Below, piece by piece: positions 1-64,000 of a stretch of DNA of 64,000 nt (position 1 is its first letter; every line of letters starts with the position of its first letter). The stretch lies in NCBI RefSeq assembly GCF_008831075.1, contig NZ_WBJX01000002.1, positions 62,001 through 126,000 on the forward strand, given 5' to 3'. A program made the translations under genes and the position numbers. Source of the DNA: Pseudoclavibacter terrae. GTDB taxonomy: Bacteria > Actinomycetota > Actinomycetes > Actinomycetales > Microbacteriaceae. The notes under the pieces are model-generated. The model searched no databases. It saw only the letters and a list, made by a program, of their open reading frames with translations, and was not told the DNA's origin.

Positions 1-276
1 CAGCAGCTGCGCGAGCGCATCGGCGACCGCCCCCTCTACATCTCGATCGACATCGACGTGCTCGACCCGGCCCACGCGCCCGGCACGGGAACGCCGGAAG
101 CCGGTGGCATGACGAGCCGTGAGCTGCTCGAGATCCTGCGCGGGCTCGCTGATCTCAACGTCGTCGGAGCCGATGTCGTGGAGGTGTCGCCAGCGTATGA
201 CCACGCGGAACTCACCGGCGTCGCCGCGGCGCACGTCGTGTACGAGCTCGTGTCGATGTTCGCGGTGCGCAGCTAG
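1..276 (+). CDS. Agmatinase/arginase-family ureohydrolase, C-terminal fragment
   Basis: This is the 3' part of a gene whose 5' end lies outside the window; it is open from base 1 and stops at 274-276. The fragment has the Mn-binding ureohydrolase signature [19 protein letters not shown] near its start, with the paired aspartates that hold the dinuclear manganese centre. Members cleave guanidino compounds (agmatine, guanidinobutyrate, arginine) to urea and an amine. The substrate cannot be decided from the C terminus alone. Guanidinobutyrase is worth considering because an amino-acid monooxygenase-like operon lies at 12-18 kb, but the two are far apart. Confidence 0.9.
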
Positions 277-310
277 CGCGCCCACCGGTGCGCGTTCGCC
301 GCGTTCGCTG

Positions 311-383
311 TCCAACATCAGTGCAATATCGGGCCGAATCGCCGTTCTGGAGGCGGTTTCGGCCGATATTGCACTGATGTTGG
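311..383. repeat. Long imperfect palindrome in intergenic DNA
   Basis: The left arm (about 312-343) and right arm (about 351-382) are reverse complements over roughly 32 bases with two mismatches and one single-base gap, separated by about 8 bases. The arms contain CAACATCAGTGCAATATCGG. It follows the ureohydrolase stop by about 35 bases and could act as a transcript terminator, but no T-run follows it. A dispersed palindromic element is the alternative. Confidence 0.7.
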
Positions 384-513
384 TCACGAGGAGCGGCGGG
401 TTGCCGTTTCGAGTCGCCCTGACGCACCCAAGTGAGCCAAAAGCAGCGGCGTCCTAGGCTTCTGGCATGAGATGCACCGCTAGCGGCAACGTGTCCGACC
501 TGGTGAGCGAGCG

Positions 514-1536
514 ATGAGCAGTTCCGGGGTCGTGGCCCGCAGCGCCCCGCAGGAGGCGGCTTGGGACGCCGGGGTTGTCGCGCCGCTCGAGTTCGTCCGC
601 GACGGGATCTGGACCGTGGGCATCCCGATGCCACCGGGGCCGACGCCGGGCGGGCGGATCCCGTGCACGCTCGCGTCGATCGTCGCCGATGATGCGGGCG
701 GCGTGCACGTCGTCGATCCAGGCTCGGGCTCCGACGAGAACCTCGGCATGCTCGCCGAAGCCATCGCGGGCACCGGACACCGGCTCGACCAGGTGCGATC
801 GATCATCGTCACGCACCTGCACCACGATCACCTCGGCTCCGCCGAGCGGCTTCGGAATGCCACGCGGGCGCCCATCGTGCTGCACCGGGCCGAGCAGGCG
901 GCACTCGACCGGCTCGCCGCCGACCGCCCGACCGCCGCCGCCGAACGCACGCGGCTCACTGCTTGGGGAGTGCCGGTCGACCGCCACCCCGAGATCCTCA
1001 CGCTCGTGGGACGCTCGGCGACGCCCGTGTCGCTGCAGGCCGACGTGCTCGTCGATGATGCTCAGCTGCTCAACGTCCCTGGGCGGCGGATGCGCGCCGT
1101 CCACACCCCAGGGCATACGCCGGGACACCTGTCGCTTGTCGATGACGACGCCCGCCTCGTCTTCACGGGCGACCACGTCTCGCCGGTGCTGCACCCGGGG
1201 CTTGGCCTCGGCGGAGACGACGGCAACAACCCGGTCCTGCAGTACCAGCGCTCGCTGCGGCGCATCATCGAGCTCGGCGTCGACGAGGCCGTGCCGGGCC
1301 ACGGCTTCCGCTTCGTGGGGCTCGCGCAGCGGTGCGCTGAACATGCGCGCCACCATCAGCAGCGCACCGACGAGGTCGTCGGCGTCCTCGCGTCTTCGCC
1401 TGACGCCTCGATGTTCGAGATCGCCTCGCGCCTGACGTGGTCGGCCGGCTGGGAGAAGCTCACCGGCTTCTCGCTGCGCTCGGCGCTCCAGCAGACGGCG
1501 ATGCACGTCGACGCGGTGCGGACGGGCTCGTCCTGA
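514..1536 (+). CDS. MBL-fold metallo-hydrolase
   Basis: 340 aa. The metallo-beta-lactamase zinc motif THLHHDHLG lies near residue 105, followed by a central HTPGHTPGH block, a TGDH block and a late PGHG histidine, in the family order. These residues build a dinuclear zinc site used to hydrolyse thioesters, lactones, phosphodiesters or beta-lactams. No signal peptide is seen, so it is likely cytoplasmic. The C-terminal 70 residues resemble the helical tail of glyoxalase-II-like or LACTB2-like members. The gene appears monocistronic. The exact substrate is unknown. Confidence 0.88.
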   Translation: MSSSGVVARSAPQEAAWDAGVVAPLEFVRDGIWTVGIPMPPGPTPGGRIPCTLASIVADDAGGVHVVDPGSGSDENLGMLAEAIAGTGHRLDQVRSIIVTHLHHDHLGSAERLRNATRAPIVLHRAEQAALDRLAADRPTAAAERTRLTAWGVPVDRHPEILTLVGRSATPVSLQADVLVDDAQLLNVPGRRMRAVHTPGHTPGHLSLVDDDARLVFTGDHVSPVLHPGLGLGGDDGNNPVLQYQRSLRRIIELGVDEAVPGHGFRFVGLAQRCAEHARHHQQRTDEVVGVLASSPDASMFEIASRLTWSAGWEKLTGFSLRSALQQTAMHVDAVRTGSS

Positions 1537-1749
1537 GAGCAGCCTTGCCCGGGCTGGCGTCGCCGGTGCGCCGGACCGCCGATACGCCGGACTGCTGGAG
1601 CGTCGCCGCGTCGCCATACCAACCTTCCTGGCAGATGCGCGGGAGCGTGCGGAGCGAACGCGGAGCGACGACTGTTTGGGTAGGTCGAGAGCGCATTCAG
1701 GCGAGCTTGATCGCACCACGAGCCACAACTTCGAACGCCGGAGGTCAAC

Positions 1750-1971
1750 ATGAACACCACGACTGAACGCCGCTGGATTCTCGCGGGCCTCGTGCTGCTG
1801 TCGATACTTGTCGTCGCCGCGTCCTTCCAGACCGGAGACCTCTTCCTGCGCGTCCTGCTGATCCTGCCGACGACGCTCCTCTGGGTTGTCTACCGGGAGG
1901 CGGTGCGCAGGCGACGAGACGCACAGGTCGCGTCGGGTGAGGGCGGCGACCAGGACGCGGGCCACCGCTGA
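1750..1971 (+). CDS. Small two-helix membrane protein
   Basis: 73 aa. The ATG is preceded by a good ribosome site (GGAGGT, ending 4 bases before the start). Two hydrophobic segments (about residues 10-26 and 30-47) are joined by a short loop, and a strongly charged tail RRRRDAQ follows. It has no recognised domain. The form is typical of small envelope-associated proteins in this bacterial group; the function is unknown. Confidence 0.6.
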   Translation: MNTTTERRWILAGLVLLSILVVAASFQTGDLFLRVLLILPTTLLWVVYREAVRRRRDAQVASGEGGDQDAGHR

Positions 1972-2047
1972 ACGCCGAAGGATGCACCGCCAGCGCTGGC
2001 GCGCAACCCCTCGGGCCCACAGATCTTCGTCGCGTAGCGTCCGAATC

Positions 2048-2275
2048 ATGACCGATGAGCCAGTAGGTGCCGACACGTCCAACGAGGGTCCAAGCGCAGC
2101 GGAGGCGGCCGAGGCCGCCGAGCGGGACGCGCTGAGAAGCGTCCGCGCCGTGGGAGAGGACCGTGGCGACCCGGACGCGGCTCGCAATGAGAGCACGCCC
2201 ACCCCGCCGAGCGAGGTCGACCCTGAAGCAGGCACGGATGCCGACGGCTTCCCGGTTGAGAATCCCTCCGGCTGA
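2048..2275 (+). CDS. Small acidic, disordered hypothetical protein
   Basis: 75 aa, starting ATG after CGAATC. The composition is dominated by Glu, Asp, Ala, Pro and Ser, with no hydrophobic core, so the product is probably disordered and soluble. The clear stop and the spacing after the preceding small membrane gene suggest it is expressed, but the ribosome site is weak. No family is recognised. Confidence 0.45.
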   Translation: MTDEPVGADTSNEGPSAAEAAEAAERDALRSVRAVGEDRGDPDAARNESTPTPPSEVDPEAGTDADGFPVENPSG

Positions 2276-2425
2276 GGCCAGCGCCTTGGCTCCCGAGGAG
2301 CTTCCCGACGGGGCCAGACCAACAGGGACCTAGGTCCCTTCCGCGCCCCGCACTCATCCGCGAGTCTGATCCTCGAGACGCCACACCCCCGACGCGTCTC
2401 AGGGAACCTCGACGAATGAGGAATC

Positions 2426-3619
2426 ATGCCGACGCACCAGGCTCCACACCGAACCTCCCGATTCCTGCCGCTCGCGGCGACGGCCGCGCTCGGCCTGCTG
2501 CTGAGCGGATGCACGAGTGCGGGCGGCGACGGTGGCGGCAGTTCCGCAGACCCCGTCTTGCCGGAGGTGACCAGGTCGGCCGCGCCGGAGGGTGAGCTGC
2601 CCGGCGAGCTCCAGGACGAGCTGCAGGCCGCGCTCGACGAGGTCATGGCCGAGTACGACGTTCCGGGTGCTGCTGCCGGTGTCTGGATCCCGGGCCAGGG
2701 CTCGTGGACGACAGCGGCGGGCCTCGCGAACGTGGAGGCGAACACGCCGGCGACGACCGACATGTCGTGGCCCATCCGCAGCATCACCAAGTCGTACACG
2801 GTCTCGATGATCCTGCAGCTCGCCGACGAGGGCGAGCTGAGCCTCGACGACACGATCGACCAGTACGTCGATGGCGTCACGAACGGCGACAAGATCACGC
2901 TGCTGCAGCTCGCGAACATGTCGAGCGGCAACGCCGACTACGTCACCGAGGCCTTCCAGGACGAGTTCCTGGCCGACCCGACCAGGATCTACACGCTCGA
3001 GGAGCTCAACAGCTTCGTCCTCGACCAGCCGGCTCAGTTCGAGCCCGGCGCCGAGTACCTGTACACGAACGCCAACACGAACCTGCTCGGCGCGGTCGTC
3101 GAGAAGGTCACCGGCACGGCCTACGCGGACGCCATCCAGGACCGCATCCTGACGCCGCTCGGCCAGACCGGCACGACGTACATCACGGACGTCGACGACT
3201 GGGCGGAGCCGCATCCCACCGGGTACGTCATCGATGGCGAGCCGATGCCGATGGAGGAGAACTCCTCGATCCTCGGGCCGGCCGGTTCGCTGTTCTCGAC
3301 CCTCGAAGACGGCAGGGCGTGGGCCGAGACGCTCGGCACGGGCGCACTGCTGAAGCCTGAGACGCAGGAGCTGCGGGAGATCGGGCACAAGATCCCGAGC
3401 CCGCCCTACGACCTGTACGCGGTCGGGATGGGGGAGACGAATGGCTGGCTGGGGCACAACGGCGAAGGCCTCGGCTTCACGGCTGCGACCTTCCACGACC
3501 AGGCGACCGGGGCGAGCATCGTCGTGTACATGAACGTCTCGAACAACCCGGATGCGCATCCAGCGGATCAGGGCTTCCGTGCGCTGGCTGAGGTCCTCGC
3601 GAACGGAACGGGCGCATGA
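2426..3619 (+). CDS. Secreted serine hydrolase, class C beta-lactamase/DD-peptidase fold (lipoprotein)
   Basis: 397 aa. The N terminus has a lipoprotein signal with lipobox LLLSGC (Cys about 29), so it is likely membrane-anchored outside the cell. The active-site motifs of the serine beta-lactamase-like fold are visible: SITK (nucleophile Ser and Lys, about residue 119), YTN as the YxN element, and HNGEG as the third motif. Family members cleave D-Ala peptides or esters. It overlaps the next gene by ATGA (3616-3619) and begins a three-gene operon of related acyl enzymes. A paralogue lies at 5319. Confidence 0.88.
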   Translation: MPTHQAPHRTSRFLPLAATAALGLLLSGCTSAGGDGGGSSADPVLPEVTRSAAPEGELPGELQDELQAALDEVMAEYDVPGAAAGVWIPGQGSWTTAAGLANVEANTPATTDMSWPIRSITKSYTVSMILQLADEGELSLDDTIDQYVDGVTNGDKITLLQLANMSSGNADYVTEAFQDEFLADPTRIYTLEELNSFVLDQPAQFEPGAEYLYTNANTNLLGAVVEKVTGTAYADAIQDRILTPLGQTGTTYITDVDDWAEPHPTGYVIDGEPMPMEENSSILGPAGSLFSTLEDGRAWAETLGTGALLKPETQELREIGHKIPSPPYDLYAVGMGETNGWLGHNGEGLGFTAATFHDQATGASIVVYMNVSNNPDAHPADQGFRALAEVLANGTGA

Positions 3620-5274
3620 TCGCCGGCAAGCCCGGCTCGGGCGAGGGTGCCGTGCGGATGCGCCGACCAGAGTTCGGCCGCGGCGTGAGCGTCCTGACGG
3701 CGGGGGCCGTCTCGATGCTGCTGCTCACGGGGTGCGTCGCGGCCGACGCGAACGACGCGGAGGTGCCGGTGTGGGACGGCACGACGCTCGTCTCGGTTCC
3801 GGGGCTCCCGGATGAGGCGCTCGAGGTGATGAATCAGCCGCAATTCGCGAGCGGCCGTTGGTCGATCTCGGTGGAGGACCTGGACACGGGGGAGACGCTC
3901 ATCGATCTCGACGGGGAGAAGCTCGCTGAGCCCGGCTCGTTCGTGAAGACCTACAGTGCGGGGGCGGCCTGGGTGAAGTGGGGGCCAGACCACACCGTCA
4001 CCACACCCGTGAAGCAGTCCGGGCAGGTGACGGCGGGGAGCCTCGACGGTGACCTCGTGCTTGTCGGTCAGGGCGACCTGACGATGGGCGGTCGCACGAA
4101 GGCCGACGGCACGGTCAGCTTCACGAACCTCGACCACAACGACGCCAACCCGCTGCCGGGTGCGACGCTCACCCCCGAGGATCCGCTCACGGGCCTCGAC
4201 GAGTTGGCCGCGCAGGTGAAGGCGTCTGGCATCACCACGGTGACCGGTGACGTGATCATCGACGACCGCCTGTTCCAGGGAACGCTCGCTGAGCAGCCCA
4301 TCACGCCCATCGTCATCAACCAGAACCTCCTCGACGTGCTCGTCACGCCGGGGGAGGCGGGTCAGCCCGCGACCGCGGCCCTCACGCCAGCTGTCGGCCA
4401 GTGGACGCTGGACCTGCAGGTGGAGACGGTGCCTGCGGGCGAGGAGTCCAAGGTCTCCGCGCCGAAGGTATCGGCGAGCGACCCCAACACGCTCGTCGTG
4501 TCCGGCACGATCGCCGCAGATGCCGACCCCGTGCTGCGCGTCTTCGAGTTCGACGACCCGTCGACGTTCGCGCGCACGGCCTTCATCGAGGCGCTCGAAC
4601 GCGCGGGCGTCACGGTCAGCGCGGACCCGTTCGCGGAGAACCCGACGTCGGCGCTCCCCGAGTGGGATGCCGTCGAGGCGCTGCCCGCGGTCGCCGAGCT
4701 CGAATCGCTCCCGCTCGCCGAGGAGATCACCTACGTCATGAAGGTCAGCTACAACCGCGGCGCGCAGACCCTCATCTGCCGACTTGCGGTCGACGCGGGC
4801 AAGAACGACTGCGACGAGGATGGCATGGGCGTCGCGCAGGCGATCTGGGCCGAGGCCGGCCTCGATACGACCGGCGCCTCGCTTGTCGACGGCTCGGGCC
4901 TCGAGGGCAACTACATCACCCCGAGGAATGCCGTGCAGATCCAGTCGCTCATGGCTGAGCGGCCGGACGCCGAGCGGTGGCGCGACACGATGCCCATCCT
5001 GGGTGTCGACGGGTCGCTCGCCGACGTGCAGACGGACAGTCCCGCCGCCGGGAAGGTGTACGCGAAGACGGGGACGCTCGTGGGCGGCGACGCCTTCAAC
5101 GGCCGGCTCCGCCTGGCGACCAAGACCCTCGGCGGCGTCATGCAGACCGAGTCAGGCCGCAACCTGGCCTTCACGATCATCGTCAACCAGGGCTTCTACG
5201 AGGGCATGCCGGGCGTCTTCGAAGCGAACGACAACGTCGGCCAGGTCGCGGCGATCATCCAGCAGGCCTACTGA
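3616..5274 (+). CDS. D-alanyl-D-alanine carboxypeptidase, PBP4 (DacB/S13) family
   Basis: 552 aa. A lipoprotein-type signal (LLLTGC, about residue 40) follows a long N terminus; the ATG at 3658 is an alternative start. The penicillin-binding motifs are SFVK (acyl serine, about 98), SYN (about 377) and KTG (about 484). The insert between SxxK and SxN is typical of S13 low-molecular-mass PBPs. It should trim D-Ala from peptidoglycan stem peptides outside the membrane. It is translationally coupled to the upstream serine hydrolase and followed 44 bases later by a third one. Confidence 0.9.
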   Translation: MIAGKPGSGEGAVRMRRPEFGRGVSVLTAGAVSMLLLTGCVAADANDAEVPVWDGTTLVSVPGLPDEALEVMNQPQFASGRWSISVEDLDTGETLIDLDGEKLAEPGSFVKTYSAGAAWVKWGPDHTVTTPVKQSGQVTAGSLDGDLVLVGQGDLTMGGRTKADGTVSFTNLDHNDANPLPGATLTPEDPLTGLDELAAQVKASGITTVTGDVIIDDRLFQGTLAEQPITPIVINQNLLDVLVTPGEAGQPATAALTPAVGQWTLDLQVETVPAGEESKVSAPKVSASDPNTLVVSGTIAADADPVLRVFEFDDPSTFARTAFIEALERAGVTVSADPFAENPTSALPEWDAVEALPAVAELESLPLAEEITYVMKVSYNRGAQTLICRLAVDAGKNDCDEDGMGVAQAIWAEAGLDTTGASLVDGSGLEGNYITPRNAVQIQSLMAERPDAERWRDTMPILGVDGSLADVQTDSPAAGKVYAKTGTLVGGDAFNGRLRLATKTLGGVMQTESGRNLAFTIIVNQGFYEGMPGVFEANDNVGQVAAIIQQAY

Positions 5275-5318
5275 CCAGGAATCTCCGAGTTCCCACGCAA
5301 TTCCAGAGGAGACAGCGC

Positions 5319-6545
5319 ATGTCCAAGCTCGCGAAGAGAACGACGTACACGGCGGCCGCCATGGTCGCGGCCCTGGCGCTGGTCTCCTGCTCGGCGCAGG
5401 CCGCCGAGACGGAAGCACCCGCATCCACGCTCAAGCCGTTCGACGAGGCCGCCGTGACCGCGCTCTTCGAGGAGACCGCGGAGGCGCTCGGTCAGCCGGG
5501 CGCGGTGATGCTGCTGCGCACGCCGGAGGGGGAGTTCACAGCGACCTACGGCGTGACGAAGCCGGGCGGCAGCACGCCCGTCTCGGTCGACGACCACATC
5601 CGCGTCGGCTCCAACACGAAGACGTGGACGGGCACCGTCATCCTGCAGCTCGTGCAGGAGGGCAGGATCGCGCTCGAGGACCCGGTGTCGAAGTACCGGC
5701 CAGACGTGCCGAACGGCGACAACATCACCATCGAGCAGATGCTGCTCATGCGCAGCGGGCTCGCCAACTACACGGAGACGCTGGAGCTCAACACGGCACT
5801 GGATGAGGAACCCGACCGGGTGTGGCAGCCGGAGGAGCTCATCAAGATGGCGCTGCCGCTGCCCGTGGACTTCGAGCCGGGCACCGACTACCACTACTCG
5901 AACACCAACACGATCCTCCTCGGCCTCATCGCAGAGGACCTCGACGGCAAGCCGCTCGCCGAGATCTACCAGGACCGCATCTTCACGCCCCTTGGCCTCG
6001 ACGAGACGTCGTTCCCTGAGATCGGCGACAGCAGCATCCCGTCGCCCCATTCGGACGGCTACTTCTGGTGGACCAACGTCAACACGCTCGGCTCGTCGAA
6101 GCTGCCGCCGGACCTCATGAAGCAGGTCGAGGAGGGCACGTTCACGCCCAACGACGGCACCCTCGACAACCCGTCGTGGGCCTGGTCTGCCGGCTCGGGC
6201 ATCTCGACCGCGGGTGACCTCGCCGACTGGGTAGAAGCGCTCGGCGGGAAGAGCGGCGACATCCTCGAACCCGACATGCAGCAGGCGCGGATGGACAGCT
6301 TCCAGCCCACGACGAAGAACCCCGCCGACCCGTCGTACGGCTACAACATCGCGCACTTCGGACAGTTCTACGGCCACACTGGCGAGCTGCCCGGCTTCAA
6401 CTCCTTCATGGGCTACGACCCGGAGGCCGACGTCACGCTGGTGGTGTGGGCGAACCTCGCCCCGGCGGCCAACGGTCAGGGGCCGGCCACCGAGATCGCG
6501 AAGGCCCTCATCGGGGCGCTCTACAGCAAGCCGGTGGAGGGCTAG
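5319..6545 (+). CDS. Secreted serine hydrolase, class C beta-lactamase-like
   Basis: 408 aa. The ATG is preceded by AGAGGAGA. The signal peptide ends in a possible lipobox (ALVSCS, Cys about 26). The motifs are SNTK (SxxK), YSN (YxN) and HTG (third motif). It is a paralogue of the gene at 2426: the blocks around YxN and PLG are similar. It is probably a DD-peptidase or esterase acting outside the membrane, and is the last gene of the operon. Its stop lies only 4 bases from the convergent stop of the anti-sigma gene. Confidence 0.87.
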   Translation: MSKLAKRTTYTAAAMVAALALVSCSAQAAETEAPASTLKPFDEAAVTALFEETAEALGQPGAVMLLRTPEGEFTATYGVTKPGGSTPVSVDDHIRVGSNTKTWTGTVILQLVQEGRIALEDPVSKYRPDVPNGDNITIEQMLLMRSGLANYTETLELNTALDEEPDRVWQPEELIKMALPLPVDFEPGTDYHYSNTNTILLGLIAEDLDGKPLAEIYQDRIFTPLGLDETSFPEIGDSSIPSPHSDGYFWWTNVNTLGSSKLPPDLMKQVEEGTFTPNDGTLDNPSWAWSAGSGISTAGDLADWVEALGGKSGDILEPDMQQARMDSFQPTTKNPADPSYGYNIAHFGQFYGHTGELPGFNSFMGYDPEADVTLVVWANLAPAANGQGPATEIAKALIGALYSKPVEG

Positions 6546-6549
6546 CGGG

Positions 6550-7485
6550 TCACGAGACCACCTGCCAGAACATCATGGGTTGGCCTGGGCCCCCGCAGAC
6601 CGCAGGCGTCTCGGGAGCAGCGTGGCCGACCCCGCCGCCCTCGATGGTGTCGCCCACGCCGACAACTCCCACACCAGGAACCTCCACGCTCAAGCCGTCC
6701 GGCGTGAGGGTGGAGCCGAAGGGGAACTGCACCAGAGTCTGGTAGTCGCCCTGGATCACAACCCAGCAGCGGCCTTCGTTGAGCCCGAGCGTCCCGCCGT
6801 CCTGAGTCTCCATGACCGTTTCCGGGGCCCGATTGGCCGCGAGGAGCACCGTCTCAGCGATCGTCGTGGTCTGCGTCTCTTCGAGCGTCGGCCAATCCTC
6901 GTAGCCGTTGGTGTAGATCATCACGACCTCGCCGGTCGAGTTGCAGTAGAGGTTCCATTCGGCTTGGGGCCGCTGCGTCGGAACGAGGGTGATCTGCCAT
7001 TCGCCGTCCACGACGTTCGCGATGGCCTTGTCGTTCACGTAGGTCGCGTTGTACCGCTCTGGTGACTGGATGGACGGATCGGGTCGCCACGCCTCGACGC
7101 ATCCGGCGACAGCCTCGGCTTCGGTCAGCTGCGGCTGATCTGCGGGTGCGGGCGCCGTCGGTGACGGCTCGCTCGTCGCGTCCGGCGTGGTGCCGACGAT
7201 GGGCGCCGGGTCGCCCAGGTAGGTGGTCGCTGCGAAGACCAGTGCTGCCACGGCTGCGCCCGTCACGGCGACGAGGCCGATGCTCCACGCGAGTCGGGAG
7301 CGAGTGCGTGCGCGTACTCTGCGAGAACGGGCGGAGGGGACCGGCTGCGCTTCACCCTCCAGAGAGGTGGCGAGGATGCTTGCCTTGCCCGTCGCGGCTC
7401 GTGCCCGCTGCTTCTCGGTCAGGGTCGTGAACGACGCTGCGTCGAGCCCTCGCAGCTGCTTCAGAGTTTCGTCGTCGACGTTCAT
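6550..7485 (-). CDS. Membrane-anchored anti-sigma-factor-like protein
   Basis: 311 aa, starting ATG at 7485 and overlapping the stop of the sigma gene upstream (ATGA). The cytoplasmic N terminus (about 90 residues, basic) is followed by one transmembrane helix (about 90-113), a Pro/Thr-rich linker and an extracytoplasmic domain of about 190 residues with paired cysteines. Position and topology suit a transmembrane regulator of the adjacent ECF sigma factor. A canonical zinc anti-sigma HxxxCxxC motif is not present, so the assignment rests mainly on context. Confidence 0.7.
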   Translation of the reverse strand: MNVDDETLKQLRGLDAASFTTLTEKQRARAATGKASILATSLEGEAQPVPSARSRRVRARTRSRLAWSIGLVAVTGAAVAALVFAATTYLGDPAPIVGTTPDATSEPSPTAPAPADQPQLTEAEAVAGCVEAWRPDPSIQSPERYNATYVNDKAIANVVDGEWQITLVPTQRPQAEWNLYCNSTGEVVMIYTNGYEDWPTLEETQTTTIAETVLLAANRAPETVMETQDGGTLGLNEGRCWVVIQGDYQTLVQFPFGSTLTPDGLSVEVPGVGVVGVGDTIEGGGVGHAAPETPAVCGGPGQPMMFWQVVS

Positions 7486-8042
7486 GCCTGGTGCTCCGTC
7501 ACGGTCGAGGGGGAGTGAGGTGGTGGTGTCGGCTCTTCGAGGTGCTGACGCAGCGCGGCTCTGGCGCGGTGCAGGCGGACGCGGTAGCTCTGGGCGCTGA
7601 TGCCGAGCACCGTTCCGGCGAGGGCGGAGGGGAGCTGCTCCCAGATCGCGAGCGAGAGGACCTCCTGGTGGCTCGGGTCGAGGCGGCGCCACGCGGTGGC
7701 GAGGTCGAGGCGGGTGTCAGCTGCCGTCGCCTCGTCGCTGAACGGCGTCGTGTGCTCGGCGTCCGCGATCCGCACGCTGAGGTCGTTCCGCTTGCCGCTC
7801 TCTCGCCACTCGCGGAGCAGGCAGTTGCGTGCGGTCCCGAACAGCCAGGCGCGCGCCTCGTCGCGGAGCGTCGGCACGTCGTCGAAGCGGCGCCACGCGG
7901 TCAGGAAGACCTCGTGCGCGACGTCCTCGGCCGCGTCGAGAGGCGCACGGCGGGCGAGGAAGCGCAGCACGTCGACGTAGCTGTCGTCGTACAGCGCGGA
8001 GAAGCGCTCCGCGCGGTGGTTCTCGAGTCTGTTCGGGCTCAC
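7482..8042 (-). CDS. RNA polymerase sigma factor, ECF (sigma-70) family
   Basis: 186 aa. Region 2 is visible as ALYDDSYVDVLRFLARR then DAAEDVAHEVFLTAWRRF; region 4 carries a helix-turn-helix around LSLAIWEQLPSALAGTVLG and RVRLHRARAALR. Length and order match ECF sigma factors of the RpoE type that direct extracytoplasmic stress regulons. The downstream overlapping membrane gene is its probable regulator. No target promoters can be named from the sequence. Confidence 0.92.
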   Translation of the reverse strand: MSPNRLENHRAERFSALYDDSYVDVLRFLARRAPLDAAEDVAHEVFLTAWRRFDDVPTLRDEARAWLFGTARNCLLREWRESGKRNDLSVRIADAEHTTPFSDEATAADTRLDLATAWRRLDPSHQEVLSLAIWEQLPSALAGTVLGISAQSYRVRLHRARAALRQHLEEPTPPPHSPSTVTEHQA

Positions 8043-8117
8043 ATCTCCTACATGCCCAGAAACGCGCGCCTGTTACAAATCCGCGCAGGTCGGGGTTCGA
8101 GGGACACGCGGGTGCCT

Positions 8118-8798
8118 TCAGCGGATGCTCGCTCCGCCTTCCAGATCGCCGGCGGCCGCCAGGTAGCGGACCACGGCGAGCACGCGGCGGTGGTCGTCGG
8201 CCGCGACGGGCAGGCTGAAGGCGTCGTAGATGTTCGACGTGTGGTGCACGATGGCTTTCTCGGTCGACCCGAGGCGGGCGGCGATGGAGCTGTTGCTGCG
8301 CCCCTCCGCCATGAGGCCGAGCACCTCGAGCTGCCGAGGGGTGAGGTCGCCGACCGGCCCGCTGAGCTTGCTCGCGCGCGCGACGAGCACCGCGACGACG
8401 TCGGGGTCGAGCACCGTGCCGCCGGCCTGCACGTGGCGCAGGTCCGCGGTGAAGGCGCGCACGTCGGCGATGCGCTGCTTGAGCAGGTAGCCGACGCCTC
8501 CCTCCCGCTGCCCGATCAGCTCGTTCGCGTACCGCCGCTGCACATGCTGTGAGAGGACGACGACCGCCACCTCGGGGTGGGCCTGGCGGATGCGGAGGGC
8601 CGCGACAAGGCCTTCGTCGGTGAAGGTCGGGGGCATGCGGATGTCGGTGATCACGAGGTCGGGGGTGTGGCGTGCGACCTCGACCTCAAGCTCGACGGCC
8701 GTGCCGACGGAGGCGACCACCTCGAATCCGTCGTTGCTGAGGACGAGCCCCAGGCCCTCCCGCAGCAGCGCCTCGTCTTCACCGATCACGACTCGCAT
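8118..8798 (-). CDS. Response regulator, NarL/LuxR family
   Basis: 226 aa. The receiver domain (1-120) has the acidic pocket GEDE, phospho-Asp in DLVITDIRMPP (about D54) and the late Lys in LLKQR. The LuxR helix-turn-helix (about 150-210) includes LTPRQLEVLGLMAEGRSN. It is phosphorylated by the kinase encoded just upstream; the two genes overlap by 13 bases (8786-8798), so they are translationally coupled. It should be a DNA-binding activator. The signal is unknown. Confidence 0.93.
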   Translation of the reverse strand: MRVVIGEDEALLREGLGLVLSNDGFEVVASVGTAVELEVEVARHTPDLVITDIRMPPTFTDEGLVAALRIRQAHPEVAVVVLSQHVQRRYANELIGQREGGVGYLLKQRIADVRAFTADLRHVQAGGTVLDPDVVAVLVARASKLSGPVGDLTPRQLEVLGLMAEGRSNSSIAARLGSTEKAIVHHTSNIYDAFSLPVAADDHRRVLAVVRYLAAAGDLEGGASIR

Positions 8799-10528
8799 GG
8801 CAGCTCCACTCGTACTTCCGTTCCCGACCCGACCGGGGAGATCAACGCGAAGGACCCGCCGAGGGTGTCGATGCGGTCGACGAGCCCCTTCAGGCCGGAG
8901 CCGCCCTCGAGGCGCGCGCCGCCGCGTCCGTCGTCCCGCACCGAGACGCTCAGCAGGCTTCCCGTCTGCGTGATGCGCACCTCCACCGAGCGCGCGTCCG
9001 AGTGTTTGACGGCGTTCGTGAGGGCTTCGGCGACGATGAGGTACGCCGACTGCGAGGTGGCGGAGGGCAGAGCGGCATCGTCGGCGTCGCTCACGAGCCG
9101 CGCCGGGATCTCGAGGCGATCGATGAGGTCCTCGGCGGCCGCGGTCAGCCCGCGTTCCACGAGCGCCGACGGCAGCACGGCGTGCACGAGGCTGCGCAGG
9201 TCGGCGGCGGCGACGTCGATGCGGTGCCGCAAGGCGGTCGCCTCGGTCACGGTCGACGGATGCGCGTCGGATGAGTTCGCGATCTGCTGCGCCTCGAGGG
9301 CGAGCAGCACGAGCTGCACCTGCAGCCCGTCGTGGAGGTCCCGGGCGATGCGGCCGCGCTCGCGGTCGGCGGTCTCGACGATGCGGAGCCTCGACTGCTG
9401 CAGCGCTTCGTTGCTGGCGAGGAGCGCCGCCGTAAGGCGTTCGCGGTCGAGTGCGATGGCGAGCACGCGACCGGCACGCCGTACGCTCTCCGCGTCGGCG
9501 ATCATCCGCCCGTCGTAGCTGATGGCACCGACCAGTCGGGACTCGACGTGCACCTCCTGCCAGCGGCGCGGCTCGGACTGGGCGCGCACATCCACGTCGA
9601 GTCCTTCCTCGTCGACGAACGCCTGCCGGTCGTCGGCCCAGTACGCGACTCGCAGCGAGTCGTCGCCGAGCGAGCGGGCGAGGGCTGCGCCGACGACGGT
9701 GCGCGCGGATCCGGCGAGGCTGAGCCAGGCGCTGAGTGCCTCCGCCTCCACGGTCTGCGAGTAGCCGCCGATGAGCACGCCGAGGAGGAAGGCGATGGGG
9801 AGGCCCGCGATGACGACCAGCTGGATGGAGCCGATCACCTCGCCGGGAGTGCCGAGGAGGCGCAGCACGTTCGCGGAGAGGGGGATGCTCAGCACGGCCA
9901 GGATGCCGTACAGGTACAAGGGGAGCAGCACCCGCAGGTTCTTGGGGTCGGCCGAGCGGAGCCTGCGGATGAGCAGCGCGGCGGTGACGCCCATGACGGC
10001 GAGCCCGACGGCCGCCTGCACCCAGACGGCGATGACGTGCGAGGCGGAGTCAGGAGGCAGGACGTAGAGGGGGATCTGCAGGAGCAGCGTCACGCCGTAC
10101 CCGACGCTCACGGTGACGACCGACAGGCGCCCCTGCAGCCGCCCGGAGGGGAAGGCGTGCAGCAGGTGCACGGTGACGGACAGGATCATGGTGGCGAAGA
10201 CGGCGCTGAGCTCCGTGAGCACTGGCAGGGCGAGGTTGCCGACCCCGCCGAGGAACATGGCGATCGCGCCGACGAGCAGCAGCCCGCCGACCATGCTCAG
10301 GGGGCGCCGCCACCAGGCGATGATGCCGGCGGCAGTCCAGACGAAGAACACGCTGGTGAAGGCCGCCGGAACCCAGAACGGGACGGGTGCGGTGACGCCG
10401 ACGGCGAGCTGCATGCCGCCGAGGGCGAGCGCGAGCACGGCGATGAGCAGCAGGGCTGGCCGGAGGGCGTCGCCTCGCGTCGCACGGAGGGGGACACGTG
10501 CTGCTCGGGCATCGGTGGATCGGGTCAC
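8786..10528 (-). CDS. Sensor histidine kinase, NarL/LiaS-type (HisKA_3)
   Basis: 580 aa, with a GTG start at 10528. The N-terminal half has about eight hydrophobic helices (20-260). A dimerisation/phosphoacceptor helix follows with the HisKA_3 motif RERGRIARDLHDGLQ (His about 395), then a HATPase_c domain with N-box EALTNAVKHS and G-boxes DDGRGG and GSGLKGL. It autophosphorylates and transfers to the downstream-encoded regulator. The large membrane sensor suggests detection of a membrane-soluble or envelope signal. Confidence 0.92.
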   Translation of the reverse strand: MTRSTDARAARVPLRATRGDALRPALLLIAVLALALGGMQLAVGVTAPVPFWVPAAFTSVFFVWTAAGIIAWWRRPLSMVGGLLLVGAIAMFLGGVGNLALPVLTELSAVFATMILSVTVHLLHAFPSGRLQGRLSVVTVSVGYGVTLLLQIPLYVLPPDSASHVIAVWVQAAVGLAVMGVTAALLIRRLRSADPKNLRVLLPLYLYGILAVLSIPLSANVLRLLGTPGEVIGSIQLVVIAGLPIAFLLGVLIGGYSQTVEAEALSAWLSLAGSARTVVGAALARSLGDDSLRVAYWADDRQAFVDEEGLDVDVRAQSEPRRWQEVHVESRLVGAISYDGRMIADAESVRRAGRVLAIALDRERLTAALLASNEALQQSRLRIVETADRERGRIARDLHDGLQVQLVLLALEAQQIANSSDAHPSTVTEATALRHRIDVAAADLRSLVHAVLPSALVERGLTAAAEDLIDRLEIPARLVSDADDAALPSATSQSAYLIVAEALTNAVKHSDARSVEVRITQTGSLLSVSVRDDGRGGARLEGGSGLKGLVDRIDTLGGSFALISPVGSGTEVRVELPCES

Positions 10529-10689
10529 GTCGAGGTCACCTCAGCTCAAGCCAAGTGAAACAGGGGTGCGCCACGCGAAGGCTGGACTCGCGGGGTGCGG
10601 TGCTGCGCGCTGGGGGAGCGTGGACCGAAGCCTATCCCGGCCCGCCAGCTCGCGCCGAGTGAACTCTGACCCCGGGTGATGAACGGGGA

Positions 10690-12198
10690 TTATTCGACGT
10701 AGTCGAGGGCGATCACGAGTTCGGCACGCACGCGGGCGTCGTCGAGGTCGAGCCCCAGCAGTCCTCGGAGCTGGTCGATGCCGCGGCGCACGCTGTTGCG
10801 GTGGATCCCGAGCTCGCGGCCGGTCGCGTCCCAGTGGCCGTTGGCGTGCAGCCAGGCTCGGAGCAGCGCGAGCTTCGCGTCCCGCGCGTCGGCGTCGAGG
10901 GCGAGCAGCGGTTCGAGGCGCCGGTCGGCGAGCGCCCGGCCTGAGGCTGTGCCGATGAACGAGTGCACGGGGGCGAGGTCGGCGCCGACGCGCACCACTC
11001 CGCCGTCTTCGCGCGCGCGACGCTCAAGGGCGCGGACTTCGGCGGCGGATGCGCGCAGCTGCTCGGGTGCGACGGGCCTGCCGACGACGAAGCTCCAGCC
11101 TTCGTCGACGAGCGACGAGAGCCGTCGTTCGGTGACGTCGAGGCGCGTGATGAGGGTGACCGTGGCGTGCTCGGCGGAGATCGTGACGAGCTTCGTGTCG
11201 AAGAGGCTCCGCCAGCGGTGCAGCTCGCTGGTGCCCTTCCCGGCGGAGGGTGCGCAGGCGACGACGACCCGAAGCGTCCGGGCGCGCGCGTCGCCGCCTG
11301 CGGCCTGCGCGAGCAGCTCGCGCCAGAGCTCGCCGTCCTGGCCGACGTTCGAGCGCGCGAAGACGTCGCCCTCTTCGAGGAGCAGCGGCACGAGCAGCTG
11401 CCCTGGCGCGACGCTGCCGGAGGTGCGCTGTCGGGCGATGAGCTCGAGCATGCCGTGGGCCGTCGTGAGGAACGCGTGCGCTGTCGAGCCGGCCGGGGGA
11501 GCAGCCTCGACGAGCAGGGTGCCGAGGGAGGCGCCGCCAAGGCTGCGCAGCGGGTAGATGGCGTGACCGCTCTTGGTCGGGTCGGCGGCCTCGGCCAGAG
11601 CGCCCAGCACGGGAGCCGGCGGCACCTGCCCCGCCCTGGCGCGCACGGTCCCGCCCTGGCCGACGACCGCGGCCCACGAGTGGAGGCGCTCCGCGAGGGC
11701 CGCCGCGACGGCGGTCTCGGGCTGGTCGGCGGATGCGGCGCGCAGGAGCCTGCGGGTGGCGTCGGCGAGCGTGCGCAGCGCATCCACTCGCCGCAGCTCC
11801 GTCATCTCGGCGAAGGTGCGGGTGACGGAGACGAACGGGGTGTCGTTGGGCACCATGACGAGTGTGAGCTGCCGGGCAGTGCAGGCGTCGACGAGTGCCG
11901 TGGGGACGGACGTGAAGACGGGGCCGATGCCGATGCCAAGGGCGACGACGCCGGTCTGCACGGCCCGGTCGACGTACGTTGCGAGCTCCTCGTCACCCAG
12001 GCCGCGCAGGCCCACGCCGGCGGTCAGCAGGAACTCGCCGCCGAGCAGGTACGGGGTCGGGTCGGGGAGGTCGCTGGAGGCGACCCAGCGGATGCTCGTG
12101 TCGAGGGTTCCGTCGACGACCGCCTCGAGGTGCAGCTCGGGGCGTGCAAGCAGCTGGGCGATCGTGATCTGGCCGTGCGGTGACGAGGGTGATGGCAT
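10690..12198 (-). CDS. PucR-family transcriptional regulator
   Basis: 502 aa, starting ATG at 12198. The N-terminal PucR (purine catabolism regulator) domain begins ITIAQLLARPELHLEAVVDG. The C terminus holds the PucR-type helix-turn-helix around LLRAWLHANGHWDATGRELGIHRNSVR. Such proteins control catabolism of nitrogen compounds in response to ligands. It is divergent from the permease/monooxygenase/glutaminase operon starting at 12333, with 134 bases between, and is its likely regulator. Confidence 0.88.
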   Translation of the reverse strand: MPSPSSPHGQITIAQLLARPELHLEAVVDGTLDTSIRWVASSDLPDPTPYLLGGEFLLTAGVGLRGLGDEELATYVDRAVQTGVVALGIGIGPVFTSVPTALVDACTARQLTLVMVPNDTPFVSVTRTFAEMTELRRVDALRTLADATRRLLRAASADQPETAVAAALAERLHSWAAVVGQGGTVRARAGQVPPAPVLGALAEAADPTKSGHAIYPLRSLGGASLGTLLVEAAPPAGSTAHAFLTTAHGMLELIARQRTSGSVAPGQLLVPLLLEEGDVFARSNVGQDGELWRELLAQAAGGDARARTLRVVVACAPSAGKGTSELHRWRSLFDTKLVTISAEHATVTLITRLDVTERRLSSLVDEGWSFVVGRPVAPEQLRASAAEVRALERRAREDGGVVRVGADLAPVHSFIGTASGRALADRRLEPLLALDADARDAKLALLRAWLHANGHWDATGRELGIHRNSVRRGIDQLRGLLGLDLDDARVRAELVIALDYVE

Positions 12199-12332
12199 GC
12201 GAGCCTCCGTGCATTCTGTCGCATCTTCGCGACGAACCGAGCATATCGCCCGTGTCTGCGCTGCGCGGTGCGACCATACGATGGCCACGCTCAACAGAGC
12301 TGATCGATCCCTGATCAAGAACGGAACCGTCA

Positions 12333-13841
12333 ATGGCGACATCACCCACCACGACCGGCAGGTCCCGCACGCCGCTCGGCGCGCAGCTTCTGCGACGCAA
12401 GCCGCTGGAGCAGCTCACCGACGAGTCGCTGACCGAGTCTGGCGAGGGCGGCCTGAAGCGCACGCTCGGCATGTGGCAGCTGACGATGATCAGCGTCGGG
12501 GCGACGCTCGGCACGGGCATCTTCGTGATCCTCGGCACCGCGGTCCCGCTGGCCGGTCCCGCCGTGTGGATCGCGTTCGCGGTCGCCGGACTCGCCGCGC
12601 TCCTCTCCGCCCTCTCCTACGCGGAGATGGCGAGCTCCGTTCCCGTCTCCGGCTCGAGCTACTCCTACTCGTACGCGACGATGGGCGAAGGTGTCGCCTG
12701 GGTCTGCGGGTGGTGCCTCGTGCTCGAGTACGGCGTCTCTGTCGCGGCCGTCGCCGTCGGCGCTGGCCAGTACGTCAACGAGACCCTCGGCGTCTTCGGC
12801 CTCGCTCTGCCGCCGGCCCTCGCGAACCCGATCGGCCTCGACGGCGGCTTCTTCAACCTGCCAGCCGCGGCCCTCGTGATCGTCGCGATGCTGCTGCTCG
12901 TGCGCGGTGCGAAGGAGAGCGCCTGGGTCAACACGGTCATGGTCGCGATCAAGGTCATCGTGCTGCTCATCTTCGTGTTCATCGCCTTCACGGCGTTCAC
13001 GACGCAGAACTTCGAGCCGCTCGCCCCCATGGGCGCGGCCGGCGTCGCGGCCGCCTCGAGCCGCCTCTTCTTCTCGTACATCGGCTTCGACGCCGCCTCC
13101 ACGGCGGGCGACGAGGCGAAGAACCCGCAGAAGGACCTGCCGCGCGCGATCATCCTGTCGATGGTCATCGTCACGGTCGTCTACATCCTCGTCGCGGTCG
13201 CCGCCATCGGCGCGCTCCCGTGGACCGAGTTCAACGACGGCGAGGCCGCGTTCGTGCGCATCCTCACGGACATCACGGGCCAGCCGGCGCTCGCGCTCAT
13301 GTTCTCGGTGGGCGCCGTCATCGCCATCGCGAGCGTCGTGCTGACCGTCTACTACGGGCAGACGCGCATCCTGTTCCGCATGTCGCGCGACGGCATGGTG
13401 CCGAAGATCTTCGGCCGCGTGCGCCCCTCGACGGGCACTCCGGTCGCTGGCACGGTCATCGTCGGCACGATCATCGCGATCGTGGCCGCGTTCATCCCGC
13501 TCGGCGAGCTGGCGGATGCGACGAGCATCGGCACCCTGTTCGCGTTCGCGCTCGTGAACCTCTCGGTCATCTACCTGCGCCGCGCCCGCCCCGAGCTGCC
13601 GCGCAGCTACAAGGTGCCGTTCTTCCCCGTCGTTCCCATCCTCGGCATCGTCATGTGCCTCGGCCTCATGGTCACGCTCGGCGGCACCACGTGGATGGTG
13701 TTCGGTCTGTGGATGGTCGTGGGCGTCGCCCTGTACTTCGCGTACGGTCGGAAGCACTCCATCGTCGGCGCCATGAGCGAGAACGACTACGTCAACGCGG
13801 CAACGGCCGCGACCCCCGTCATCATGAAGGAGCACAAGTGA
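12333..13841 (+). CDS. APC-superfamily amino acid permease
   Basis: 502 aa with about twelve transmembrane helices. The family signature at helix 1 is GATLGTGIFVILG, and later PQKDLPRAI follows helix 6, as in cationic amino acid transporter (CAT)-type permeases. It should import an amino acid by proton symport. It overlaps the monooxygenase-like gene by GTGA at 13838-13841 and opens a four-gene operon controlled from the divergent region shared with pucR. Confidence 0.9.
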   Translation: MATSPTTTGRSRTPLGAQLLRRKPLEQLTDESLTESGEGGLKRTLGMWQLTMISVGATLGTGIFVILGTAVPLAGPAVWIAFAVAGLAALLSALSYAEMASSVPVSGSSYSYSYATMGEGVAWVCGWCLVLEYGVSVAAVAVGAGQYVNETLGVFGLALPPALANPIGLDGGFFNLPAAALVIVAMLLLVRGAKESAWVNTVMVAIKVIVLLIFVFIAFTAFTTQNFEPLAPMGAAGVAAASSRLFFSYIGFDAASTAGDEAKNPQKDLPRAIILSMVIVTVVYILVAVAAIGALPWTEFNDGEAAFVRILTDITGQPALALMFSVGAVIAIASVVLTVYYGQTRILFRMSRDGMVPKIFGRVRPSTGTPVAGTVIVGTIIAIVAAFIPLGELADATSIGTLFAFALVNLSVIYLRRARPELPRSYKVPFFPVVPILGIVMCLGLMVTLGGTTWMVFGLWMVVGVALYFAYGRKHSIVGAMSENDYVNAATAATPVIMKEHK

Positions 13842-15550
13842 CCATCGCGACCCCGATGCCGAGCGGCCCCCAGCGGGCGGAAGGCTCATCCACGCCGCAG
13901 GACCCGCAGCCGGTGACCATGCTCAACCCGGACTTCCCGTTCAGCTACGACGAGTTCCTCGCGCACCCGGCGGGCCTCGGGTCGGTGCCGGAGCACCGCC
14001 GCGGCACCGAGGTGGCCGTGGTCGGCGCCGGCGTCGCAGGTGTCGTCGCCGCCTACGAGCTCATGAAGATGGGCCTCAAGCCCGTCATCTTCGAGGCCGA
14101 CAGCATCGGTGGACGCCTGAAGACGCGGTCGTTCGACGCCGCTCCGAGCGTCATCGCCGACCTGGGCGGGATGCGCTTCCCCGAGTCGGGGCGCGCGTTC
14201 TACCACTACGTGGACCTGCTCGGGCTCGAGACGCAGGCGTTCCCGAACCCGCTCGCGGAGGTGACCCCGTCGACCGTCATCGAGCTCGCCGGCACCTCGT
14301 TCTACGCGGAGACTCCCGCCGATCTGCCACCGTTCTTCACGGAGGTGGCCGAGGCGTGGAAGCGCGCGCTCACGGAGGAGGCTGACCTGGTTCGCATCCA
14401 GGACGCCATCCGGGCGCGCGACACCGAGACCCTGAAGGCCGCCTGGAACGAGCTGGTGGGGAAGTTCGACAACCGCTCGTTCTACGGTTTCGTGGCAGAG
14501 AGCGCGGCCTTCAGGGATCTCAGCTTCGAGCACATCGAGGCCTTCGGGCAGGTGGGCTTCGGCACGGGCGGGTGGGACACCGACTTCGGCAACTCGATCC
14601 TCGAGATCCTGCGGGTCGTGTTCACGAACGCCGACGACGCGCACCGCCGCATCGTGGGCGGGGCGCAGAAGCTGCCCGTCGACCTGTGGCACCACGAGCC
14701 GAGCGAGCTCGAGCACTGGCCGGAGGGAACGAGCCTCGCGAGCCTCCACGGCGGCGTGCCTCGCGGCGCGGTCGCGGCGATCAGGCGCGGCGCGAACGGC
14801 GGGGTCAGCATCACGGAGAAGTGGGGGCGCACGCAGGAGTTCGCGTCCGCCATCGTGACGTGCCAGTCGTGGCTGCTCTCGGCCCGCATCGACACCGACG
14901 AGGCGCTCTTCACGCCCGAGATGTGGACGGCCATCGAGAAGAGCCACTACATGCTCTCGTCGAAGACGTTCGTCATGGTCGACCGCCCGTTCTGGCGCGA
15001 CCTCGACCCGGCGACGGGGAAGCCGGTCATGAGCATGACCCTCACCGACCGCCTGCCGCGGGCCACCTACCTGATCGACGAGGGGCCGGACAAGCCCGCC
15101 GTCATCCTCCTCTCCTACACGTGGAACGACGACGCCCTCAAGTGGCTGGCGCTCGACGCGTCGGAGCGCACGCGGCTCATGCTGCACTCGCTCGACAAGA
15201 TCTACCCGGGCCTCGACATCGGCGCGCACATCGTTGGCGAGCCGATCACCGTGTCGTGGGAGGCCGACCCCAACTACATGGGCGCCTTCAAGAACAACCT
15301 GCCGGGCCACTACCGGTACCAGGAGCGCCTCTTCGGGCACTTCGTGCAGGACGAGCTCGTCGCCGAGCAGCGGGGCATCTTCCTCGCGGGCGACGACATC
15401 TCCTTCACGGCGGGCTGGGCGGAGGGCGCCGTCACGACGGCCCTCAACGCCGTGTGGGGCGTCGCGAAGCACCTGGGTGGCGCATCCGCTGCCGAGAACC
15501 CTGGACCGGGGGACGTGTGGTCGGAGCTTGCTCCGGTGCGCCTCGACTAG
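13838..15550 (+). CDS. FAD-dependent L-amino-acid 2-monooxygenase/oxidase (tryptophan monooxygenase-like)
   Basis: 570 aa, GTG start coupled to the permease stop. It has a Rossmann FAD motif VVGAGVAGVVAAYELMKMG (about 61-79), the GG motif IGGRLKTRSF (about 90), the GGMRFP substrate loop (about 110-115) typical of Trp/Lys/Phe 2-monooxygenases, and a C-terminal FAD contact AGDDISFTAGWAEGAV. These enzymes turn an L-amino acid plus O2 into the amide and CO2, or a 2-oxo acid. Its place between a permease and two glutaminases points to amino-acid catabolism. The substrate is undetermined. Confidence 0.87.
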   Translation: MTIATPMPSGPQRAEGSSTPQDPQPVTMLNPDFPFSYDEFLAHPAGLGSVPEHRRGTEVAVVGAGVAGVVAAYELMKMGLKPVIFEADSIGGRLKTRSFDAAPSVIADLGGMRFPESGRAFYHYVDLLGLETQAFPNPLAEVTPSTVIELAGTSFYAETPADLPPFFTEVAEAWKRALTEEADLVRIQDAIRARDTETLKAAWNELVGKFDNRSFYGFVAESAAFRDLSFEHIEAFGQVGFGTGGWDTDFGNSILEILRVVFTNADDAHRRIVGGAQKLPVDLWHHEPSELEHWPEGTSLASLHGGVPRGAVAAIRRGANGGVSITEKWGRTQEFASAIVTCQSWLLSARIDTDEALFTPEMWTAIEKSHYMLSSKTFVMVDRPFWRDLDPATGKPVMSMTLTDRLPRATYLIDEGPDKPAVILLSYTWNDDALKWLALDASERTRLMLHSLDKIYPGLDIGAHIVGEPITVSWEADPNYMGAFKNNLPGHYRYQERLFGHFVQDELVAEQRGIFLAGDDISFTAGWAEGAVTTALNAVWGVAKHLGGASAAENPGPGDVWSELAPVRLD

Positions 15551-15559
15551 CCTTCGCGT

Positions 15560-16606
15560 GTGACTGACACTGGGAACGGCTCCATAGACGCAACGCACAT
15601 GTTCGGTGACGAGCCGGAGATGGTGCACTCGAGCCGCTCGGCGATCTCGACGGGGCAGCTGCCCGACTCGGGCGACGTGAAGACGGCGATCGACGAGACG
15701 TACGAGCAGTTCTCGTCGGTCGACGACGGCGAGGTGCCCGACTACATTCCCGCGCTGGCGGATGCGGATCCCGACCTGTTCGGGATCTGCATCGTCTCGA
15801 CGGAGGGGCAGAGCTACAGTCGCGGCGACGCGGAGCTGCTGTTCACGATCCAGTCGATCTCGAAGGCGTTCGTGTTCGCGCTCGTGCGCGAGGAGGTCGG
15901 GCACACCAAGGCGCGCAAGATGGTGGGCGTCAACAACACGGGCCTGCCGTTCGACTCGGTCATGGCGATCGAGCTCAACGGCGGCCGCACCATGAACCCG
16001 CTCGTCAACGCGGGCGCCCTCGCCACGTCGGCCCTCGCGCCGGGGGAGACGTGGGAGGAGAAGTGGGACTTCATTAGCCGCGGCCTGTCCGCGTTCGCGG
16101 GGCGCGACCTCGAGATCGACGAGGACGCGTTCGAGTCGGAGCGCAAGAACAACATCCGCAACCAGGGCATCGCGCGCCTGCTGCAGAGCTACGGGCACAT
16201 CACCCTCGACCCGCACGAGGTGACGGAGCTGTACACGCGCCAGTGCGCGCTGCTCGTCAGCACGGAGGACCTCGCCGTCATGGGGGCGACGCTCGCCGAC
16301 GGCGGGCGGAACCCGAAGACGGGGGAGCAGGTCATCGGGCAGGGGGCGTCCCGGGATGCGCTCGCCGTCATGGCCGCGAACGGGCTGTACGAGGCGAGCG
16401 GCGAATGGCTGTACGAGATCGGGATGCCCGCGAAGAGCGGCGTCTCGGGCGGGCTCGTGACGATCGCACCGGGCAAGGGCGGGTTCGCGAGCTACTCGCC
16501 GCGCCTCGACGACGCCGGCAACAGCGTGCGCGGCATCAAGGCGGCCAGACACCTGTCGAACGAGCTCGGCATGAACCTCTTCGCGTCCGGCACCGTTCAA
16601 GACTAG
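15560..16606 (+). CDS. glsA: Glutaminase (first of two tandem copies)
   Basis: 348 aa, GTG start 9 bases after the monooxygenase-like gene. It has the full serine-dependent glutaminase pattern: IQSISKAF (SxxK nucleophile), VNNTGLPFDS, ELNGGRTMNPLVNAGAL, and the late KSGVSGGLVTIAPGKGG. It hydrolyses glutamine to glutamate and ammonia, or in this context possibly another primary amide. Length is slightly above the usual 310 because of an N-terminal extension. A close paralogue follows after 10 bases. Confidence 0.95.
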   Translation: MTDTGNGSIDATHMFGDEPEMVHSSRSAISTGQLPDSGDVKTAIDETYEQFSSVDDGEVPDYIPALADADPDLFGICIVSTEGQSYSRGDAELLFTIQSISKAFVFALVREEVGHTKARKMVGVNNTGLPFDSVMAIELNGGRTMNPLVNAGALATSALAPGETWEEKWDFISRGLSAFAGRDLEIDEDAFESERKNNIRNQGIARLLQSYGHITLDPHEVTELYTRQCALLVSTEDLAVMGATLADGGRNPKTGEQVIGQGASRDALAVMAANGLYEASGEWLYEIGMPAKSGVSGGLVTIAPGKGGFASYSPRLDDAGNSVRGIKAARHLSNELGMNLFASGTVQD

Positions 16607-16616
16607 GTTCGTCCAT

Positions 16617-17696
16617 GTGACGACTCTCCCCGAACAGGCGCTTCCCGAGCGGGCCGCTGACGCCCCGCGCTCGACGCTGCTCGAGCATCCGACCGAGTTC
16701 CCGCACGAACCCGACCTGGTGGCCCCGGACAGTCGGGTCGTGTCGACGGGTAACCTCCCGGACCAGGCGCGGGTGCGCGAGATGCTGTCCGAGACGTACG
16801 AGCGGTACCGCGACGTGCAGGACGGGCGGGTTGCCGACTACATTCCGGCGCTCGCGGAGGCTGATTCCGGCTGGTTCGGGTTGAGCCTCACCTCGGCGAC
16901 GGGGCACCGCTTCTCGTTCGGGGATGCGCAGCTGCCGTTCTCGATCCAGTCGATCTCGAAGGCGTTCGTGTACGCGCTGGTCGTGCAGGAGCTCGGCCAC
17001 GTGGAGGTGCGGGAGCGTATCGGCGTGAACAACACTGGGCTGCCGTTCAATTCGGTGATGGCGATCGAGCTGAACGGCGGGCGCACCATGAACCCGCTCG
17101 TGAACGCGGGTGCCCTGGCGACGACGTCGCTCGTGCCCGGCACGACGTGGGATGAGAAGTGGGACTTCATCCACGCCGGCCTGTCGAAGTTCGCGGGTCA
17201 CGAGCTGGAGATCGACGAGCGCGTGTACGAGTCCGAGATGGAGACGAACACCCGCAACCGGGGCATCGCGAGGCTGCTGGAGAGCTACGGGCACATCTCG
17301 CTCGACCCGATGCAGGTCACCGAGCTGTACACGCGCCAGTGCTCGCTGCTCGTCACCGCCGAGGACCTCGCGACCATGGGTGCGACCCTCGCCGACGGCG
17401 GCGACTGCCCCATCACGGGCATCGATGTCGTCGACCCGTCCGTGAGCCGCGACGTGCTGTCCGTCATGGCCACCAACGGCATGTACGAGGCGAGCGGCGA
17501 CTGGCTGTTCGAGGTGGGCATGCCCGGCAAGAGCGGTGTGTCAGGCGGCATCGTGACGATCGCGCCGGGCAAGGGCTCGCTCGCGACGTTCTCCCCGCCG
17601 CTGGATGCGGCTGGCAACAGCGTGCGCGGCATCCGCGCCACGAGGCACCTGTCGAACAAGCTCGGGCTGAACCTCTTCGCGTCGACCGTGCAGTAG
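16617..17696 (+). CDS. glsA: Glutaminase (second tandem copy)
   Basis: 359 aa, GTG start. It has the same motif set as the gene before it: IQSISKAF, NNTGLPFNSVMAIELNGG, KSGVSGGIVTIAPGKG. The two proteins align over their whole length apart from the N-terminal 30 residues, so a tandem duplication is likely. All catalytic residues are retained, which argues for specialisation rather than decay. It is the last gene of the operon. Confidence 0.95.
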   Translation: MTTLPEQALPERAADAPRSTLLEHPTEFPHEPDLVAPDSRVVSTGNLPDQARVREMLSETYERYRDVQDGRVADYIPALAEADSGWFGLSLTSATGHRFSFGDAQLPFSIQSISKAFVYALVVQELGHVEVRERIGVNNTGLPFNSVMAIELNGGRTMNPLVNAGALATTSLVPGTTWDEKWDFIHAGLSKFAGHELEIDERVYESEMETNTRNRGIARLLESYGHISLDPMQVTELYTRQCSLLVTAEDLATMGATLADGGDCPITGIDVVDPSVSRDVLSVMATNGMYEASGDWLFEVGMPGKSGVSGGIVTIAPGKGSLATFSPPLDAAGNSVRGIRATRHLSNKLGLNLFASTVQ

Positions 17697-17706
17697 GGGC
17701 GCGGTG

Positions 17707-17832
17707 TCACTCGTTGCGGTCGCGCCGCAGCGACGGGGCGAAGATGACGACGAGCAGCAGCATCGCGCCGGCGGTGAGCCACGGGCCGCCGGTGACCACG
17801 CCTTGCTGCGGGCGGCCGTTGTGGCAACGCAT
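17707..17832 (-). CDS. Possible small single-pass membrane protein
   Basis: 41 aa if it begins at the ATG at 17832. One hydrophobic helix (about residues 18-33) is followed by the basic end SLRRDRNE. It is convergent to the glutaminase operon and ends 10 bases beyond it. No family is recognised and coding status is uncertain. Confidence 0.3.
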   Translation of the reverse strand: MRCHNGRPQQGVVTGGPWLTAGAMLLLVVIFAPSLRRDRNE

Positions 17833-17956
17833 GAATGTGGGTCCGACTCGCTGCTGCGAAGAAGTGTCGCCAGTCTGGTGAGCGCTGCCAGGCAACGAGC
17901 CCTTTTCGGCGACCGAGAGCGGCACTATCGCTGGCAGCGATGGCGCGCCGCGCGGC

Positions 17957-19228
17957 CTACGCGCCGACGTCGGCGCGTTCTGAGGCGGGGATCGTGCGGA
18001 GCCCGGTGGTGTCGAGCGAGTGGCGCTTGTCGCGGCGTTCGACGGAGACGCCGAGTGCGGTGAGTCCCATGCCGAGCACGGCGAGGACGACGCCGACCCA
18101 CCCGGGGGCGAGGTAGCCGAGGCCGCCCGCGATGACCATGCCGCCGAGCCACGCGCCGAGGCTGTTGCCGACGTTGAAGGCTGCGTGGTTGATGGCCGCG
18201 CCGAGGAGGGCGGCTTCGTCGGCGATGCGCACGAGGCGCGACTGGATGGCGGGGAGCAGCGACGACGAGGTGAGGCCGAGGAAGAACACGGCGATGAACA
18301 GGCCGACCGGGTTCGACGCGATGAGGCTGTAGAACACGAGTGAGGCGATGAACGAGCCGAAGCCGATGAACATCGTGCGCGTCAGGTTGCGGTCGGCCGC
18401 CCATCCGCCGATGAGGTTGCCGAGCGTCATGCCGACGCCGAGGGTCGCGAGCACCCACGGCACGATGCCGGGGCCGAGGCCGGTCTCGCGGGTGGTGACT
18501 TCGGCGATGTACGAGTAGACGGCGAAGAACCCGCCGAAGCCGATGGCGCCGACGGCGACCATGATCCAGAGGCGCGGGTTCTTGAAGGCGATGAGCTCTT
18601 TCATGGCGCTGCGCTCGGGGTTGCCGGGGTAGCGGGGCACGAAGAAGAACACGAGCAGGAAGGTGACGAAGAAGATGGCCGCGACGAGGACGTACGCGTA
18701 GCGCCAGCCGCTGGCCTGGCCGAGCCAGGTCGCGAGGGGTACGCCGAAGATGTTGGCTATCGTGAGGCCGGAGAGGGCGAGCGCGACGCCCTGGCCCTGC
18801 TTGCCTGGGCCCATGATGCGGGCAGCGAGCAGGGATGCGACGCCGAAGTACGCGCCGTGAGGGAGTGCCGCGATGAAGCGCATGATCGCGGTCGTGCCGA
18901 AGTCGGGCATGAGGGCGGATGCGGCGGAGGCGACGATGAAGATGCCGAGGAGCCAGAAGGCGAGCTTCGTCTGCGACATGCGGGCCGCGAGCACCGCGAA
19001 CACGGGGGCGCCGACGACGACGCCGAGGGCGTACGCGGAGATCAGGATGCCCGCCTGCGCGATCACCGCATCCGGGTTCTGCTCGAAGCCGGGCAGCAGC
19101 TCGCGCGCGATGTCGGGCAGCAACCCCATGGTGGCGAACTCGGTGACGCCGATGCCGAACCCGCCGAGCGCGAGCGCGAAGAGGGCGATTCCTCGCCGGA
19201 AGGGGGTGAGTTCGGGCATGACCTGCAT
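17957..19228 (-). CDS. MFS transporter, DHA1/AraJ-type efflux
   Basis: 423 aa from the ATG at 19228, with AGAGG upstream; the ATG at 19219 is an alternative. Twelve hydrophobic helices. The opening RRGIALFALALGGFGIGVTEF and GLLPDIA, with ARMSQTK in loop 2-3, are characteristic of arabinose-efflux/chloramphenicol-type DHA1 exporters. It probably expels a sugar or drug by proton antiport. It stands alone, facing away from the GAF regulator upstream. Confidence 0.9.
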   Translation of the reverse strand: MQVMPELTPFRRGIALFALALGGFGIGVTEFATMGLLPDIARELLPGFEQNPDAVIAQAGILISAYALGVVVGAPVFAVLAARMSQTKLAFWLLGIFIVASAASALMPDFGTTAIMRFIAALPHGAYFGVASLLAARIMGPGKQGQGVALALSGLTIANIFGVPLATWLGQASGWRYAYVLVAAIFFVTFLLVFFFVPRYPGNPERSAMKELIAFKNPRLWIMVAVGAIGFGGFFAVYSYIAEVTTRETGLGPGIVPWVLATLGVGMTLGNLIGGWAADRNLTRTMFIGFGSFIASLVFYSLIASNPVGLFIAVFFLGLTSSSLLPAIQSRLVRIADEAALLGAAINHAAFNVGNSLGAWLGGMVIAGGLGYLAPGWVGVVLAVLGMGLTALGVSVERRDKRHSLDTTGLRTIPASERADVGA

Positions 19229-19339
19229 GTTGCGGACCTCTGGTTCTGAGTTCGGTGACTGGGTTCGCAACGCTGCGCAGGTACCAGGCTATTCCCAGGC
19301 GGGAGAATGTGCGAACAATCGGCCGGGTGGATGTTCGGG

Positions 19340-20581
19340 TCAGTTGTCTGTCGCAGTGACGGTGATGCCGGGCGCGAACCGGTACGGGGCGGCGATGAGC
19401 ACGTTTCCGAGGTGGCGGCGTAGGCGGCTGATCTCCGCGCGCACGGTCACGTCGTGCTCCGGCGTCCCGTACAGGCGGGTGGAGAGGTCACGTGCGGTGA
19501 GCCCTCGCGGCGCGGCGGCCAGCAGGAAGAGGATGTCGGCTTGGCGGGAAGGGATGCGCACTTCGCGTGAGTCGGTTGGGGTGCGCAGTTCGACGAGCGC
19601 ACCTGTGCCGGTGGCCGACACGGTGATCGTGGTCTCGGGCGGTGCATCCGCCTGTGTCGTGGATGCGCGGGCCGGGGCCAGGAGGAATCCTCGGTCGAGC
19701 CCGCTGATCAGCACCTCCCCGGATGGTGTGGTCCAGGTGTCGCCCGCCTGCAGGCCGCGGGGGAGCGGGATGCGGGAGTTCACGTCGACGCCGTGCGAGG
19801 CGGCAACCCAACCCCATTTGTCGACGACGGCCCACGGATGGTCGAGCTCGCGGGTGGCGCTGAAGCTCGCGGCGCGAAGGTCGGCGATGTCGCGGTGGTG
19901 GCGCTCGCGGAGGTCCTGCGTTGCCGCTTGGGCGAGGAGCGAGATGAGGCCGAGGGACATGGGATGCGCGTCGGCGACTTCGAAGGAGAGGTCGACGGTG
20001 CCGAGCGTTCGGCCGTTTCTGGGGTCGCGCACCGGGGCTGCGGTGCAACTCCAGAGGTGCTGCGAGCGGGAGTAGTGCTCGGCGCCGTGTACCTGCACCG
20101 CGCGGCGGGCCGCGAGGGCTGTGCCGATGGCGTTTGTTCCGACGCTGTTCTCGCCCCACGCTGCGCCTTCGACGAAGCCGAGGTCGTCGGCGCGGGCCAG
20201 CATCTGCGTGCCGCCGCTCCGGGCGACGATGCGGCCGTGGCGGTCGCTGATGACGAGGACAGCGGTGTCGTCGCGAAGCAGGGTCGAGAGGTGGCCGAGG
20301 TTCGCGCGTATGAGCGACGTCAGCAGCAGGGCATCGGAGTCGAGCTCGTTTGTTGCGGAGGCTCCAGTGGAGGCAGGCTCGGCGTGCTTCGCGCTCGCGG
20401 GCCGGCGACTCGGGCGTACTCCGCGACGGCGAAGTCGTGCCCAGGAGTCGGCGATGACGTCGCGTGGATGCGCGGGCGCCCGCTTACCCGAGAACTCCGC
20501 GTCGTAGACATCGCTGAGGAGCCGCGAGTATGACGTGAGGTCGGACGTGGAGGGGAACGCCGCTTCGAGGGGGAGCGTCAT
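19340..20581 (-). CDS. GAF-domain transcriptional regulator (AcoR-like, lacking AAA domain)
   Basis: 413 aa. The N terminus and GAF domain (about 60-230) resemble the sensor part of acetoin-catabolism activators: SRLLSDVYDAEF, VISDRHGRIVARSGG, WGENSVGTNAIGTAL, and RSQHLWSCTAAPV. Instead of the sigma-54 AAA module there is a C-terminal winged-helix-like region around TARDLSTRLYGTPEHDVTVRAEISRLRRHLG. It is divergent from an acetoin/diacetyl reductase 282 bases away, the natural target. Confidence 0.85.
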   Translation of the reverse strand: MTLPLEAAFPSTSDLTSYSRLLSDVYDAEFSGKRAPAHPRDVIADSWARLRRRGVRPSRRPASAKHAEPASTGASATNELDSDALLLTSLIRANLGHLSTLLRDDTAVLVISDRHGRIVARSGGTQMLARADDLGFVEGAAWGENSVGTNAIGTALAARRAVQVHGAEHYSRSQHLWSCTAAPVRDPRNGRTLGTVDLSFEVADAHPMSLGLISLLAQAATQDLRERHHRDIADLRAASFSATRELDHPWAVVDKWGWVAASHGVDVNSRIPLPRGLQAGDTWTTPSGEVLISGLDRGFLLAPARASTTQADAPPETTITVSATGTGALVELRTPTDSREVRIPSRQADILFLLAAAPRGLTARDLSTRLYGTPEHDVTVRAEISRLRRHLGNVLIAAPYRFAPGITVTATDN

Positions 20582-20863
20582 GCCATCGCCTTTCTGGCGG
20601 ACCGGCTCGCGTCGTTGCGTCTGCTGGCATCGTGCTGGAGTCGGGGCGCCACGAGTCGATTCAACCCCATTCGCGCGCGGATTGCCTGGAGGAGGGTCAG
20701 GGGTTGCCAAGGGTTGCGTGTGGTGTCCTCGGGCGGGGTGCCGCGGGGGAGCGGAGTCGTGCATCCGGTGCCTTCGCTATTGGGGTGGATGCGCGCCTAC
20801 CGTGGCGTCGTTCAGCGGTCGCAGGCGAAGCCTGGTCGGCCGCACCTCGAGTTAGGAGTTGTC

Positions 20864-21646
20864 ATGACCGACACACAGGTCGCGCTTGTCACCGGAGCGG
20901 GTCAGGGAATTGGGCGCGGGATCGCGCTGAAGCTGGCTGCGGATGGCTACGACATCGTGGTTGCCGACCTCGACTTCCAGGCGGAGAAGGCTGCCGGGGT
21001 AGTCGCCGAGATCGAAGCGCTCGGTCGCCGTGCCGTGTTCGTGGCGGCGGATGTGTCGAAGAAGGCAGACGTTGAAGCGGCCGTCGCGACGGCGCTTGAG
21101 AAGCTCGGCGGGTTCGACGTGATCGTCAACAACGCCGGCATCGCACAGGTGAAGCCGATCCTCGAGGTCACGGAGGAAGAGCTCAACAAGATCTTCCAGA
21201 TCAACGTGAACTCGGTTGTGTACGGCATCCAGGCCGCGGCGAAGTCGTTCATCGAGCGGGGCGTGAAGGGGCGCATCATCTCGGCGGCGTCGATCGCGGC
21301 CATCAAAGGCTTCCCGATCCTCGGGGCGTATTCGGCATCGAAGTTCGCGGTGCGCGGCCTGACGCAGGTCGCCGCGCAGGAGCTCGCGACGCACGGCATC
21401 ACGGTCAACGCGTACGGCCCCGGCATCGTGGGTACGGGCATGTGGGAGCTCATCGACAGTGAGCTGTCGAAGATCAACGGGAAGCCGCTCGGCCAGAACC
21501 TGAAGGAGAATGTCGAGTCGATCCAGCTCGGCCGCATCGAGACGCCGGAGGATGTAGCGGGCGTGGTCTCGTTCTTCGCGAGCCCCAACGCCGGGTACGT
21601 GACCGGCCAGGTGCTGCTCGTCGACGGCGGGATGCTCTACAACTAG
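20864..21646 (+). CDS. butA: Acetoin/diacetyl reductase (short-chain dehydrogenase, 2,3-butanediol type)
   Basis: 260 aa, ATG with TAGGAG upstream. The SDR motifs are TGAGQGIG (NAD binding), NNAG, the catalytic Ser in AASIAA, and YSASK (Tyr and Lys). Long diagnostic blocks of (S)-acetoin-forming diacetyl reductases are present, for example QINVNSVVYGIQAA, GFPILGAYSASKFAVRGL and NAYGPGIVGTGMWE. It interconverts diacetyl, acetoin and 2,3-butanediol with NAD(H). Regulation is probably by the divergent GAF regulator. Confidence 0.93.
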   Translation: MTDTQVALVTGAGQGIGRGIALKLAADGYDIVVADLDFQAEKAAGVVAEIEALGRRAVFVAADVSKKADVEAAVATALEKLGGFDVIVNNAGIAQVKPILEVTEEELNKIFQINVNSVVYGIQAAAKSFIERGVKGRIISAASIAAIKGFPILGAYSASKFAVRGLTQVAAQELATHGITVNAYGPGIVGTGMWELIDSELSKINGKPLGQNLKENVESIQLGRIETPEDVAGVVSFFASPNAGYVTGQVLLVDGGMLYN

Positions 21647-21774
21647 CCGGGGGTGGCTGCGCGCGCCACTTCGTCGCTCGCGACACGACGGCGACACGAC
21701 GGCGACACGGTGGTGCGCGGAGCCCCCAGGTTCCGCTAGGATGGTCGAGTTGTCCTCGCGGAGAACGAAAGCCA

Positions 21775-21849
<75 letters not shown>

Positions 21850-21855
21850 GGTGAG

Positions 21856-21888
21856 GTCCCGGAAACTCAAGGGTTTCCGGGACTTTCT
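21856..21888 (+). terminator. Rho-independent terminator after tRNA-Pro
   Basis: A perfect 11-bp stem (21856-21866 with 21873-21883, GTCCCGGAAAC/GTTTCCGGGAC) with a 6-base loop is followed by TTTCT. It lies inside the island, so the element supplies a new terminator to the tRNA gene. Confidence 0.85.
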
Positions 21889-22030
21889 AGTTGGTGAGAA
21901 TTGATCCGGTCATCGAAAACCCATCACTTTGACGCCCTTGCGGCCCGCTCGGGCTGCCGCGCTCCGGCAGCTGTGCCGTCTTGCCGGTTGCTCCCGGTTC
22001 GTGGGTGGGAGCAGGACGCACCTGTTCGGT

Positions 22031-22270
22031 ATGGACACCGAACGCAGCCCGGCGGGCAACCCCTGGGGTCTGGAGCCGCTGCTCGACATCGGCGAGCTTG
22101 ACGCCTACCTGGGCGTGCCTGTCTCCACTGTCTACGACTGGCGCACCCGTGGTCTCGGCCCCCGGGCGTATCGCTTCGGGAAGCATCTGAAGTTCGCGCT
22201 CTCGGACGTGCGGATCTGGGTCGAGCAGCAGCGCGACCCCGAATCGCCTGCCTCTCCAGAGCGGAGGTGA
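22031..22270 (+). CDS. Excisionase / helix-turn-helix DNA-binding protein
   Basis: 79 aa from the ATG at 22031. It has the MerR/excisionase-type HTH: LDIGELDAYLGVPVSTVYDW, then the wing RTRGLGPRAYRFGKHLKF and DVRIWVEQQ. Such proteins bind next to att sites and steer the integrase toward excision. It sits directly before the integrase, with 4 bases between stop and start. Confidence 0.88.
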   Translation: MDTERSPAGNPWGLEPLLDIGELDAYLGVPVSTVYDWRTRGLGPRAYRFGKHLKFALSDVRIWVEQQRDPESPASPERR

Positions 22271-22274
22271 TCCG

Positions 22275-23453
22275 ATGAGTCGGCAGCGTTTGCCATCGGC
22301 AGCTTCGGGAGATTGGCCACCTCGTGAGCCCCGGCGGGCTGCTCGTCGCGCGTGCCCGTTACCGCGACTGGACGGCAAGACGCGGCTCGTCCAAGCGACC
22401 GGGGATACTCGGAAGTCGGCAGAGCGGGCGTTGAAGGCGAAGCTCGCTGACCGGAGTCTCTTCCAGCCGTCGTCCTCGGCGCTGACCCCGGACAGTCCGT
22501 TTCCGGACTTGGTCGCGTACTGGCTCGAAGACCTCGAGCTTGAAGACCGGCTCTCCAAGCGCACCCTGCCGCTCTATGAGCGGAACGTGCAGACGCTCGT
22601 CCTGCCGGTCTTCGGGCACTTGACCTTGCGGGAGATCGGCGTCGCCCGTTGTGACCACTTCCTCAAGCAGCTCGCGAAGCAGAGCTACAACCGCGCCAAA
22701 CGGGCCCGTGTCGTGCTGCGCCTGGCGCTCGGCCTCGCCGTCAGACATGAGGTGCTGCCGCCTAACCCGATGGATCATGTCTCGCGACTGCACCGGCCGG
22801 GGTCGACGCCGAACGCGCTGACGTCTGCGGAGGTGAACGCGGTCCGCGCGGCGATCGCGTTCTGGGAGGCCGGACGCTCGATCTCCGGTCCGAAGCCCGA
22901 CGAGCAGCTCGGGGCGATCGTCGAGGTCATGCTCGGTACCTCCGCCCGTATCGGCGAGGTGCTCGCCATTCATCCTCGGGACATCGATGTCACCAGTCCG
23001 ACCCCGTCCATCCGGATCACCGGCACGATCGTCAGTCACTGCGGCGAACCGACCACGCGGCAGGACCACCCGAAGACAGCGAAGTCGCGGAGGACTGTGG
23101 CGATCCCGTCGTTCACCGCGGAAGCCGTGCGGCGGCGCCTGGCGCGCCTGGAAGACCTGTCGCTCGACGCGCTGCTGTTCTGCAGTCGCGAGGGAACGCC
23201 GCTGACCACGAACAAAGTGCGCCGGCAGCTTCGGCACGTGCTCGACCTTGCCGGGGTCGCCGGCGTCACCCCGCACGTGTATCGCCGCACCGTCGCGACC
23301 GCGATCGACCAGCAGGCAGGTGTCGAGCTCGCTGCCGAACTGCTCGGGCACACCGATCCGAAGATCACGATCCAGCACTACATCCGCCGCAGTGAGATGG
23401 TGAAACCGGTCACCGCCGAGATGCTGGAGCGGGCGTTCGCTAAGGAACAGTGA
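22275..23453 (+). CDS. Tyrosine site-specific integrase (N terminus frame-scrambled)
   Basis: 392 aa. The core-binding domain (about 75-165) and catalytic domain (about 180-390) carry R225 (in ARIGEV), H334 and R337 (HVYR), H359 (LGHT) and nucleophile Y369 (QHY). It recombines the tRNA-Pro att sites. Residues about 8-31 do not look like an integrase. The expected family sequence (IGSFG, then EIGHLVSPGG...RARYRDW) is found in the other two frames of the same DNA, which implies three single-base deletions that together restore the frame. The catalytic part is intact. See findings. Confidence 0.9.
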   Translation: MSRQRLPSAASGDWPPREPRRAARRACPLPRLDGKTRLVQATGDTRKSAERALKAKLADRSLFQPSSSALTPDSPFPDLVAYWLEDLELEDRLSKRTLPLYERNVQTLVLPVFGHLTLREIGVARCDHFLKQLAKQSYNRAKRARVVLRLALGLAVRHEVLPPNPMDHVSRLHRPGSTPNALTSAEVNAVRAAIAFWEAGRSISGPKPDEQLGAIVEVMLGTSARIGEVLAIHPRDIDVTSPTPSIRITGTIVSHCGEPTTRQDHPKTAKSRRTVAIPSFTAEAVRRRLARLEDLSLDALLFCSREGTPLTTNKVRRQLRHVLDLAGVAGVTPHVYRRTVATAIDQQAGVELAAELLGHTDPKITIQHYIRRSEMVKPVTAEMLERAFAKEQ

Positions 23454-23470
23454 ACAGCGGCCGATCGACG

Positions 23471-23505
23471 GGATCGTCACAAGTGCCAGCGGCCTGTGAC
23501 GATCC
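23471..23505. terminator. Hairpin after the integrase
   Basis: An 11-bp perfect stem, GGATCGTCACA (23471-23481) with TGTGACGATCC (23495-23505), and a 13-base loop, 18 bases after the integrase stop. No T-run follows, so termination is likely but not certain. It may serve both the integrase and the convergent small gene. Confidence 0.55.
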
Positions 23506-23539
23506 CCATCAGCTGGTGGCGCGCTATATGCGCGTGAGT

Positions 23540-23774
23540 TGGGCTTGGCGCGCTGTTTCTCAAAGACGGAAAGGTCGCCGTCCGCCAGTCCGCTCAGATC
23601 GACGCCCTCCTTGATGAGTTCTCGTTCGACCCGATCGAAGATCTCGATCAGAAGCGGGTAATGCTCGGCCGCGTAGGCGAGGAACGCCGGTATGTCCTTC
23701 TTCACGAGCGGAGCGCACTGAGGCGGGCGAACCTCGGCGACATCGGATGATTCGTTGAGCGGTGATTCGGACAT
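23540..23774 (-). CDS. Hypothetical small acidic protein, 3' end uncertain
   Basis: It begins at the ATG at 23774 (RC strand) with AGGAAGG upstream. The first 70 residues look like a real helical protein (KKDIPAFLAYAAEHYPLLIE, then DRVERELIKEGVDLSGLADG). After about residue 75 the reading frame has no early stop and runs on antisense into the integrase, where the sequence no longer looks coding. The true end is probably lost through recombination or a frameshift; the end given is an estimate. The function is unknown. Confidence 0.45.
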
Positions 23775-24114
23775 CTCAATCCTGCCTTCCTGTTGTTGGT
23801 TCCTTGTGGCGTTGAACGGGCACCGCCCGCTGCGGATCTTCGGTGCACTGGATAGGTGCGCTTCGCTCCCACCCAAGGAACTCGTCGTCATTGACGGGTA
23901 GTTGGGAGGGTCCGAAGCGAAGGCTCGATCAGAGCAGTAGGTCGGGGGTTCGACTCCCATCAGGTGCACCTGGGGTGCTCTATACGAAGCGCTGCGGCAC
24001 ATGCAGAAGGTCAGAGGTTCGAATCCCGTTAGGTCCACCTGGCGCGCGTTGTGCGAAACGGTCGGTGATCGTGACGTCGCGGGTTCGACTCGCGTTTGGT
24101 CTCCCGAAGTAGCC
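23775..24114. repeat. Array of degenerate tRNA-like 3' ends (23941-24106)
   Basis: There is no protein gene here. Three T-arm-plus-acceptor-like segments lie in tandem about 66-70 bases apart: 23941-23970, 24009-24039 and 24075-24106. Each contains GGTTCGA(A/C)TC followed by an acceptor-like end (GGTGCACC, GGTCCACC, GGTCTCCC). No complete cloverleaf with D arm and anticodon arm could be built, so these are remnants. The first is preceded by an imperfect long hairpin (about 23857-23923). Confidence 0.6.
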
Positions 24115-25698
24115 CTACACGAAATCCTCTTCCGCGGCGCCGTGCAGCCCTAGCTTGGCGATCTCCGGCCGAAGCTCGACACAGACTTCCTCCGGGTTCG
24201 GCCCGATGAGCACACGGTCCATCAACGCGTTGTTCAGAGGCTTGCGATCTGCGGGAGCCGCTGCGAGGTAGCGGTCGTAGGCGTCTTCGAGGAGATCGAG
24301 CGAATCCGCCAAGTGCTTCATCTGGAACACGACATCGTCGCTCGGGCTCTCCTCCTCAGCCTTGGTACGGAAGAGTGACTCGGCCAACTTGCGCTGCTCT
24401 TTGACGAACAGGTCGCGAGGCAGGGCATCGGAGTAGTAAGCCTCGAGGACTTTCTCTTGGCGCAGCCGGATCTCTTGCGCCTGCGCGGCGAGGTCTGATC
24501 GCCTCTGCCCGGAGCCGGATGCTTCCGCCGCGAGCTGATCCTGCCAATGCCTCTCGATCGCGTTGCGTCGGTGAGTGGAGATCTGGATCCGTTCGTAGGC
24601 CTCCTCGACGCGACGCTCCACGTCGCTGATACGTAGCGCGCTCTGGGTGCATCGCGGTGTGCCGTGCTGGCGGCCGGAGCAGACGAAATAGTCGTAGACG
24701 CGCCCGCTCTTCGACCGAGCGTTGTGGACCAGCAGACGGCGTTGACAGTTGAAGCAACGGATCGTGCTCTTGAGATAGTGCGTGTGGATGCGGCCGCGTT
24801 CACCTTGACGCCGAGAGGCGAGGAGACATTGGACGGTATCCCAGGTCTTCACCGGGCCCATCGGCTCATGGCTTCCTGCATGCTGTGCGCCGTTCAGCGT
24901 GACGATGCCCTTGTAATAGAGGTTCGTCAGCACATGGTGAAGACTCGCGACAGTCAGCGCCGCGGGGGAACGGGAAGCAGTCGCCCGAGTCCAAAGTCCT
25001 CCGTCCCGAAGTGCTGCGACCAGCTGAGCGACGCTCCACTCGCCAGTGGCATAGGTGTCGAACGCCCAGGTGATGTGTGGCGCCCGTTCGTGGTCGAGTT
25101 GGATCGCTCGATACTCATGTCCGTCCTCGGTCTGGCGGCGGACGTTGAGGTAGCCGATCGGCGCGCGTCCTGGTGTTCCGCCCTGGATGGCTTTCTGCCG
25201 CATTCCCCTCATGACTTCTTGCGCGAGGTTGCGCGAGTAGAACTCCGCGATCGACGCCATGATCCCGTGCAGGAGGACACCGTTCGGCGTCGTGTCGAGG
25301 CCTTCGGTACTTGATATGAGACGGGCGCCCGCAGCATGAACGGCCTGGGTGATGGCGATGCCGTCGGCTCGAGAGCGAGCGAGGCGATCGAGCTTATGAA
25401 CGATGACGTAGTCGACTGGATGCTCCTGCAGATAGGTGAGTATTCGTTGGAGCTCTGGGCGATTCAAATTTCGTCCTGATTGACCACGATCAACGAATTC
25501 GGCGGAGATGAGAGCGCCTAGCCCATGCGCTTGCTTCTTGTTCGCCTCGCGCTGCGCTGGGATAGAGAAGCCGTCTCGCTCGCCGCCCTTGTCTACTTGC
25601 CGAGTAGTCGAGACACGGACGTACGAGACGGCCGATAGCGGCGAAAACGACACAGCGGCAAGGGAGCAAAGTGGGGATGTTTGAAGTGAGTTATTCAC
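24115..25698 (-). CDS. Large serine recombinase
   Basis: 527 aa. The N-terminal resolvase domain has the nucleophile in AVSYVRVSTTRQ (about S30), followed by VDRGQSGRNLNRPELQ and VHKLDRLARSRADG. A recombinase domain (about 180-290), a zinc ribbon (CFNCQRRLLV...CSGRQHGTPRC, about 318-360) and a C-terminal coiled region (about 370-450) follow. This is the architecture of large serine integrases/transposases. It is a second recombination system inside an element that already has a tyrosine integrase, so a nested or composite element is possible. Translation may start further in, at about residue 24. Confidence 0.92.
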   Translation of the reverse strand: MNNSLQTSPLCSLAAVSFSPLSAVSYVRVSTTRQVDKGGERDGFSIPAQREANKKQAHGLGALISAEFVDRGQSGRNLNRPELQRILTYLQEHPVDYVIVHKLDRLARSRADGIAITQAVHAAGARLISSTEGLDTTPNGVLLHGIMASIAEFYSRNLAQEVMRGMRQKAIQGGTPGRAPIGYLNVRRQTEDGHEYRAIQLDHERAPHITWAFDTYATGEWSVAQLVAALRDGGLWTRATASRSPAALTVASLHHVLTNLYYKGIVTLNGAQHAGSHEPMGPVKTWDTVQCLLASRRQGERGRIHTHYLKSTIRCFNCQRRLLVHNARSKSGRVYDYFVCSGRQHGTPRCTQSALRISDVERRVEEAYERIQISTHRRNAIERHWQDQLAAEASGSGQRRSDLAAQAQEIRLRQEKVLEAYYSDALPRDLFVKEQRKLAESLFRTKAEEESPSDDVVFQMKHLADSLDLLEDAYDRYLAAAPADRKPLNNALMDRVLIGPNPEEVCVELRPEIAKLGLHGAAEEDFV

Positions 25699-26069
25699 TT
25701 CAGCAAGGATGGCGGCTGCGATGTCCTATCACGCATCGGCCAACGGCCGAACCAGGATGCACCCACCGTGTGGACTGAGGAGACGGTCCGGGACTTTCTC
25801 GACGGATGTTGGCACGGCTCCGCCGCGAGTTGCACCTGAAGACACGCACGGAGCCCCAACAGCGGCGCTTGCCTACGTCATCGGGGTGAGCGTTGCTGAG
25901 GAATGGCTGCCTCGAACGCGATGATCTGACCTTCGAGCCCCGTGCGCTGGAGGCTGCCGCATCGTCCCCGTTACCGCGATCGTGTTGTCCGCGAAGTCCC
26001 GTGGCATGTGAAGGGGCACGTGAGCGTGGCGCACCACCGATCTGGCAGCGACAGTGCCAGAGTTGACGT
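25699..26069. other. Intergenic region without recognisable genes
   Basis: 371 bases between the divergent serine recombinase and the DisA-like gene. No reading frame with family character was found. The promoters of both genes must lie here, but no convincing -35/-10 pair was identified. Confidence 0.5.
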
Positions 26070-27827
26070 ATGCGTCGCACGATTCAACAATTCATGTGGG
26101 GATATCAGCCGCACTTTCGGTACAGTCTCGAAAAACTCGCGGCGCATGTGCTTGAGTCGATCGGCATCCATGGTGCGCCAGAAGCACTGCTGATCGGGTT
26201 CCGCGAAGAGGGTGCGTCGCCTTGGCCCATCTGCATTGAGCCGGAGAGTCGCGGCTACGAACCGTCGCAGCTCGCGGACGTTGTCGCCGTCGCCGATGAC
26301 CGTCTGGAGCAGCATCCCGACGCCGGAGTTTTCTATAGCGACGCCGGCCACCACGAGAGGATGATGAAGGCGCGCCTTGAAGAGTGCCGAAGAGATTCGA
26401 TTGCCGAAGAGCTTGAGGGCAGTTCACCCGGGGCCGGTCGCCTTTTCTTCGTTGGGTATCCACGCCGTGTAGATGACTATCGGGTCTACCCAGTGGTCTC
26501 AGTTTTGCGTACTGTCTGGGATCGCTATCCTCGCCTCACGCACGTCCACCGCAATGGTCGCATTGTGACGATCGAGTCGATGCAGCGCGCCGTGATGGAG
26601 GAGGTCGTCAGGACGGCGTCGGCGGATCTGGACCGGCGCGAACCGCCGCAGGAGCTCTCGGACTGGCCACATGTGATGGCACCCGATGTGGTGCGGCGGG
26701 GTGCCGAGCGATTTCTGCGGTCGCTCGTTGCGGCGCACGGATCTTGGGAAGGTACGGAGTTTATGAGCGCGATGGACTCGGTCGCGGCGCAGCCGTACGA
26801 GGGGCGCACCGCGGTGGGGTCCTTGATCCTAGGGAAGCCGGACCACCCCGCACTTTCGTACGATCTCCGATTCGAACCACCACTCAAACTTCGAAAGTCA
26901 CGGGTCTTCAGGAAGACGCTCGAGATGTCCGGAGTCGCGGTTTCGCTCATCTCGGACGGGGCAGAGATCGTGGGGTTGGGGCGAGCACAGGCCACGTATG
27001 ACGCGGACTCGGAAACTCTGTTCCAGGTGACGGTTGTCGCTCGCGGGGCATGGGAACTCGCTCACGCCGGGGTCGGATTGATGCGCGTCGAGAACGGTCG
27101 CGCGCAGCTTCCCCAAGAGCGCATATCCCGTGAAGTGTTTGTCGACACGGCGCGCCGAGTTCTCGGAGACGAGACACATCCCGACAAGCTGTGGTCTCAG
27201 GTCGAGGGTGCAGTGGATCAGCAGCACGGAACCATGCTGGTTGTTCACCGCGATGCCGATGCGGAGGCTTCGCGGCTGGGTGCGCAAGCCACGCTTATCG
27301 ATCCCACCGAGCTGACCGCGGAGGCACTCGCGGCGGTCACCTCTATCGATGGGGCAGTCCTCCTGAGGCCAGACGCCACTTGCGTTGCGGTCGGCGTCAT
27401 CCTGGACGGCACCGCTACTGCATCGATCGGCGACGCGTCGCGGGGTGCGAGGTTCAACTCGGGCATGCGGTACCAAGCAGCATCTCCAGGAGGGTGCCTC
27501 GTGGTGATCGTGAGCGAGGACGGGATGATCGATCTCGTCCCCCGCCTTCCCCGACGAGTCAGACGCTTTGACGTGGAGCGGGCCGTCCAGCGTCTGGAAG
27601 ACGCGGCGGGCGCGGCTGACGTCGACTTCGAAGTAGCCACCGATCGAGCGGACCACGTCAGTTCGCTCGCGTTCTACCTCACCCCTGAACAGTGCGCGCG
27701 ATGCAACGCCTCGAAGGCCCTCATAGAAGAGGCAAGAGCGAAGTCCGGTGGCGCATTCATTCGCGTCGGTTGGAACCCTCTGAAACCCGACCCTGAGCTA
27801 GACGATTCCTATTTCCTGCCCGAGTAG
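26070..27827 (+). CDS. DisA-like nucleotide-cyclase/sensor domain protein
   Basis: 585 aa, ATG with only a weak ribosome site. The C-terminal part (about 385-490) resembles a DisA_N diadenylate cyclase domain: the DGA motif at 427-429 (SIDGAVLLRPD), GMRYQAAS at 465-472 where canonical enzymes have GTRHRAA, and VSEDGMIDLVP at 481-490 for the VSEE strand. The N-terminal 370 residues have no family I recognise; they may be the sensor half described for DAC-associated proteins. It could make or sense a cyclic dinucleotide. The H-to-Y and R-to-Q changes at the RHR motif make catalysis doubtful. A lone gene within the island, next to STAND and HEPN genes. Confidence 0.7.
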   Translation: MRRTIQQFMWGYQPHFRYSLEKLAAHVLESIGIHGAPEALLIGFREEGASPWPICIEPESRGYEPSQLADVVAVADDRLEQHPDAGVFYSDAGHHERMMKARLEECRRDSIAEELEGSSPGAGRLFFVGYPRRVDDYRVYPVVSVLRTVWDRYPRLTHVHRNGRIVTIESMQRAVMEEVVRTASADLDRREPPQELSDWPHVMAPDVVRRGAERFLRSLVAAHGSWEGTEFMSAMDSVAAQPYEGRTAVGSLILGKPDHPALSYDLRFEPPLKLRKSRVFRKTLEMSGVAVSLISDGAEIVGLGRAQATYDADSETLFQVTVVARGAWELAHAGVGLMRVENGRAQLPQERISREVFVDTARRVLGDETHPDKLWSQVEGAVDQQHGTMLVVHRDADAEASRLGAQATLIDPTELTAEALAAVTSIDGAVLLRPDATCVAVGVILDGTATASIGDASRGARFNSGMRYQAASPGGCLVVIVSEDGMIDLVPRLPRRVRRFDVERAVQRLEDAAGAADVDFEVATDRADHVSSLAFYLTPEQCARCNASKALIEEARAKSGGAFIRVGWNPLKPDPELDDSYFLPE

Positions 27828-28338
27828 GTCGGTGGAGATTCCCTTATTGTCCGCGCTCACTCGGGTCGTGCTTGGGTGGCCATTCTGAGCTACGCGAGCG
27901 TTGGGGCGAACGGGGATCGCACGGTCCCCATCTGCTTCCCGCGCGCGAACCCGCGCAGGTAAAATTGCGGGACGTAGTGGTGTCGCTTCTTTTCTTCCGT
28001 CACGAAGAGATTGTCTCGTGCAGGGCGAAGGATGGGGCGAGGCTAGCGTGACTGCGCTCGCTTATTGCTTGATTCCCGGTCCCTTTCGGGCAGTGACCGA
28101 TAGTGGAACCGCAACGTGCATTCTGATCCCGAACTAGCGGTGCTATGGCCATTCCGGTTGGGGTCTGATCCCATCCCAGGCGATCCGTACTGGGCTCCGT
28201 CGAGTAGCTCGGGGCAGGAGGCGTTGGCGGTCTGAGCTTCGATCTCTGCTCGCACGGCAATGCTGCCGGGGCGGTCCGGAGGGTTTACACGATTCCCTCC
28301 TGGGTGCCCAGTACGGGGATGTAGCCGAGGAGTATCCC
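27828..28338. other. Intergenic region without recognisable genes
   Basis: 511 bases between the convergent DisA-like gene and the weak reading frame downstream of the NACHT gene. Only short unconvincing frames are seen, and no hairpin with a T-run was noticed. It is probably decayed DNA. Confidence 0.5.
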
Positions 28339-28701
28339 CTAACTGTTCATGTCGTCAGGCCGGTGGTCTCCCAGTACGGAGATGAGGCCGCCGGCGGGGT
28401 TTGCGTCGAGCCAGTCGGCGGTGTCGTTGCGGGTGGCGTCGGGGACTACCAGAACGTCTCGAGCTCGGAGACCGGCCCGCACGGCCAGCCCGTGAACGAG
28501 TAGAACGAGGCGACATTCTATGGGTCGGTCGTCGTGCCGGGTGGGAGGAAGATGTCGTCCAGCCAGCCAGGCCTGCGCCCGTGCCCGCGCCTGCTCGCCG
28601 TCGCTTCCCGACGCGATGACATCGGAGTATGGTGCTGCCGATCCTGGTGTGGCTTCCGCTGCCGGCGCGGGCCATCCTGCGGGGGTCGCGCATCCGGTCA
28701 C
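28339..28701 (-). CDS. Possible small protein downstream of the NACHT gene
   Basis: 120 aa with a GTG start, beginning 24 bases after the stop of the NACHT gene on the same strand. The N-terminal third is Ala/Pro-rich. The second half looks more protein-like (RLVLLVHGLAVRAGLRARDVLVVPDATRNDT in two runs, ending GGLISVLGDHRPDDMNS). It could be an operon partner, or the remains of a longer gene. No family is recognised. Confidence 0.3.
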   Translation of the reverse strand: MTGCATPAGWPAPAAEATPGSAAPYSDVIASGSDGEQARARAQAWLAGRHLPPTRHDDRPIECRLVLLVHGLAVRAGLRARDVLVVPDATRNDTADWLDANPAGGLISVLGDHRPDDMNS

Positions 28702-28725
28702 ACGTCAACTCGGACGCGGGGCCGT

Positions 28726-31700
28726 TTAGAAGCGCGGAACTCGCGGAACCCAGTTGTTCTCGAGTGCGACCCTTTCTAGTACGCCCTTCCCCAGAGGGCG
28801 CGTCGACTCTTCGGCGTACAACACCCACTCCATCGGGTATCGGCCGGGGTCTCGGAGAACTTCGGTCGCCAGGTCTCGGTCCAGTGCGATCGATGCTCCG
28901 CCGATTCCGGAGAGCGAGTCCAAGCCGAGTGCAGCGACACCCTCAAGCAAGGTAAGGGAAGGGGACGTCTTGATTCGCGCGGCCAGCGCCTCTGCAATCG
29001 GCCAGTACGCTGCCTCAGCGCAGGCGAGGTCCCGCAACTGGCCACCGGTGAGTTCGGGGATGTCGGTCATCGATAGCCGGGGATTCTGGAAGTGACTAAG
29101 TAGGAGCAGCGTCCGCGCATTCGCACCTGGCGAACTGATGCTCGCTGGCAGCATCCGAGCAGAGCCGTTCTGGCTGATTCGGCTTGACGACGCGGCGGTC
29201 GCCGAGAACTCCGCCGGAGGCAGGTTGGCCAGCACGGCATCGACCCGAGCGAGATTGGCTGCGACAGCTTCGACTGAGCCCGCCGCAATGAGTGCCAGAA
29301 CCCATGTGCGGCGCGACAACTGGTCCGGGCATGCGTCGTGCTGCTCGGCCCACCACGTTGCTTCTGGTCGTCTGCGTACCTCGATGACAAGAGTCCCGTA
29401 GTCCACGTCCGGGCCGAATGGCACCCCGTCTCGGTCCTTGGAACCTGACGCGACGAGGTCAACGGCTGCCGCACCGGTGACTGCAATCTCCGCGGCAAGC
29501 CAGGATGGGCCGTGGATTCGCGTGAGCTCCCGAGCGGGAGCCTGCCAGGGCTCCGTCGTGCCGCCCTGTGAGTGTCCTCTCCGAGCGGACCTACGGAGAG
29601 CAGCGTAGGCCGGGTTGATGTCGAGAAGTCGCGTCCAGGCGGCGTTCCGGGCACCCTCATCTACTCGGTCGACAGCGAGATGCCCGTTGGGCACCAATGC
29701 CGGCGACTGCTTGCCTGGTACTCCGCGATGGAACCACTGCGGCCGCATCGCAAGCAAGAGCGCGCCGGCTTCACCCGCACCTCGAGATTTCGAGTCGGAT
29801 GCACGGCCTTCGAGGACGGCGGACAGCATCCCTTGCGAGAGAGGGCTACCTGGAGACGCGGCCGCGCCCACGCCGAGTGCAGCCTCCGACACGGCCGCGG
29901 TCGAGCCCGTGAGCTTGTCGCTCGCATCTGCATCTAGCTTTCGGATACCGTACGCGCATCCGATGGTCAGCCATTGGGCCTCACCCTCAGTTCCAGTGGC
30001 ATGACGCAACTTGTCGCGCCACCACAGTTCGAAGTCTGCGCGCGCGATAGAGGACTGATTGCGCAGCATCTCCACTCGAGCCACGGCGAGGTGGTGTGTC
30101 GGATTGCGCTCAAGGGCCGCTTGCAACGAAGTCGCGAGCTGCGCGCCGCCCGAGTCGAGCGCGAGTGCAGGAAAGTCTGAAGAGTACTGAGGTTCCCGCG
30201 CGAGCATCACGGTGAGGTCGTCAGTCAACATGCCGACGACGTCACGTTGCACGCGGGTATTGCCGACGAAAACGGCGTCCGACAGGAGCGCCCAGGATGC
30301 GACGCGGTACTCGATGGCAGTGTGTTCGGAACCGAGGGCGTCCTCGACTCCGTATCGCAGAGCGGCCAGTTCGTTCGGCGAAGCAAAGCCTGCGTAGAAG
30401 CGGGCGGTGTTGAGCCAGTATGGGCGGCCGAGCAGCTCGCGGAGTACCGACTGTTTGGACAGCGGTTCTCGTTGTTCGCGCCCAGCCCATTCGGCGAGGA
30501 ACCGCGCTGCGAAATACTCCCGCACTGGCTGCACCGCGAACTTGAACAACTCGTCCGTCTCGCTGGTGAGGGCCCAGAACCGGTCAGAGGCCGCACGGAA
30601 TAAGGTCGCGGCGTCATTGCTGTCGGCGCCGACTTCGCGGAGATAGAGCATCAAGGTCGTCTCGATGTCCTTCCGCGTCATCGCGCCCGCGGTTGGGTTC
30701 GTTTCGACCCCCGCCTGCATATGCCACCCGAGGAACGCCGTGACTTCCTGCACCTGCGCCACGGCGTTGCGTCCAATCTGTCCTCGCGCCACCTCACGGT
30801 CCATCAAAGTCGACATGTAGTCGGCGTACAGCGGCGTGCGGGCGACTGGGACCGAGTCACCCTTCTTGCTGATGAGGTATAGCAGGATAGCGAGCTGCAT
30901 CGGGTTGTCTGCGAGTTTTGACACGTGGTCGAGCGACGTTCGGTCGCGAAAGATTCGCCGGAGTTCCGTGCGCGCGGCGCCGTCGATGCGGCGAGCATCA
31001 CACCACTTGATGACGAACTCGTTCTGGAGAGCATCGTCCATGGGGTCAAGCCGCACCCGCTGAAACTGGTCTGCAGACGGTTCTGCAAGACCAGTGGCGT
31101 TGGGGCGCGCGGTGACGACAATCTGAAAGGAGCGCAACTGCGGCTTTGGAAGAGCCATCCGGGCCGCAAGTGCCTCAACTTCTTCGACGATAATCCGCCG
31201 CAATTCCGGATCTGCCACCTCATCCAGGCCGTCGAAAACGATGAGACACGGGTAACGCTCCAGCAGGCTGTGAACGTCTTCGACCGTCACGTCGCGCCCG
31301 CCGCTCGCTGCCACGCACAACTCCGCGATGTAGCACTCCGCACTGCGTGTCGCCCTGGAGCGCCGCTTTGAGATGCGTGGGCGCTCGTCGTCGAATGTGT
31401 CGAACCCGTCGACCCAGGCGGCGTACTCTTTCAGCTCGACCCGGAGCGGTAGCTTTGGCTCGCGGATGGGGACAGACGGCGGAACAAAGCCGCTCGTCTC
31501 CTGAGCAAGGATGACAGCGCGATGCACCTGGCAGAGGAACTGCGTCAAAGTGGATTTGCCCTGGCCAGGCACCCCCATGAGAAATGTCAAAGGCACGTGC
31601 GCGTCGAGCAAGGAATCGACAGCGCCACGCGGGCGCGTGCTCGCGAGAATGGGGTTGCGCTGGAACTCCCGCACAGCATTCCTCGGTGCTGCGACCAAAG

Positions 31701-32418
31701 ATGCGCGAACGTCAACGAAGAGCTCTGCGAGGCTGACGCGGTCCATCTCCACCTGCGAGAACCGGACCTGCGCGTCGTTACGCCACTGGTCTGCCAACAC
31801 CTTCGTCATCGTTTCCCGCATTCGAGCCGCAGACGCTTCGAGTTGCGTTCCGAAGATGAGATAGCGGATGGCGTCCGAGCCCGCGAGCATCTCCTGGTAC
31901 GACCACTTGACGCCGTCCCCGGCGTGGTCCACCTCAGCATCGATGTCTGCCTGCCACCAGCATTCGACCTCGATACCCAGCTTTGCCGAGTAGTCATTGA
32001 GGGTCTTCTGGAGCTTCTGCAAGCTGCCCGTACCCTTCGACGTCGTCGTCGCCGCCACCGAAGTCATCAGGATGTAGCGAGTCGCGCGACCTTCATTAAC
32101 GAGCTTGCGAATCTTGTCGAACTCGGCCTGGAGAGTGGCCTCCAGCCACGTCGCAGGGTTCTGCTGGTGCTTGCTTGTCCACTTCACCTGGTAGACGATG
32201 CTGCCGTGCGAGATGGCGTCGATGCCCTCGTCAGCCATTCCGACCGGGAAGCACTGGACCGGGTCGTACTTGGCTCGCAGGAGCGCTCCGCACAACTGCT
32301 GAAACTGTTTCTCCGACAGACGCCAGTAGAGGTACCTGAAGGTGTTCCCCGCTTGGTACTCCGGACCGCGCGGACGACGCGCAGACGACGGACCGGACCT
32401 TTGACGACCAGATGTCAC
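28726..32418 (-). CDS. Mrr-like nuclease-NACHT STAND ATPase (Avs/bNACHT-like defence protein)
   Basis: 1230 aa. The N-terminal domain (about 30-190) has the restriction-endonuclease fold signature: EGID (D67) then YQVK (Q77, K79), the D...QxK active site of Mrr-type nucleases. A NACHT ATPase follows, with Walker A GVPGQGKST (282-290) and Walker B LIVFDGLDE (392-400). The remaining 750 residues are helical with repeat-like character, suited to target sensing. The plan effector-NTPase-sensor matches bacterial STAND immunity proteins that oligomerise on detecting phage proteins and cut DNA. All key residues seem intact. The exact subfamily cannot be named without a profile search. Confidence 0.88.
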   Translation of the reverse strand: MTSGRQRSGPSSARRPRGPEYQAGNTFRYLYWRLSEKQFQQLCGALLRAKYDPVQCFPVGMADEGIDAISHGSIVYQVKWTSKHQQNPATWLEATLQAEFDKIRKLVNEGRATRYILMTSVAATTTSKGTGSLQKLQKTLNDYSAKLGIEVECWWQADIDAEVDHAGDGVKWSYQEMLAGSDAIRYLIFGTQLEASAARMRETMTKVLADQWRNDAQVRFSQVEMDRVSLAELFVDVRASLVAAPRNAVREFQRNPILASTRPRGAVDSLLDAHVPLTFLMGVPGQGKSTLTQFLCQVHRAVILAQETSGFVPPSVPIREPKLPLRVELKEYAAWVDGFDTFDDERPRISKRRSRATRSAECYIAELCVAASGGRDVTVEDVHSLLERYPCLIVFDGLDEVADPELRRIIVEEVEALAARMALPKPQLRSFQIVVTARPNATGLAEPSADQFQRVRLDPMDDALQNEFVIKWCDARRIDGAARTELRRIFRDRTSLDHVSKLADNPMQLAILLYLISKKGDSVPVARTPLYADYMSTLMDREVARGQIGRNAVAQVQEVTAFLGWHMQAGVETNPTAGAMTRKDIETTLMLYLREVGADSNDAATLFRAASDRFWALTSETDELFKFAVQPVREYFAARFLAEWAGREQREPLSKQSVLRELLGRPYWLNTARFYAGFASPNELAALRYGVEDALGSEHTAIEYRVASWALLSDAVFVGNTRVQRDVVGMLTDDLTVMLAREPQYSSDFPALALDSGGAQLATSLQAALERNPTHHLAVARVEMLRNQSSIARADFELWWRDKLRHATGTEGEAQWLTIGCAYGIRKLDADASDKLTGSTAAVSEAALGVGAAASPGSPLSQGMLSAVLEGRASDSKSRGAGEAGALLLAMRPQWFHRGVPGKQSPALVPNGHLAVDRVDEGARNAAWTRLLDINPAYAALRRSARRGHSQGGTTEPWQAPARELTRIHGPSWLAAEIAVTGAAAVDLVASGSKDRDGVPFGPDVDYGTLVIEVRRRPEATWWAEQHDACPDQLSRRTWVLALIAAGSVEAVAANLARVDAVLANLPPAEFSATAASSSRISQNGSARMLPASISSPGANARTLLLLSHFQNPRLSMTDIPELTGGQLRDLACAEAAYWPIAEALAARIKTSPSLTLLEGVAALGLDSLSGIGGASIALDRDLATEVLRDPGRYPMEWVLYAEESTRPLGKGVLERVALENNWVPRVPRF

Positions 32419-32789
32419 CGATGCTCCCCAGATACGACGGACAGGCTCAACTCAACCTATCGGTGAGGAGCGACATCGGGAGGCCGAAAGCGAAAGGCCA
32501 CCAAGGGTTCCGGGCGTCGGCGCCGATGTAATTCGGTGCCAGCTCTCAAACAGGCGAGCAACTGCGCAGACGATGATCCAGCTCGCTATCGCGGCCCGCA
32601 AGCCCGTCCGTCACCGAGCAGAGATCGGTGCCGAGTCCGGGACCTAGCGCGATGACTATCCTTCGCGCTAATCGGAGCCATGTACGGGCACCGCCCGGAA
32701 GTGCTACCCAGACGGGCCTCACCCACCGAGATCAGCGTAGAGGAACTGAACGCAGCCTGGCGTGTGACGCACGAGCTTTTTCGAGGGGC
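32419..32789. other. Intergenic region holding one copy of an island repeat
   Basis: 371 bases upstream of the NACHT gene and downstream of the HEPN-like gene, both on the minus strand. It contains the first copy (32592-32675) of an 84-base sequence repeated at 35901-35983. It must also hold the NACHT promoter. Nothing else is recognised. Confidence 0.55.
32592..32675 (+). repeat. Island repeat, copy 1
   Basis: About 84 bases, sharing with 35901-35983 the blocks CAGAGATCGG, GCGATGA(C/G)TATC and TTCGCGC(T/G)AATCGG in the same order and spacing. Both copies are in intergenic DNA on the same strand. Confidence 0.65.
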
Positions 32790-33671
32790 TTAGCGAGCTG
32801 TCTGGTCACCTGCGTCGTGCTGTGCAACCCAATCACCAGCAGCAGGAAGTAGCCGATCGAGCACCGCTAGTCCTTCGGATACGTCGTCTCTTGAGACTTC
32901 GCGGGCGTGTGCAATCGCATTGCGAAGTTGTCGCACGCTGTCGAGCGCCGGTGCGTAATCCGCGATGAACCACTCCTGGACGCGACGTTTCTGAGCCTCT
33001 CCCGTGGTCGGGCGGCCTCTGCCGCGGAGAGCGTGAAGATCCAACACATCGGCGAGTGCCTCGTATTTCTCGAGCAACTCCATCTTGAGCTCGGCGACGC
33101 TGGACGCGACGCGATCGCGCTCCTCGGGCGGCCCGTCGGCACGGTAGCCCCCGGCGTCGTTTGCTACTCGAGCGCTTTCCTCCCGCAATCGTTGGCGCTC
33201 ATCTGGGCCCCATGCATCCGAGCCGAAGTGGTTATGAACCACAGCGGAGGCAGTTGAGTTCGCTCTGACAACGGCGTTGATCTGGACTTGCTGGAGTAGC
33301 ACCGTCGCGCGGAGGTCCTCAATCCCTTTGCGCGCTGCCGTTGCCTTGGACTCCGCAGCGGCGATACGGCGCTTCAGGGTCACCCCGAGCACAGTCACCT
33401 CCGAGATATCAGGCCACAGCAGCGCGACAACCAGGAGCAGCACTAGGAGAACGGTCGCGCTTGTGATTGTCGGTGGAGCGCAGGTCACCTCGGAGCTTGC
33501 GAGGTCGTTGATGTCAACACTCCGAACGAACGTGCACTCACGGTAGATCCAGATCGTCGCGATCGCGAATGTGACAAGAAGCGCGAAGACTGCCAACAGA
33601 CGCGCAACACGCCATCCGCGCTTAACTGACGGCACCGTTGGATCGTCGCGCGGAGGAGTTGGAGTCATCAC
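32790..33671 (-). CDS. Membrane-anchored protein with HEPN-like C terminus
   Basis: 293 aa. Two transmembrane helices (about 23-43 and 73-87) are followed by a charged helical, probably coiled-coil region (about 98-140) and a C-terminal helical domain ending RQLRNAIAHAREVS. R250-N-A-I-A-H255 matches the R-x4-6-H catalytic motif of HEPN ribonucleases. If real, this would be a membrane-tethered RNase effector, a design seen in toxin and defence proteins. No family is certain. It lies upstream of the NACHT gene on the same strand, 371 bases away. Confidence 0.6.
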   Translation of the reverse strand: MMTPTPPRDDPTVPSVKRGWRVARLLAVFALLVTFAIATIWIYRECTFVRSVDINDLASSEVTCAPPTITSATVLLVLLLVVALLWPDISEVTVLGVTLKRRIAAAESKATAARKGIEDLRATVLLQQVQINAVVRANSTASAVVHNHFGSDAWGPDERQRLREESARVANDAGGYRADGPPEERDRVASSVAELKMELLEKYEALADVLDLHALRGRGRPTTGEAQKRRVQEWFIADYAPALDSVRQLRNAIAHAREVSRDDVSEGLAVLDRLLPAAGDWVAQHDAGDQTAR

Positions 33672-33962
33672 GAGCCCAATACTGCCGCATCGCCAGCCGC
33701 GCGGTCGCCACCACTAGCGCGGCGTCAGCGCGGCGCCACCGGGGGCGGTTAGCCGCACGAGCGCCAGGCGCAAGGATCCTTACCCGCATCGGGAACGCGG
33801 CGGACGGGCCCGGACTCGTGCAATCCGGGTTCCTTCGCGGGCGCCACGCGACCGGGGGCGCTACTGTGCCACAGCATTCCCGCGGCGAGCGATCTGCCAG
33901 AAGACTGCACGTCAGCGACGGTGCCACTGTCTCGGCTTAGGTGAAAACCACGAAGCGAGATC

Positions 33963-34551
33963 GTGGCAGCGCTCGTGAGTCCAACCGACTTTCGAACACA
34001 CGCGGGGTACCCGCACAAGGCGTTTGCGCGAGGTCCAGACTACGGCACTGGGCGCCAGCGCGAAGTTGACTTCCTCATCCAGCCGTACAACACAGAGATG
34101 AGCGCGCTGTGCATCGAGGCAAAGTGGCAGGGTCGAGCCATTGCCGGTGGGACCGTATCCTGCTTGACATTTGTCGCCTGGCGTTCGTCAAGGAGCGCCA
34201 CCTACAACAGAGTGCCTTTTTGCCCTATCCGGTCCTGTATCCGAAGCCGAAGCCGCACTGAAGTCGCTAAGGAAGAACATCCCAGCTCGGAAGGGCAAGT
34301 ACAACGGGATCCGGCTACTTGAGGAGCCCGGTGAGAATCGCTACTCCGTGCGGCGCGTACGCCGAATGAAAGACTGGGGCGGACGGTTCGTGGGGAACGC
34401 ACTAGTTGAGAACGCACTCCCGAAGAAGGCTAATGGGAAGGTCAACATCCCAGCCAAGTTCGCCACCAGTCTTGTACGGTCGCACGTCACGCGGGCCGGA
34501 AATTGGCAGACAATCGTGTGGCGTGTGTCTACGAGCGCAGCTCTGAGGTAG
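33963..34551 (+). pseudogene. Broken PD-(D/E)XK nuclease-like gene
   Basis: The first part, from a GTG at 33963, reads RQREVDFLIQP...CIEAKWQG, a classic D...ExK nuclease core. Near 34150 the protein-like sequence continues in a different frame (ILLDICRLA, starting 34157), then again in a third frame from about 34200 (ECLFALSGPVSEAEAALKSL through to NWQTIVWRVS, ending 34551). At least two indels have destroyed the frame. It was probably a nuclease-domain protein of the same defence cargo. Confidence 0.6.
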
Positions 34552-34921
34552 ACCTTCCCGTTTGCTTTGCGGGATCCCTGAGAACGCGCATCGGCTTGTG
34601 GAAAATCAGCACGCGGTCCCGGCAAGCTTGGACGCCAGCGTCGCGGTGTCTGGAGCGTTCTACACTACTGTCGGCTGAGTGAGCGCAGTCAAAGACTCTC
34701 AGCCCGGGCGGGAAGGCCCAGCGGATCCAGATGGGGTATCGCGAAGGCCAGAGCGCAATTTGGCCTAGTGGTTTGGTCGGGAAAGCGGGCACTCTGGAGC
34801 CGTCCGCGTCGGTGCTCGCGGCGATGGAGGCAATGAAGCCAAGTGTGAGATTGCTCGCCGACTCACGATTGAACGAGTGGGAAGAAGCGCTGAATAGGAC
34901 TCTCAGCGGTTCGCGGTGGCC
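34552..34921. other. Region without a supported gene
   Basis: 370 bases between two decayed genes. A short open frame in the second half (34731 on) contains ASVLAAMEAMKPSVRLLADS, which might be another gene fragment, but nothing can be assigned. Confidence 0.4.
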
Positions 34922-35856
34922 GGAGCCCCGAAGGCGGAGGAAGCCAGTCGACTTCTTCGGCCCCTCGAGGTTGAAGTCGACTATGTTGCAAACTGCTCAA
35001 GGCGCTCGCCCGCATCCAGCGCAAGAACAGTCGCCGCGGCTTGGTCTGGCGTGGACATCAGAATGCAGCATGGCCGGTAGACAGCTCGCTCACTCGTTCG
35101 CTGCGAACGGCCGGACACAAGCTCGGGGAAGATGAACTCATCGCGGTGGAGCGTTTCCAGATCGCAGCCTCTGAATGCTGGGGCATCTGGCCCACGCTCG
35201 GGGAGATGAACTTCTACGCGCAGATGCAGCACGATGGCGTTCCGACTCGCCTAATCGGTGTTTCGCTCGACCCGGAAGTGGCAGCGTGGTTTGCGGTCGA
35301 GGAAAGCGAAGAGCTGGACAGCGTCGACGGTCACCTCATCTCGTGGGGTCGATCCGCCGCACCCAAGCGAAATCAAACGCCCGAACCCCCCCAATGGATC
35401 CCGGCAGCGGGTGGCGACGCGTTCTGGCATATGTGGCCGGACCAGGAAACACGACGCGCGAAAGAGTGGGGAACCGGAAGGGCCATGCCTTCATGACAGC
35501 CGGCAGCACTAAACGAGCGTATGCGGGCATAGCGCGCTGCGTTTCTGTTCGATGCCGAACCAATCCTCGATGCAGATCTCCTCCAAGTTTTCAACGAGCG
35601 GCTCGGTGAGGACTGGAAGGTGAAGGAGATCGCACAGGCGACGCGCGTCCTTGGAATACCGTCACGTCATGACGTCCAAGCGACGCCGAATGAGGCTCGA
35701 GTCGTTCCACTTTTCAGCGTGAGGATCTCATCGGGCGCCAAGGCAAAGATTCGCAGCTACCTCGAGAACAGGGGCATCCCGGAATCGACCATCTATCCGG
35801 ATCGTGCGGGACTGGTGGCATACCTGCGTCGGATGGGTGCGACGGGCGATCAGTAG
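34922..35856 (+). pseudogene. Decayed FRG-domain protein gene
   Basis: The FRG core is clear: LVWRGHQNAAWPVDSSLTRS, then MQHDGVPTRLIGVSLDPEVAAWFAVE, and the C-terminal KAKIRSYLENRGIPESTIYPD typical of this family. The 5' part (LLRPLEVEVDYVA) is one frame off and joins after a single-base indel near 34990. From there one frame runs to 35856 but is broken by TGA (35494) and TAG (35530) in EWGTGRAMPS*QPAALNERMRA*RAAFLFD. The family favours Trp and Gln there, one transition away in each case. The start is not identified. FRG proteins are frequent defence or toxin-island cargo. Confidence 0.75.
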
Positions 35857-35900
35857 CCAAACCACGCCCGATGCGGACTGTAGACACTACCTGAACTTGC

Positions 35901-35983
35901 CGGCCGAAAGCCGGCCCATCACCCTACAGAGATCGGCGCCGAGGCTCGGATCCAGTGCGATGAGTATCGTTCGCGCGAATCGG
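35901..35983 (+). repeat. Island repeat, copy 2
   Basis: Second copy of the sequence at 32592-32675, starting 45 bases after the end of the FRG pseudogene. It begins with a small palindrome (CCGGCCGAAAGCCGG) that copy 1 matches only partly. Confidence 0.65.
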
Positions 35984-36127
35984 GTCCTCCTAAGGGCAGA
36001 GCGCGCATCGAGTGACTGAGTCGCGGCTGCAGCATAGACATCCTGGCGCTGCCTGCGCCAGGATCGACTCATCCCTGGACAAAGCAGCAAGCACACCTAC
36101 GGGGCCTTCTTCAACGCAGGCGAGCTC

Positions 36128-36331
36128 ATGGAGGGTAGCGTCGCCTGCCCAACATGCGGCGAGTCGACCTTGCATCCCACCGGCCACGTCGCGAGCCTGG
36201 AGCCGTCGAAGGAGTACTCGCCGAACGTCAGCCTCACTGCTTGGTGCGAATGCGGCCAAACACTAGTGATCGAGTTTGGCAACTACAAGGGACATTTCGC
36301 CATCGACGTCCGTACCCTCGTGCGCGCATAG
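36128..36331 (+). CDS. Small zinc-ribbon-like protein
   Basis: 67 aa. Paired metal-binding knuckles CPTCGE (near residue 8) and WCECGQ (near 40) suggest one small zinc ribbon, followed by VIEFGNYKGHFAIDV. It could be a DNA- or protein-binding accessory factor. The start ATG has no strong ribosome site (GCGAGCTC precedes it). It lies between the FRG pseudogene and the SIR2 gene, and the same strand makes co-transcription with SIR2 possible. Confidence 0.45.
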   Translation: MEGSVACPTCGESTLHPTGHVASLEPSKEYSPNVSLTAWCECGQTLVIEFGNYKGHFAIDVRTLVRA

Positions 36332-36508
36332 ATCCCGGCCTGACGCCGAGATGTCCTCGCTTGGACCTCCGCGCCGTCACGGTTCGCGGGGCGACGCTTG
36401 ATGACGGGCTCCGCCTTGCGTTGCCCGGGTCATTCGCAGCCGGGGGACTAGCGCGACTCGGGCGCGGACCGTGGCGGTTCGGTCGGGAGTTGGTAATACT
36501 CTTCAGTC

Positions 36509-38047
36509 ATGGGTGCCGTCAAAGAGTTCTTGATTCCACACCTCGCGCCGCTCGCGACGCCATACCTATTCGTCGGAGCTGGACTCTCACGCCGCTTCGC
36601 GGCGCTTCCCTCGTGGTCCGAGCTGCTGCGCTTGTTTGCGGACAAGACAAGCCAGCCCTACGAGTTCTACCTGTCGGCGGCGAACGGCGACCTGCCCTTG
36701 GCAGCAACCAAGATCGCCGAGGCGTTTCATGGTGTCTGGTTTAGCGATCTGGAGTATGAGGACAGCCGCAGCAAGTGGCAGTCAAAGGTGGTCGATCAGG
36801 CCGGGCCACTGAAGATCGAGATTGCGAAGCTCCTCGATAAGCAAGTGGCGGCGATGACGATTCCGCAGGCCCTCGAGGCCGAATGGGAGTTGCTAAAGGC
36901 CTCGACAGTGGACGGCATCGTGACCACAAACTACGACCGCGTACTGGCTGAGGCCTTCCCCTCGTACCTCGAGTACGTCGGTCAAGAGGGCATGCTGTTC
37001 TCCGACACTCAGGGCATCGCTGAAACCTACGCGATCCATGGTTCGACGCGTGACCCGATGTCGCTTGTCCTGACACAGTCCGACTACGAGCGATTCGACG
37101 CCCGGAACGCTTACCTCGCGGCGAAGCTGATCACAATCTTCGTGGAGCATCCGGTGGTGTTCCTCGGCTACAGCTTCAATGACGGCAATGTGCAACGGAT
37201 GCTGACTGCCATTGTGCAGGGACTCCAGAACCACAGCATCGACAAGTTGCGCGACCGTCTCATCTTCGTCGAGTGGCGTGCCGACGGCGATGCTTCAGTG
37301 GAAGTGACTGACGTCAATATCAACGGCCACCTGCTGCCGATCACGCGCATCAGAACGCCCGACTGGACTGAGGTTTTCGAGGCGTTGGGCTCGCGGAAGC
37401 ACGCACTCCCAGCTCGGACCCTGCGCATACTGAAAGAGCAGGTCTACGAGATCGTCAAGTCCAATGATCCCAAAGATCGGCTCTTCGCATACGCAGACAT
37501 CGACTCGGCCAAGGCGGAGGACATCTCAATCGTCTTCGGTGTTGGCGCTAAGATCGCGGCGACTGGAATCGTCGGCATGAACCGAAGCGACATCATCGAT
37601 GACGTTCTCGAGAACCCTCCCGGTGGGCTTCCGGCCGACGACATCCTTCAACTGCACATTTCGAAGATTCCGAGCAACTGGTGGTATCCCGTGTTCAAAT
37701 ACCTGCGCGAAGCCGGGCACCTCGATTCTGACGGCAAGATCCTCGACGAAACGGTGCTGCCAACTCAGGTGGTCAAACTCGCCCAGCGAAACCGGGCCGA
37801 AGTCGTCACGAAGTTCCGCTACCGCCGTCGCGGCACGATGGCCGCGCTGGAAGCCAAGCACGACTGGCGGTGGATGTTCTCGAACTTCCTGGAAGTACCG
37901 TCTTACATCAATCTCGCGAGCGACCTGCGCGAATACTTGATCGATAACGCCGGAAAGCTGGAAACCGAGCCTCCGTACTGGCATACCAATTACTCCAAAG
38001 GCGTGGTCGCCTACGACTACATCCGCTACGGGCTTGGTTGGAGCTAA
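36509..38047 (+). CDS. SIR2-like domain protein (putative NADase defence effector)
   Basis: 512 aa. The SIR2 fold occupies about residues 15-260: GAGLS (23-27) for NAD binding, TTNYD (139-143), the catalytic-type His in YAIHGS (H177), and FLGYSFND near 220. In bacterial immunity, SIR2 domains hydrolyse NAD+ to stop phage growth. The zinc-binding cysteines of true deacetylases are absent, which fits the NADase branch. The C-terminal 250 residues are of no family I recognise and would be the sensor. It appears to act alone: no HerA, Argonaute or TIR partner is adjacent. Confidence 0.82.
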   Translation: MGAVKEFLIPHLAPLATPYLFVGAGLSRRFAALPSWSELLRLFADKTSQPYEFYLSAANGDLPLAATKIAEAFHGVWFSDLEYEDSRSKWQSKVVDQAGPLKIEIAKLLDKQVAAMTIPQALEAEWELLKASTVDGIVTTNYDRVLAEAFPSYLEYVGQEGMLFSDTQGIAETYAIHGSTRDPMSLVLTQSDYERFDARNAYLAAKLITIFVEHPVVFLGYSFNDGNVQRMLTAIVQGLQNHSIDKLRDRLIFVEWRADGDASVEVTDVNINGHLLPITRIRTPDWTEVFEALGSRKHALPARTLRILKEQVYEIVKSNDPKDRLFAYADIDSAKAEDISIVFGVGAKIAATGIVGMNRSDIIDDVLENPPGGLPADDILQLHISKIPSNWWYPVFKYLREAGHLDSDGKILDETVLPTQVVKLAQRNRAEVVTKFRYRRRGTMAALEAKHDWRWMFSNFLEVPSYINLASDLREYLIDNAGKLETEPPYWHTNYSKGVVAYDYIRYGLGWS

Positions 38048-38604
38048 CTCGCGATCGAACCGCGCCACCCTCAACGGTGCGGCCTTCGAGTACGGTCATC
38101 GAGTGCGGTGTGTCGCCGTAACATGCCCTCGGTTGGGGCTGGCTGAGCGTGCGTGGAATCGCGTCGTGAGTCCTGGGCTGTCATTGCGCGGACAGGACGA
38201 GTCGTGCGTGGTGTCTAGTGCGCGTGTGCACCGCCCGATGCGTTGCGCTATACCGGCTCCCTATGCGCACGACCACCGACGCTTCGTCGGGTCGAGGCTT
38301 CCACAGCGTGCCGAGCCGTCCGTTAACCTCCTGCATCCGAACTACACCACGCAGCTTGCATCGTGGGCGCTGGCCACCGATCAGCGATCCGCCACTCCAT
38401 CCGGATCCCGCTCGAGCCCGTAAATTGTTCTTGGCGCGAGTCCGAAGCCCGACCTATCAGAAACCCATCTAGATCACCCGCCACGACTCGCCACCAACCG
38501 GGTACTTTCGGACCAAGCGAATCGCCCGGTTCCCTGTAAATACAAGGGAATCCGCGAGTTCCTGAGATGATCGGCGGAGACCGGAAATCGAACGGATCCT
38601 CCAG
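38048..38604. other. Right end of the island, no gene seen
   Basis: 557 bases between the SIR2 stop and attR. There are only short frames without family character and no clear hairpin. It would hold the right-end integrase arm-binding sites if the element is functional. Confidence 0.5.
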
Positions 38605-38636
38605 GGGGTCGCGGGTTCAAATCCTGTCAGCCCGAC
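38605..38636 (+). repeat. attR core
   Basis: GGGGTCGC then GGGTTCAAATCCTGTCAG and CCCGAC, matching tRNA-Pro 21818-21849 at 31 of 32 positions. No tRNA 5' half lies before it, so it is not a second tRNA gene. It marks the right boundary of the island. Confidence 0.92.
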
Positions 38637-38667
38637 CATGTGATGTCGCAAGACATAGAAACAGCTC

Positions 38668-38698
38668 GAACCTGCAAGTGCAGGTTCCAGCTCTTTCG
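38668..38698 (+). terminator. Likely original terminator of tRNA-Pro, displaced by the island
   Basis: An 8-bp stem GAACCTGC/GCAGGTTC (38668-38675 with 38680-38687), loop AAGT, then CAGCTCTTTCGTTT. It lies 31 bases past attR, where the tRNA terminator would be without the insertion. Confidence 0.6.
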
Positions 38699-38699
38699 T

Positions 38700-38861
38700 T
38701 TATCTGGCCCGGCCCTTGGGGTTGCCGGTGGCTCGGTAGTCCTGGCCGAGATCGATGGTGAGCTCGCGCAGGACTTCGCGGGTGGCGGCGTTGATGACCG
38801 TCACACCCAGGTCCTGGATGAGAAGTTTCATGTGGGTTCGGGCGAGGGGTTCGTCTGATGC
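38700..38861 (-). pseudogene. IS481-type transposase, C-terminal remnant
   Basis: Read on the minus strand this gives PLARTHMKLLIQDLGVTVINAATREVLRELTI in overlapping runs, ending TGNPKGRAR stop at 38700. This is the end of actinobacterial IS481-family transposases (RTH, LLxQDL, V-x-N-A-A-T-G-E-V-L-R). The catalytic DDE domain is missing. It is an old insertion scar just outside attR. Confidence 0.7.
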
Positions 38862-38881
38862 CGCAACCTCGTCAGCATGCC

Positions 38882-39433
38882 CTAGTTCTTCGGGAACCTC
38901 GCGCGCAGAGCGTCGATGCTCTGCTGCGCACTCCGACGCACATCGATCTCGGGATCTTTGAGCAGTGGGCGCAGGAGTTCCAGGTCTTCGAGCGCGCCCA
39001 CGGCTCCCAAGGACCTCGCGGCTGCCGACCGCACTCGAGCGACGCTGTCGCCGAGCAGCCCAGCCAGTTCGGATGCTGCTGGGAGCTCGCGCGCCGCAAC
39101 AACCCTTGCTCCCATTTCACGCACCCGCCAAGCCGGGTTGGTGAGCGTGCCGATAACCGCCGGTGCGGCCGACTCATCCCAGACATACAGCAGCGCTCGG
39201 GTGCCCCAGAGCTCGGGCCAGTAGAGCACGGGCGCACCATCAAGGATTCCCTGCGCGTGATCGCCGCCGACGAACAGGAGAAGGTCGTCGCCTTCGTCAT
39301 GCCCCTTGATGAGGCCGAGCACCCGCTCAACGAACTCGGACTGGCCGTACCGCTCGACGGCGGCCGCCAGCCGCTGCTCAAGCGGGAGGTCGACAGGAAC
39401 GGGCGCAGGAACTGAGGAGGGCATGTCAGACAT
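38882..39433 (-). CDS. HEAT-repeat protein
   Basis: About 183 aa. The C-terminal half shows HEAT-like helix pairs: NPAWRVREMGARVVAARELP, DSVARVRSAAARSLGAVG and DPEIDVRRSAQQSIDALRA. The first 95 residues are not recognised. Such proteins act as binding scaffolds. The start is ambiguous: GAGGTG is best placed for the ATG at 39424, while the ATG at 39433 gives three more residues. The downstream ABC transporter is separated by 63 bases on the same strand. Confidence 0.75.
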   Translation of the reverse strand: MSDMPSSVPAPVPVDLPLEQRLAAAVERYGQSEFVERVLGLIKGHDEGDDLLLFVGGDHAQGILDGAPVLYWPELWGTRALLYVWDESAAPAVIGTLTNPAWRVREMGARVVAARELPAASELAGLLGDSVARVRSAAARSLGAVGALEDLELLRPLLKDPEIDVRRSAQQSIDALRARFPKN

Positions 39434-39496
39434 CACCTCACCCTACGCCGACCGCGCTGTGGTCAGGTGCCCGCGAGGCGCCTTCCCGCTTCGAAC

Positions 39497-41398
39497 TCAG
39501 GATCCACCCGCCGCATCCACATCTGCCGCCAGCTTCTTCTGAACCGCGAACTGCGTGCGATGCAGCTCCTCGTACCGCCCAGCCGCGGCGAGCAGCTCCT
39601 CGTGCGTGCCACGCTCCACGATCGAGCCGTCCTCGACCACGAGGATCATGTCCGCGCTACGGATCGTGGACAGGCGGTGGGCGATCACCATCGCCGTCCG
39701 CCCCTCGAGCGCCTCGCTCAGCGCCGCCTGCACGGCCGCCTCCGACGTCGAGTCCAGCGCAGCCGTCGCCTCATCGAGGATGACAACCCGCGGCTGGGCC
39801 AGCAGGAGCCTCGCGATCGTCATCCGCTGACGCTCACCGCCCGACAGCCGGTAGCCGCGCTCGCCCACCATGGTGTCCAGCTGGTCAGGCAGCGACCGGA
39901 TGAGCGGCTCGAGGCGGGCGCGGCGCACCGCATCCCACACCTCGTCGTCAGACGCCTCCGGCCTCGCGAGCTTCAGGTTGGAGAGGATCGTCTCGTGGAA
40001 CAGGTGGCCGTCCTGCGTCACCATGCCAAGCGTGTGCCGCATGGAGGCGAAGGTCACGTCGCGGACATCCGTGCCCGCGAGGCGCACCGCGCCGCTGTCG
40101 ACGTCGTACAGGCGAGACAGGAGCTGCGCGATCGTGGACTTCCCGGCACCCGACGTGCCGACGAGGGCAACGGTCTGCCCCGGCTCGATCCGGAAAGACA
40201 CTCCGTGCAGCACCTCTTCGCCTCCGCGGGTGTCCAGCGTGGACACCTCCTCGAGCGAGGCGAGCGACACCTTGTCCGCAGACGGGTAGCCGAAGTGCAC
40301 ATCGTCGAACTCGACAGACACCGGGCCCTCGGGCACGGTAACGGCGTCCGGCTTCTCCTTGATGAGCGGCTCGAGATCCAGCACCTCGAAGACGCGCTCG
40401 AAGCTGACCACCGCGCTCATGATCTCCACCCGCGCATTCGCGAGGCTCGTGAGCGGCGCGTAGAGGCGGGTGAGGAGCAGCGCCAGGGTCACCACGTCGC
40501 CGGTCTCCAGCTGACCGCCGAGCGCGAGAGCGCCGCCGAGTCCGTACACGAGCGCTAGGGCCAGCGCCGAGACGAGCATCAGCGCGGTGAAGAAGACGAA
40601 CTGCAGCATCGCGGTGCGAACCCCGATGTCGCGGACCCGGGCCGCGCGGACGCGGAACTCCTCGGCCTCCTCATCCGGCCGACCGAAGAGCTTGACGAGC
40701 GTCGCACCGGGCGCCGAGAAGCGCTCGGTCATCTGTGTGCTCATGGCCGAGTTGTGGTCGGCGGCCTCGCGGCGCAGCGCGGCCAGGCGACTGCCCATGC
40801 GGCGCGCGGGAATCAGGAAGATGGGCAGCATGATCACGGCCAGCACCGTCACGAGCCAGGACGTGCTGAGCATGACGATGAGCGTCAGGATGAGCGCCAC
40901 GAGGTTCGTGACCACGCCAGACAGCGTGCCGCTGAACGCCTGCTGCGCGCCGATCACGTCGTTGTTGAGGCGGCTCACGAGGGCGCCCGTCCGCGTGCGC
41001 GTGAAGAAGGCGATCGGCATCTTCTGCACATGGTTGAAGACGGCGGTGCGGAGGTCCAGGATCACGCCTTCGCCGATCCTCGCCGAGTACCAGCGCGTCA
41101 CGAGCGAGACGCCCGCGTCCGCGACGGCGACGATGGCGATGAGGACCGCGAGCCAGACGATCGTGCTGAGAGCGCCCTTGGCGACGATGACGTCGACCAC
41201 CTGCCCGGCGAGCACGGGCGTCGCGACCGCGAGGAACGCACCCACGATGGAGAGGCCGATGAAGAGCACCAGCTTCGACCGGTAGGGCACCGCGAACGTC
41301 AGGATGCGCCGCACCGACTCACGCGAGAAGCCGTGCTTCCCATCCCTCGCGGACGAGATCTTGTAGAGCGAACTCCAGGCCGCGCCTTCCATGCTCAT
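39497..41398 (-). CDS. ABC exporter, fused permease and ATPase
   Basis: 633 aa from the ATG at 41398 (GGGGAAGGA upstream). The six-helix type-1 exporter domain (about 30-330) is followed by a nucleotide-binding domain with Walker A GTSGAGKS, signature LSGGERQR, Walker B VVILDEATAALD and the switch histidine AHRLST. It acts as a dimer to expel lipids, peptides or drugs. Substrate is unknown. A partner half-transporter gene is not adjacent, so a homodimer is likely. Confidence 0.93.
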   Translation of the reverse strand: MSMEGAAWSSLYKISSARDGKHGFSRESVRRILTFAVPYRSKLVLFIGLSIVGAFLAVATPVLAGQVVDVIVAKGALSTIVWLAVLIAIVAVADAGVSLVTRWYSARIGEGVILDLRTAVFNHVQKMPIAFFTRTRTGALVSRLNNDVIGAQQAFSGTLSGVVTNLVALILTLIVMLSTSWLVTVLAVIMLPIFLIPARRMGSRLAALRREAADHNSAMSTQMTERFSAPGATLVKLFGRPDEEAEEFRVRAARVRDIGVRTAMLQFVFFTALMLVSALALALVYGLGGALALGGQLETGDVVTLALLLTRLYAPLTSLANARVEIMSAVVSFERVFEVLDLEPLIKEKPDAVTVPEGPVSVEFDDVHFGYPSADKVSLASLEEVSTLDTRGGEEVLHGVSFRIEPGQTVALVGTSGAGKSTIAQLLSRLYDVDSGAVRLAGTDVRDVTFASMRHTLGMVTQDGHLFHETILSNLKLARPEASDDEVWDAVRRARLEPLIRSLPDQLDTMVGERGYRLSGGERQRMTIARLLLAQPRVVILDEATAALDSTSEAAVQAALSEALEGRTAMVIAHRLSTIRSADMILVVEDGSIVERGTHEELLAAAGRYEELHRTQFAVQKKLAADVDAAGGS

Positions 41399-41589
41399 AG
41401 CGGTTCCTTCCCCTAGCAGGAGGCTCAGCTTAGGCCGCGGCTCGTCCCAAATCGGGGTTGTCCGCCAGGGGCGCAGTGCGCTGCCGGCTGGAGACCCCAG
41501 GAGAGAGACGCGCGCGCCCCGCCTCGTGAGAAACAGGATCGCCCTTACGCGTGCGCGCCGGGAATGTCGCCCTTTCTCGGCTTGGCGGA

Positions 41590-41606
41590 ATACCCACGTG
41601 GGGTAT
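41590..41606. promoter_or_regulatory. CsoR-type operator 1 upstream of copZ
   Basis: ATACCC-ACGTG-GGGTAT: two inverted half-sites separated by 5 bases, as in actinobacterial copper-sensing CsoR operators. The site lies 54 bases before the copZ-like start. Confidence 0.75.
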
Positions 41607-41622
41607 ACGGTTGCACTCACAT

Positions 41623-41639
41623 GTACCCGGTAGGGGTAT
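41623..41639. promoter_or_regulatory. CsoR-type operator 2 upstream of copZ
   Basis: GTACCC-GGTAG-GGGTAT, the same 6-5-6 geometry as the first site. It ends 21 bases before the copZ-like ATG, so bound repressor would block transcription start. TTGCAC at 41611 is a possible -35. Confidence 0.75.
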
Positions 41640-41660
41640 CCAGATTTCGGAGGAGTCGCG

Positions 41661-41873
41661 ATGATCACGAATGAGTACCAGGTGTCGGGCATGACCTGCG
41701 GGCACTGCGAGATGTCGATTCGAGAAGAGGTCGCTGAGGTGACCGGCGTCGAGGACATTCAGGTGAGTGCCCAGACCGGCAGGCTCGTGGTGACCAGTTC
41801 TGGCCCCGTCGAAGACGCGCAGGTCCTGGCCGCCGTCGCGGAGGCGGGGTACACGGCGGTGCCAGCGACATGA
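41661..41873 (+). CDS. copZ: Copper chaperone, heavy-metal-associated domain (CopZ-like)
   Basis: 70 aa. The single HMA fold has the Cu(I)-binding loop GMTCGHCEMS (Cys-x-x-Cys) and the usual beta-alpha-beta pattern. It should carry cuprous ions to the CopA ATPase encoded 1 kb downstream. The start is preceded by GGAGGA and two CsoR-type operators. It overlaps the next gene by ATGA. Confidence 0.92.
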   Translation: MITNEYQVSGMTCGHCEMSIREEVAEVTGVEDIQVSAQTGRLVVTSSGPVEDAQVLAAVAEAGYTAVPAT

Positions 41874-42823
41874 ACGCAGGCGCACGACTAGCGATATACG
41901 GACTCGGTGTGGTGGTGGCGTTCGGCGCGGCATTCGGCCTCGCCGGCGTCGTTGTCCCGGAGAGCGTCGTGAGTGATTGGACGAAGGGTGCAGAAATGAA
42001 CGGTCACGAGGGTGGACACGCGTCCAGCGAAGCTGAAGCGAGCGTCGTTGCGGACGACCTGAAGGGCCTCTCGCTCGGAATCAACGGATACATGCTGGCG
42101 CAGGTCGATGGGCCTGCGGGCGTCGGTGAGCCTGGTGCGCTGACGTTCCAGATTCAGGATGCGGTCGGCACCCCGGTCACGGAGTACACGACCGCGCACG
42201 ACAAGGACCTGCACCTGATCGTGGCCCGATCCGACGGCAGCCAGTTCCGCCACGTCCACCCCGTGCTCGACGCATCCACTGGCACCTGGTCGGTGCCGTG
42301 GGAGTGGGCTGCGGCCGGAACCTACCGCGTCTTCGCGGACTTCACACCCGCGGGCGACGACGCTCCCGGTCTCACGCTCACCCACACGCTCCAGGTGGCC
42401 GGGGAGTTCGCTCCCGTGGCGCCGCAGCCGACACGGGTGGCCGAGGTCGACGGATTCACGGTGACCCTCGACGGAGACCTGGCAACAGGCTCGGCGAGCG
42501 AGCTCACCCTCAGCGTCGAACGGGACGGAACTCCGGTCACCACGCTCGAGCCGTACCTGGGCGCGTTCGGCCACCTCGTCGCCCTGCGCGAGGGTGACCT
42601 CGCGTACCTGCACGTGCACGCCGAGGGCGAGGAGCCGAAGGCCGGCGAGATGTCCGGTCCGGACATCGGCTTCGCCGCGCAAGCCCCGACTGCTGGGCGC
42701 TACCTGCTCTACCTGGACTTCCAGGTCGACGGGCAGGTGCACACCGCCGAGTTCGTGGTCGACGCCGGCCACGGCGCCCCCGCTGCCGACGCCGACGACG
42801 AGTCACACGAAGACGGGCACTGA
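41870..42823 (+). CDS. Membrane-anchored, His/acid-rich secreted protein of the copper operon
   Basis: 317 aa. An N-terminal transmembrane anchor or uncleaved signal (about 7-30) is followed by a His-rich stretch (NGHEGGHASS), two beta-rich domains with His pairs (DLHLIV, FRHVHP, and LHVHAEGE) and a His/Asp/Glu-rich tail. This fits an extracellular metal-binding protein commonly placed between copZ and copA in actinobacteria. Its role, metal buffering or delivery, is inferred from context. Confidence 0.75.
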   Translation: MNAGARLAIYGLGVVVAFGAAFGLAGVVVPESVVSDWTKGAEMNGHEGGHASSEAEASVVADDLKGLSLGINGYMLAQVDGPAGVGEPGALTFQIQDAVGTPVTEYTTAHDKDLHLIVARSDGSQFRHVHPVLDASTGTWSVPWEWAAAGTYRVFADFTPAGDDAPGLTLTHTLQVAGEFAPVAPQPTRVAEVDGFTVTLDGDLATGSASELTLSVERDGTPVTTLEPYLGAFGHLVALREGDLAYLHVHAEGEEPKAGEMSGPDIGFAAQAPTAGRYLLYLDFQVDGQVHTAEFVVDAGHGAPAADADDESHEDGH

Positions 42824-42914
42824 CCGTCACAACCAACCCCGTCACATCCAACCCCGCTGCGGTCAACAGCCGCCGTTCTGAGTCTGCGCACAGCCAAGAG
42901 AAGAGAAGAACCAC

Positions 42915-45185
42915 ATGAGTCCATCAGCGGTCCCGGACATCGGGGCAGGAGTCGAGCTGGAGATCGGCGGAATGACGTGCGCCTCCTGCGCGATGCGAAT
43001 CGAGAAGAAGCTCAACAAGCTCGACGGCGTCGTCGCAACCGTGAACTACGCGACAGAGAAGGCGAAGGTCACCGTTCCGGACGGCTACGACCCGGCCCTG
43101 CTGATCGCTGAGGTCGAGAAGACCGGGTACACGGCCGCGATGCCCGTGCCCAAGGGGAAGAAGCGCGACGACGAACGGGCCGGTGACGCCGACGACGCGG
43201 ATCCGGAGCTCCTGTCGCTGCGCAACCGGCTGATCGGCTCAATCGTCCTCACCGTTCCCGTCATCGCGATGGCGATGATCCCCGCCCTCCAGTTCACCTA
43301 CTGGCAGTGGGCGTCGCTCGCGCTGGCCGCACCCGTGATCCTGTGGGCCGCGTGGCCCTTCCACAAGGCCGCGTGGACGAACCTGAAGCACGGCGCCGCC
43401 ACGATGGACACGCTCATCTCGATGGGCACATCCGCCGCCTTCCTGTGGTCGCTCTACGCGCTGTTCTTCGGCACCGCCGGCACGCCCGGCATGACGCATC
43501 CGTTCGAGTTCGCGTTGGCCCCCTCTGACGGTGCGGCGAACATCTACCTCGAGGTCGGCGCGGGGGTGACGATGTTCATCCTCGCGGGCCGGTACTTCGA
43601 GAAGCGATCGAAGAAGCAGGCCGGCGCTGCGCTGCGTGCGCTGCTGGAACTCGGCGCGAAGGAGGTCGCCGTCCTCCGCGGAGGAATCGAGACGAAGATC
43701 GCTGTCGAGGATCTGGCGGTCGGCGACGAGTTCATCGTGCGTCCGGGGGAGAAAATCGCCACCGACGGTGTCGTGGTCTCCGGGACGTCAGCCGTGGATG
43801 CGTCCATGCTCACGGGGGAAGCCGTGCCGGTGGAGGTCGCCGAGGGCGACGCGGTCACCGGGGCCACCGCCAACGTCGGCGGGCGACTCGTCGTCCGTGC
43901 AACCAGAATCGGCTCCGACACACAGCTGGCGCAGATGGCCCAGCTCGTCGAAGACGCCCAGACCGGGAAGGCGGAGGTGCAGCGCCTCGCTGACAAGATC
44001 TCCGGGGTCTTCGTGCCCATCGTGATCGTGATCGCGTTCGTCGCCCTGGGTGGCTGGCTCGGCGCCGGATTCCCGGTCACCGCGGCGTTCACCGCCGCAG
44101 TGGCCGTGCTCGTGATCGCCTGCCCGTGCGCCCTGGGTCTCGCAACTCCGACGGCACTCCTGGTCGGCACCGGTCGTGGCGCCCAGCTGGGCATCCTCAT
44201 CAAGGGCCCAGAAGTCCTGGAATCCACCCGCAAGGTCGACACGGTCGTGCTGGACAAGACCGGGACGGTCACCACGGGAAAGATGAGCCTCGTCGACGTG
44301 GTCGTCGAGAGCGGCACCGACCGGACCGAGCTGCTCAAGCTAGCCGGCGCGCTGGAAGAGGCGTCGGAACACCCGATCGCGCAGGCGATCGCCAAGGGTG
44401 CAACCCAAGAGGTGGGGGCCCTGCCAACGCCAGAGGACTTCGCGAACCTCGAGGGCAGGGGTGTGCAAGGCATCGTCGACGGACACGCGGTGCTGGTGGG
44501 CCGCGAGTCGCTGCTCGCCGAGTGGTCGCAGGCGCTGAGCCCCGAGCTGGCGTCCACGAAGGCGCGCATCGAGAGCGAAGGCAAGACGGTCGTCGCGGTG
44601 GGCTGGGATGGACGGGCCCGAGGCATCCTCGTCGTCGCCGACACGGTCAAGCCGACGAGCGCCGAAGCCATTGCGCAGTTCACGGCGATCGGCCTGACTC
44701 CGATCCTCCTCACCGGAGACAACGAAGCTGTCGCTCGACAGATCGCCGCAGCCGTTGGCATCGAGACGGTCATCGCCGAGGTGCTGCCCAAGGACAAGGT
44801 CGACGTCGTCACCCGCCTCCAGAGCGAGGGCAAGGTCGTCGCGATGATCGGAGACGGTGTCAACGACGCTCCGGCACTCGCGCAGGCCGACCTCGGTCTC
44901 GCAATGGGAACCGGCGCCGACGTCGCGATCGAAGCATCCGACATCACCCTGGTGCGCGGAGACCTCCGCAGCGCAGTGGATGCGATCCGACTGTCCCGGA
45001 AGACGCTCAGCACGATCAAGACCAACCTCTTCTGGGCTTTCGCCTACAACGTCGCGGCGATCCCCGTCGCGGCGCTGGGAATGCTCAACCCCATGCTCGC
45101 CGGGGCTGCCATGGCGCTCTCCAGCGTCTTCGTCGTCGGCAACAGCCTGCGCTTGCGCGGATTCAAAACCGTCGCCAAGAACTAG
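42915..45185 (+). CDS. copA: Copper-exporting P1B-type ATPase
   Basis: 756 aa. The N-terminal HMA domain has [10 protein letters not shown]. Eight membrane helices contain the CPC metal site in [13 protein letters not shown], which indicates Cu(I). The phosphorylation motif is DKTGTVTTG, the SEHP nucleotide-binding motif follows, and the hinge is [10 protein letters not shown]. It pumps cuprous ions out of the cytoplasm. It lies in the CsoR-type operon after the chaperone and the secreted protein, about 90 bases downstream of the latter. Confidence 0.96.
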
Positions 45186-45226
45186 CGCGACCGCCCCACC
45201 CCATCAACGAAAGGAACCATGCACGC

Positions 45227-45502
45227 ATGACGAACAACACACACGCCCCCTCGAGCTGCTGCAGCACCAGCACCCCCAACCCCGCCGCCGCGCGCAACGG
45301 GCGCGAGACTCTCCTGGAGACTGGCGTGAACGACGACATGACCACGTGTCCGGTCATGGTCGGCACCCCCGTCAACACGAAGGCCGCCGAAGCGGTGGGT
45401 CTCTACCGAGATCACGAGGGTGAGCGGTACCACTTCTGCTGCGCCGGATGCGGCCCAGCCTTCGACTCGGACCCTGCCAAGTACGCCGCCAACATGGCCT
45501 AG
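45227..45502 (+). CDS. Small Cys-rich YHS-like metal-binding protein
   Basis: 91 aa, ATG at 45227 after AAGGAACC. The C-terminal part is a YHS-type domain: TCPVMVGTPVNT, then YHFCCAGCGPAFDSDPAKY. An N-terminal CC pair precedes it. YHS domains bind copper or iron and are often linked to CopA pumps. It is probably co-transcribed with copA (41 bases apart). Confidence 0.8.
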   Translation: MTNNTHAPSSCCSTSTPNPAAARNGRETLLETGVNDDMTTCPVMVGTPVNTKAAEAVGLYRDHEGERYHFCCAGCGPAFDSDPAKYAANMA

Positions 45503-45668
45503 CCGTACACCGAACGCGGACGACGTCAGACAACTCACCGCGGTCGACTCGACCTGAACGGATACTCCCCGCAATGCTCATCACGAAGTACCTACGATCG
45601 GTCGGGCTCGCTCCAGCGCCGTCCGGGTCACGATCGCCGCAAGTCGCCGTCGGCGCAGTTCCGCTCTG

Positions 45669-47036
45669 ATGTCAGAACTGCCGCTCGCGGGCCGCCGGCG
45701 AGGCTTCGGCTTCGCTATCACCGCGACCATGCTGATGATGATCGCAGCCAGCGCGCCGTCTCCCTTCTACCCGGAGCTCGCTGCCCAATTCGAGTTGCCG
45801 CCGGTCGCGATCACGCTGATCTTCGCCGTCTACGCCTTCACGATGCTCGCGACACTGCTGCTCACGGGCGCGCTCTCCGACACAGTCGGGCGTCGCCCCG
45901 TTATCGCGACCGGGTCAGTGGTGCTGGCCGCGAGTCTCCTGCTCTTCTGGCAGTCGGGCGGCCTCGCCATGCTGCTCATCGCACGGGCCCTGCAGGGAAT
46001 CGCTGCCGGCCTGCTCTTGCCAGCGCTATCCGCGATGGTGGTTGACTTCGCGCCTCCGAGACAATCCGAGGCCGCCTCGCTGTGGAACACCATCGCGGCC
46101 ATGACGGGCCTCGGAATCGGCGCAATCACGTCGGCCTTCGTCCTTGACCTCGTCGTCGACGCATCCAGTGCAGTCTTCGGCACCCTGGCAGTCGTGTTCA
46201 TCCTGGCGGCCGCAGTGGTCTGGGCGACGCCGGATTCGACCCGATCGACTCGCTCGGCCCGTTCGACTCGCTCGACTGGTGTGCGCGTCGAGCGCTCCCG
46301 GTCCGAGCGCCCCCGGTCGCACTTGGCGGTTCCTGCGAGGCTGCGACGACCGCTCGGGGTGGCGGTGCCCGCCATCATTGCCGGTTGGGCAACCAACGGG
46401 CTTTTCCTTGCCCTTGCTTCCTCCCTCGTCGCGCAGGAATTCGGCGCGACGACGCACGCGCAGCAGAGCGTCGCGATTCCCATCTTCGCCGTCGCGGGCA
46501 TCATCACGTCCGTCCTGTTGCGTCGCCGATCGGCACGGCTTGTCAGCGTCTACGGCACGTCCGCGCTTGGGGTCGGAACTGCGCTGAGCCTGCTTGCCTT
46601 GGCGCTGAACTCCCTCCCGGTCTACCTCCTCACGGTGGCGGTTGTGGGAACTGGGTTCGGAACAGCGTTCATGGGCGTCCTGAAGACGCTCATGCCGCGC
46701 GTCGGCCCCACTGAGCGTGCAGCCGTGATGGCGGTCATCTACACCGTCTCGTATCTGGCTTTCGGCGTGCCGACGATCGTCGCGGGCTTGCTCGTGCCGG
46801 TCGCCACGCTGCGGGGCGCGATGACAGTCGTCGGCGTCGTGATCGTGGTGCTGTGCGCGGTCGCCACCATGCGGCGGCTCAGGATTCGTGACGTTCCGGA
46901 CGGAAACGAGGCCGCGCATCCGGTCACCGAGCTCAGCGATGTCCTTGTCGAGCGTGCGGACCGCGACGGTGCAGCTTCCGCAGCGTCTGCCTCCGGTGAG
47001 CGAGGGTCGAGGGGCCGAGCGGGCGAGGGCCGGTAG
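45669..47036 (+). CDS. MFS transporter
   Basis: 455 aa with about twelve hydrophobic helices. The loop 2-3 motif is GALSDTVGRRPV (MFS motif A), and helix 4 has ARALQGIAAGLLLPALSA. A long Ser/Arg-rich loop sits between helices 6 and 7 and includes a run of STRSxR repeats. It is a DHA1-type exporter by pattern, with substrate unknown. Its position between copper genes and csoR on the same strand suggests it belongs to the copper block, but it has no operator of its own. Confidence 0.88.
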   Translation: MSELPLAGRRRGFGFAITATMLMMIAASAPSPFYPELAAQFELPPVAITLIFAVYAFTMLATLLLTGALSDTVGRRPVIATGSVVLAASLLLFWQSGGLAMLLIARALQGIAAGLLLPALSAMVVDFAPPRQSEAASLWNTIAAMTGLGIGAITSAFVLDLVVDASSAVFGTLAVVFILAAAVVWATPDSTRSTRSARSTRSTGVRVERSRSERPRSHLAVPARLRRPLGVAVPAIIAGWATNGLFLALASSLVAQEFGATTHAQQSVAIPIFAVAGIITSVLLRRRSARLVSVYGTSALGVGTALSLLALALNSLPVYLLTVAVVGTGFGTAFMGVLKTLMPRVGPTERAAVMAVIYTVSYLAFGVPTIVAGLLVPVATLRGAMTVVGVVIVVLCAVATMRRLRIRDVPDGNEAAHPVTELSDVLVERADRDGAASAASASGERGSRGRAGEGR

Positions 47037-47138
47037 CCTGGCAACGGTTTGGAGGGTTCCGCCGCTCGCCGGCGCGATCCCTGTCGTGCCGCACGGGCAT
47101 CCCGCCCAGCTCGCCCGCTCACTCCGAAGGAACGACCC

Positions 47139-47450
47139 ATGTCACCCACATCTGAGTCTCCCGCAGGAGACCATGGCTACATCAGCGACAAAGATCAGTA
47201 TCTGAAGCGGATGCGGCGCATCGAGGGGCAGGCACGCGGCATCTCCAAGATGATCGACGATGAGAAGTACTGCATCGACATCCTCACGCAGATCAGCGCC
47301 CTGACCAGCGCGATGCAGGTCGTCGCCCTTGGGTTGCTCGATGACCACCTCCGGCACTGCGTCGTCGACGCGGCGCGACTTGGCGAGGACGAGGCCGAGG
47401 CGAAGATCAAGGAAGCCAGCGACGCTATCCGTCGACTCGTCCGCTCCTGA
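47139..47450 (+). CDS. csoR: Copper-sensing transcriptional repressor
   Basis: 103 aa from ATG 47139 (GAAGGA upstream). All-helical CsoR/RcnR family with RMRRIEGQARGISKMI and the Cu(I) ligands Cys in YCIDIL and His/Cys in DDHLRHC (H-x3-C), the C-H-C set of copper sensors rather than the nickel or formaldehyde types. It should bind the GTATACCC-like operators at 41590, 41623 and 49228 and release them when Cu(I) rises. Confidence 0.93.
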   Translation: MSPTSESPAGDHGYISDKDQYLKRMRRIEGQARGISKMIDDEKYCIDILTQISALTSAMQVVALGLLDDHLRHCVVDAARLGEDEAEAKIKEASDAIRRLVRS

Positions 47451-47747
47451 TCCGAACCCGTTCGCGGTCCGGCGCGTGACGCGAGGCGCACGTGGCCTCA
47501 GGTCGCATGCCAGGGCGAGCAGGACCGCCGCGCCCAGCTGGCGCGTGTCGGGCGCAGAGTTGTCGGACCCGTCCTGCGTTTCCGCGTGACAGGTCCGACA
47601 AGCGTGGGGGAGTGGTCCACTCACTCTGCGGTGAGCACGATCCTGTTCGTCTGACGAGCCGATGACACCGCACGTGGTGGAGTCACCGGCTTCGGGCGGG
47701 CGGCCTGCTGAAGCACGTTCTCAGTCAAGCCGCCCTCCCCGTCGCCG
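47451..47747. terminator. Convergent spacer with an inverted repeat (47560-47601)
   Basis: 297 bases between convergent csoR and the DHA2 pump. It holds a perfect 10-bp inverted repeat, TTGTCGGACC (47560-47569) and GGTCCGACAA (47592-47601), with a 22-base loop and no T-run. It may terminate both transcripts. No gene is seen in the remainder. Confidence 0.45.
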
Positions 47748-49178
47748 TCAGACGGAGATTGACTCCTCAGCCGTGCGCGCGGATACCCGCGGCTTGGACA
47801 TGCTGATGGCGGTGACGATCGCACCGACCAGCGCGAGGATGGCCGCGCCGATGAAGGCTGCTGAGTATCCCTGGGTCAGTTCTGCCTTTGACGCGTCTGC
47901 ACCTGCGATGCCGTAGACGATCGCCGTGAGGACAGCGAGTCCCAGGGCCGAGCCGATCTGGTAGCTGGTGCTGACGAGTCCTGACGCGATGCCAGTTTCA
48001 GCGGCCGGTGCTGCGTCGATGGCTGTGCCGAGGGACGGGACGAACGCAAGCGACATGCCGAGGGCGGACAGGAGCGAGGCGGGCAGGACATCCACTGCAT
48101 AGGTGCCGTCTGGGCGAACGAACGCGAGCCAGGCCAGACCCGCGGCCAGCAGCAGGAGTCCGGTGACGATCATCGACTTCGCGCCGAACCTCGCCTGGAG
48201 ACGTGGCGCGAGCGCAATCATGACGATGACGACGAGGCCGGTCATCGGGAGGAGCGCCGCACCGGCGAGGAACGCGGTCGCGCCGAGCACCTGCTGAAGG
48301 TACAGGTTCAGGAAGAACCACATCGACACCCAGGCCGCGCCCAACATCAGCTGGGCTCCGTTTGCCGAGGCGAGCCGCGGGGCGCGGAGGAGACCGAGTC
48401 GCAGCAGCGGGCTGCGGCTACGAGCTTGAATGATGAAGAAGAACACCAACAGGACGATGCCGGCGGCCAGCACGGCCAGCGTGGGCCAGGTGAGCCAACC
48501 GACTTCTGGGGCGTTCACAACCGCGTACACGACGGCCGCGAGCCCTGCCGTCACCGTGACGGCACCGCCGAGATCGATGGATCCTGACGCCTTGCGGGCA
48601 GTCCGGGGGAGCGCCGTGGCCGTGAACGCGAGGACAAAAGCCGCGATAGGTACGGTGACGTAGAACACCCACGGCCAGCTCAGGTACTCGGTCAGCACGC
48701 CGCCGAGGAAGACGCCGGCCGTGCCGCCGATCGGCGCGGCAGCTCCGTAGACCGCGAAAGCCTTCGGGAGGTCGGCCGTGCCACCGAACAACATCATCAG
48801 CAGGGTCAACGCCGCCGGTGCGATGAGCGCCGAACCTGCGCCCTGAATGGCGCGGCCAGCGAGTTCAAGGCCGATCGTGCTGGCCGCTCCCGCCATGATC
48901 GATCCCGCGATGAGGACGAGCCAGCCGGTCACGAAGATCTTCCTGGCACCGAATGCATCCGACAGGCGCCCTCCGAGGAGGAGGAGGCCCCCGAACGCGA
49001 CGACGTAGGCGTTGAACACCCAAGAAAGCGACTCGGGTGAGAAACCGAGCGCCCTTTGGATGTCGGGAAGGGCGACGCCGATGATCGAGGTGTCCATGAT
49101 GACGACGAACTGCGCCGTTGCGATGAGCACGAGGCCGAGCCAGCGCTTGGCGGGCGATAAGGGCGGGTGGGTGGTCAT
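47748..49178 (-). CDS. MFS drug exporter, DHA2 (EmrB/QacA) family
   Basis: 476 aa from the ATG at 49178 (AAGGAGGACACCC upstream). Fourteen helices are expected. The hallmarks are FVVIMDTSIIGVALPDI at helix 1, GGRLSDAFGARK (motif A) and AGRAIQGAGSALIAPAAL at helix 4. Probably proton-driven export of amphipathic compounds. A CsoR-type operator lies 50 bases upstream, so copper control is likely even though the family is best known for drug export. Confidence 0.92.
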   Translation of the reverse strand: MTTHPPLSPAKRWLGLVLIATAQFVVIMDTSIIGVALPDIQRALGFSPESLSWVFNAYVVAFGGLLLLGGRLSDAFGARKIFVTGWLVLIAGSIMAGAASTIGLELAGRAIQGAGSALIAPAALTLLMMLFGGTADLPKAFAVYGAAAPIGGTAGVFLGGVLTEYLSWPWVFYVTVPIAAFVLAFTATALPRTARKASGSIDLGGAVTVTAGLAAVVYAVVNAPEVGWLTWPTLAVLAAGIVLLVFFFIIQARSRSPLLRLGLLRAPRLASANGAQLMLGAAWVSMWFFLNLYLQQVLGATAFLAGAALLPMTGLVVIVMIALAPRLQARFGAKSMIVTGLLLLAAGLAWLAFVRPDGTYAVDVLPASLLSALGMSLAFVPSLGTAIDAAPAAETGIASGLVSTSYQIGSALGLAVLTAIVYGIAGADASKAELTQGYSAAFIGAAILALVGAIVTAISMSKPRVSARTAEESISV

Positions 49179-49227
49179 GGGTGTCCTCCTTGGAACAGAG
49201 CCGGGGTATCCGGATGCGCTGTACTCT

Positions 49228-49244
49228 ATACCCCTAGGGGGTAG
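49228..49244. promoter_or_regulatory. CsoR-type operator upstream of the DHA2 exporter
   Basis: ATACCC-CTAGG-GGGTAG has the same 6-5-6 inverted layout as the two sites before copZ, placed 50 bases upstream of the exporter start on the minus strand. Confidence 0.7.
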
Positions 49245-49533
49245 GGGTGTCATGTTGTTACCCCGGCGGCGGCAGGAGGTGCACGAGCCGCTCGATGTCC
49301 CGCTGTTGCGCCGAACCACGGCGCCGATGACGCGCCTGCGCAACGTGCGGGGTGCGTGGAGGTGCGGGCCTGTGTGCGCGCCAAGGTGAGGACCGTGGAC
49401 GACGACGCCGTCGTCCTGGGATCAGTTGCCGGGTGCGATCCGCACCTCAAGGTCGCCGGGGGAGACCTGCATGACAGTCGTGAGCGGATGCGTGAGATCG
49501 ACGATCACGGGCGGGGTCCCGGCCTTCGGGCCA
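49245..49533. other. Intergenic region without a supported gene
   Basis: 289 bases between the operator and the convergent-side small gene. Short frames on both strands have no family character. No terminator hairpin was identified. Confidence 0.45.
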
Positions 49534-49785
49534 TCAGCGATCGGTGTACTTCTCCACGATCTCCGACAATCGTCCGCGATCGATCGTCTCGGGTTCGTCG
49601 TCCGGGATGGAGTTCCGAAGCACGGAGGTGGCTCCGGGGGAGTCGTCGCGCGCCGCACCGTCGCCGTCGAGAGCTGTGAGCGGAAGCGTCCAGGCGTGGC
49701 CTTGGTTGCAGGCGAGCACGAGTGTCGAGCCAGCAACGATGAGGCTCAGGTCGCCGCCATCCTCATCGTGCTTGAAGACGCTCAC
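49534..49785 (-). CDS. Small hypothetical protein
   Basis: 83 aa, starting ATG at 49785 and overlapping the stop of the upstream membrane gene by ATGA, which supports translation. It opens MSVFKHDEDGGDLSLIVAGS and ends with an acidic helix RGRLSEIVEKYTDR. No family is recognised. It is likely the partner of the membrane protein encoded just before it. Confidence 0.6.
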   Translation of the reverse strand: MSVFKHDEDGGDLSLIVAGSTLVLACNQGHAWTLPLTALDGDGAARDDSPGATSVLRNSIPDDEPETIDRGRLSEIVEKYTDR

Positions 49786-50174
49786 GGCCGCTCTCCGAAC
49801 GCCTGCGGGTAGCGGGTCTTCAGATCCGCGACCACCGCTGGATCAGAGGTTTGGGAGAGCGCCGCGACGGCGGACTGGGACTCATTCAGCTTGTCCTTCG
49901 CTGTTCGCTCGGCGACGACAGCGCTCGCGCGCTGTTCCTCCGCCCGTTCCGTTCCGGAAGAACCGAACCAGTAGCCGAGTGCGAGTGTCGCGGGAGCCAG
50001 CACCAGGGCCAGCACATCCTTGCTGTTGGCGAACGGGTCGACGAGCAGCGTCCCCTTGTCGTCGAACGTCGGAACGGTTCCCGCATTCATGATCGAGACG
50101 ACAGCGGCGGTCGTGACGATGAGCAGCAGAATCAGCGTGAACACGCCGCGCCAGCTCATCAATCCTGTCTTCAT
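49782..50174 (-). CDS. Small two-helix membrane protein
   Basis: 130 aa. The first helix (about 11-31) is followed by an extracytoplasmic loop with TVPTFDDKGTLLVDPFANSKD, the second helix (about 52-70) leads to GYWFGSSGTERAEEQR and a coiled, charged cytoplasmic tail. The GYWFG-S/T-S-x-s pattern resembles phage-holin-like or capsid-associated small membrane proteins, but this is not conclusive. Two-gene operon with the 83-aa protein. Confidence 0.6.
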   Translation of the reverse strand: MKTGLMSWRGVFTLILLLIVTTAAVVSIMNAGTVPTFDDKGTLLVDPFANSKDVLALVLAPATLALGYWFGSSGTERAEEQRASAVVAERTAKDKLNESQSAVAALSQTSDPAVVADLKTRYPQAFGERP

Positions 50175-50425
50175 TCGGGCCTCCCAGGGTGATCCTGAAA
50201 TCGACCCTCGTTGGCCGAGGGCTTGCGCCTGACGCTAGTCCCGGCTTCCGAACGGGGGAAGGTAGGGGGCCCGTATGGTGTGCAACCGTGACCAAAGACC
50301 GGATTCACAAGGAGGAGCGTCGCCGTCAGGCTTCCAGACTTCCAAAGCCGCCAGGCATTCGGGTGGATGCAGTGGGGGTCACAGGTTGAGGGAGGCTGCG
50401 ACGTTCAACGTGGGAGGCTTGGCGC

Positions 50426-50848
50426 ATGGACTTGGAGGTGTCGCGCTCGCTCACGATTCCGGCCGCGGAGCTCGGCTGGCGGTTCTCGCGATCCTCCGGG
50501 CCGGGTGGGCAGCACGTCAACACCACCGACAGTCGCGTCGAACTCTCCTGGAACATCGGCGAATCCCAGGTCCTCACCGACGATCGACGGCGGATGCTCC
50601 TGGAGCGACTCGGGAAGCGCCTCGTCGACGGGGTGCTCACGGTCGCATCCTCCGAACGCCGTTCGCAGCTGCGCAACCGCGAAGCGGCGCTCGAGAAGCT
50701 CGCGAACCTCGTGCGCGAGGGCCTCGCCCCGCCCGGGCCGAAGCGTCGGGCTACGAAGCCGACGAAGGGCTCGCAGCGGCGGAGGCTCGAATCGAAAGGC
50801 CAGCGCTCCGCGACGAAAGCGCAACGCCGGCGCCCGACCGCCGACTGA
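50426..50848 (+). CDS. arfB: Alternative ribosome-rescue factor (peptidyl-tRNA hydrolase)
   Basis: 140 aa. It has the RF1-like catalytic loop RSSGPGGQHVNTTDSRVEL with the GGQ motif, and the long basic C-terminal tail (KPTKGSQRRRLESKGQRS) that enters the mRNA channel of stalled ribosomes. It frees nascent chains on non-stop complexes. Length and order match ArfB/YaeJ. Appears monocistronic. Confidence 0.95.
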   Translation: MDLEVSRSLTIPAAELGWRFSRSSGPGGQHVNTTDSRVELSWNIGESQVLTDDRRRMLLERLGKRLVDGVLTVASSERRSQLRNREAALEKLANLVREGLAPPGPKRRATKPTKGSQRRRLESKGQRSATKAQRRRPTAD

Positions 50849-50968
50849 CCTCTTCCTTCCGGACGTCGCTGCCAGTCGAGTGCTCCTTATCGGAACAGTC
50901 GCGCCGCAGGACGTCGGCGGCAGTTCCGGTGGGTTGGGAGCGGCACCTGGCCCGGTCGTCATTCCGAG

Positions 50969-51679
50969 TTACCCGCGCAGCCGCGAGTCGTGCGTCGGGT
51001 CTGCGTACGGCTGCGCGCATTCGTTCGTGGATGCGGCGGCCTGGTACTCGAAGTGCCACGGCTCGTTGAGGTAGGTCAGGCACAGCCCGTAGCTGGCACC
51101 GTTGGTGGCGAGCCAGTCGGATGCGCCGTTGCCCTCCACATCGACGGCGTCGCCCGACACGTGGAGCGAGGTCTCGGGCGAGGCGACCCACCGCGACGCC
51201 TCCTCCTTCGACCCGTACTCGGCGACCGCATCCTGCAGCAGCTGCTCCTGGAGCTCGACCGAGCGCCACCCGCTGTTCACCATGACGGAGACGCCCGCGG
51301 ACTGGGCGTCGCGCGTTGCCGCCTGGAGCGCGTCACGCAGCCCAGGGGACAGCTTGCCGATGCCTGCGTATTCGGTGTCGAAGGCGGTCGTGCCGAACTG
51401 GAGGCGCCCATCCGGGTTCTCGGCGCCGTCTGCCTCCGAGGCAGGGGAGTCGCCGGACTCGCCGGTCCCGAGCTCGGATGGTTCCGCGAGCACCGTGTCC
51501 TGCACCGGGAGCTCGGTGTGCGACGCCGTCGTCTCGCCGAGCTGCGCCGAGAACAGCGCAACCCCGACGCCGGCGAGGGCGACGAGGGATGCGCCGCCGA
51601 GCAGCCGCCGCACGCCGCGCCTGCGGGGTGGCTGGTCGTCGTCGGTGCGCTGGTGGCGGGGCGGGCTGGTGAGCGTCAT
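50969..51679 (-). CDS. D-Ala-D-Ala carboxypeptidase, VanY family
   Basis: 236 aa. A single N-terminal membrane helix (about 25-45) anchors a zinc peptidase domain with SGWRS, SLHVSGDAVDV (zinc His and Asp) and WHFE (third ligand), the VanY/DdpX pattern. It removes the terminal D-Ala from stem peptides outside the membrane. It is divergent from a two-component system 86 bases away, as in vancomycin-type accessory loci. Confidence 0.9.
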   Translation of the reverse strand: MTLTSPPRHQRTDDDQPPRRRGVRRLLGGASLVALAGVGVALFSAQLGETTASHTELPVQDTVLAEPSELGTGESGDSPASEADGAENPDGRLQFGTTAFDTEYAGIGKLSPGLRDALQAATRDAQSAGVSVMVNSGWRSVELQEQLLQDAVAEYGSKEEASRWVASPETSLHVSGDAVDVEGNGASDWLATNGASYGLCLTYLNEPWHFEYQAAASTNECAQPYADPTHDSRLRG

Positions 51680-51765
51680 GGGACAAGTCCACGTGAGCGC
51701 ACGTTGCCGGGGCGTTCCGTCTTTCCCATACGCCCGCGATATGCCGCGGCTCGTATCATCGGCTC

Positions 51766-52461
51766 ATGCGTGTGCTGCTGGTGGAGGACGAGCCCTACAT
51801 GGCGGAGGCGATCCGCGACGGGCTGCGCCTCGAGGCGATCGCCGCCGACATCGCCGGGGACGGGCACTCCGCGCTCGAGCTGCTGAGCGTCAACGATTAC
51901 GACGTCGCCGTCCTCGACCGCGACATCCCTGGCCCCTCCGGCGACGAGGTCGCCAAGCGCATCGTCGCGTCGAACAGCGGTGTGCTCATCCTCATGCTCA
52001 CGGCCGCCGACCGCCTCGATGACAAGGCGTCCGGCTTCGAGCTCGGCGCCGACGACTACCTCACGAAGCCCTTCGAGCTGCAGGAGCTCGTGCTGCGTCT
52101 GCGCGCCCTCAACCGCCGCCGCGCGCACAGCCGCCCGCCCATCCACGAGATCGCCGGCCTGAAGCTCGACCCGTTCCGCCGCGAGGTGTACCGAGACGGC
52201 CGCTACGTCGCGCTGACGCGCAAGCAGTTCGCGGTGCTCGAGGTGCTCATGAGCGCGGGCGGGGGAGTGATCAGCGCGGAGGAGCTGCTCGAGAAGGCGT
52301 GGGACGAGAACGCCGACCCGTTCACGAACGCCGTCCGCATCACCGTCTCCGCCCTGCGCAAGCGCCTCGGCGAGCCCTGGCTCATCGTGACCGTGCCCGG
52401 CGTCGGCTACCGCATCGACGCCGAAGCGAACTCGGTGCTCGACGAGGACGACCACCGGTGA
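51766..52461 (+). CDS. Response regulator, OmpR/VanR-like
   Basis: 231 aa. The receiver domain has VEDE, phospho-Asp in VAVLDRDIPGPSG (about D49-51) and the Lys in LTKPFELQEL. A winged-helix DNA-binding domain follows (VYRDGRYVALTRKQFAVLEVL, then VRITVSALRKRL and GVGYRI). It overlaps the kinase gene by GTGA (52458-52461). It probably controls vanY and vanZ-like neighbours. Confidence 0.94.
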   Translation: MRVLLVEDEPYMAEAIRDGLRLEAIAADIAGDGHSALELLSVNDYDVAVLDRDIPGPSGDEVAKRIVASNSGVLILMLTAADRLDDKASGFELGADDYLTKPFELQELVLRLRALNRRRAHSRPPIHEIAGLKLDPFRREVYRDGRYVALTRKQFAVLEVLMSAGGGVISAEELLEKAWDENADPFTNAVRITVSALRKRLGEPWLIVTVPGVGYRIDAEANSVLDEDDHR

Positions 52462-53624
52462 CCAGGCAGCGCGGGCTCAGCGTCCGCCTCAAGCTCGCCC
52501 TCAGCTATGCCGCCTTCCTCATGATCGCTGGCGCGCTGCTGCTCGCCGTCGTCTACGCGTTCCTGCTCCGCTACGTGCCGGCCGAGGCGATGGCGAGCGA
52601 GTGGACGTTCTTCCCCGGCCGCACCGACCTCGTGCGCGCGTTCGTGCCCGCCGCTGCCTGGGCGCTGCTCTTCCTGCTCGTCTTCGCGCTCGTCGGCGGC
52701 TGGTTCCTCGCCGGGCGGATGCTCGCCCCGCTCACCCGCATCACCTCCGCGACGCGGGCCGCCGCCGCCGGGTCGCTGTCGCACCGCATCCGCCTCGACG
52801 GGAAGAGTGACGAGTTCACCGAGCTGGCCGACAGCTTCGACGCGATGCTCGCGCAGCTCGAGGCGCACGTCGCCCAGCAGCAGCGGTTCGCGGCGAACGC
52901 CTCGCACGAGCTGCGCACACCCCTCGCCATCTCGCAGACGCTCCTCGACGTGGCCCGCAAGGACCCGGACCACGACCACGACGCGGTCCTCGGGCGCCTG
53001 CATTCGGTGAACGCGCGCGCCATCGAGCTGACCGAGGCGCTGCTGGTGCTGAGCCGCACCGAGCACGGCACGTTCGCGACCGAGCACGTCGACCTGTCGC
53101 TCGTCGCCGAGGAGGCCGCCGAGACGCTCCTGCCGCTCGCCGAGAAGCGCGGCGTCGCCATCGAGACGGCGGGGGAGGCCGCGACCACGATCGGCTCGCC
53201 CGCGCTCATCTCCCTGCTCACCACGAACCTGCTGCACAACGCGATCGTGCACAACCTCCCGCAGGGCGGCTCGGTCACCCTCACGACGAGTTCGGCGACG
53301 GATGCGGTGGCGGCGACGAATGCGGCGGCTGGGGCGACGGCTGCGGCTGCGGCTGAGGCTGAAGCTGCGGCGACGCTCGTCGTCGAGAACACGGGCAGTC
53401 CGATCGGCGATGACCTGCTCGCTACCCTGACGGAGCCGTTCCAGCGGGGCGAGCAGCGCGCGCGCAGCGACCACGCCGGTGTCGGGCTTGGGCTGGCGAT
53501 CGTGAAGAGCGTCGTCAAGGCGCACGGCGGGTCCATGCAACTCGCGGCGCGAGACGGCGGCGGGCTGCGGGTGACCGTGCGGCTGCCGCTGGCGGTCGAC
53601 GCCGGGTCGACGGACGGGATTTAG
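52458..53624 (+). CDS. Sensor histidine kinase (VanS/OmpR-type)
   Basis: 388 aa, GTG start overlapping the regulator stop. Two membrane helices (about 12-35 and 60-85) enclose a short outer loop, followed by HAMP, the phosphoacceptor motif FAANASHELRTPL (His) and HATPase boxes with TNLLHNAIVHN and GVGLGLAIVK. An insert of Ala-rich residues (about 280-300, AAGATAAAAAEAEAAATL) lies in the ATP-binding domain and looks like a low-complexity expansion. Cognate to the upstream regulator. Confidence 0.93.
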   Translation: MTRQRGLSVRLKLALSYAAFLMIAGALLLAVVYAFLLRYVPAEAMASEWTFFPGRTDLVRAFVPAAAWALLFLLVFALVGGWFLAGRMLAPLTRITSATRAAAAGSLSHRIRLDGKSDEFTELADSFDAMLAQLEAHVAQQQRFAANASHELRTPLAISQTLLDVARKDPDHDHDAVLGRLHSVNARAIELTEALLVLSRTEHGTFATEHVDLSLVAEEAAETLLPLAEKRGVAIETAGEAATTIGSPALISLLTTNLLHNAIVHNLPQGGSVTLTTSSATDAVAATNAAAGATAAAAAEAEAAATLVVENTGSPIGDDLLATLTEPFQRGEQRARSDHAGVGLGLAIVKSVVKAHGGSMQLAARDGGGLRVTVRLPLAVDAGSTDGI

Positions 53625-53805
53625 GTCATGCTGGGGCTTTGTTTCGCGGTCGCGGAGGGGCTGTGCTGACTTTCGATGCGCGTGATGGGTTTTTACCCAC
53701 CACCCTCCGCCGAAAGCCCGCACGGGCGTCCACGAAACCCATCAGTGGTACGGAAACCCATCACGCTGCCGCCTCAGGTGCTGAGCTCGTTGTGCCGCAC
53801 TCGAT
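53625..53805. repeat. Intergenic repeats TGATGGGTTT between convergent genes
   Basis: Two arms GCGTGATGGGTTT (53680-53692) and AAACCCATCACGC (53754-53766) form a 13-bp inverted repeat, with a third copy AAACCCATCA at 53735-53744. It lies between convergent kinase and vanZ-like genes and could serve as a shared terminator or be a dispersed repeat. Confidence 0.65.
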
Positions 53806-54309
53806 CTAGCTGAACGCCGAGCGACGCACGCTCGGCGCGACGACCGCGGCACCGATCAGGGCGCCGACGGTGTTCGCGATGATGTCGCTCGTGTCGAAGC
53901 TGCCGACGGCGAGCGCGAACTGCGTCGTCTCCATGGCGAGGCTCGCGAACCCGGCCGCGAAGAACGTCTTCGGGCCCGGCGCGCGACGCCACAGGTAGCC
54001 CGTGCAGAGCCCGAACGGGATGAAGACGGCGACGTTCGCGAGCACCTCGAGCGGGAGGCTCGCCGCGTACCCCTCACTGGCAACGAACGGGATGAGCTTG
54101 AGTGCCCGCATCTCACCCCATCCGACGAACGGGGCCTCGAGCTTCCACACGATGAGCCACGTGAGCAGCACCAGGTACGCGAGGAAGAGCACGGCCACGA
54201 GGAAGCGCGGCGCGCGGGACGTCCGATGGGTCTGCGGCACGCGCCGAGCGTCGACGAAGGGACCGGTCGTCGGGAGTTCGAGGGTCTGGTCTGCGCGGCT
54301 GTAGCTCAT
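53806..54309 (-). CDS. VanZ-like membrane protein
   Basis: 167 aa from the ATG at 54309. Four hydrophobic helices, with VanZ landmarks: TWLIVWKLEAPFV-like first loop, NVAVFIPFG, AMETTQFALAVGSFDTSDIIANTVGALIG in two runs (E-x2-Q and D-x3-N-x3-G). VanZ proteins lower susceptibility to glycopeptides such as teicoplanin by an unclear route. It completes a van-like cluster with vanY and the two-component genes. Confidence 0.9.
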   Translation of the reverse strand: MSYSRADQTLELPTTGPFVDARRVPQTHRTSRAPRFLVAVLFLAYLVLLTWLIVWKLEAPFVGWGEMRALKLIPFVASEGYAASLPLEVLANVAVFIPFGLCTGYLWRRAPGPKTFFAAGFASLAMETTQFALAVGSFDTSDIIANTVGALIGAAVVAPSVRRSAFS

Positions 54310-54437
54310 TGCTACAGCCTCTCGAGGGGCGTGTTGCGGTGGCGTATGCGGGTTTCGATACGCGGACGATACCCGCCGGGTCGGCGGATTCCACAGGCGC
54401 CGGGCCGAGTTCGCCATTCGTGAGAGACTTCCGGCTT

Positions 54438-55958
54438 GTGACTTCCGCAAGCGCATCCGAGAACAGCACTCCGCATGAGGCCGCGCGCGAACCGCAGGCC
54501 GTCGCCGGCCAGAAGAGCGACGCGCAGCACCTGCAGCGTTCGCTGACGCCGCGGCAGCTCGCGATGATGGGCCTCGGCGGGGCGATCGGCGCGGGCCTCT
54601 TCGTCGGCTCAGGGCAGGCGATCGCGGTCGCCGGCCCTGCCGTGATCGTGTCGTACGCGGTTGCCGGCCTGCTCGTCATCCTCGTGCTGTTCATGCTCGC
54701 GGAGATGGCCGCCGCCGACCCGCAGAGCGGCGCCTTCTCCGTGTACGCCGCGAAGGCCTTCGGCGCCACCGCGGGTGCGACGCTCGGCTGGTTCTACTGG
54801 ATGCAGCTCGTCATCGTCATCGCCGCCGAAGCCACCGGCGCCGCCGCCATCGTCGCCGCCTGGACGCCCGGCGTCCCGCAGGGTGTCTGGGCGCTCGCCT
54901 TCATGGTGGCCTTCACGCTCATCAACCTCCTCGGCGTGCGCCGCTACGGCTCCTTCGAGTTCTGGTTCGCGGTGCTCAAAGTCGCGGCCATCATCGGCTT
55001 CCTCGCCCTCGGCGTCGCCCTCCTCTTCGGGCTCATCCCCGACGTGCCCTCACCCGGCCTGTCGAACCTCGTCGCACACGACGGCTTCGCGCCGACCGGC
55101 ATCCTCGGCATCTCCGCCGCCCTCCTCATCGTCATGTTCAGCTTCGGCGGCACCGAGCTCACCGCGATCGCCGCCGCCGAGACCCGCGACCCCGCCACGA
55201 GCATCCGCCGCGCCGTGCGCAGCGTGCTGTGGCGCATCCTGCTCTTCTACATCGGCTCCGTGTTCGTGATCGTCGCCGCCCTGCCGTGGATGGATCCCGC
55301 CGTCGTCGCCGGCCCGTTCGCCGCCGTGCTCGCCCTCACGAACATCCCCGGCGTCGACCTCATCATGTCGGCGATCATCGTCATCGCCCTGCTCTCGGCG
55401 CTCAACGCCAACCTCTACGGCGCCTCTCGCATGGTCTACTCGCTGTCCGAGCGCCGCTTCGCGCCACGCGGCATGCAGCGCCTCGCCCGCAACGGCACGC
55501 CCACCGTGGCCGTGCTCGTCTCCGTCGGGGTCGGCTTCCTCACCGTCATCTTCAACTTCCTCGCGCCAGACGCCGTCCTGCCGACACTCCTCAACATCGT
55601 CGGCTCGACCCTCATCGTGCTGTGGGCGACGGTCACCGCCTCCCAGCTCGTGCTGCGGCGGCGAGCGGATGCGCGCGGCGAGACCCTCACGGCCCGCATG
55701 CCCGGCTTCCCCTGGCTGAGCATCCTCGCCGCACTGATCCTCATCGTGATCGTCGTGCTGACCATGCTCAACGAGGGCTCGAGGGAGCAGCTGCTCGCGA
55801 CCCTCGGCATGACCGCCGTCATCGCTGTCGCCTGCGCGCTCACCAACCGGCACCTGCGCAGGCAGGGCGTCGACCCCGTGCAGCTGCTGCGCGGCGAGGT
55901 GAACGAGGGGACGCTTGGATCCGCGCCAACCGAGTCGGGTGGCGCGCAGAAGATCTAG
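54438..55958 (+). CDS. APC-superfamily amino acid permease
   Basis: 506 aa with a GTG start. About twelve helices. The helix-1 signature is GLGGAIGAGLFVGSG, and FGGTELTAIAAAETRDP follows helix 6, matching the amino acid transporter (AAT/GABA permease-like) family. Imports amino acids by proton symport. It is divergent from the VanZ-like gene and stands alone. Confidence 0.92.
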   Translation: MTSASASENSTPHEAAREPQAVAGQKSDAQHLQRSLTPRQLAMMGLGGAIGAGLFVGSGQAIAVAGPAVIVSYAVAGLLVILVLFMLAEMAAADPQSGAFSVYAAKAFGATAGATLGWFYWMQLVIVIAAEATGAAAIVAAWTPGVPQGVWALAFMVAFTLINLLGVRRYGSFEFWFAVLKVAAIIGFLALGVALLFGLIPDVPSPGLSNLVAHDGFAPTGILGISAALLIVMFSFGGTELTAIAAAETRDPATSIRRAVRSVLWRILLFYIGSVFVIVAALPWMDPAVVAGPFAAVLALTNIPGVDLIMSAIIVIALLSALNANLYGASRMVYSLSERRFAPRGMQRLARNGTPTVAVLVSVGVGFLTVIFNFLAPDAVLPTLLNIVGSTLIVLWATVTASQLVLRRRADARGETLTARMPGFPWLSILAALILIVIVVLTMLNEGSREQLLATLGMTAVIAVACALTNRHLRRQGVDPVQLLRGEVNEGTLGSAPTESGGAQKI

Positions 55959-56139
55959 GTGGAGGGAATCTCCGTGCCGATCCGCCAGGTCGTTCGAAAC
56001 GGTCTCTCGGAAGTGTGAATTCTCGGTTCCGGTCAGATCTGGGGATGAATCCCGAGGTTGGTGGTCTGGAAGCAAGCGTGTCGGAGAAAGTTATCCTCGG
56101 CTCTGCAGAATGTCGGTGGTCGTCCGTAGCGTTGGGGAC

Positions 56140-57723
56140 ATGCAACAGCACCGCGAGCACGACCTTCCGGACCCGGGGTTTGACCCTGCGGATCCGGCGT
56201 CGGTTGCGGCGCGGCGGGCGGAGATCCTCGCGTTGGAGGAGCGGGCGGCGGCGATGATCGCGAGCGGCGCTGCGTTGCAGTTGCGGGCGCATGCGGCGGC
56301 GTACGACTTCGGCCACGCGTTGGACGTTGCTGAGGGGTGCGCGGAGTCGGCGATGCACGTGCGGTCCATCGCGAACGAGGTGGCGCTGGTCATGCAGGTG
56401 TCGTGCGGGGTGGCTCAGGGGCAGCTGGCGCTCTCCTCGAAAGCGCAGCAGGACTTCCCTGCTCTGGCGGTCGCGTTGGACGAGAACGTCGTGACGCCCG
56501 CGCAAGTGCACAAGCTCGTCGAGGTGGGGTTCAAAGTGAACCACGAGGACCCGGTCGAGCAGGCCGAGCGGCGGGCGCTGTTCGTGGAGGTGATGCTCGA
56601 GCGCGTGCGCCGGGAACCTCTGCCGCCGCAGGCGTTGCGGAAGGCCGCGGAGCGGGTCGCGGAGGAGCTGACCGGTGAGTCCATCGATCAACGGCACGCG
56701 CGGGCGAGGCGGCAACGCCGCGCAACGGTCGAAGATCTTGGCGACGGGATGAGCATCATCCGGGTCACAACCGACACGTTCGTCGCGCACGCGATCCGGG
56801 ACCGGGTGCGGAAGCAGGCGCTCGCGATCATCAAGGCGAGGCAGAAGCCCGGAGACCAAGACGGCTCGGGGTCGGCAAGTTCCGCGCCCGAATCCGCGAG
56901 TGCGTTCGGGGCCGCCGTCGACCACGCTCGCGCAGGCGATGACCCTGCCCTTGCGTCTGAGCTGAAGAGTGGTGTCGACAGCGGGGCGAAGAGTGCCGCG
57001 GCCCTGGACGAGCGGAGTCTGAACGAGGTCATGTCCGACGTCGTCGCCGACATGCTCCTCACCAGTGACCCGATGGGCAACTCCGCGGCCGCTGGTATCC
57101 AGGCGAACGTGCAGCTCTCGATCCCGATCACGACCGTCCTCGCCGACACCCCCGGGGCCGGACAGGCGCCGGCGCTGCTCGACGGGATGACGCCAATGCC
57201 GATCGAGGACGCGAAGCGCCTCGCCGCGACCGCACCAGCCTTCATCCGCGTGCTCACGCATCCCATCACCGGGGCCGTGCAGGCCGTTGACTCCTATAAG
57301 CCGACCGCGGCGATGCGCGCGTTCCTGCAGGCCCGCGACGTCCACTGCCGCTTCATCGGCTGCCGACAACCCGCGGTGAGGTGCGAGCTCGACCACACCG
57401 AGGACTACCAGCACGGCGGCAAGACCGCGGTCTGGAACCTCAGCGACTTCTGCAAGAACCACCACATCGTCAAACACCACACCGCCTGGAAAGTGCGACA
57501 ACTCGGTGGCGGCGTCCTCGAATGGACCACACCAAGCGGCAAGATCTACATCAGCAGCCCCGAACCACACGGGGTGGTCTTCAGACCAAGCGACCAACTC
57601 TTCAGACCGACGGACATGCCCAGGAGAGGCGAGCCCGTTCATTCGGAGCGACGCGAACGCGCGCGTCCCGCCAGCGACGGTCCCTCGACGCGGCAGGACG
57701 ACACCACCCGTCCGCCCTTCTAG
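56140..57723 (+). CDS. DUF222/13E12-type HNH endonuclease protein
   Basis: About 527 aa. The large helical DUF222 domain (about 20-350) is followed by an HNH nuclease: CRFIGCRQPAVRCELDHTEDY, then NLSDFCKNHHIVKHH, with the conserved CxxxxC, H and N/H residues. The gene family is abundant in actinobacteria and its role is not settled (mobile or repair-associated). The ATG at 56110 is an alternative start. It ends a few bases before a hexanucleotide repeat array. Confidence 0.88.
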   Translation: MQQHREHDLPDPGFDPADPASVAARRAEILALEERAAAMIASGAALQLRAHAAAYDFGHALDVAEGCAESAMHVRSIANEVALVMQVSCGVAQGQLALSSKAQQDFPALAVALDENVVTPAQVHKLVEVGFKVNHEDPVEQAERRALFVEVMLERVRREPLPPQALRKAAERVAEELTGESIDQRHARARRQRRATVEDLGDGMSIIRVTTDTFVAHAIRDRVRKQALAIIKARQKPGDQDGSGSASSAPESASAFGAAVDHARAGDDPALASELKSGVDSGAKSAAALDERSLNEVMSDVVADMLLTSDPMGNSAAAGIQANVQLSIPITTVLADTPGAGQAPALLDGMTPMPIEDAKRLAATAPAFIRVLTHPITGAVQAVDSYKPTAAMRAFLQARDVHCRFIGCRQPAVRCELDHTEDYQHGGKTAVWNLSDFCKNHHIVKHHTAWKVRQLGGGVLEWTTPSGKIYISSPEPHGVVFRPSDQLFRPTDMPRRGEPVHSERRERARPASDGPSTRQDDTTRPPF

Positions 57724-58105
57724 TTCAAACACCGACGACAGCCCCGGCGCAGCAGTTGCTCTTCCTGTTGTCGCTGATGCTGATGCTGATGCTGATGCCG
57801 CTGCCGCTGCCGCTGATGCTGATGCTGATGCTGATGCTGATGCCGATGCCGATGCCGATGCCGATGCTGCTGCTCCTGCGCGAGTTCGTTCAGCCCATTG
57901 TCGGAGCGGGTGATGGCTTCAAGTGCGGCGCTGCGCGGTTCGCGCGCACCTGGCGCCAGGCACCGAACTCTCGGCCGCTCGGCCGCTCGGCCGCACGGGC
58001 GTGCGGGCGTGCTGGCCTGCGAGCAACCGAGGTCCGGAGCACGCGGACACGCGGTCTCGCCTGCGCGCAAGGGCCGCCGCCGGGACTAGCCGGGACTAAC
58101 GGGGG
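57724..58105. repeat. GATGCT/GATGCC hexanucleotide repeat region
   Basis: There is no supported gene in 382 bases. From about 57771 to 57875 runs a degenerate array of GATGCT, GATGCC and GCTGCC units, interrupted by CCGCTG blocks. In one frame it would encode repeated Asp-Ala. The rest, up to the two-component operon, holds short GC-rich inverted pieces such as GGCCGCTCGGCCGCTCGG at 57972. Confidence 0.75.
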
Positions 58106-58732
58106 CTAGCGGAGAACGCCGCGCGCCCTCGCCTCGGAAACCGCCGCCGTGCGCGACGTCACGCCGAGCTTCGTGAAGACGTGCGCGAGATGCGACTTCA
58201 CCGTCGTCTCCGTGACGAACAGGGCTGCGGCGACCTCCGTGTTGGAGCGGCCGGCCGCGACGAGCTCGAGCACCTCGATCTCCCGCGGCGACAGACTCTG
58301 CTGCGGCGCCCGCAGCCGATCCATGAGGCGCGACGCGATCGGCGGGGCCAACGCACTCACGCCTCCCGCCGCCGCGCGCACCGCAGCGAGCAGCTCGTGC
58401 GGGGGCGCATCCTTCAACAGGTACCCGCTGGCACCGGCCTCGACAGCACCGAGGATGTCACCATCCGAGTCGTAGTTCGTCACCACGAGCACGTGCGGGG
58501 GAGTCGTCAGGGCGCGGATGCGCTTCGTCGCCGAAGCCCCCGTCTCGTTCTCGCGTGCCCCGAACTGCAGGTCCATGAGCACCAGGTCCGGCCGCGTGTC
58601 CGCCGCGGCGCGCACTGCCTCCTCCGCGGTCGAAGCCTCAGCGACGACCTCGATGTCGGACTCGCCGCCGAGCAGAGCCCTGAGGCCGGCCCGGACCACA
58701 GGATGGTCGTCGGCGATGACGAGACGGATCAT
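58106..58732 (-). CDS. Response regulator, NarL/LuxR family
   Basis: 208 aa. Receiver: IADDHP, phospho-Asp in DLVLMDLQFG (about D54), Lys in LLKDAPP. LuxR helix-turn-helix: LSPREIEVLELVAAGRSN, TVKSHLAHVFTKLGV. It overlaps its kinase gene by ATGA (58729-58732). It likely activates the adjacent ABC exporter encoded divergently. Confidence 0.94.
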   Translation of the reverse strand: MIRLVIADDHPVVRAGLRALLGGESDIEVVAEASTAEEAVRAAADTRPDLVLMDLQFGARENETGASATKRIRALTTPPHVLVVTNYDSDGDILGAVEAGASGYLLKDAPPHELLAAVRAAAGGVSALAPPIASRLMDRLRAPQQSLSPREIEVLELVAAGRSNTEVAAALFVTETTVKSHLAHVFTKLGVTSRTAAVSEARARGVLR

Positions 58733-59961
58733 GCGGCGACCTCGCGGGGGAGCGTGACGGTCAGGGTCGTGCCCCGGCCCGCCGTGGACGCCACCGCCAG
58801 AGTGCCGCCCAGCTGCTGCACGCGGTCGCGGGTCGCGACGAGACCGAACGAATCAGGGCTCGGGCGCGCCGACCTCGACGCCGCATCCGCATCGAACCCC
58901 TGGCCGTCGTCGGCGATCGTGAACACCAGGCCGGCATCCGTCTCGTCGAGCGTGATCGTCGCGCGGCGAGCACCAGCATGCTGGGTGACATTCGCGAGCG
59001 CACCCTGGGCGATGCGCAACAGCGCAGTCTGCACGGGCATCGGCAGCGGGTGGGCGCTCGCCCGCACGTCGACACGCAGACCGTGCGCCGCGGTCGTCGC
59101 CTCGGCGAGCCGACGGAGCGCCTGCTCCAGGTCGGCACCGTCGAGGTCCGGCGGCGAGAGCTCGCGGATGAAGCGCCGCGTCTCCGCAAGATCGGCCGAG
59201 GCGGTGTCCCGGGCGAGACGAACGTGCCCGACGCCGGGCCCCTCCGGGTCCGCGCGCTCGGCGGCGTGCAGGAGCATCTGGATGCTTGCCAGCCCCTGCG
59301 CGACCGTGTCGTGGATCTCGCGGGCAAGCCGCGCCCGCTCCGCGAGCGTCCCCGCCTCCCGCTCCGTCGCGACCAGGTGGGCCTGCGTCTCGAGCAGCTC
59401 CCGCATCAGCGCCTCCCGCTCCCTCGCCTCCTTCGCGAGCGCCGCGTAGCCGAGCCCGATGAGCACGGCGACACCGGCCCCGATGCACGGGCCGATGACC
59501 CCAGCCACCGACCAGCCCTCATGCACGCCGAGACCGATGACCGCGACGGCGGTCATCGCGGCGACGGCGAGCATCCCGGCACGCCGACCGAGCAGGTGCA
59601 GGACCACGAAGAACAGCGGGAAGACGAGGTACGCGGCCTCCCGGGACAGCCAGAGGAGCAGCATCCACTCGAGCGTCAGCGCGGTCAGCCACAGCAGACG
59701 CCGACGCTCGACGCGAGCGCCGGGCTCGAAACGAGCTACCGGCACGACGCGGGTGCCCGGCCCGGCGCCGGCACGGGAGCCCGCGACGATCCCGAGGGCG
59801 TACGTCGCACCGAACAGCGCAACCGCGCCGAGCACGACTGCCGTGTTCGGTTCGGGCGTCAGGAGTGCCCGAGCCGCGACGAGCGCGAGCAGGCCGAACA
59901 GCAGCACGTGGAGCCCCGTGCGCAACCCCACGAAGACAGGGGTGAGCGCGGAGGGGGACAT
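58729..59961 (-). CDS. Sensor histidine kinase, HisKA_3 type
   Basis: 410 aa from the ATG at 59961. Six or more membrane helices (about 12-200) precede the phosphoacceptor helix RARLAREIHDTVAQGLA (His about 231) and an HATPase domain with LANVTQHAGARR and DDGQGFD. It is a NarL-type partner of the overlapping regulator. It resembles bacitracin/cell-wall-stress sensors that sit beside ABC exporters. The divergent exporter starts 167 bases away. Confidence 0.93.
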   Translation of the reverse strand: MSPSALTPVFVGLRTGLHVLLFGLLALVAARALLTPEPNTAVVLGAVALFGATYALGIVAGSRAGAGPGTRVVPVARFEPGARVERRRLLWLTALTLEWMLLLWLSREAAYLVFPLFFVVLHLLGRRAGMLAVAAMTAVAVIGLGVHEGWSVAGVIGPCIGAGVAVLIGLGYAALAKEAREREALMRELLETQAHLVATEREAGTLAERARLAREIHDTVAQGLASIQMLLHAAERADPEGPGVGHVRLARDTASADLAETRRFIRELSPPDLDGADLEQALRRLAEATTAAHGLRVDVRASAHPLPMPVQTALLRIAQGALANVTQHAGARRATITLDETDAGLVFTIADDGQGFDADAASRSARPSPDSFGLVATRDRVQQLGGTLAVASTAGRGTTLTVTLPREVAA

Positions 59962-60127
59962 GCCGCTCAGCCTAGACACGAGCGGGAGCGCCGGCATCCT
60001 TCGAAAGTTGGACGGAACGCTCCGCCGTGTGGAGCGGAAGGGCCGTGCCGACGGCCGATGCCCGCCCCCGGCACTCAGCGGGAGGGTTGCCTGAGTCGCC
60101 GCAACCGGCGACGGGAAAGGACCCCCC

Positions 60128-61435
60128 ATGTTCGTCGCCCTCCGCGACCTCCGCTTCGCACGCGGCCGATTCCTGCTTATCGGCGCCGTCGTGACACTCA
60201 TCACCGTGCTCGTCGGATTCCTCAGCGGCCTCACCGGCGGCCTCGCCACCCAGAACATCTCGGGCATCCTCGCCCTTCCCGCCGACCGGCTCGCGTTCAC
60301 CGTGCCGAGCGGTGACGACGCCCCGAGCTTCTCGACGTCGTCGCCCACCCGAGACCAGGCCGACACGATCGCCGCCATGCAGGGGGTGACTCGGGTCGAC
60401 CCGCTCGGGATCAGCCAGCTCCGCGCGGAGAGCCCGACCACGGGCGCCGCAGTCGCCGTCTTCGGCGTCCCCACAGACTTCAGCATGTCCGGGCCCGCGG
60501 AGGGCGACACCACCGGCAGCTCCGCACTCTCGGACGGCACGAAGACCTTCTCCGCACCCGAGGAGGGCACGAACGCCAGCTCCCCATCCTCGGACGGCAC
60601 GAACACCACCTCCGAGCCGACACCCGGCACGAAGACCTTCTCCGCACCCGCGGAGGGCACGAACGCCAGCTCACCATCCTCGGACGGCACGAACACCATC
60701 TCCGAGCCGGCACCCGGCACGAACGCCCTCTCCGCGCCCTCGGAGGGCACGATCGCCCTCTCGGCGACGGCGGCAGCAGACCTCGACGCGGGCGTGGGGG
60801 ACGAGGTGACGATCGCCGGCACGTCCTTCCGGGTCGAGACCGTCGGCCCCGACGCCTGGTACAGCCACACCCCCGTCGTCGAAGTCGGCATCACCGACTG
60901 GCGCGAAATCGCCGAGGCGACCGGGTCGCCCGACGCCTTCGCCACCGTGCTCGCCATCTCCGGCAACCCCGACTGGGGTGCCGTGGATGCGGAGGCCGGC
61001 GTCGTCTCGGAGACCCTGGTCGGGTCCCTCACCGCTCTCTCCGCGTTCCGTTCCGAAGTGGGGTCTCTGCTGCTCATGGTGGCCATGCTCTTCGGCATCT
61101 CCGGCCTCGTGATCGGCGCGTTCTTCACCGTCTGGACGATGCAGCGCCAGGGCGACGTCGCGGTCCTCAAGGCGCTCGGCGCGAGCACACGGTCCTTGGC
61201 TCGGGATGCGCTCGGGCAGGCGCTCCTCGTGCTGCTCGTCGGCATCGGCACCGGAATCGGGCTCGTCGCGATCCTCGGCGCCCTCGCGGGCCAGGCGCTC
61301 CCGTTCCTGATCAGCCCCCTCACGACCCTCGTTCCCGGCGCGATCATGATCGCGCTCGGCCTCGCGGGCGCAGCGTTCGCGCTGCGATCCGTCACCTCAG
61401 CAGACCCGCTCACCGCCCTCGGAGGCAACCGATGA
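60128..61435 (+). CDS. ABC exporter permease (MacB/FtsX type) with decapeptide repeats
   Basis: 435 aa. The N-terminal helix (about 17-40) is followed by an extracytoplasmic domain and three C-terminal helices (about 310-430) with GAFFTVWTMQRQGDVAVLKALGAS, the FtsX signature. The ATG follows GGAAAGGA. The outer domain contains about nine copies of a ten-residue unit such as GTKTFSAPEE or GTNASSPSSD (residues about 125-214). The gene overlaps the ATPase by ATGA. The substrate is probably a lipid or antimicrobial compound. Confidence 0.9.
   Translation: MFVALRDLRFARGRFLLIGAVVTLITVLVGFLSGLTGGLATQNISGILALPADRLAFTVPSGDDAPSFSTSSPTRDQADTIAAMQGVTRVDPLGISQLRAESPTTGAAVAVFGVPTDFSMSGPAEGDTTGSSALSDGTKTFSAPEEGTNASSPSSDGTNTTSEPTPGTKTFSAPAEGTNASSPSSDGTNTISEPAPGTNALSAPSEGTIALSATAAADLDAGVGDEVTIAGTSFRVETVGPDAWYSHTPVVEVGITDWREIAEATGSPDAFATVLAISGNPDWGAVDAEAGVVSETLVGSLTALSAFRSEVGSLLLMVAMLFGISGLVIGAFFTVWTMQRQGDVAVLKALGASTRSLARDALGQALLVLLVGIGTGIGLVAILGALAGQALPFLISPLTTLVPGAIMIALGLAGAAFALRSVTSADPLTALGGNR
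60501..60770 (+). repeat. Nine tandem 30-bp coding repeats
   Basis: Nine consecutive 30-base units, most containing GG(A/C)GGGCACGA or similar near the start. A 90-base higher-order period is seen: units starting 60531, 60561, 60591 recur at 60621, 60651, 60681 nearly unchanged. Frame is kept throughout. Recent slippage or unequal crossing-over is likely. Confidence 0.85.
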
Positions 61436-62118
61436 TCGCCCTGGACAACGTCACGCTCACCTTCCCGGACGGCGCAGGCCGCCTCACCGCGCTCGACCGC
61501 GTCAGCCTCACGGCCGCCCCAGGCACCGTCACAGGCATCACGGGGCCCAGCGGCTCGGGAAAGTCGAGCCTGCTCGCCGTCGCGGCCACGCTCATCCGCC
61601 CCGACTCAGGCGGCGTGCGCATCGGCGACGTCGACGCCAGCACGCTGAGCCGCTCCGAGTCGGCCGCCCTGCGTCGGTCTTCCATCGGCATCGTCTTCCA
61701 GCAGCCGAACCTCCTTCCCTCGCTGACGGCACGCGAGCAGCTCCTCGTCATGAACGAGCTCGGTGAGCGGGGCAGCCGCGGGCGCCGGCGGGACGTCTCC
61801 GACCGCGCTGACGAGCTGCTCGACGCGGTCGGCCTCGCCGAGCACCGGGCGAAGCGCCCCCACCAGCTCTCCGGTGGCCAGCGGCAGCGCGTCAACATCG
61901 CGCGAGCCCTCCTGAACGGTCCGAGCGCCCTGCTCGTCGACGAGCCGACCAGCGCCCTCGACCAGGAGCGGGGAGCGGCCATCATCGAGCTCGTCCTGCG
62001 CCTCAGCAAGGAGCTCGCCACCGCCACCCTGCTCGTGACGCACGACCTCACGCACCTCCCCAGCCTGCATTCGTCGGTGCAGCTCGTCGACGGTCGCCTC
62101 GCGCAGCTCCAGAGCTGA
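61432..62118 (+). CDS. ABC exporter ATP-binding protein (MacB/LolD type)
   Basis: 228 aa. Walker A GPSGSGKSS, Q-loop QQPNLLPSLTAREQL, signature LSGGQRQRVNIARAL, Walker B ALLVDEPTSALD and H-loop VTHDL are all intact. It powers the FtsX-like permease encoded just upstream (ATGA overlap). Likely under control of the divergent two-component system. Confidence 0.95.
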   Translation: MIALDNVTLTFPDGAGRLTALDRVSLTAAPGTVTGITGPSGSGKSSLLAVAATLIRPDSGGVRIGDVDASTLSRSESAALRRSSIGIVFQQPNLLPSLTAREQLLVMNELGERGSRGRRRDVSDRADELLDAVGLAEHRAKRPHQLSGGQRQRVNIARALLNGPSALLVDEPTSALDQERGAAIIELVLRLSKELATATLLVTHDLTHLPSLHSSVQLVDGRLAQLQS

Positions 62119-62254
62119 CGGACGCGACTTCTCCAGACAGGTTCGGCTCAGCCAGGCGGGTCGCGTTCCGCCAACGGAGCACAGACGCGGCTCAGCTGCG
62201 CGAGAATCGGGAGGCGACCGAACTGCGGCCGCTGAGAAAGGCGGCCGGAAACGC

Positions 62255-63499
62255 ATGCGCATCATCGTCGTCGGAGCGGGCCTCGCCGGCCTCACCTCCG
62301 CCTGGGAACTGCACAAGCTCGGCCACGAGGTCACGGTGCTCGAGGCGCGGGACCGCGTCGGCGGCCGCACCTGGTCGCAGCGGCTCGGCAACGGTCAGCT
62401 CACCGAGCGCGGCGGCGAGTACGTGTTCCCCACCGAGTTCGCGATCCGCCGCCTCGCCGCCGAGGTCGAGGTGCCCATCCTCAGCCACAACGTCCGCTAC
62501 GCCAGGCGCACCGTCGACGGCAGGGACGTGTCGTTCGCCGAGCTCGAGGCCACGACGGCGCACGTCACCGAGACACTGCGACGGATGCTCGCCGACGGGG
62601 CCACGCGAGTCTCCGTCGAAGAAGCGCACAGGGAGGCGCTCGGCCCCGGCTACCAACACGACCCGGTGTATCGGCGCATGGTCACGTCACTCGCGAACGA
62701 CCCGACCCTCGTCAGCGCCGAATCGGCCTTCCTCCACGACCCAGACGCCGGCCAGCCGTTCATCGACGACGGCGGGCGGTTCGTCGCCGGCAACCAATCG
62801 CTGGCGATCGAGCTCGCGCACCGGCTGGGGGCGGCCGTGCGGCTCGAACATCCGATCACGGCCGTCGACCAGTCCGCGGCCGGCGTCGAGGTGACGCTGG
62901 CTGACGGCTCCGCGCTGCACGGCGACGCGGCCGTCATCGCGGTGCCGCTCCCGATCCTGCGCGGACTGCGGCTCGGGTTCGAGCTGCCGGATGCGCAACG
63001 GGCGGCACTCGGCCACCGCCTCATGGGCACCGCCGCCAAGCTCGGCGTGCCCCTGACAGCCGTCGACGACGACGTTGCGCTGCAGAGCGCGAACCTGACC
63101 TGGTGGTCGTGGCGGTCGCTGTCTGCGGATGGGGAGCACCGCATCCCAGCCCTCTCGTGCTTCGCGGGCAGCCGCGCAACGCTCGACGCGTTGCGCACGG
63201 CTGACGGGCCGGACACCTGGGTCGGCCAGCTGCGCGCCCTGCGCCCCGAGCTGGTCATCGACGGCGACGTGCTGCTCACCGACTGGACGGCCGACCCGTG
63301 GACGCTCGGCTCGTACTCGGCGGCGTCCCTCGACTGGACCCCCGCCGACCTCCGCGCGTTCGACGCGCCAGCCGGACGCGTCGCGTTCGCCGGCGAGCAC
63401 ACGGGCGTCGAGCAGACCCTCAACGGTGCCGTCGTCTCCGGGCTGCGCGCGGCTCGAGCGCTTGGGCCCGCAGGCGCACTTGCGCGCGGCGCGCGATGA
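62255..63499 (+). CDS. FAD-dependent amine oxidase
   Basis: 414 aa. The Rossmann motif is VVGAGLAGLTSAWEL, then ARDRVGGRTW (GG-R motif) and the C-terminal FAD contact AGEHTGVEQTLNGAVVSGLRAA. The central region resembles monoamine oxidase-like flavoproteins. It oxidises an amine or amino acid, with substrate unknown. It overlaps the DUF2809 gene by ATGA at 63496-63499, so the two are co-translated. Confidence 0.9.
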   Translation: MRIIVVGAGLAGLTSAWELHKLGHEVTVLEARDRVGGRTWSQRLGNGQLTERGGEYVFPTEFAIRRLAAEVEVPILSHNVRYARRTVDGRDVSFAELEATTAHVTETLRRMLADGATRVSVEEAHREALGPGYQHDPVYRRMVTSLANDPTLVSAESAFLHDPDAGQPFIDDGGRFVAGNQSLAIELAHRLGAAVRLEHPITAVDQSAAGVEVTLADGSALHGDAAVIAVPLPILRGLRLGFELPDAQRAALGHRLMGTAAKLGVPLTAVDDDVALQSANLTWWSWRSLSADGEHRIPALSCFAGSRATLDALRTADGPDTWVGQLRALRPELVIDGDVLLTDWTADPWTLGSYSAASLDWTPADLRAFDAPAGRVAFAGEHTGVEQTLNGAVVSGLRAARALGPAGALARGAR

Positions 63500-63969
63500 A
63501 GCCCCGCGCCCAACTGCCAGACAGCGCCGAACGGGAGACGTCAGCCGGCCGTCGTCGTCGCGGTGCCGCAGCTGTGCTCCTCGCCGCGACGGTCGCACTC
63601 GGCCTCGCGACCCACTTCCTGCTTCCGGACGGCGCCATCTCGGACATCGCGGGCGACGCCCTGTACACGGGCGCGGTCTACCTCGGCGTGATGCTGCTCG
63701 CGCCCCGGGCTCGACCATGGTTGCTCGCGACGATCGCGGTCGGATGGTCCTTCGCGGTCGAGCTCCTCCAGCTCACAGAGCTGCCGCACCGCGCCGCCGA
63801 GGTGTTCGCGCCAGCCCGCCTGGTGCTCGGGGCGGGGTTCGACCCGCGCGACCTTCTCGTCTACGCGCTCACCGGCGTGCTCGCCTGCGCGGCTGACCTC
63901 GCTGTCCAGCGCATCCCTTCCCGACGCGCTGAGGACTCTCGACGAGCCGCGACCCCGCTGATACGGTGA
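63496..63969 (+). CDS. DUF2809 membrane protein
   Basis: 157 aa with four predicted helices. The family landmarks GDALYTGAVYLGVMLL, GWSFAVELLQL and FDPRDLLVYALTGVLA are present. The function of DUF2809 is unknown. Translationally coupled to the amine oxidase, though a functional link is not evident. Confidence 0.85.
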   Translation: MKPRAQLPDSAERETSAGRRRRGAAAVLLAATVALGLATHFLLPDGAISDIAGDALYTGAVYLGVMLLAPRARPWLLATIAVGWSFAVELLQLTELPHRAAEVFAPARLVLGAGFDPRDLLVYALTGVLACAADLAVQRIPSRRAEDSRRAATPLIR

Positions 63970-64000
63970 ACGCGTGTTCCTTTTGCTTTTCTCCTAACGG

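What the first reader, a model, noticed from the sequence alone, without database searches (positions are those of the whole stretch)
26070..27827. Divergent DisA-like cyclase or sensor inside a defence island
The C-terminal domain has the DGA (427-429) and VSED (482) landmarks of diadenylate cyclases, but the RHR motif reads RYQ. The N-terminal 370 residues are unassigned. Nucleotide second messengers drive CBASS-like immunity, yet cyclic-di-AMP-type cyclases with this layout are little described there. It may be a signal producer or receptor for a neighbour.
Basis: partly seen in the sequence, partly recalled or inferred. Interest (0 to 1): 0.75.

Follow-up and report, generated by a model that had tools for sequence, protein, structure and literature searches.

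The report
CBASS-free relative of anti-phage DS-2 cyclase
This gene encodes a diadenylate-cyclase-type enzyme of a family already shown to be needed for one phage-defence system, but it belongs to an actinobacterial branch in which the usual partner genes of that system were not found.

Summary
The ORF is real: 585 aa, 26070-27827 (+). It is DACNG (residues 9-216), DACNH (231-333), then a divergent DAC domain. The DAC fold holds: Foldseek best E 5e-7 with the domain model. It matches NCBIfam DS2_3_antiphage end to end, at 564.6 bits against a cut-off of 630. DS-2 is a CBASS (phospholipase plus cGAS-like enzyme) with a DAC; mutating two predicted catalytic DAC residues abolished defence (PMC13092281, passages).

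R461 and N463 are invariant in 20 of 20 aligned rows.

New here: the protein sits in a supported branch of 8 intact actinobacterial DACs (98/99). None of the 8 genomes hits a DS-2-type CD-NTase profile or Cap15, yet active-site residues are kept. Four of four full-length CBASS-linked members scanned score above NCBI's cut-off; six of six others scanned score below. 0 of 15 genomes of the host family hit the standard DAC model. The gene lies in a 16.8-kb tRNA-Pro element with SIR2 and NACHT genes. New variant of a known kind; effector unknown.

The parts
26070..27827 (+). DACNG-DACNH-DAC protein, 585 aa, DS-2-type diadenylate cyclase homologue
26094..26717 (+). DACNG probable sensor domain (residues 9-216)
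   Evidence: PF21752, E 1e-48, 166.5 bits, cut-off 27
26760..27068 (+). DACNH probable sensor domain (residues 231-333)
   Evidence: PF21750, E 6.2e-26, 90.8 bits, cut-off 27
27120..27554 (+). DAC (diadenylate cyclase) domain, about residues 351-495
   Evidence: no PF02457 match of its own; domain model pLDDT 87.4 matches DAC structures, best E 5e-7; relatives match PF02457
27348..27356 (+). DGA motif, D427-A429
   Evidence: D and G invariant in 20 of 20 rows
27450..27458 (+). true RHR-equivalent, R461-F462-N463
   Evidence: register; R and N invariant in 20 of 20, middle residue Y 14, F 4, L 2
27468..27476 (+).
27513..27521 (+). S482-E483-D484, counterpart of the VSEE landmark of DACs
   Evidence: S and D invariant in 20 of 20 rows
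21775..21849 (+). tRNA-Pro (ggg), integration site
21827..21849 (+). left attachment repeat, 23 bp
   Evidence: exact repeat with 38614-38636
38614..38636 (+). right attachment repeat, 23 bp
22275..23453 (+). tyrosine integrase
   Evidence: PF00589, E 9.4e-18
24115..25698 (-). large serine recombinase
   Evidence: PF00239, E 6.6e-33
28726..32418 (-). NACHT NTPase with an N-terminal part resembling that of REase-TIR Argonaute-associated proteins
   Evidence: PF05729, E 1.1e-6; PADLOC E 2.3e-6 over residues 29-129
36509..38047 (+). SIR2 protein, PADLOC candidate defence family PDC-S25
   Evidence: 458.6 bits; PF13289, E 1.2e-22

Best explanation
An active or activatable nucleotide cyclase of the DS-2 DAC family. 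DACNG and DACNH (shown as sequence matches, their sensing role inferred) sense infection or a cell state it changes and switch the C-terminal DAC domain (fold shown by prediction), which joins two nucleotides into c-di-AMP or a close relative (inferred). In CBASS-linked relatives this second messenger helps control the CBASS effector. In the window's branch no CBASS was found, so the messenger must act on another receptor: an unlinked host protein, a product of the same island, or the cell's metabolism directly through nucleotide consumption. The outcome is phage defence, probably by growth arrest or death of the infected cell (inferred).
For: DAC fold of the domain model: 63 PDB chains at E <= 0.001, and the 50 listed are DisA, CdaA, CdaM, DacA or DacM-type entries. 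Full-length match to DS2_3_antiphage, E 2e-169. DS-2 passages: DAC needed for defence, two predicted catalytic residues each essential, 15 of 30 homologues beside CBASS (PMC13092281). Invariant D427, D446, R458, R461, N463, Y468, S482, D484 in 20 of 20 rows, the CBASS-free ones included. In one CBASS-free genus dN/dS is 0.093-0.126 over three pairs. The gene lies in a tRNA-borne element with a SIR2 and a NACHT protein.
Against: The window protein is only about 31% identical to the Citrobacter DS-2 DAC and scores below NCBI's equivalog cut-off. PF02457 does not match it. The second arginine and the histidine of RHR are changed in every row, and RHR to AAA abolished ATP binding and activity in a DisA-type enzyme (PMC3328451, passages), so activity or product may differ. 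The full-length model gives only weak structure hits (best E 0.043, none <= 0.001). No effector was identified. One genus carries broken copies, one close relative (G499) has an in-frame TAG near its start, and the Kytococcus-G833 pair gives dN/dS 0.595.
Confidence: 0.6

Rival explanations
1. Decoy or guard logic, as in Panoptes: the DAC makes its nucleotide constitutively, which holds a toxic effector off or saturates phage sponge proteins; loss of the nucleotide during infection releases the effector.
For: Panoptes OptS constitutively makes 2',3'-c-di-AMP and OptE is a Cap15 homologue (PMC12657218, passages). Two CBASS-linked DAC loci found here carry Cap15 (G566; L036). Two cyclases in one operon fit a signal plus a decoy.
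Against: No Cap15 in the window's genome or in the other 7 genomes of its branch. DACNG and DACNH look like regulatory input, which a constitutive enzyme would not need. The DS-2 result (catalytic mutants lose defence) fits either reading.
Confidence: 0.15
2. A nucleotide sensor rather than a producer: the altered RHR has lost catalysis and the DAC fold binds a nucleotide made elsewhere.
For: RHR is not conserved in any of 20 rows; RHR to AAA abolished activity in a DisA-type enzyme (PMC3328451, passages).
Against: R461 is kept, as are D427, S482 and D484, in 20 of 20. Mutating predicted catalytic residues of the DS-2 DAC abolished defence, although a binding site could also be destroyed that way. 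No CD-NTase or standard DAC was found in the window's genome to make a ligand.
Confidence: 0.15
3. A chromosomal stress or housekeeping c-di-AMP enzyme with no role in phage defence in this branch.
For: In three genomes of one genus the gene sits in the Pup locus, and dN/dS there is low. DACs are best known as housekeeping enzymes (general knowledge).
Against: In the window it is cargo of a tRNA-Pro element with defence-type genes. It is patchy: 1 of 10 genomes of the genus, 8 of 396 of the order above cut-off. Six of the seven other DAC-bearing actinobacterial genomes tested have a separate DAC match.
Confidence: 0.1

Closest known systems
DS-2 DAC (NCBIfam NF053872, DS2_3_antiphage; DefensePredictor, PMC13092281)
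   Same: Full-length match over 576 of 576 model positions, same DACNG-DACNH-DAC order as the Citrobacter member; same invariant residues.
   Different: About 31% identical to the Citrobacter member; 564.6 bits, below the cut-off of 630; no phospholipase-plus-CD-NTase pair beside it, and no DS-2-type CD-NTase found in the genome.
DisA and CdaA diadenylate cyclases (PF02457)
   Same: DAC fold, DGA and the serine-acid landmark.
   Different: R-[YFL]-N instead of RHR, other N-terminal domains, no PF02457 match of its own.
CBASS
   Same: Relatives of the protein sit in CBASS operons with patatin, Cap15 or an unassigned partner.
   Different: No CD-NTase or Cap15 match in the window's genome with the three profiles used.
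Panoptes (PMC12657218, passages)
   Same: A cyclic-dinucleotide synthase in phage defence outside CBASS.
   Different: The synthase is an mCpol, not a DAC; its Cap15-like effector was not found here.

Membership tests
Diadenylate cyclase (DAC) domain | DAC fold | tested here: met
   Domain model pLDDT 87.4; Foldseek best E 5e-7, 63 chains at E <= 0.001, the listed 50 all DAC-type. The full-length model alone was weak.
Diadenylate cyclase (DAC) domain | PF02457 profile match | tested here: not met
   No match for the window protein. Of 10 relatives scanned, 4 pass the cut-off, 1 matches below it, 5 do not match.
Diadenylate cyclase (DAC) domain | DGA and RHR motifs | tested here: inconclusive
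   DGA met; RHR is R-F-N, with first R kept.
Diadenylate cyclase (DAC) domain | c-di-AMP synthesis from ATP | not testable with these tools
   Needs protein.
DS-2 DAC (DS2_3_antiphage) | Full-length profile match at the curated equivalog cut-off | tested here: not met
   564.6 bits against 630, E 2e-169, model 1-576 of 576.
DS-2 DAC (DS2_3_antiphage) | Domain order DACNG-DACNH-DAC | tested here: met
DS-2 system | Adjacent patatin phospholipase and CD-NTase | tested here: not met
   Neighbours are a serine recombinase and a NACHT protein; A5 CD-NTase profile and SMODS negative in the whole genome.
CBASS | CD-NTase plus effector | tested here: not met
   Limits: SMODS missed the G566 CD-NTase and A5 missed the Priestia one, so a divergent CD-NTase could be missed.
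Anti-phage function | Protection against phage | not testable with these tools
   Known for DS-2 from PMC13092281 only.

The most novel reading that the evidence does not exclude
A CBASS-independent immune second-messenger system of Actinobacteria: a single DACNG-DACNH-DAC protein detects infection and makes its own cyclic nucleotide, possibly not ordinary c-di-AMP given the invariant R-[YFL]-N, in hosts whose family appears to have no other diadenylate cyclase, so the signal has no housekeeping background.
Probability: 0.35. Interest if true: 0.7.

Novelty: new variant of a known kind. Interest (0 to 1): 0.42.

Why it matters
DS-2 was reported as a CBASS that may use two cyclases, leaving open whether the DAC is an accessory of CBASS or an immune module of its own. 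A supported branch in which no CBASS partner was found, while the active-site residues stay invariant, makes that question testable. The window's host family, where 0 of 15 genomes hit the standard DAC model, would give a background in which any c-di-AMP-like signal comes from the defence protein.

Tried and rejected
RYQ as the RHR counterpart: rejected. A second DACNG hit in the genome (C1:69140, 22.2 bits, below cut-off): the locus reads as ABC-transporter genes, taken as chance. SMODS alone as a test for CBASS: rejected, because it missed the CD-NTase beside Cap15 in G566; I then built profile A5 from four such CD-NTases. A5 has its own limit: its hits in G566 and G665 are rows of the model itself, so they are no independent control, and it missed the Priestia CD-NTase that SMODS finds. 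SMODS was run on 5 of the 8 genomes of the branch (G000; G148, G640, G499 and Kytococcus), not on G1022, G1028 or G833. Profile comparison of A1 with three DisA DAC rows: probability 83.9%, E 7.7e-6, but aligned only up to residue 437, short of the RHR site. Sequence search of the PDB with the window protein alone: nothing at E <= 10. Phage records: no match in 50,697. Single-sequence viral scan: nothing. A common neighbour gene in the CBASS-free branch: none seen, but most neighbour genes were not scanned. First gene calling of L017 chose wrong frames and was redone with window codon usage.

Papers. PMC13092281, PMC3328451, PMC12657218: passages only. The Galperin 2023 DAC survey is cited in PMC13092281; its text is not held and I saw nothing of it. 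Searches for print on this layout: (listings); apart from PMC13092281 I saw no title there on a DAC in phage defence. (DAC motifs) was also a listing.

Full report
1. The gene. Window 26070-27827 (+) is an open frame of 585 aa. Pfam gives DACNG over residues 9-216 (E 1e-48) and DACNH over 231-333 (E 6.2e-26); there is no DAC (PF02457) match. PADLOC has no model that matches it. NCBIfam NF053872, DS2_3_antiphage, matches over the whole model (1-576 of 576) at 564.6 bits, E 2e-169, under its cut-off of 630.

2. Is the C-terminus a DAC? By sequence alone, barely: nothing in the PDB for the single protein, and one weak profile hit, 2fb5, E 0.031 (recalled as a DAC of Bacillus cereus, titled a hypothetical protein). 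Relatives help: of 10 scanned, L035, L038, L027 and L028 pass the PF02457 cut-off, L037 matches below it, and 5 do not match. A full-length AlphaFold2 model (7 rows, pLDDT 74.6, weakest over residues 445-475) ranks DAC structures in its first 13 places but with no E <= 0.001 (best 0.043). A model of the domain alone (residues 351-585, pLDDT 87.4, pTM 0.78) gives 63 chains at E <= 0.001, best 5e-7. The 50 listed are DisA, CdaA, CdaM, DacA or DacM-type entries (two, 3c1y and 2fb5, by recall of what they are), with TM-scores normalised by the query of about 0.3-0.4. I take the DAC fold as established.

3. The motifs. Alignment of 20 intact or start-truncated rows: D427, G428, D446, R458, R461, N463, Y468, S482 and D484 are invariant; position 462 is Y in 14, F in 4, L in 2. 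The register of RHR was set with the 2fb5 alignment and with an alignment from DisA (RHR-TA) through actinobacterial DAC-like proteins (RHR-SA, RHT-SA). RHR to AAA abolished ATP binding and activity in the M. tuberculosis DisA orthologue (PMC3328451, passages). That leaves activity of the R-[YFL]-N form open, but the DS-2 DAC lost defence when two predicted catalytic residues were mutated (PMC13092281, passages; the residues are not named in those passages).

4. Identity of DS-2. The Citrobacter plasmid locus L025 has patatin, nucleotidyltransferase and DAC in a row. Its DAC scores 803.8 bits on DS2_3 and its nucleotidyltransferase 468.2 bits on DS2_2, both above cut-off. The same operon is found at 84% identity in 18 of 5,426 E. 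coli genomes; in two of the eight listed records it is annotated as anti-phage phospholipase, nucleotidyltransferase and protein. The passages of PMC13092281 describe DS-2 as phospholipase, cGAS and DAC, with 15 of 30 DAC homologues beside a CBASS.

5. Which relatives have CBASS. CBASS partners beside the DAC: Gluconobacter plasmid (patatin and nucleotidyltransferase), Citrobacter plasmid, Priestia plasmid (SMODS nucleotidyltransferase), G566 (Cap15 and nucleotidyltransferase), viral contig L036 (nucleotidyltransferase; Cap15). Of 12 actinobacterial DACNG genomes tested with CD-NTase profile A5, only G566 matches, and its protein is a row of that profile. Cap15 is found in 1 of the same 12, G566. 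Eleven are negative: the window's genome, G148, G316, G640, G386, G499, Kytococcus, G1022, G1028, G833, G844. SMODS was negative in the first seven of these and not run on the last four. SMODS missed G566, and A5 missed Priestia, so neither profile is complete. Among the other records, A5 or SMODS found no CD-NTase in the Phycisphaera and Dyadobacter plasmids or in contigs L035, L037, L038 and L039; the contigs may be fragments, and L035 begins at the DAC.

6. The branch. A tree of 16 rows (in 91 the long-branched Priestia, L037, L038 and L039 rows and the broken G316 and G844 copies were left out) puts the window with G1022 (50% identity), G499, Kytococcus, G833, G640, G148 and G1028 at 98/99 support; none of the 8 is CBASS-linked. 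The 17-row tree gave the five then known at 96/94. DS2_3 scores follow the split: Citrobacter 803.8, G566 760.9, L036 721.4 and Gluconobacter 712.2 are above 630; L035 578.1, window 564.6, G1022 559.8, G640 521.8, Kytococcus 495.5 and Phycisphaera 395.3 are below, and so are G386 580.7 and G148 519.9. dN/dS is 0.126, 0.093 and 0.098 among G640, G148 and G1028, 0.595 for Kytococcus-G833, and 0.186 for window-G1022, where dS is saturated (2.55). So purifying selection is shown for one genus only.

7. Background in the host. 0 of 15 genomes of the window's family (10 of its genus, itself included) match PF02457. Of 7 other DAC-bearing actinobacterial genomes, 6 have a separate strong match and G499 has none. 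PF02457 does not see the window's own DAC, so this excludes standard DisA or CdaA-type enzymes only. The search for DACNG found one true copy in the genome. The gene is patchy: 1 of 10 genomes in the genus by NF053872, 8 of 396 in the order above the DACNG cut-off, 7 of 296 in the class.

8. Surroundings. The gene lies in a 16.8-kb element between a tRNA-Pro (21775-21849) and a 23-bp repeat of its 3' end at 38614; G+C is about 63% inside and about 69% in the six kilobases measured upstream. Inside are an integrase, a serine recombinase, a NACHT protein with an N-terminal part like Argonaute-associated REase-TIR proteins, and a SIR2 protein of PADLOC family PDC-S25. The 293-aa protein at 32790-33671 has only sub-threshold HEPN matches. 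No gene pairs with the DAC in an obvious operon: the flanking genes are on the other strand.

9. Mechanism. Most likely a sensor-controlled cyclase whose product is an immune messenger (0.6). Shown: domains, fold by prediction, invariant residues, mobile context, absence of hits for known partners. Inferred: sensing, catalysis, product, effector, defence. Rivals are a Panoptes-like decoy (PMC12657218, passages), a catalytically dead sensor, and a non-defence enzyme.

10. Verdict. A known kind (DS-2-type DAC), and within it a CBASS-free actinobacterial branch: new variant. The names DACNG and DACNH come from Pfam; I found no paper in the held library that uses them in this sense.

Noticed in passing
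L030, L034, L048 (G148, G640, G1028): In three genomes of one genus the DAC gene lies between pup and pafA, with an asparaginase gene on the other strand. Pup, Pup ligase and asparaginase were confirmed by Pfam in L034 only; in the other two the reading rests on gene order and protein starts.
   Followed up: partly
L031 (G316) and L050 (G844): Both genomes of another genus carry the DAC in pieces in two reading frames, in similar surroundings.
   Followed up: no
L037:7898-11131: On a viral contig a DACNG-DACNH-DAC gene follows directly after a phage portal gene (PF04860, E 2.7e-47).
   Followed up: no
L038:7502-10051: On a viral contig a DACNH-DAC protein carries a C-terminal extension with weak TPR matches.
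   Followed up: no
window 28726-32418: A 1230-aa NACHT protein whose residues 29-129 resemble the start of Argonaute-associated REase-TIR proteins.
   Followed up: no
window 36509-38047: SIR2 protein of PADLOC candidate family PDC-S25, 458.6 bits, at the far end of the same element.
   Followed up: no
L007-L011: A separate actinobacterial DAC-like family with DGA and RHT or RHR, intermediate between DisA and the DS-2 type in this motif.
   Followed up: no
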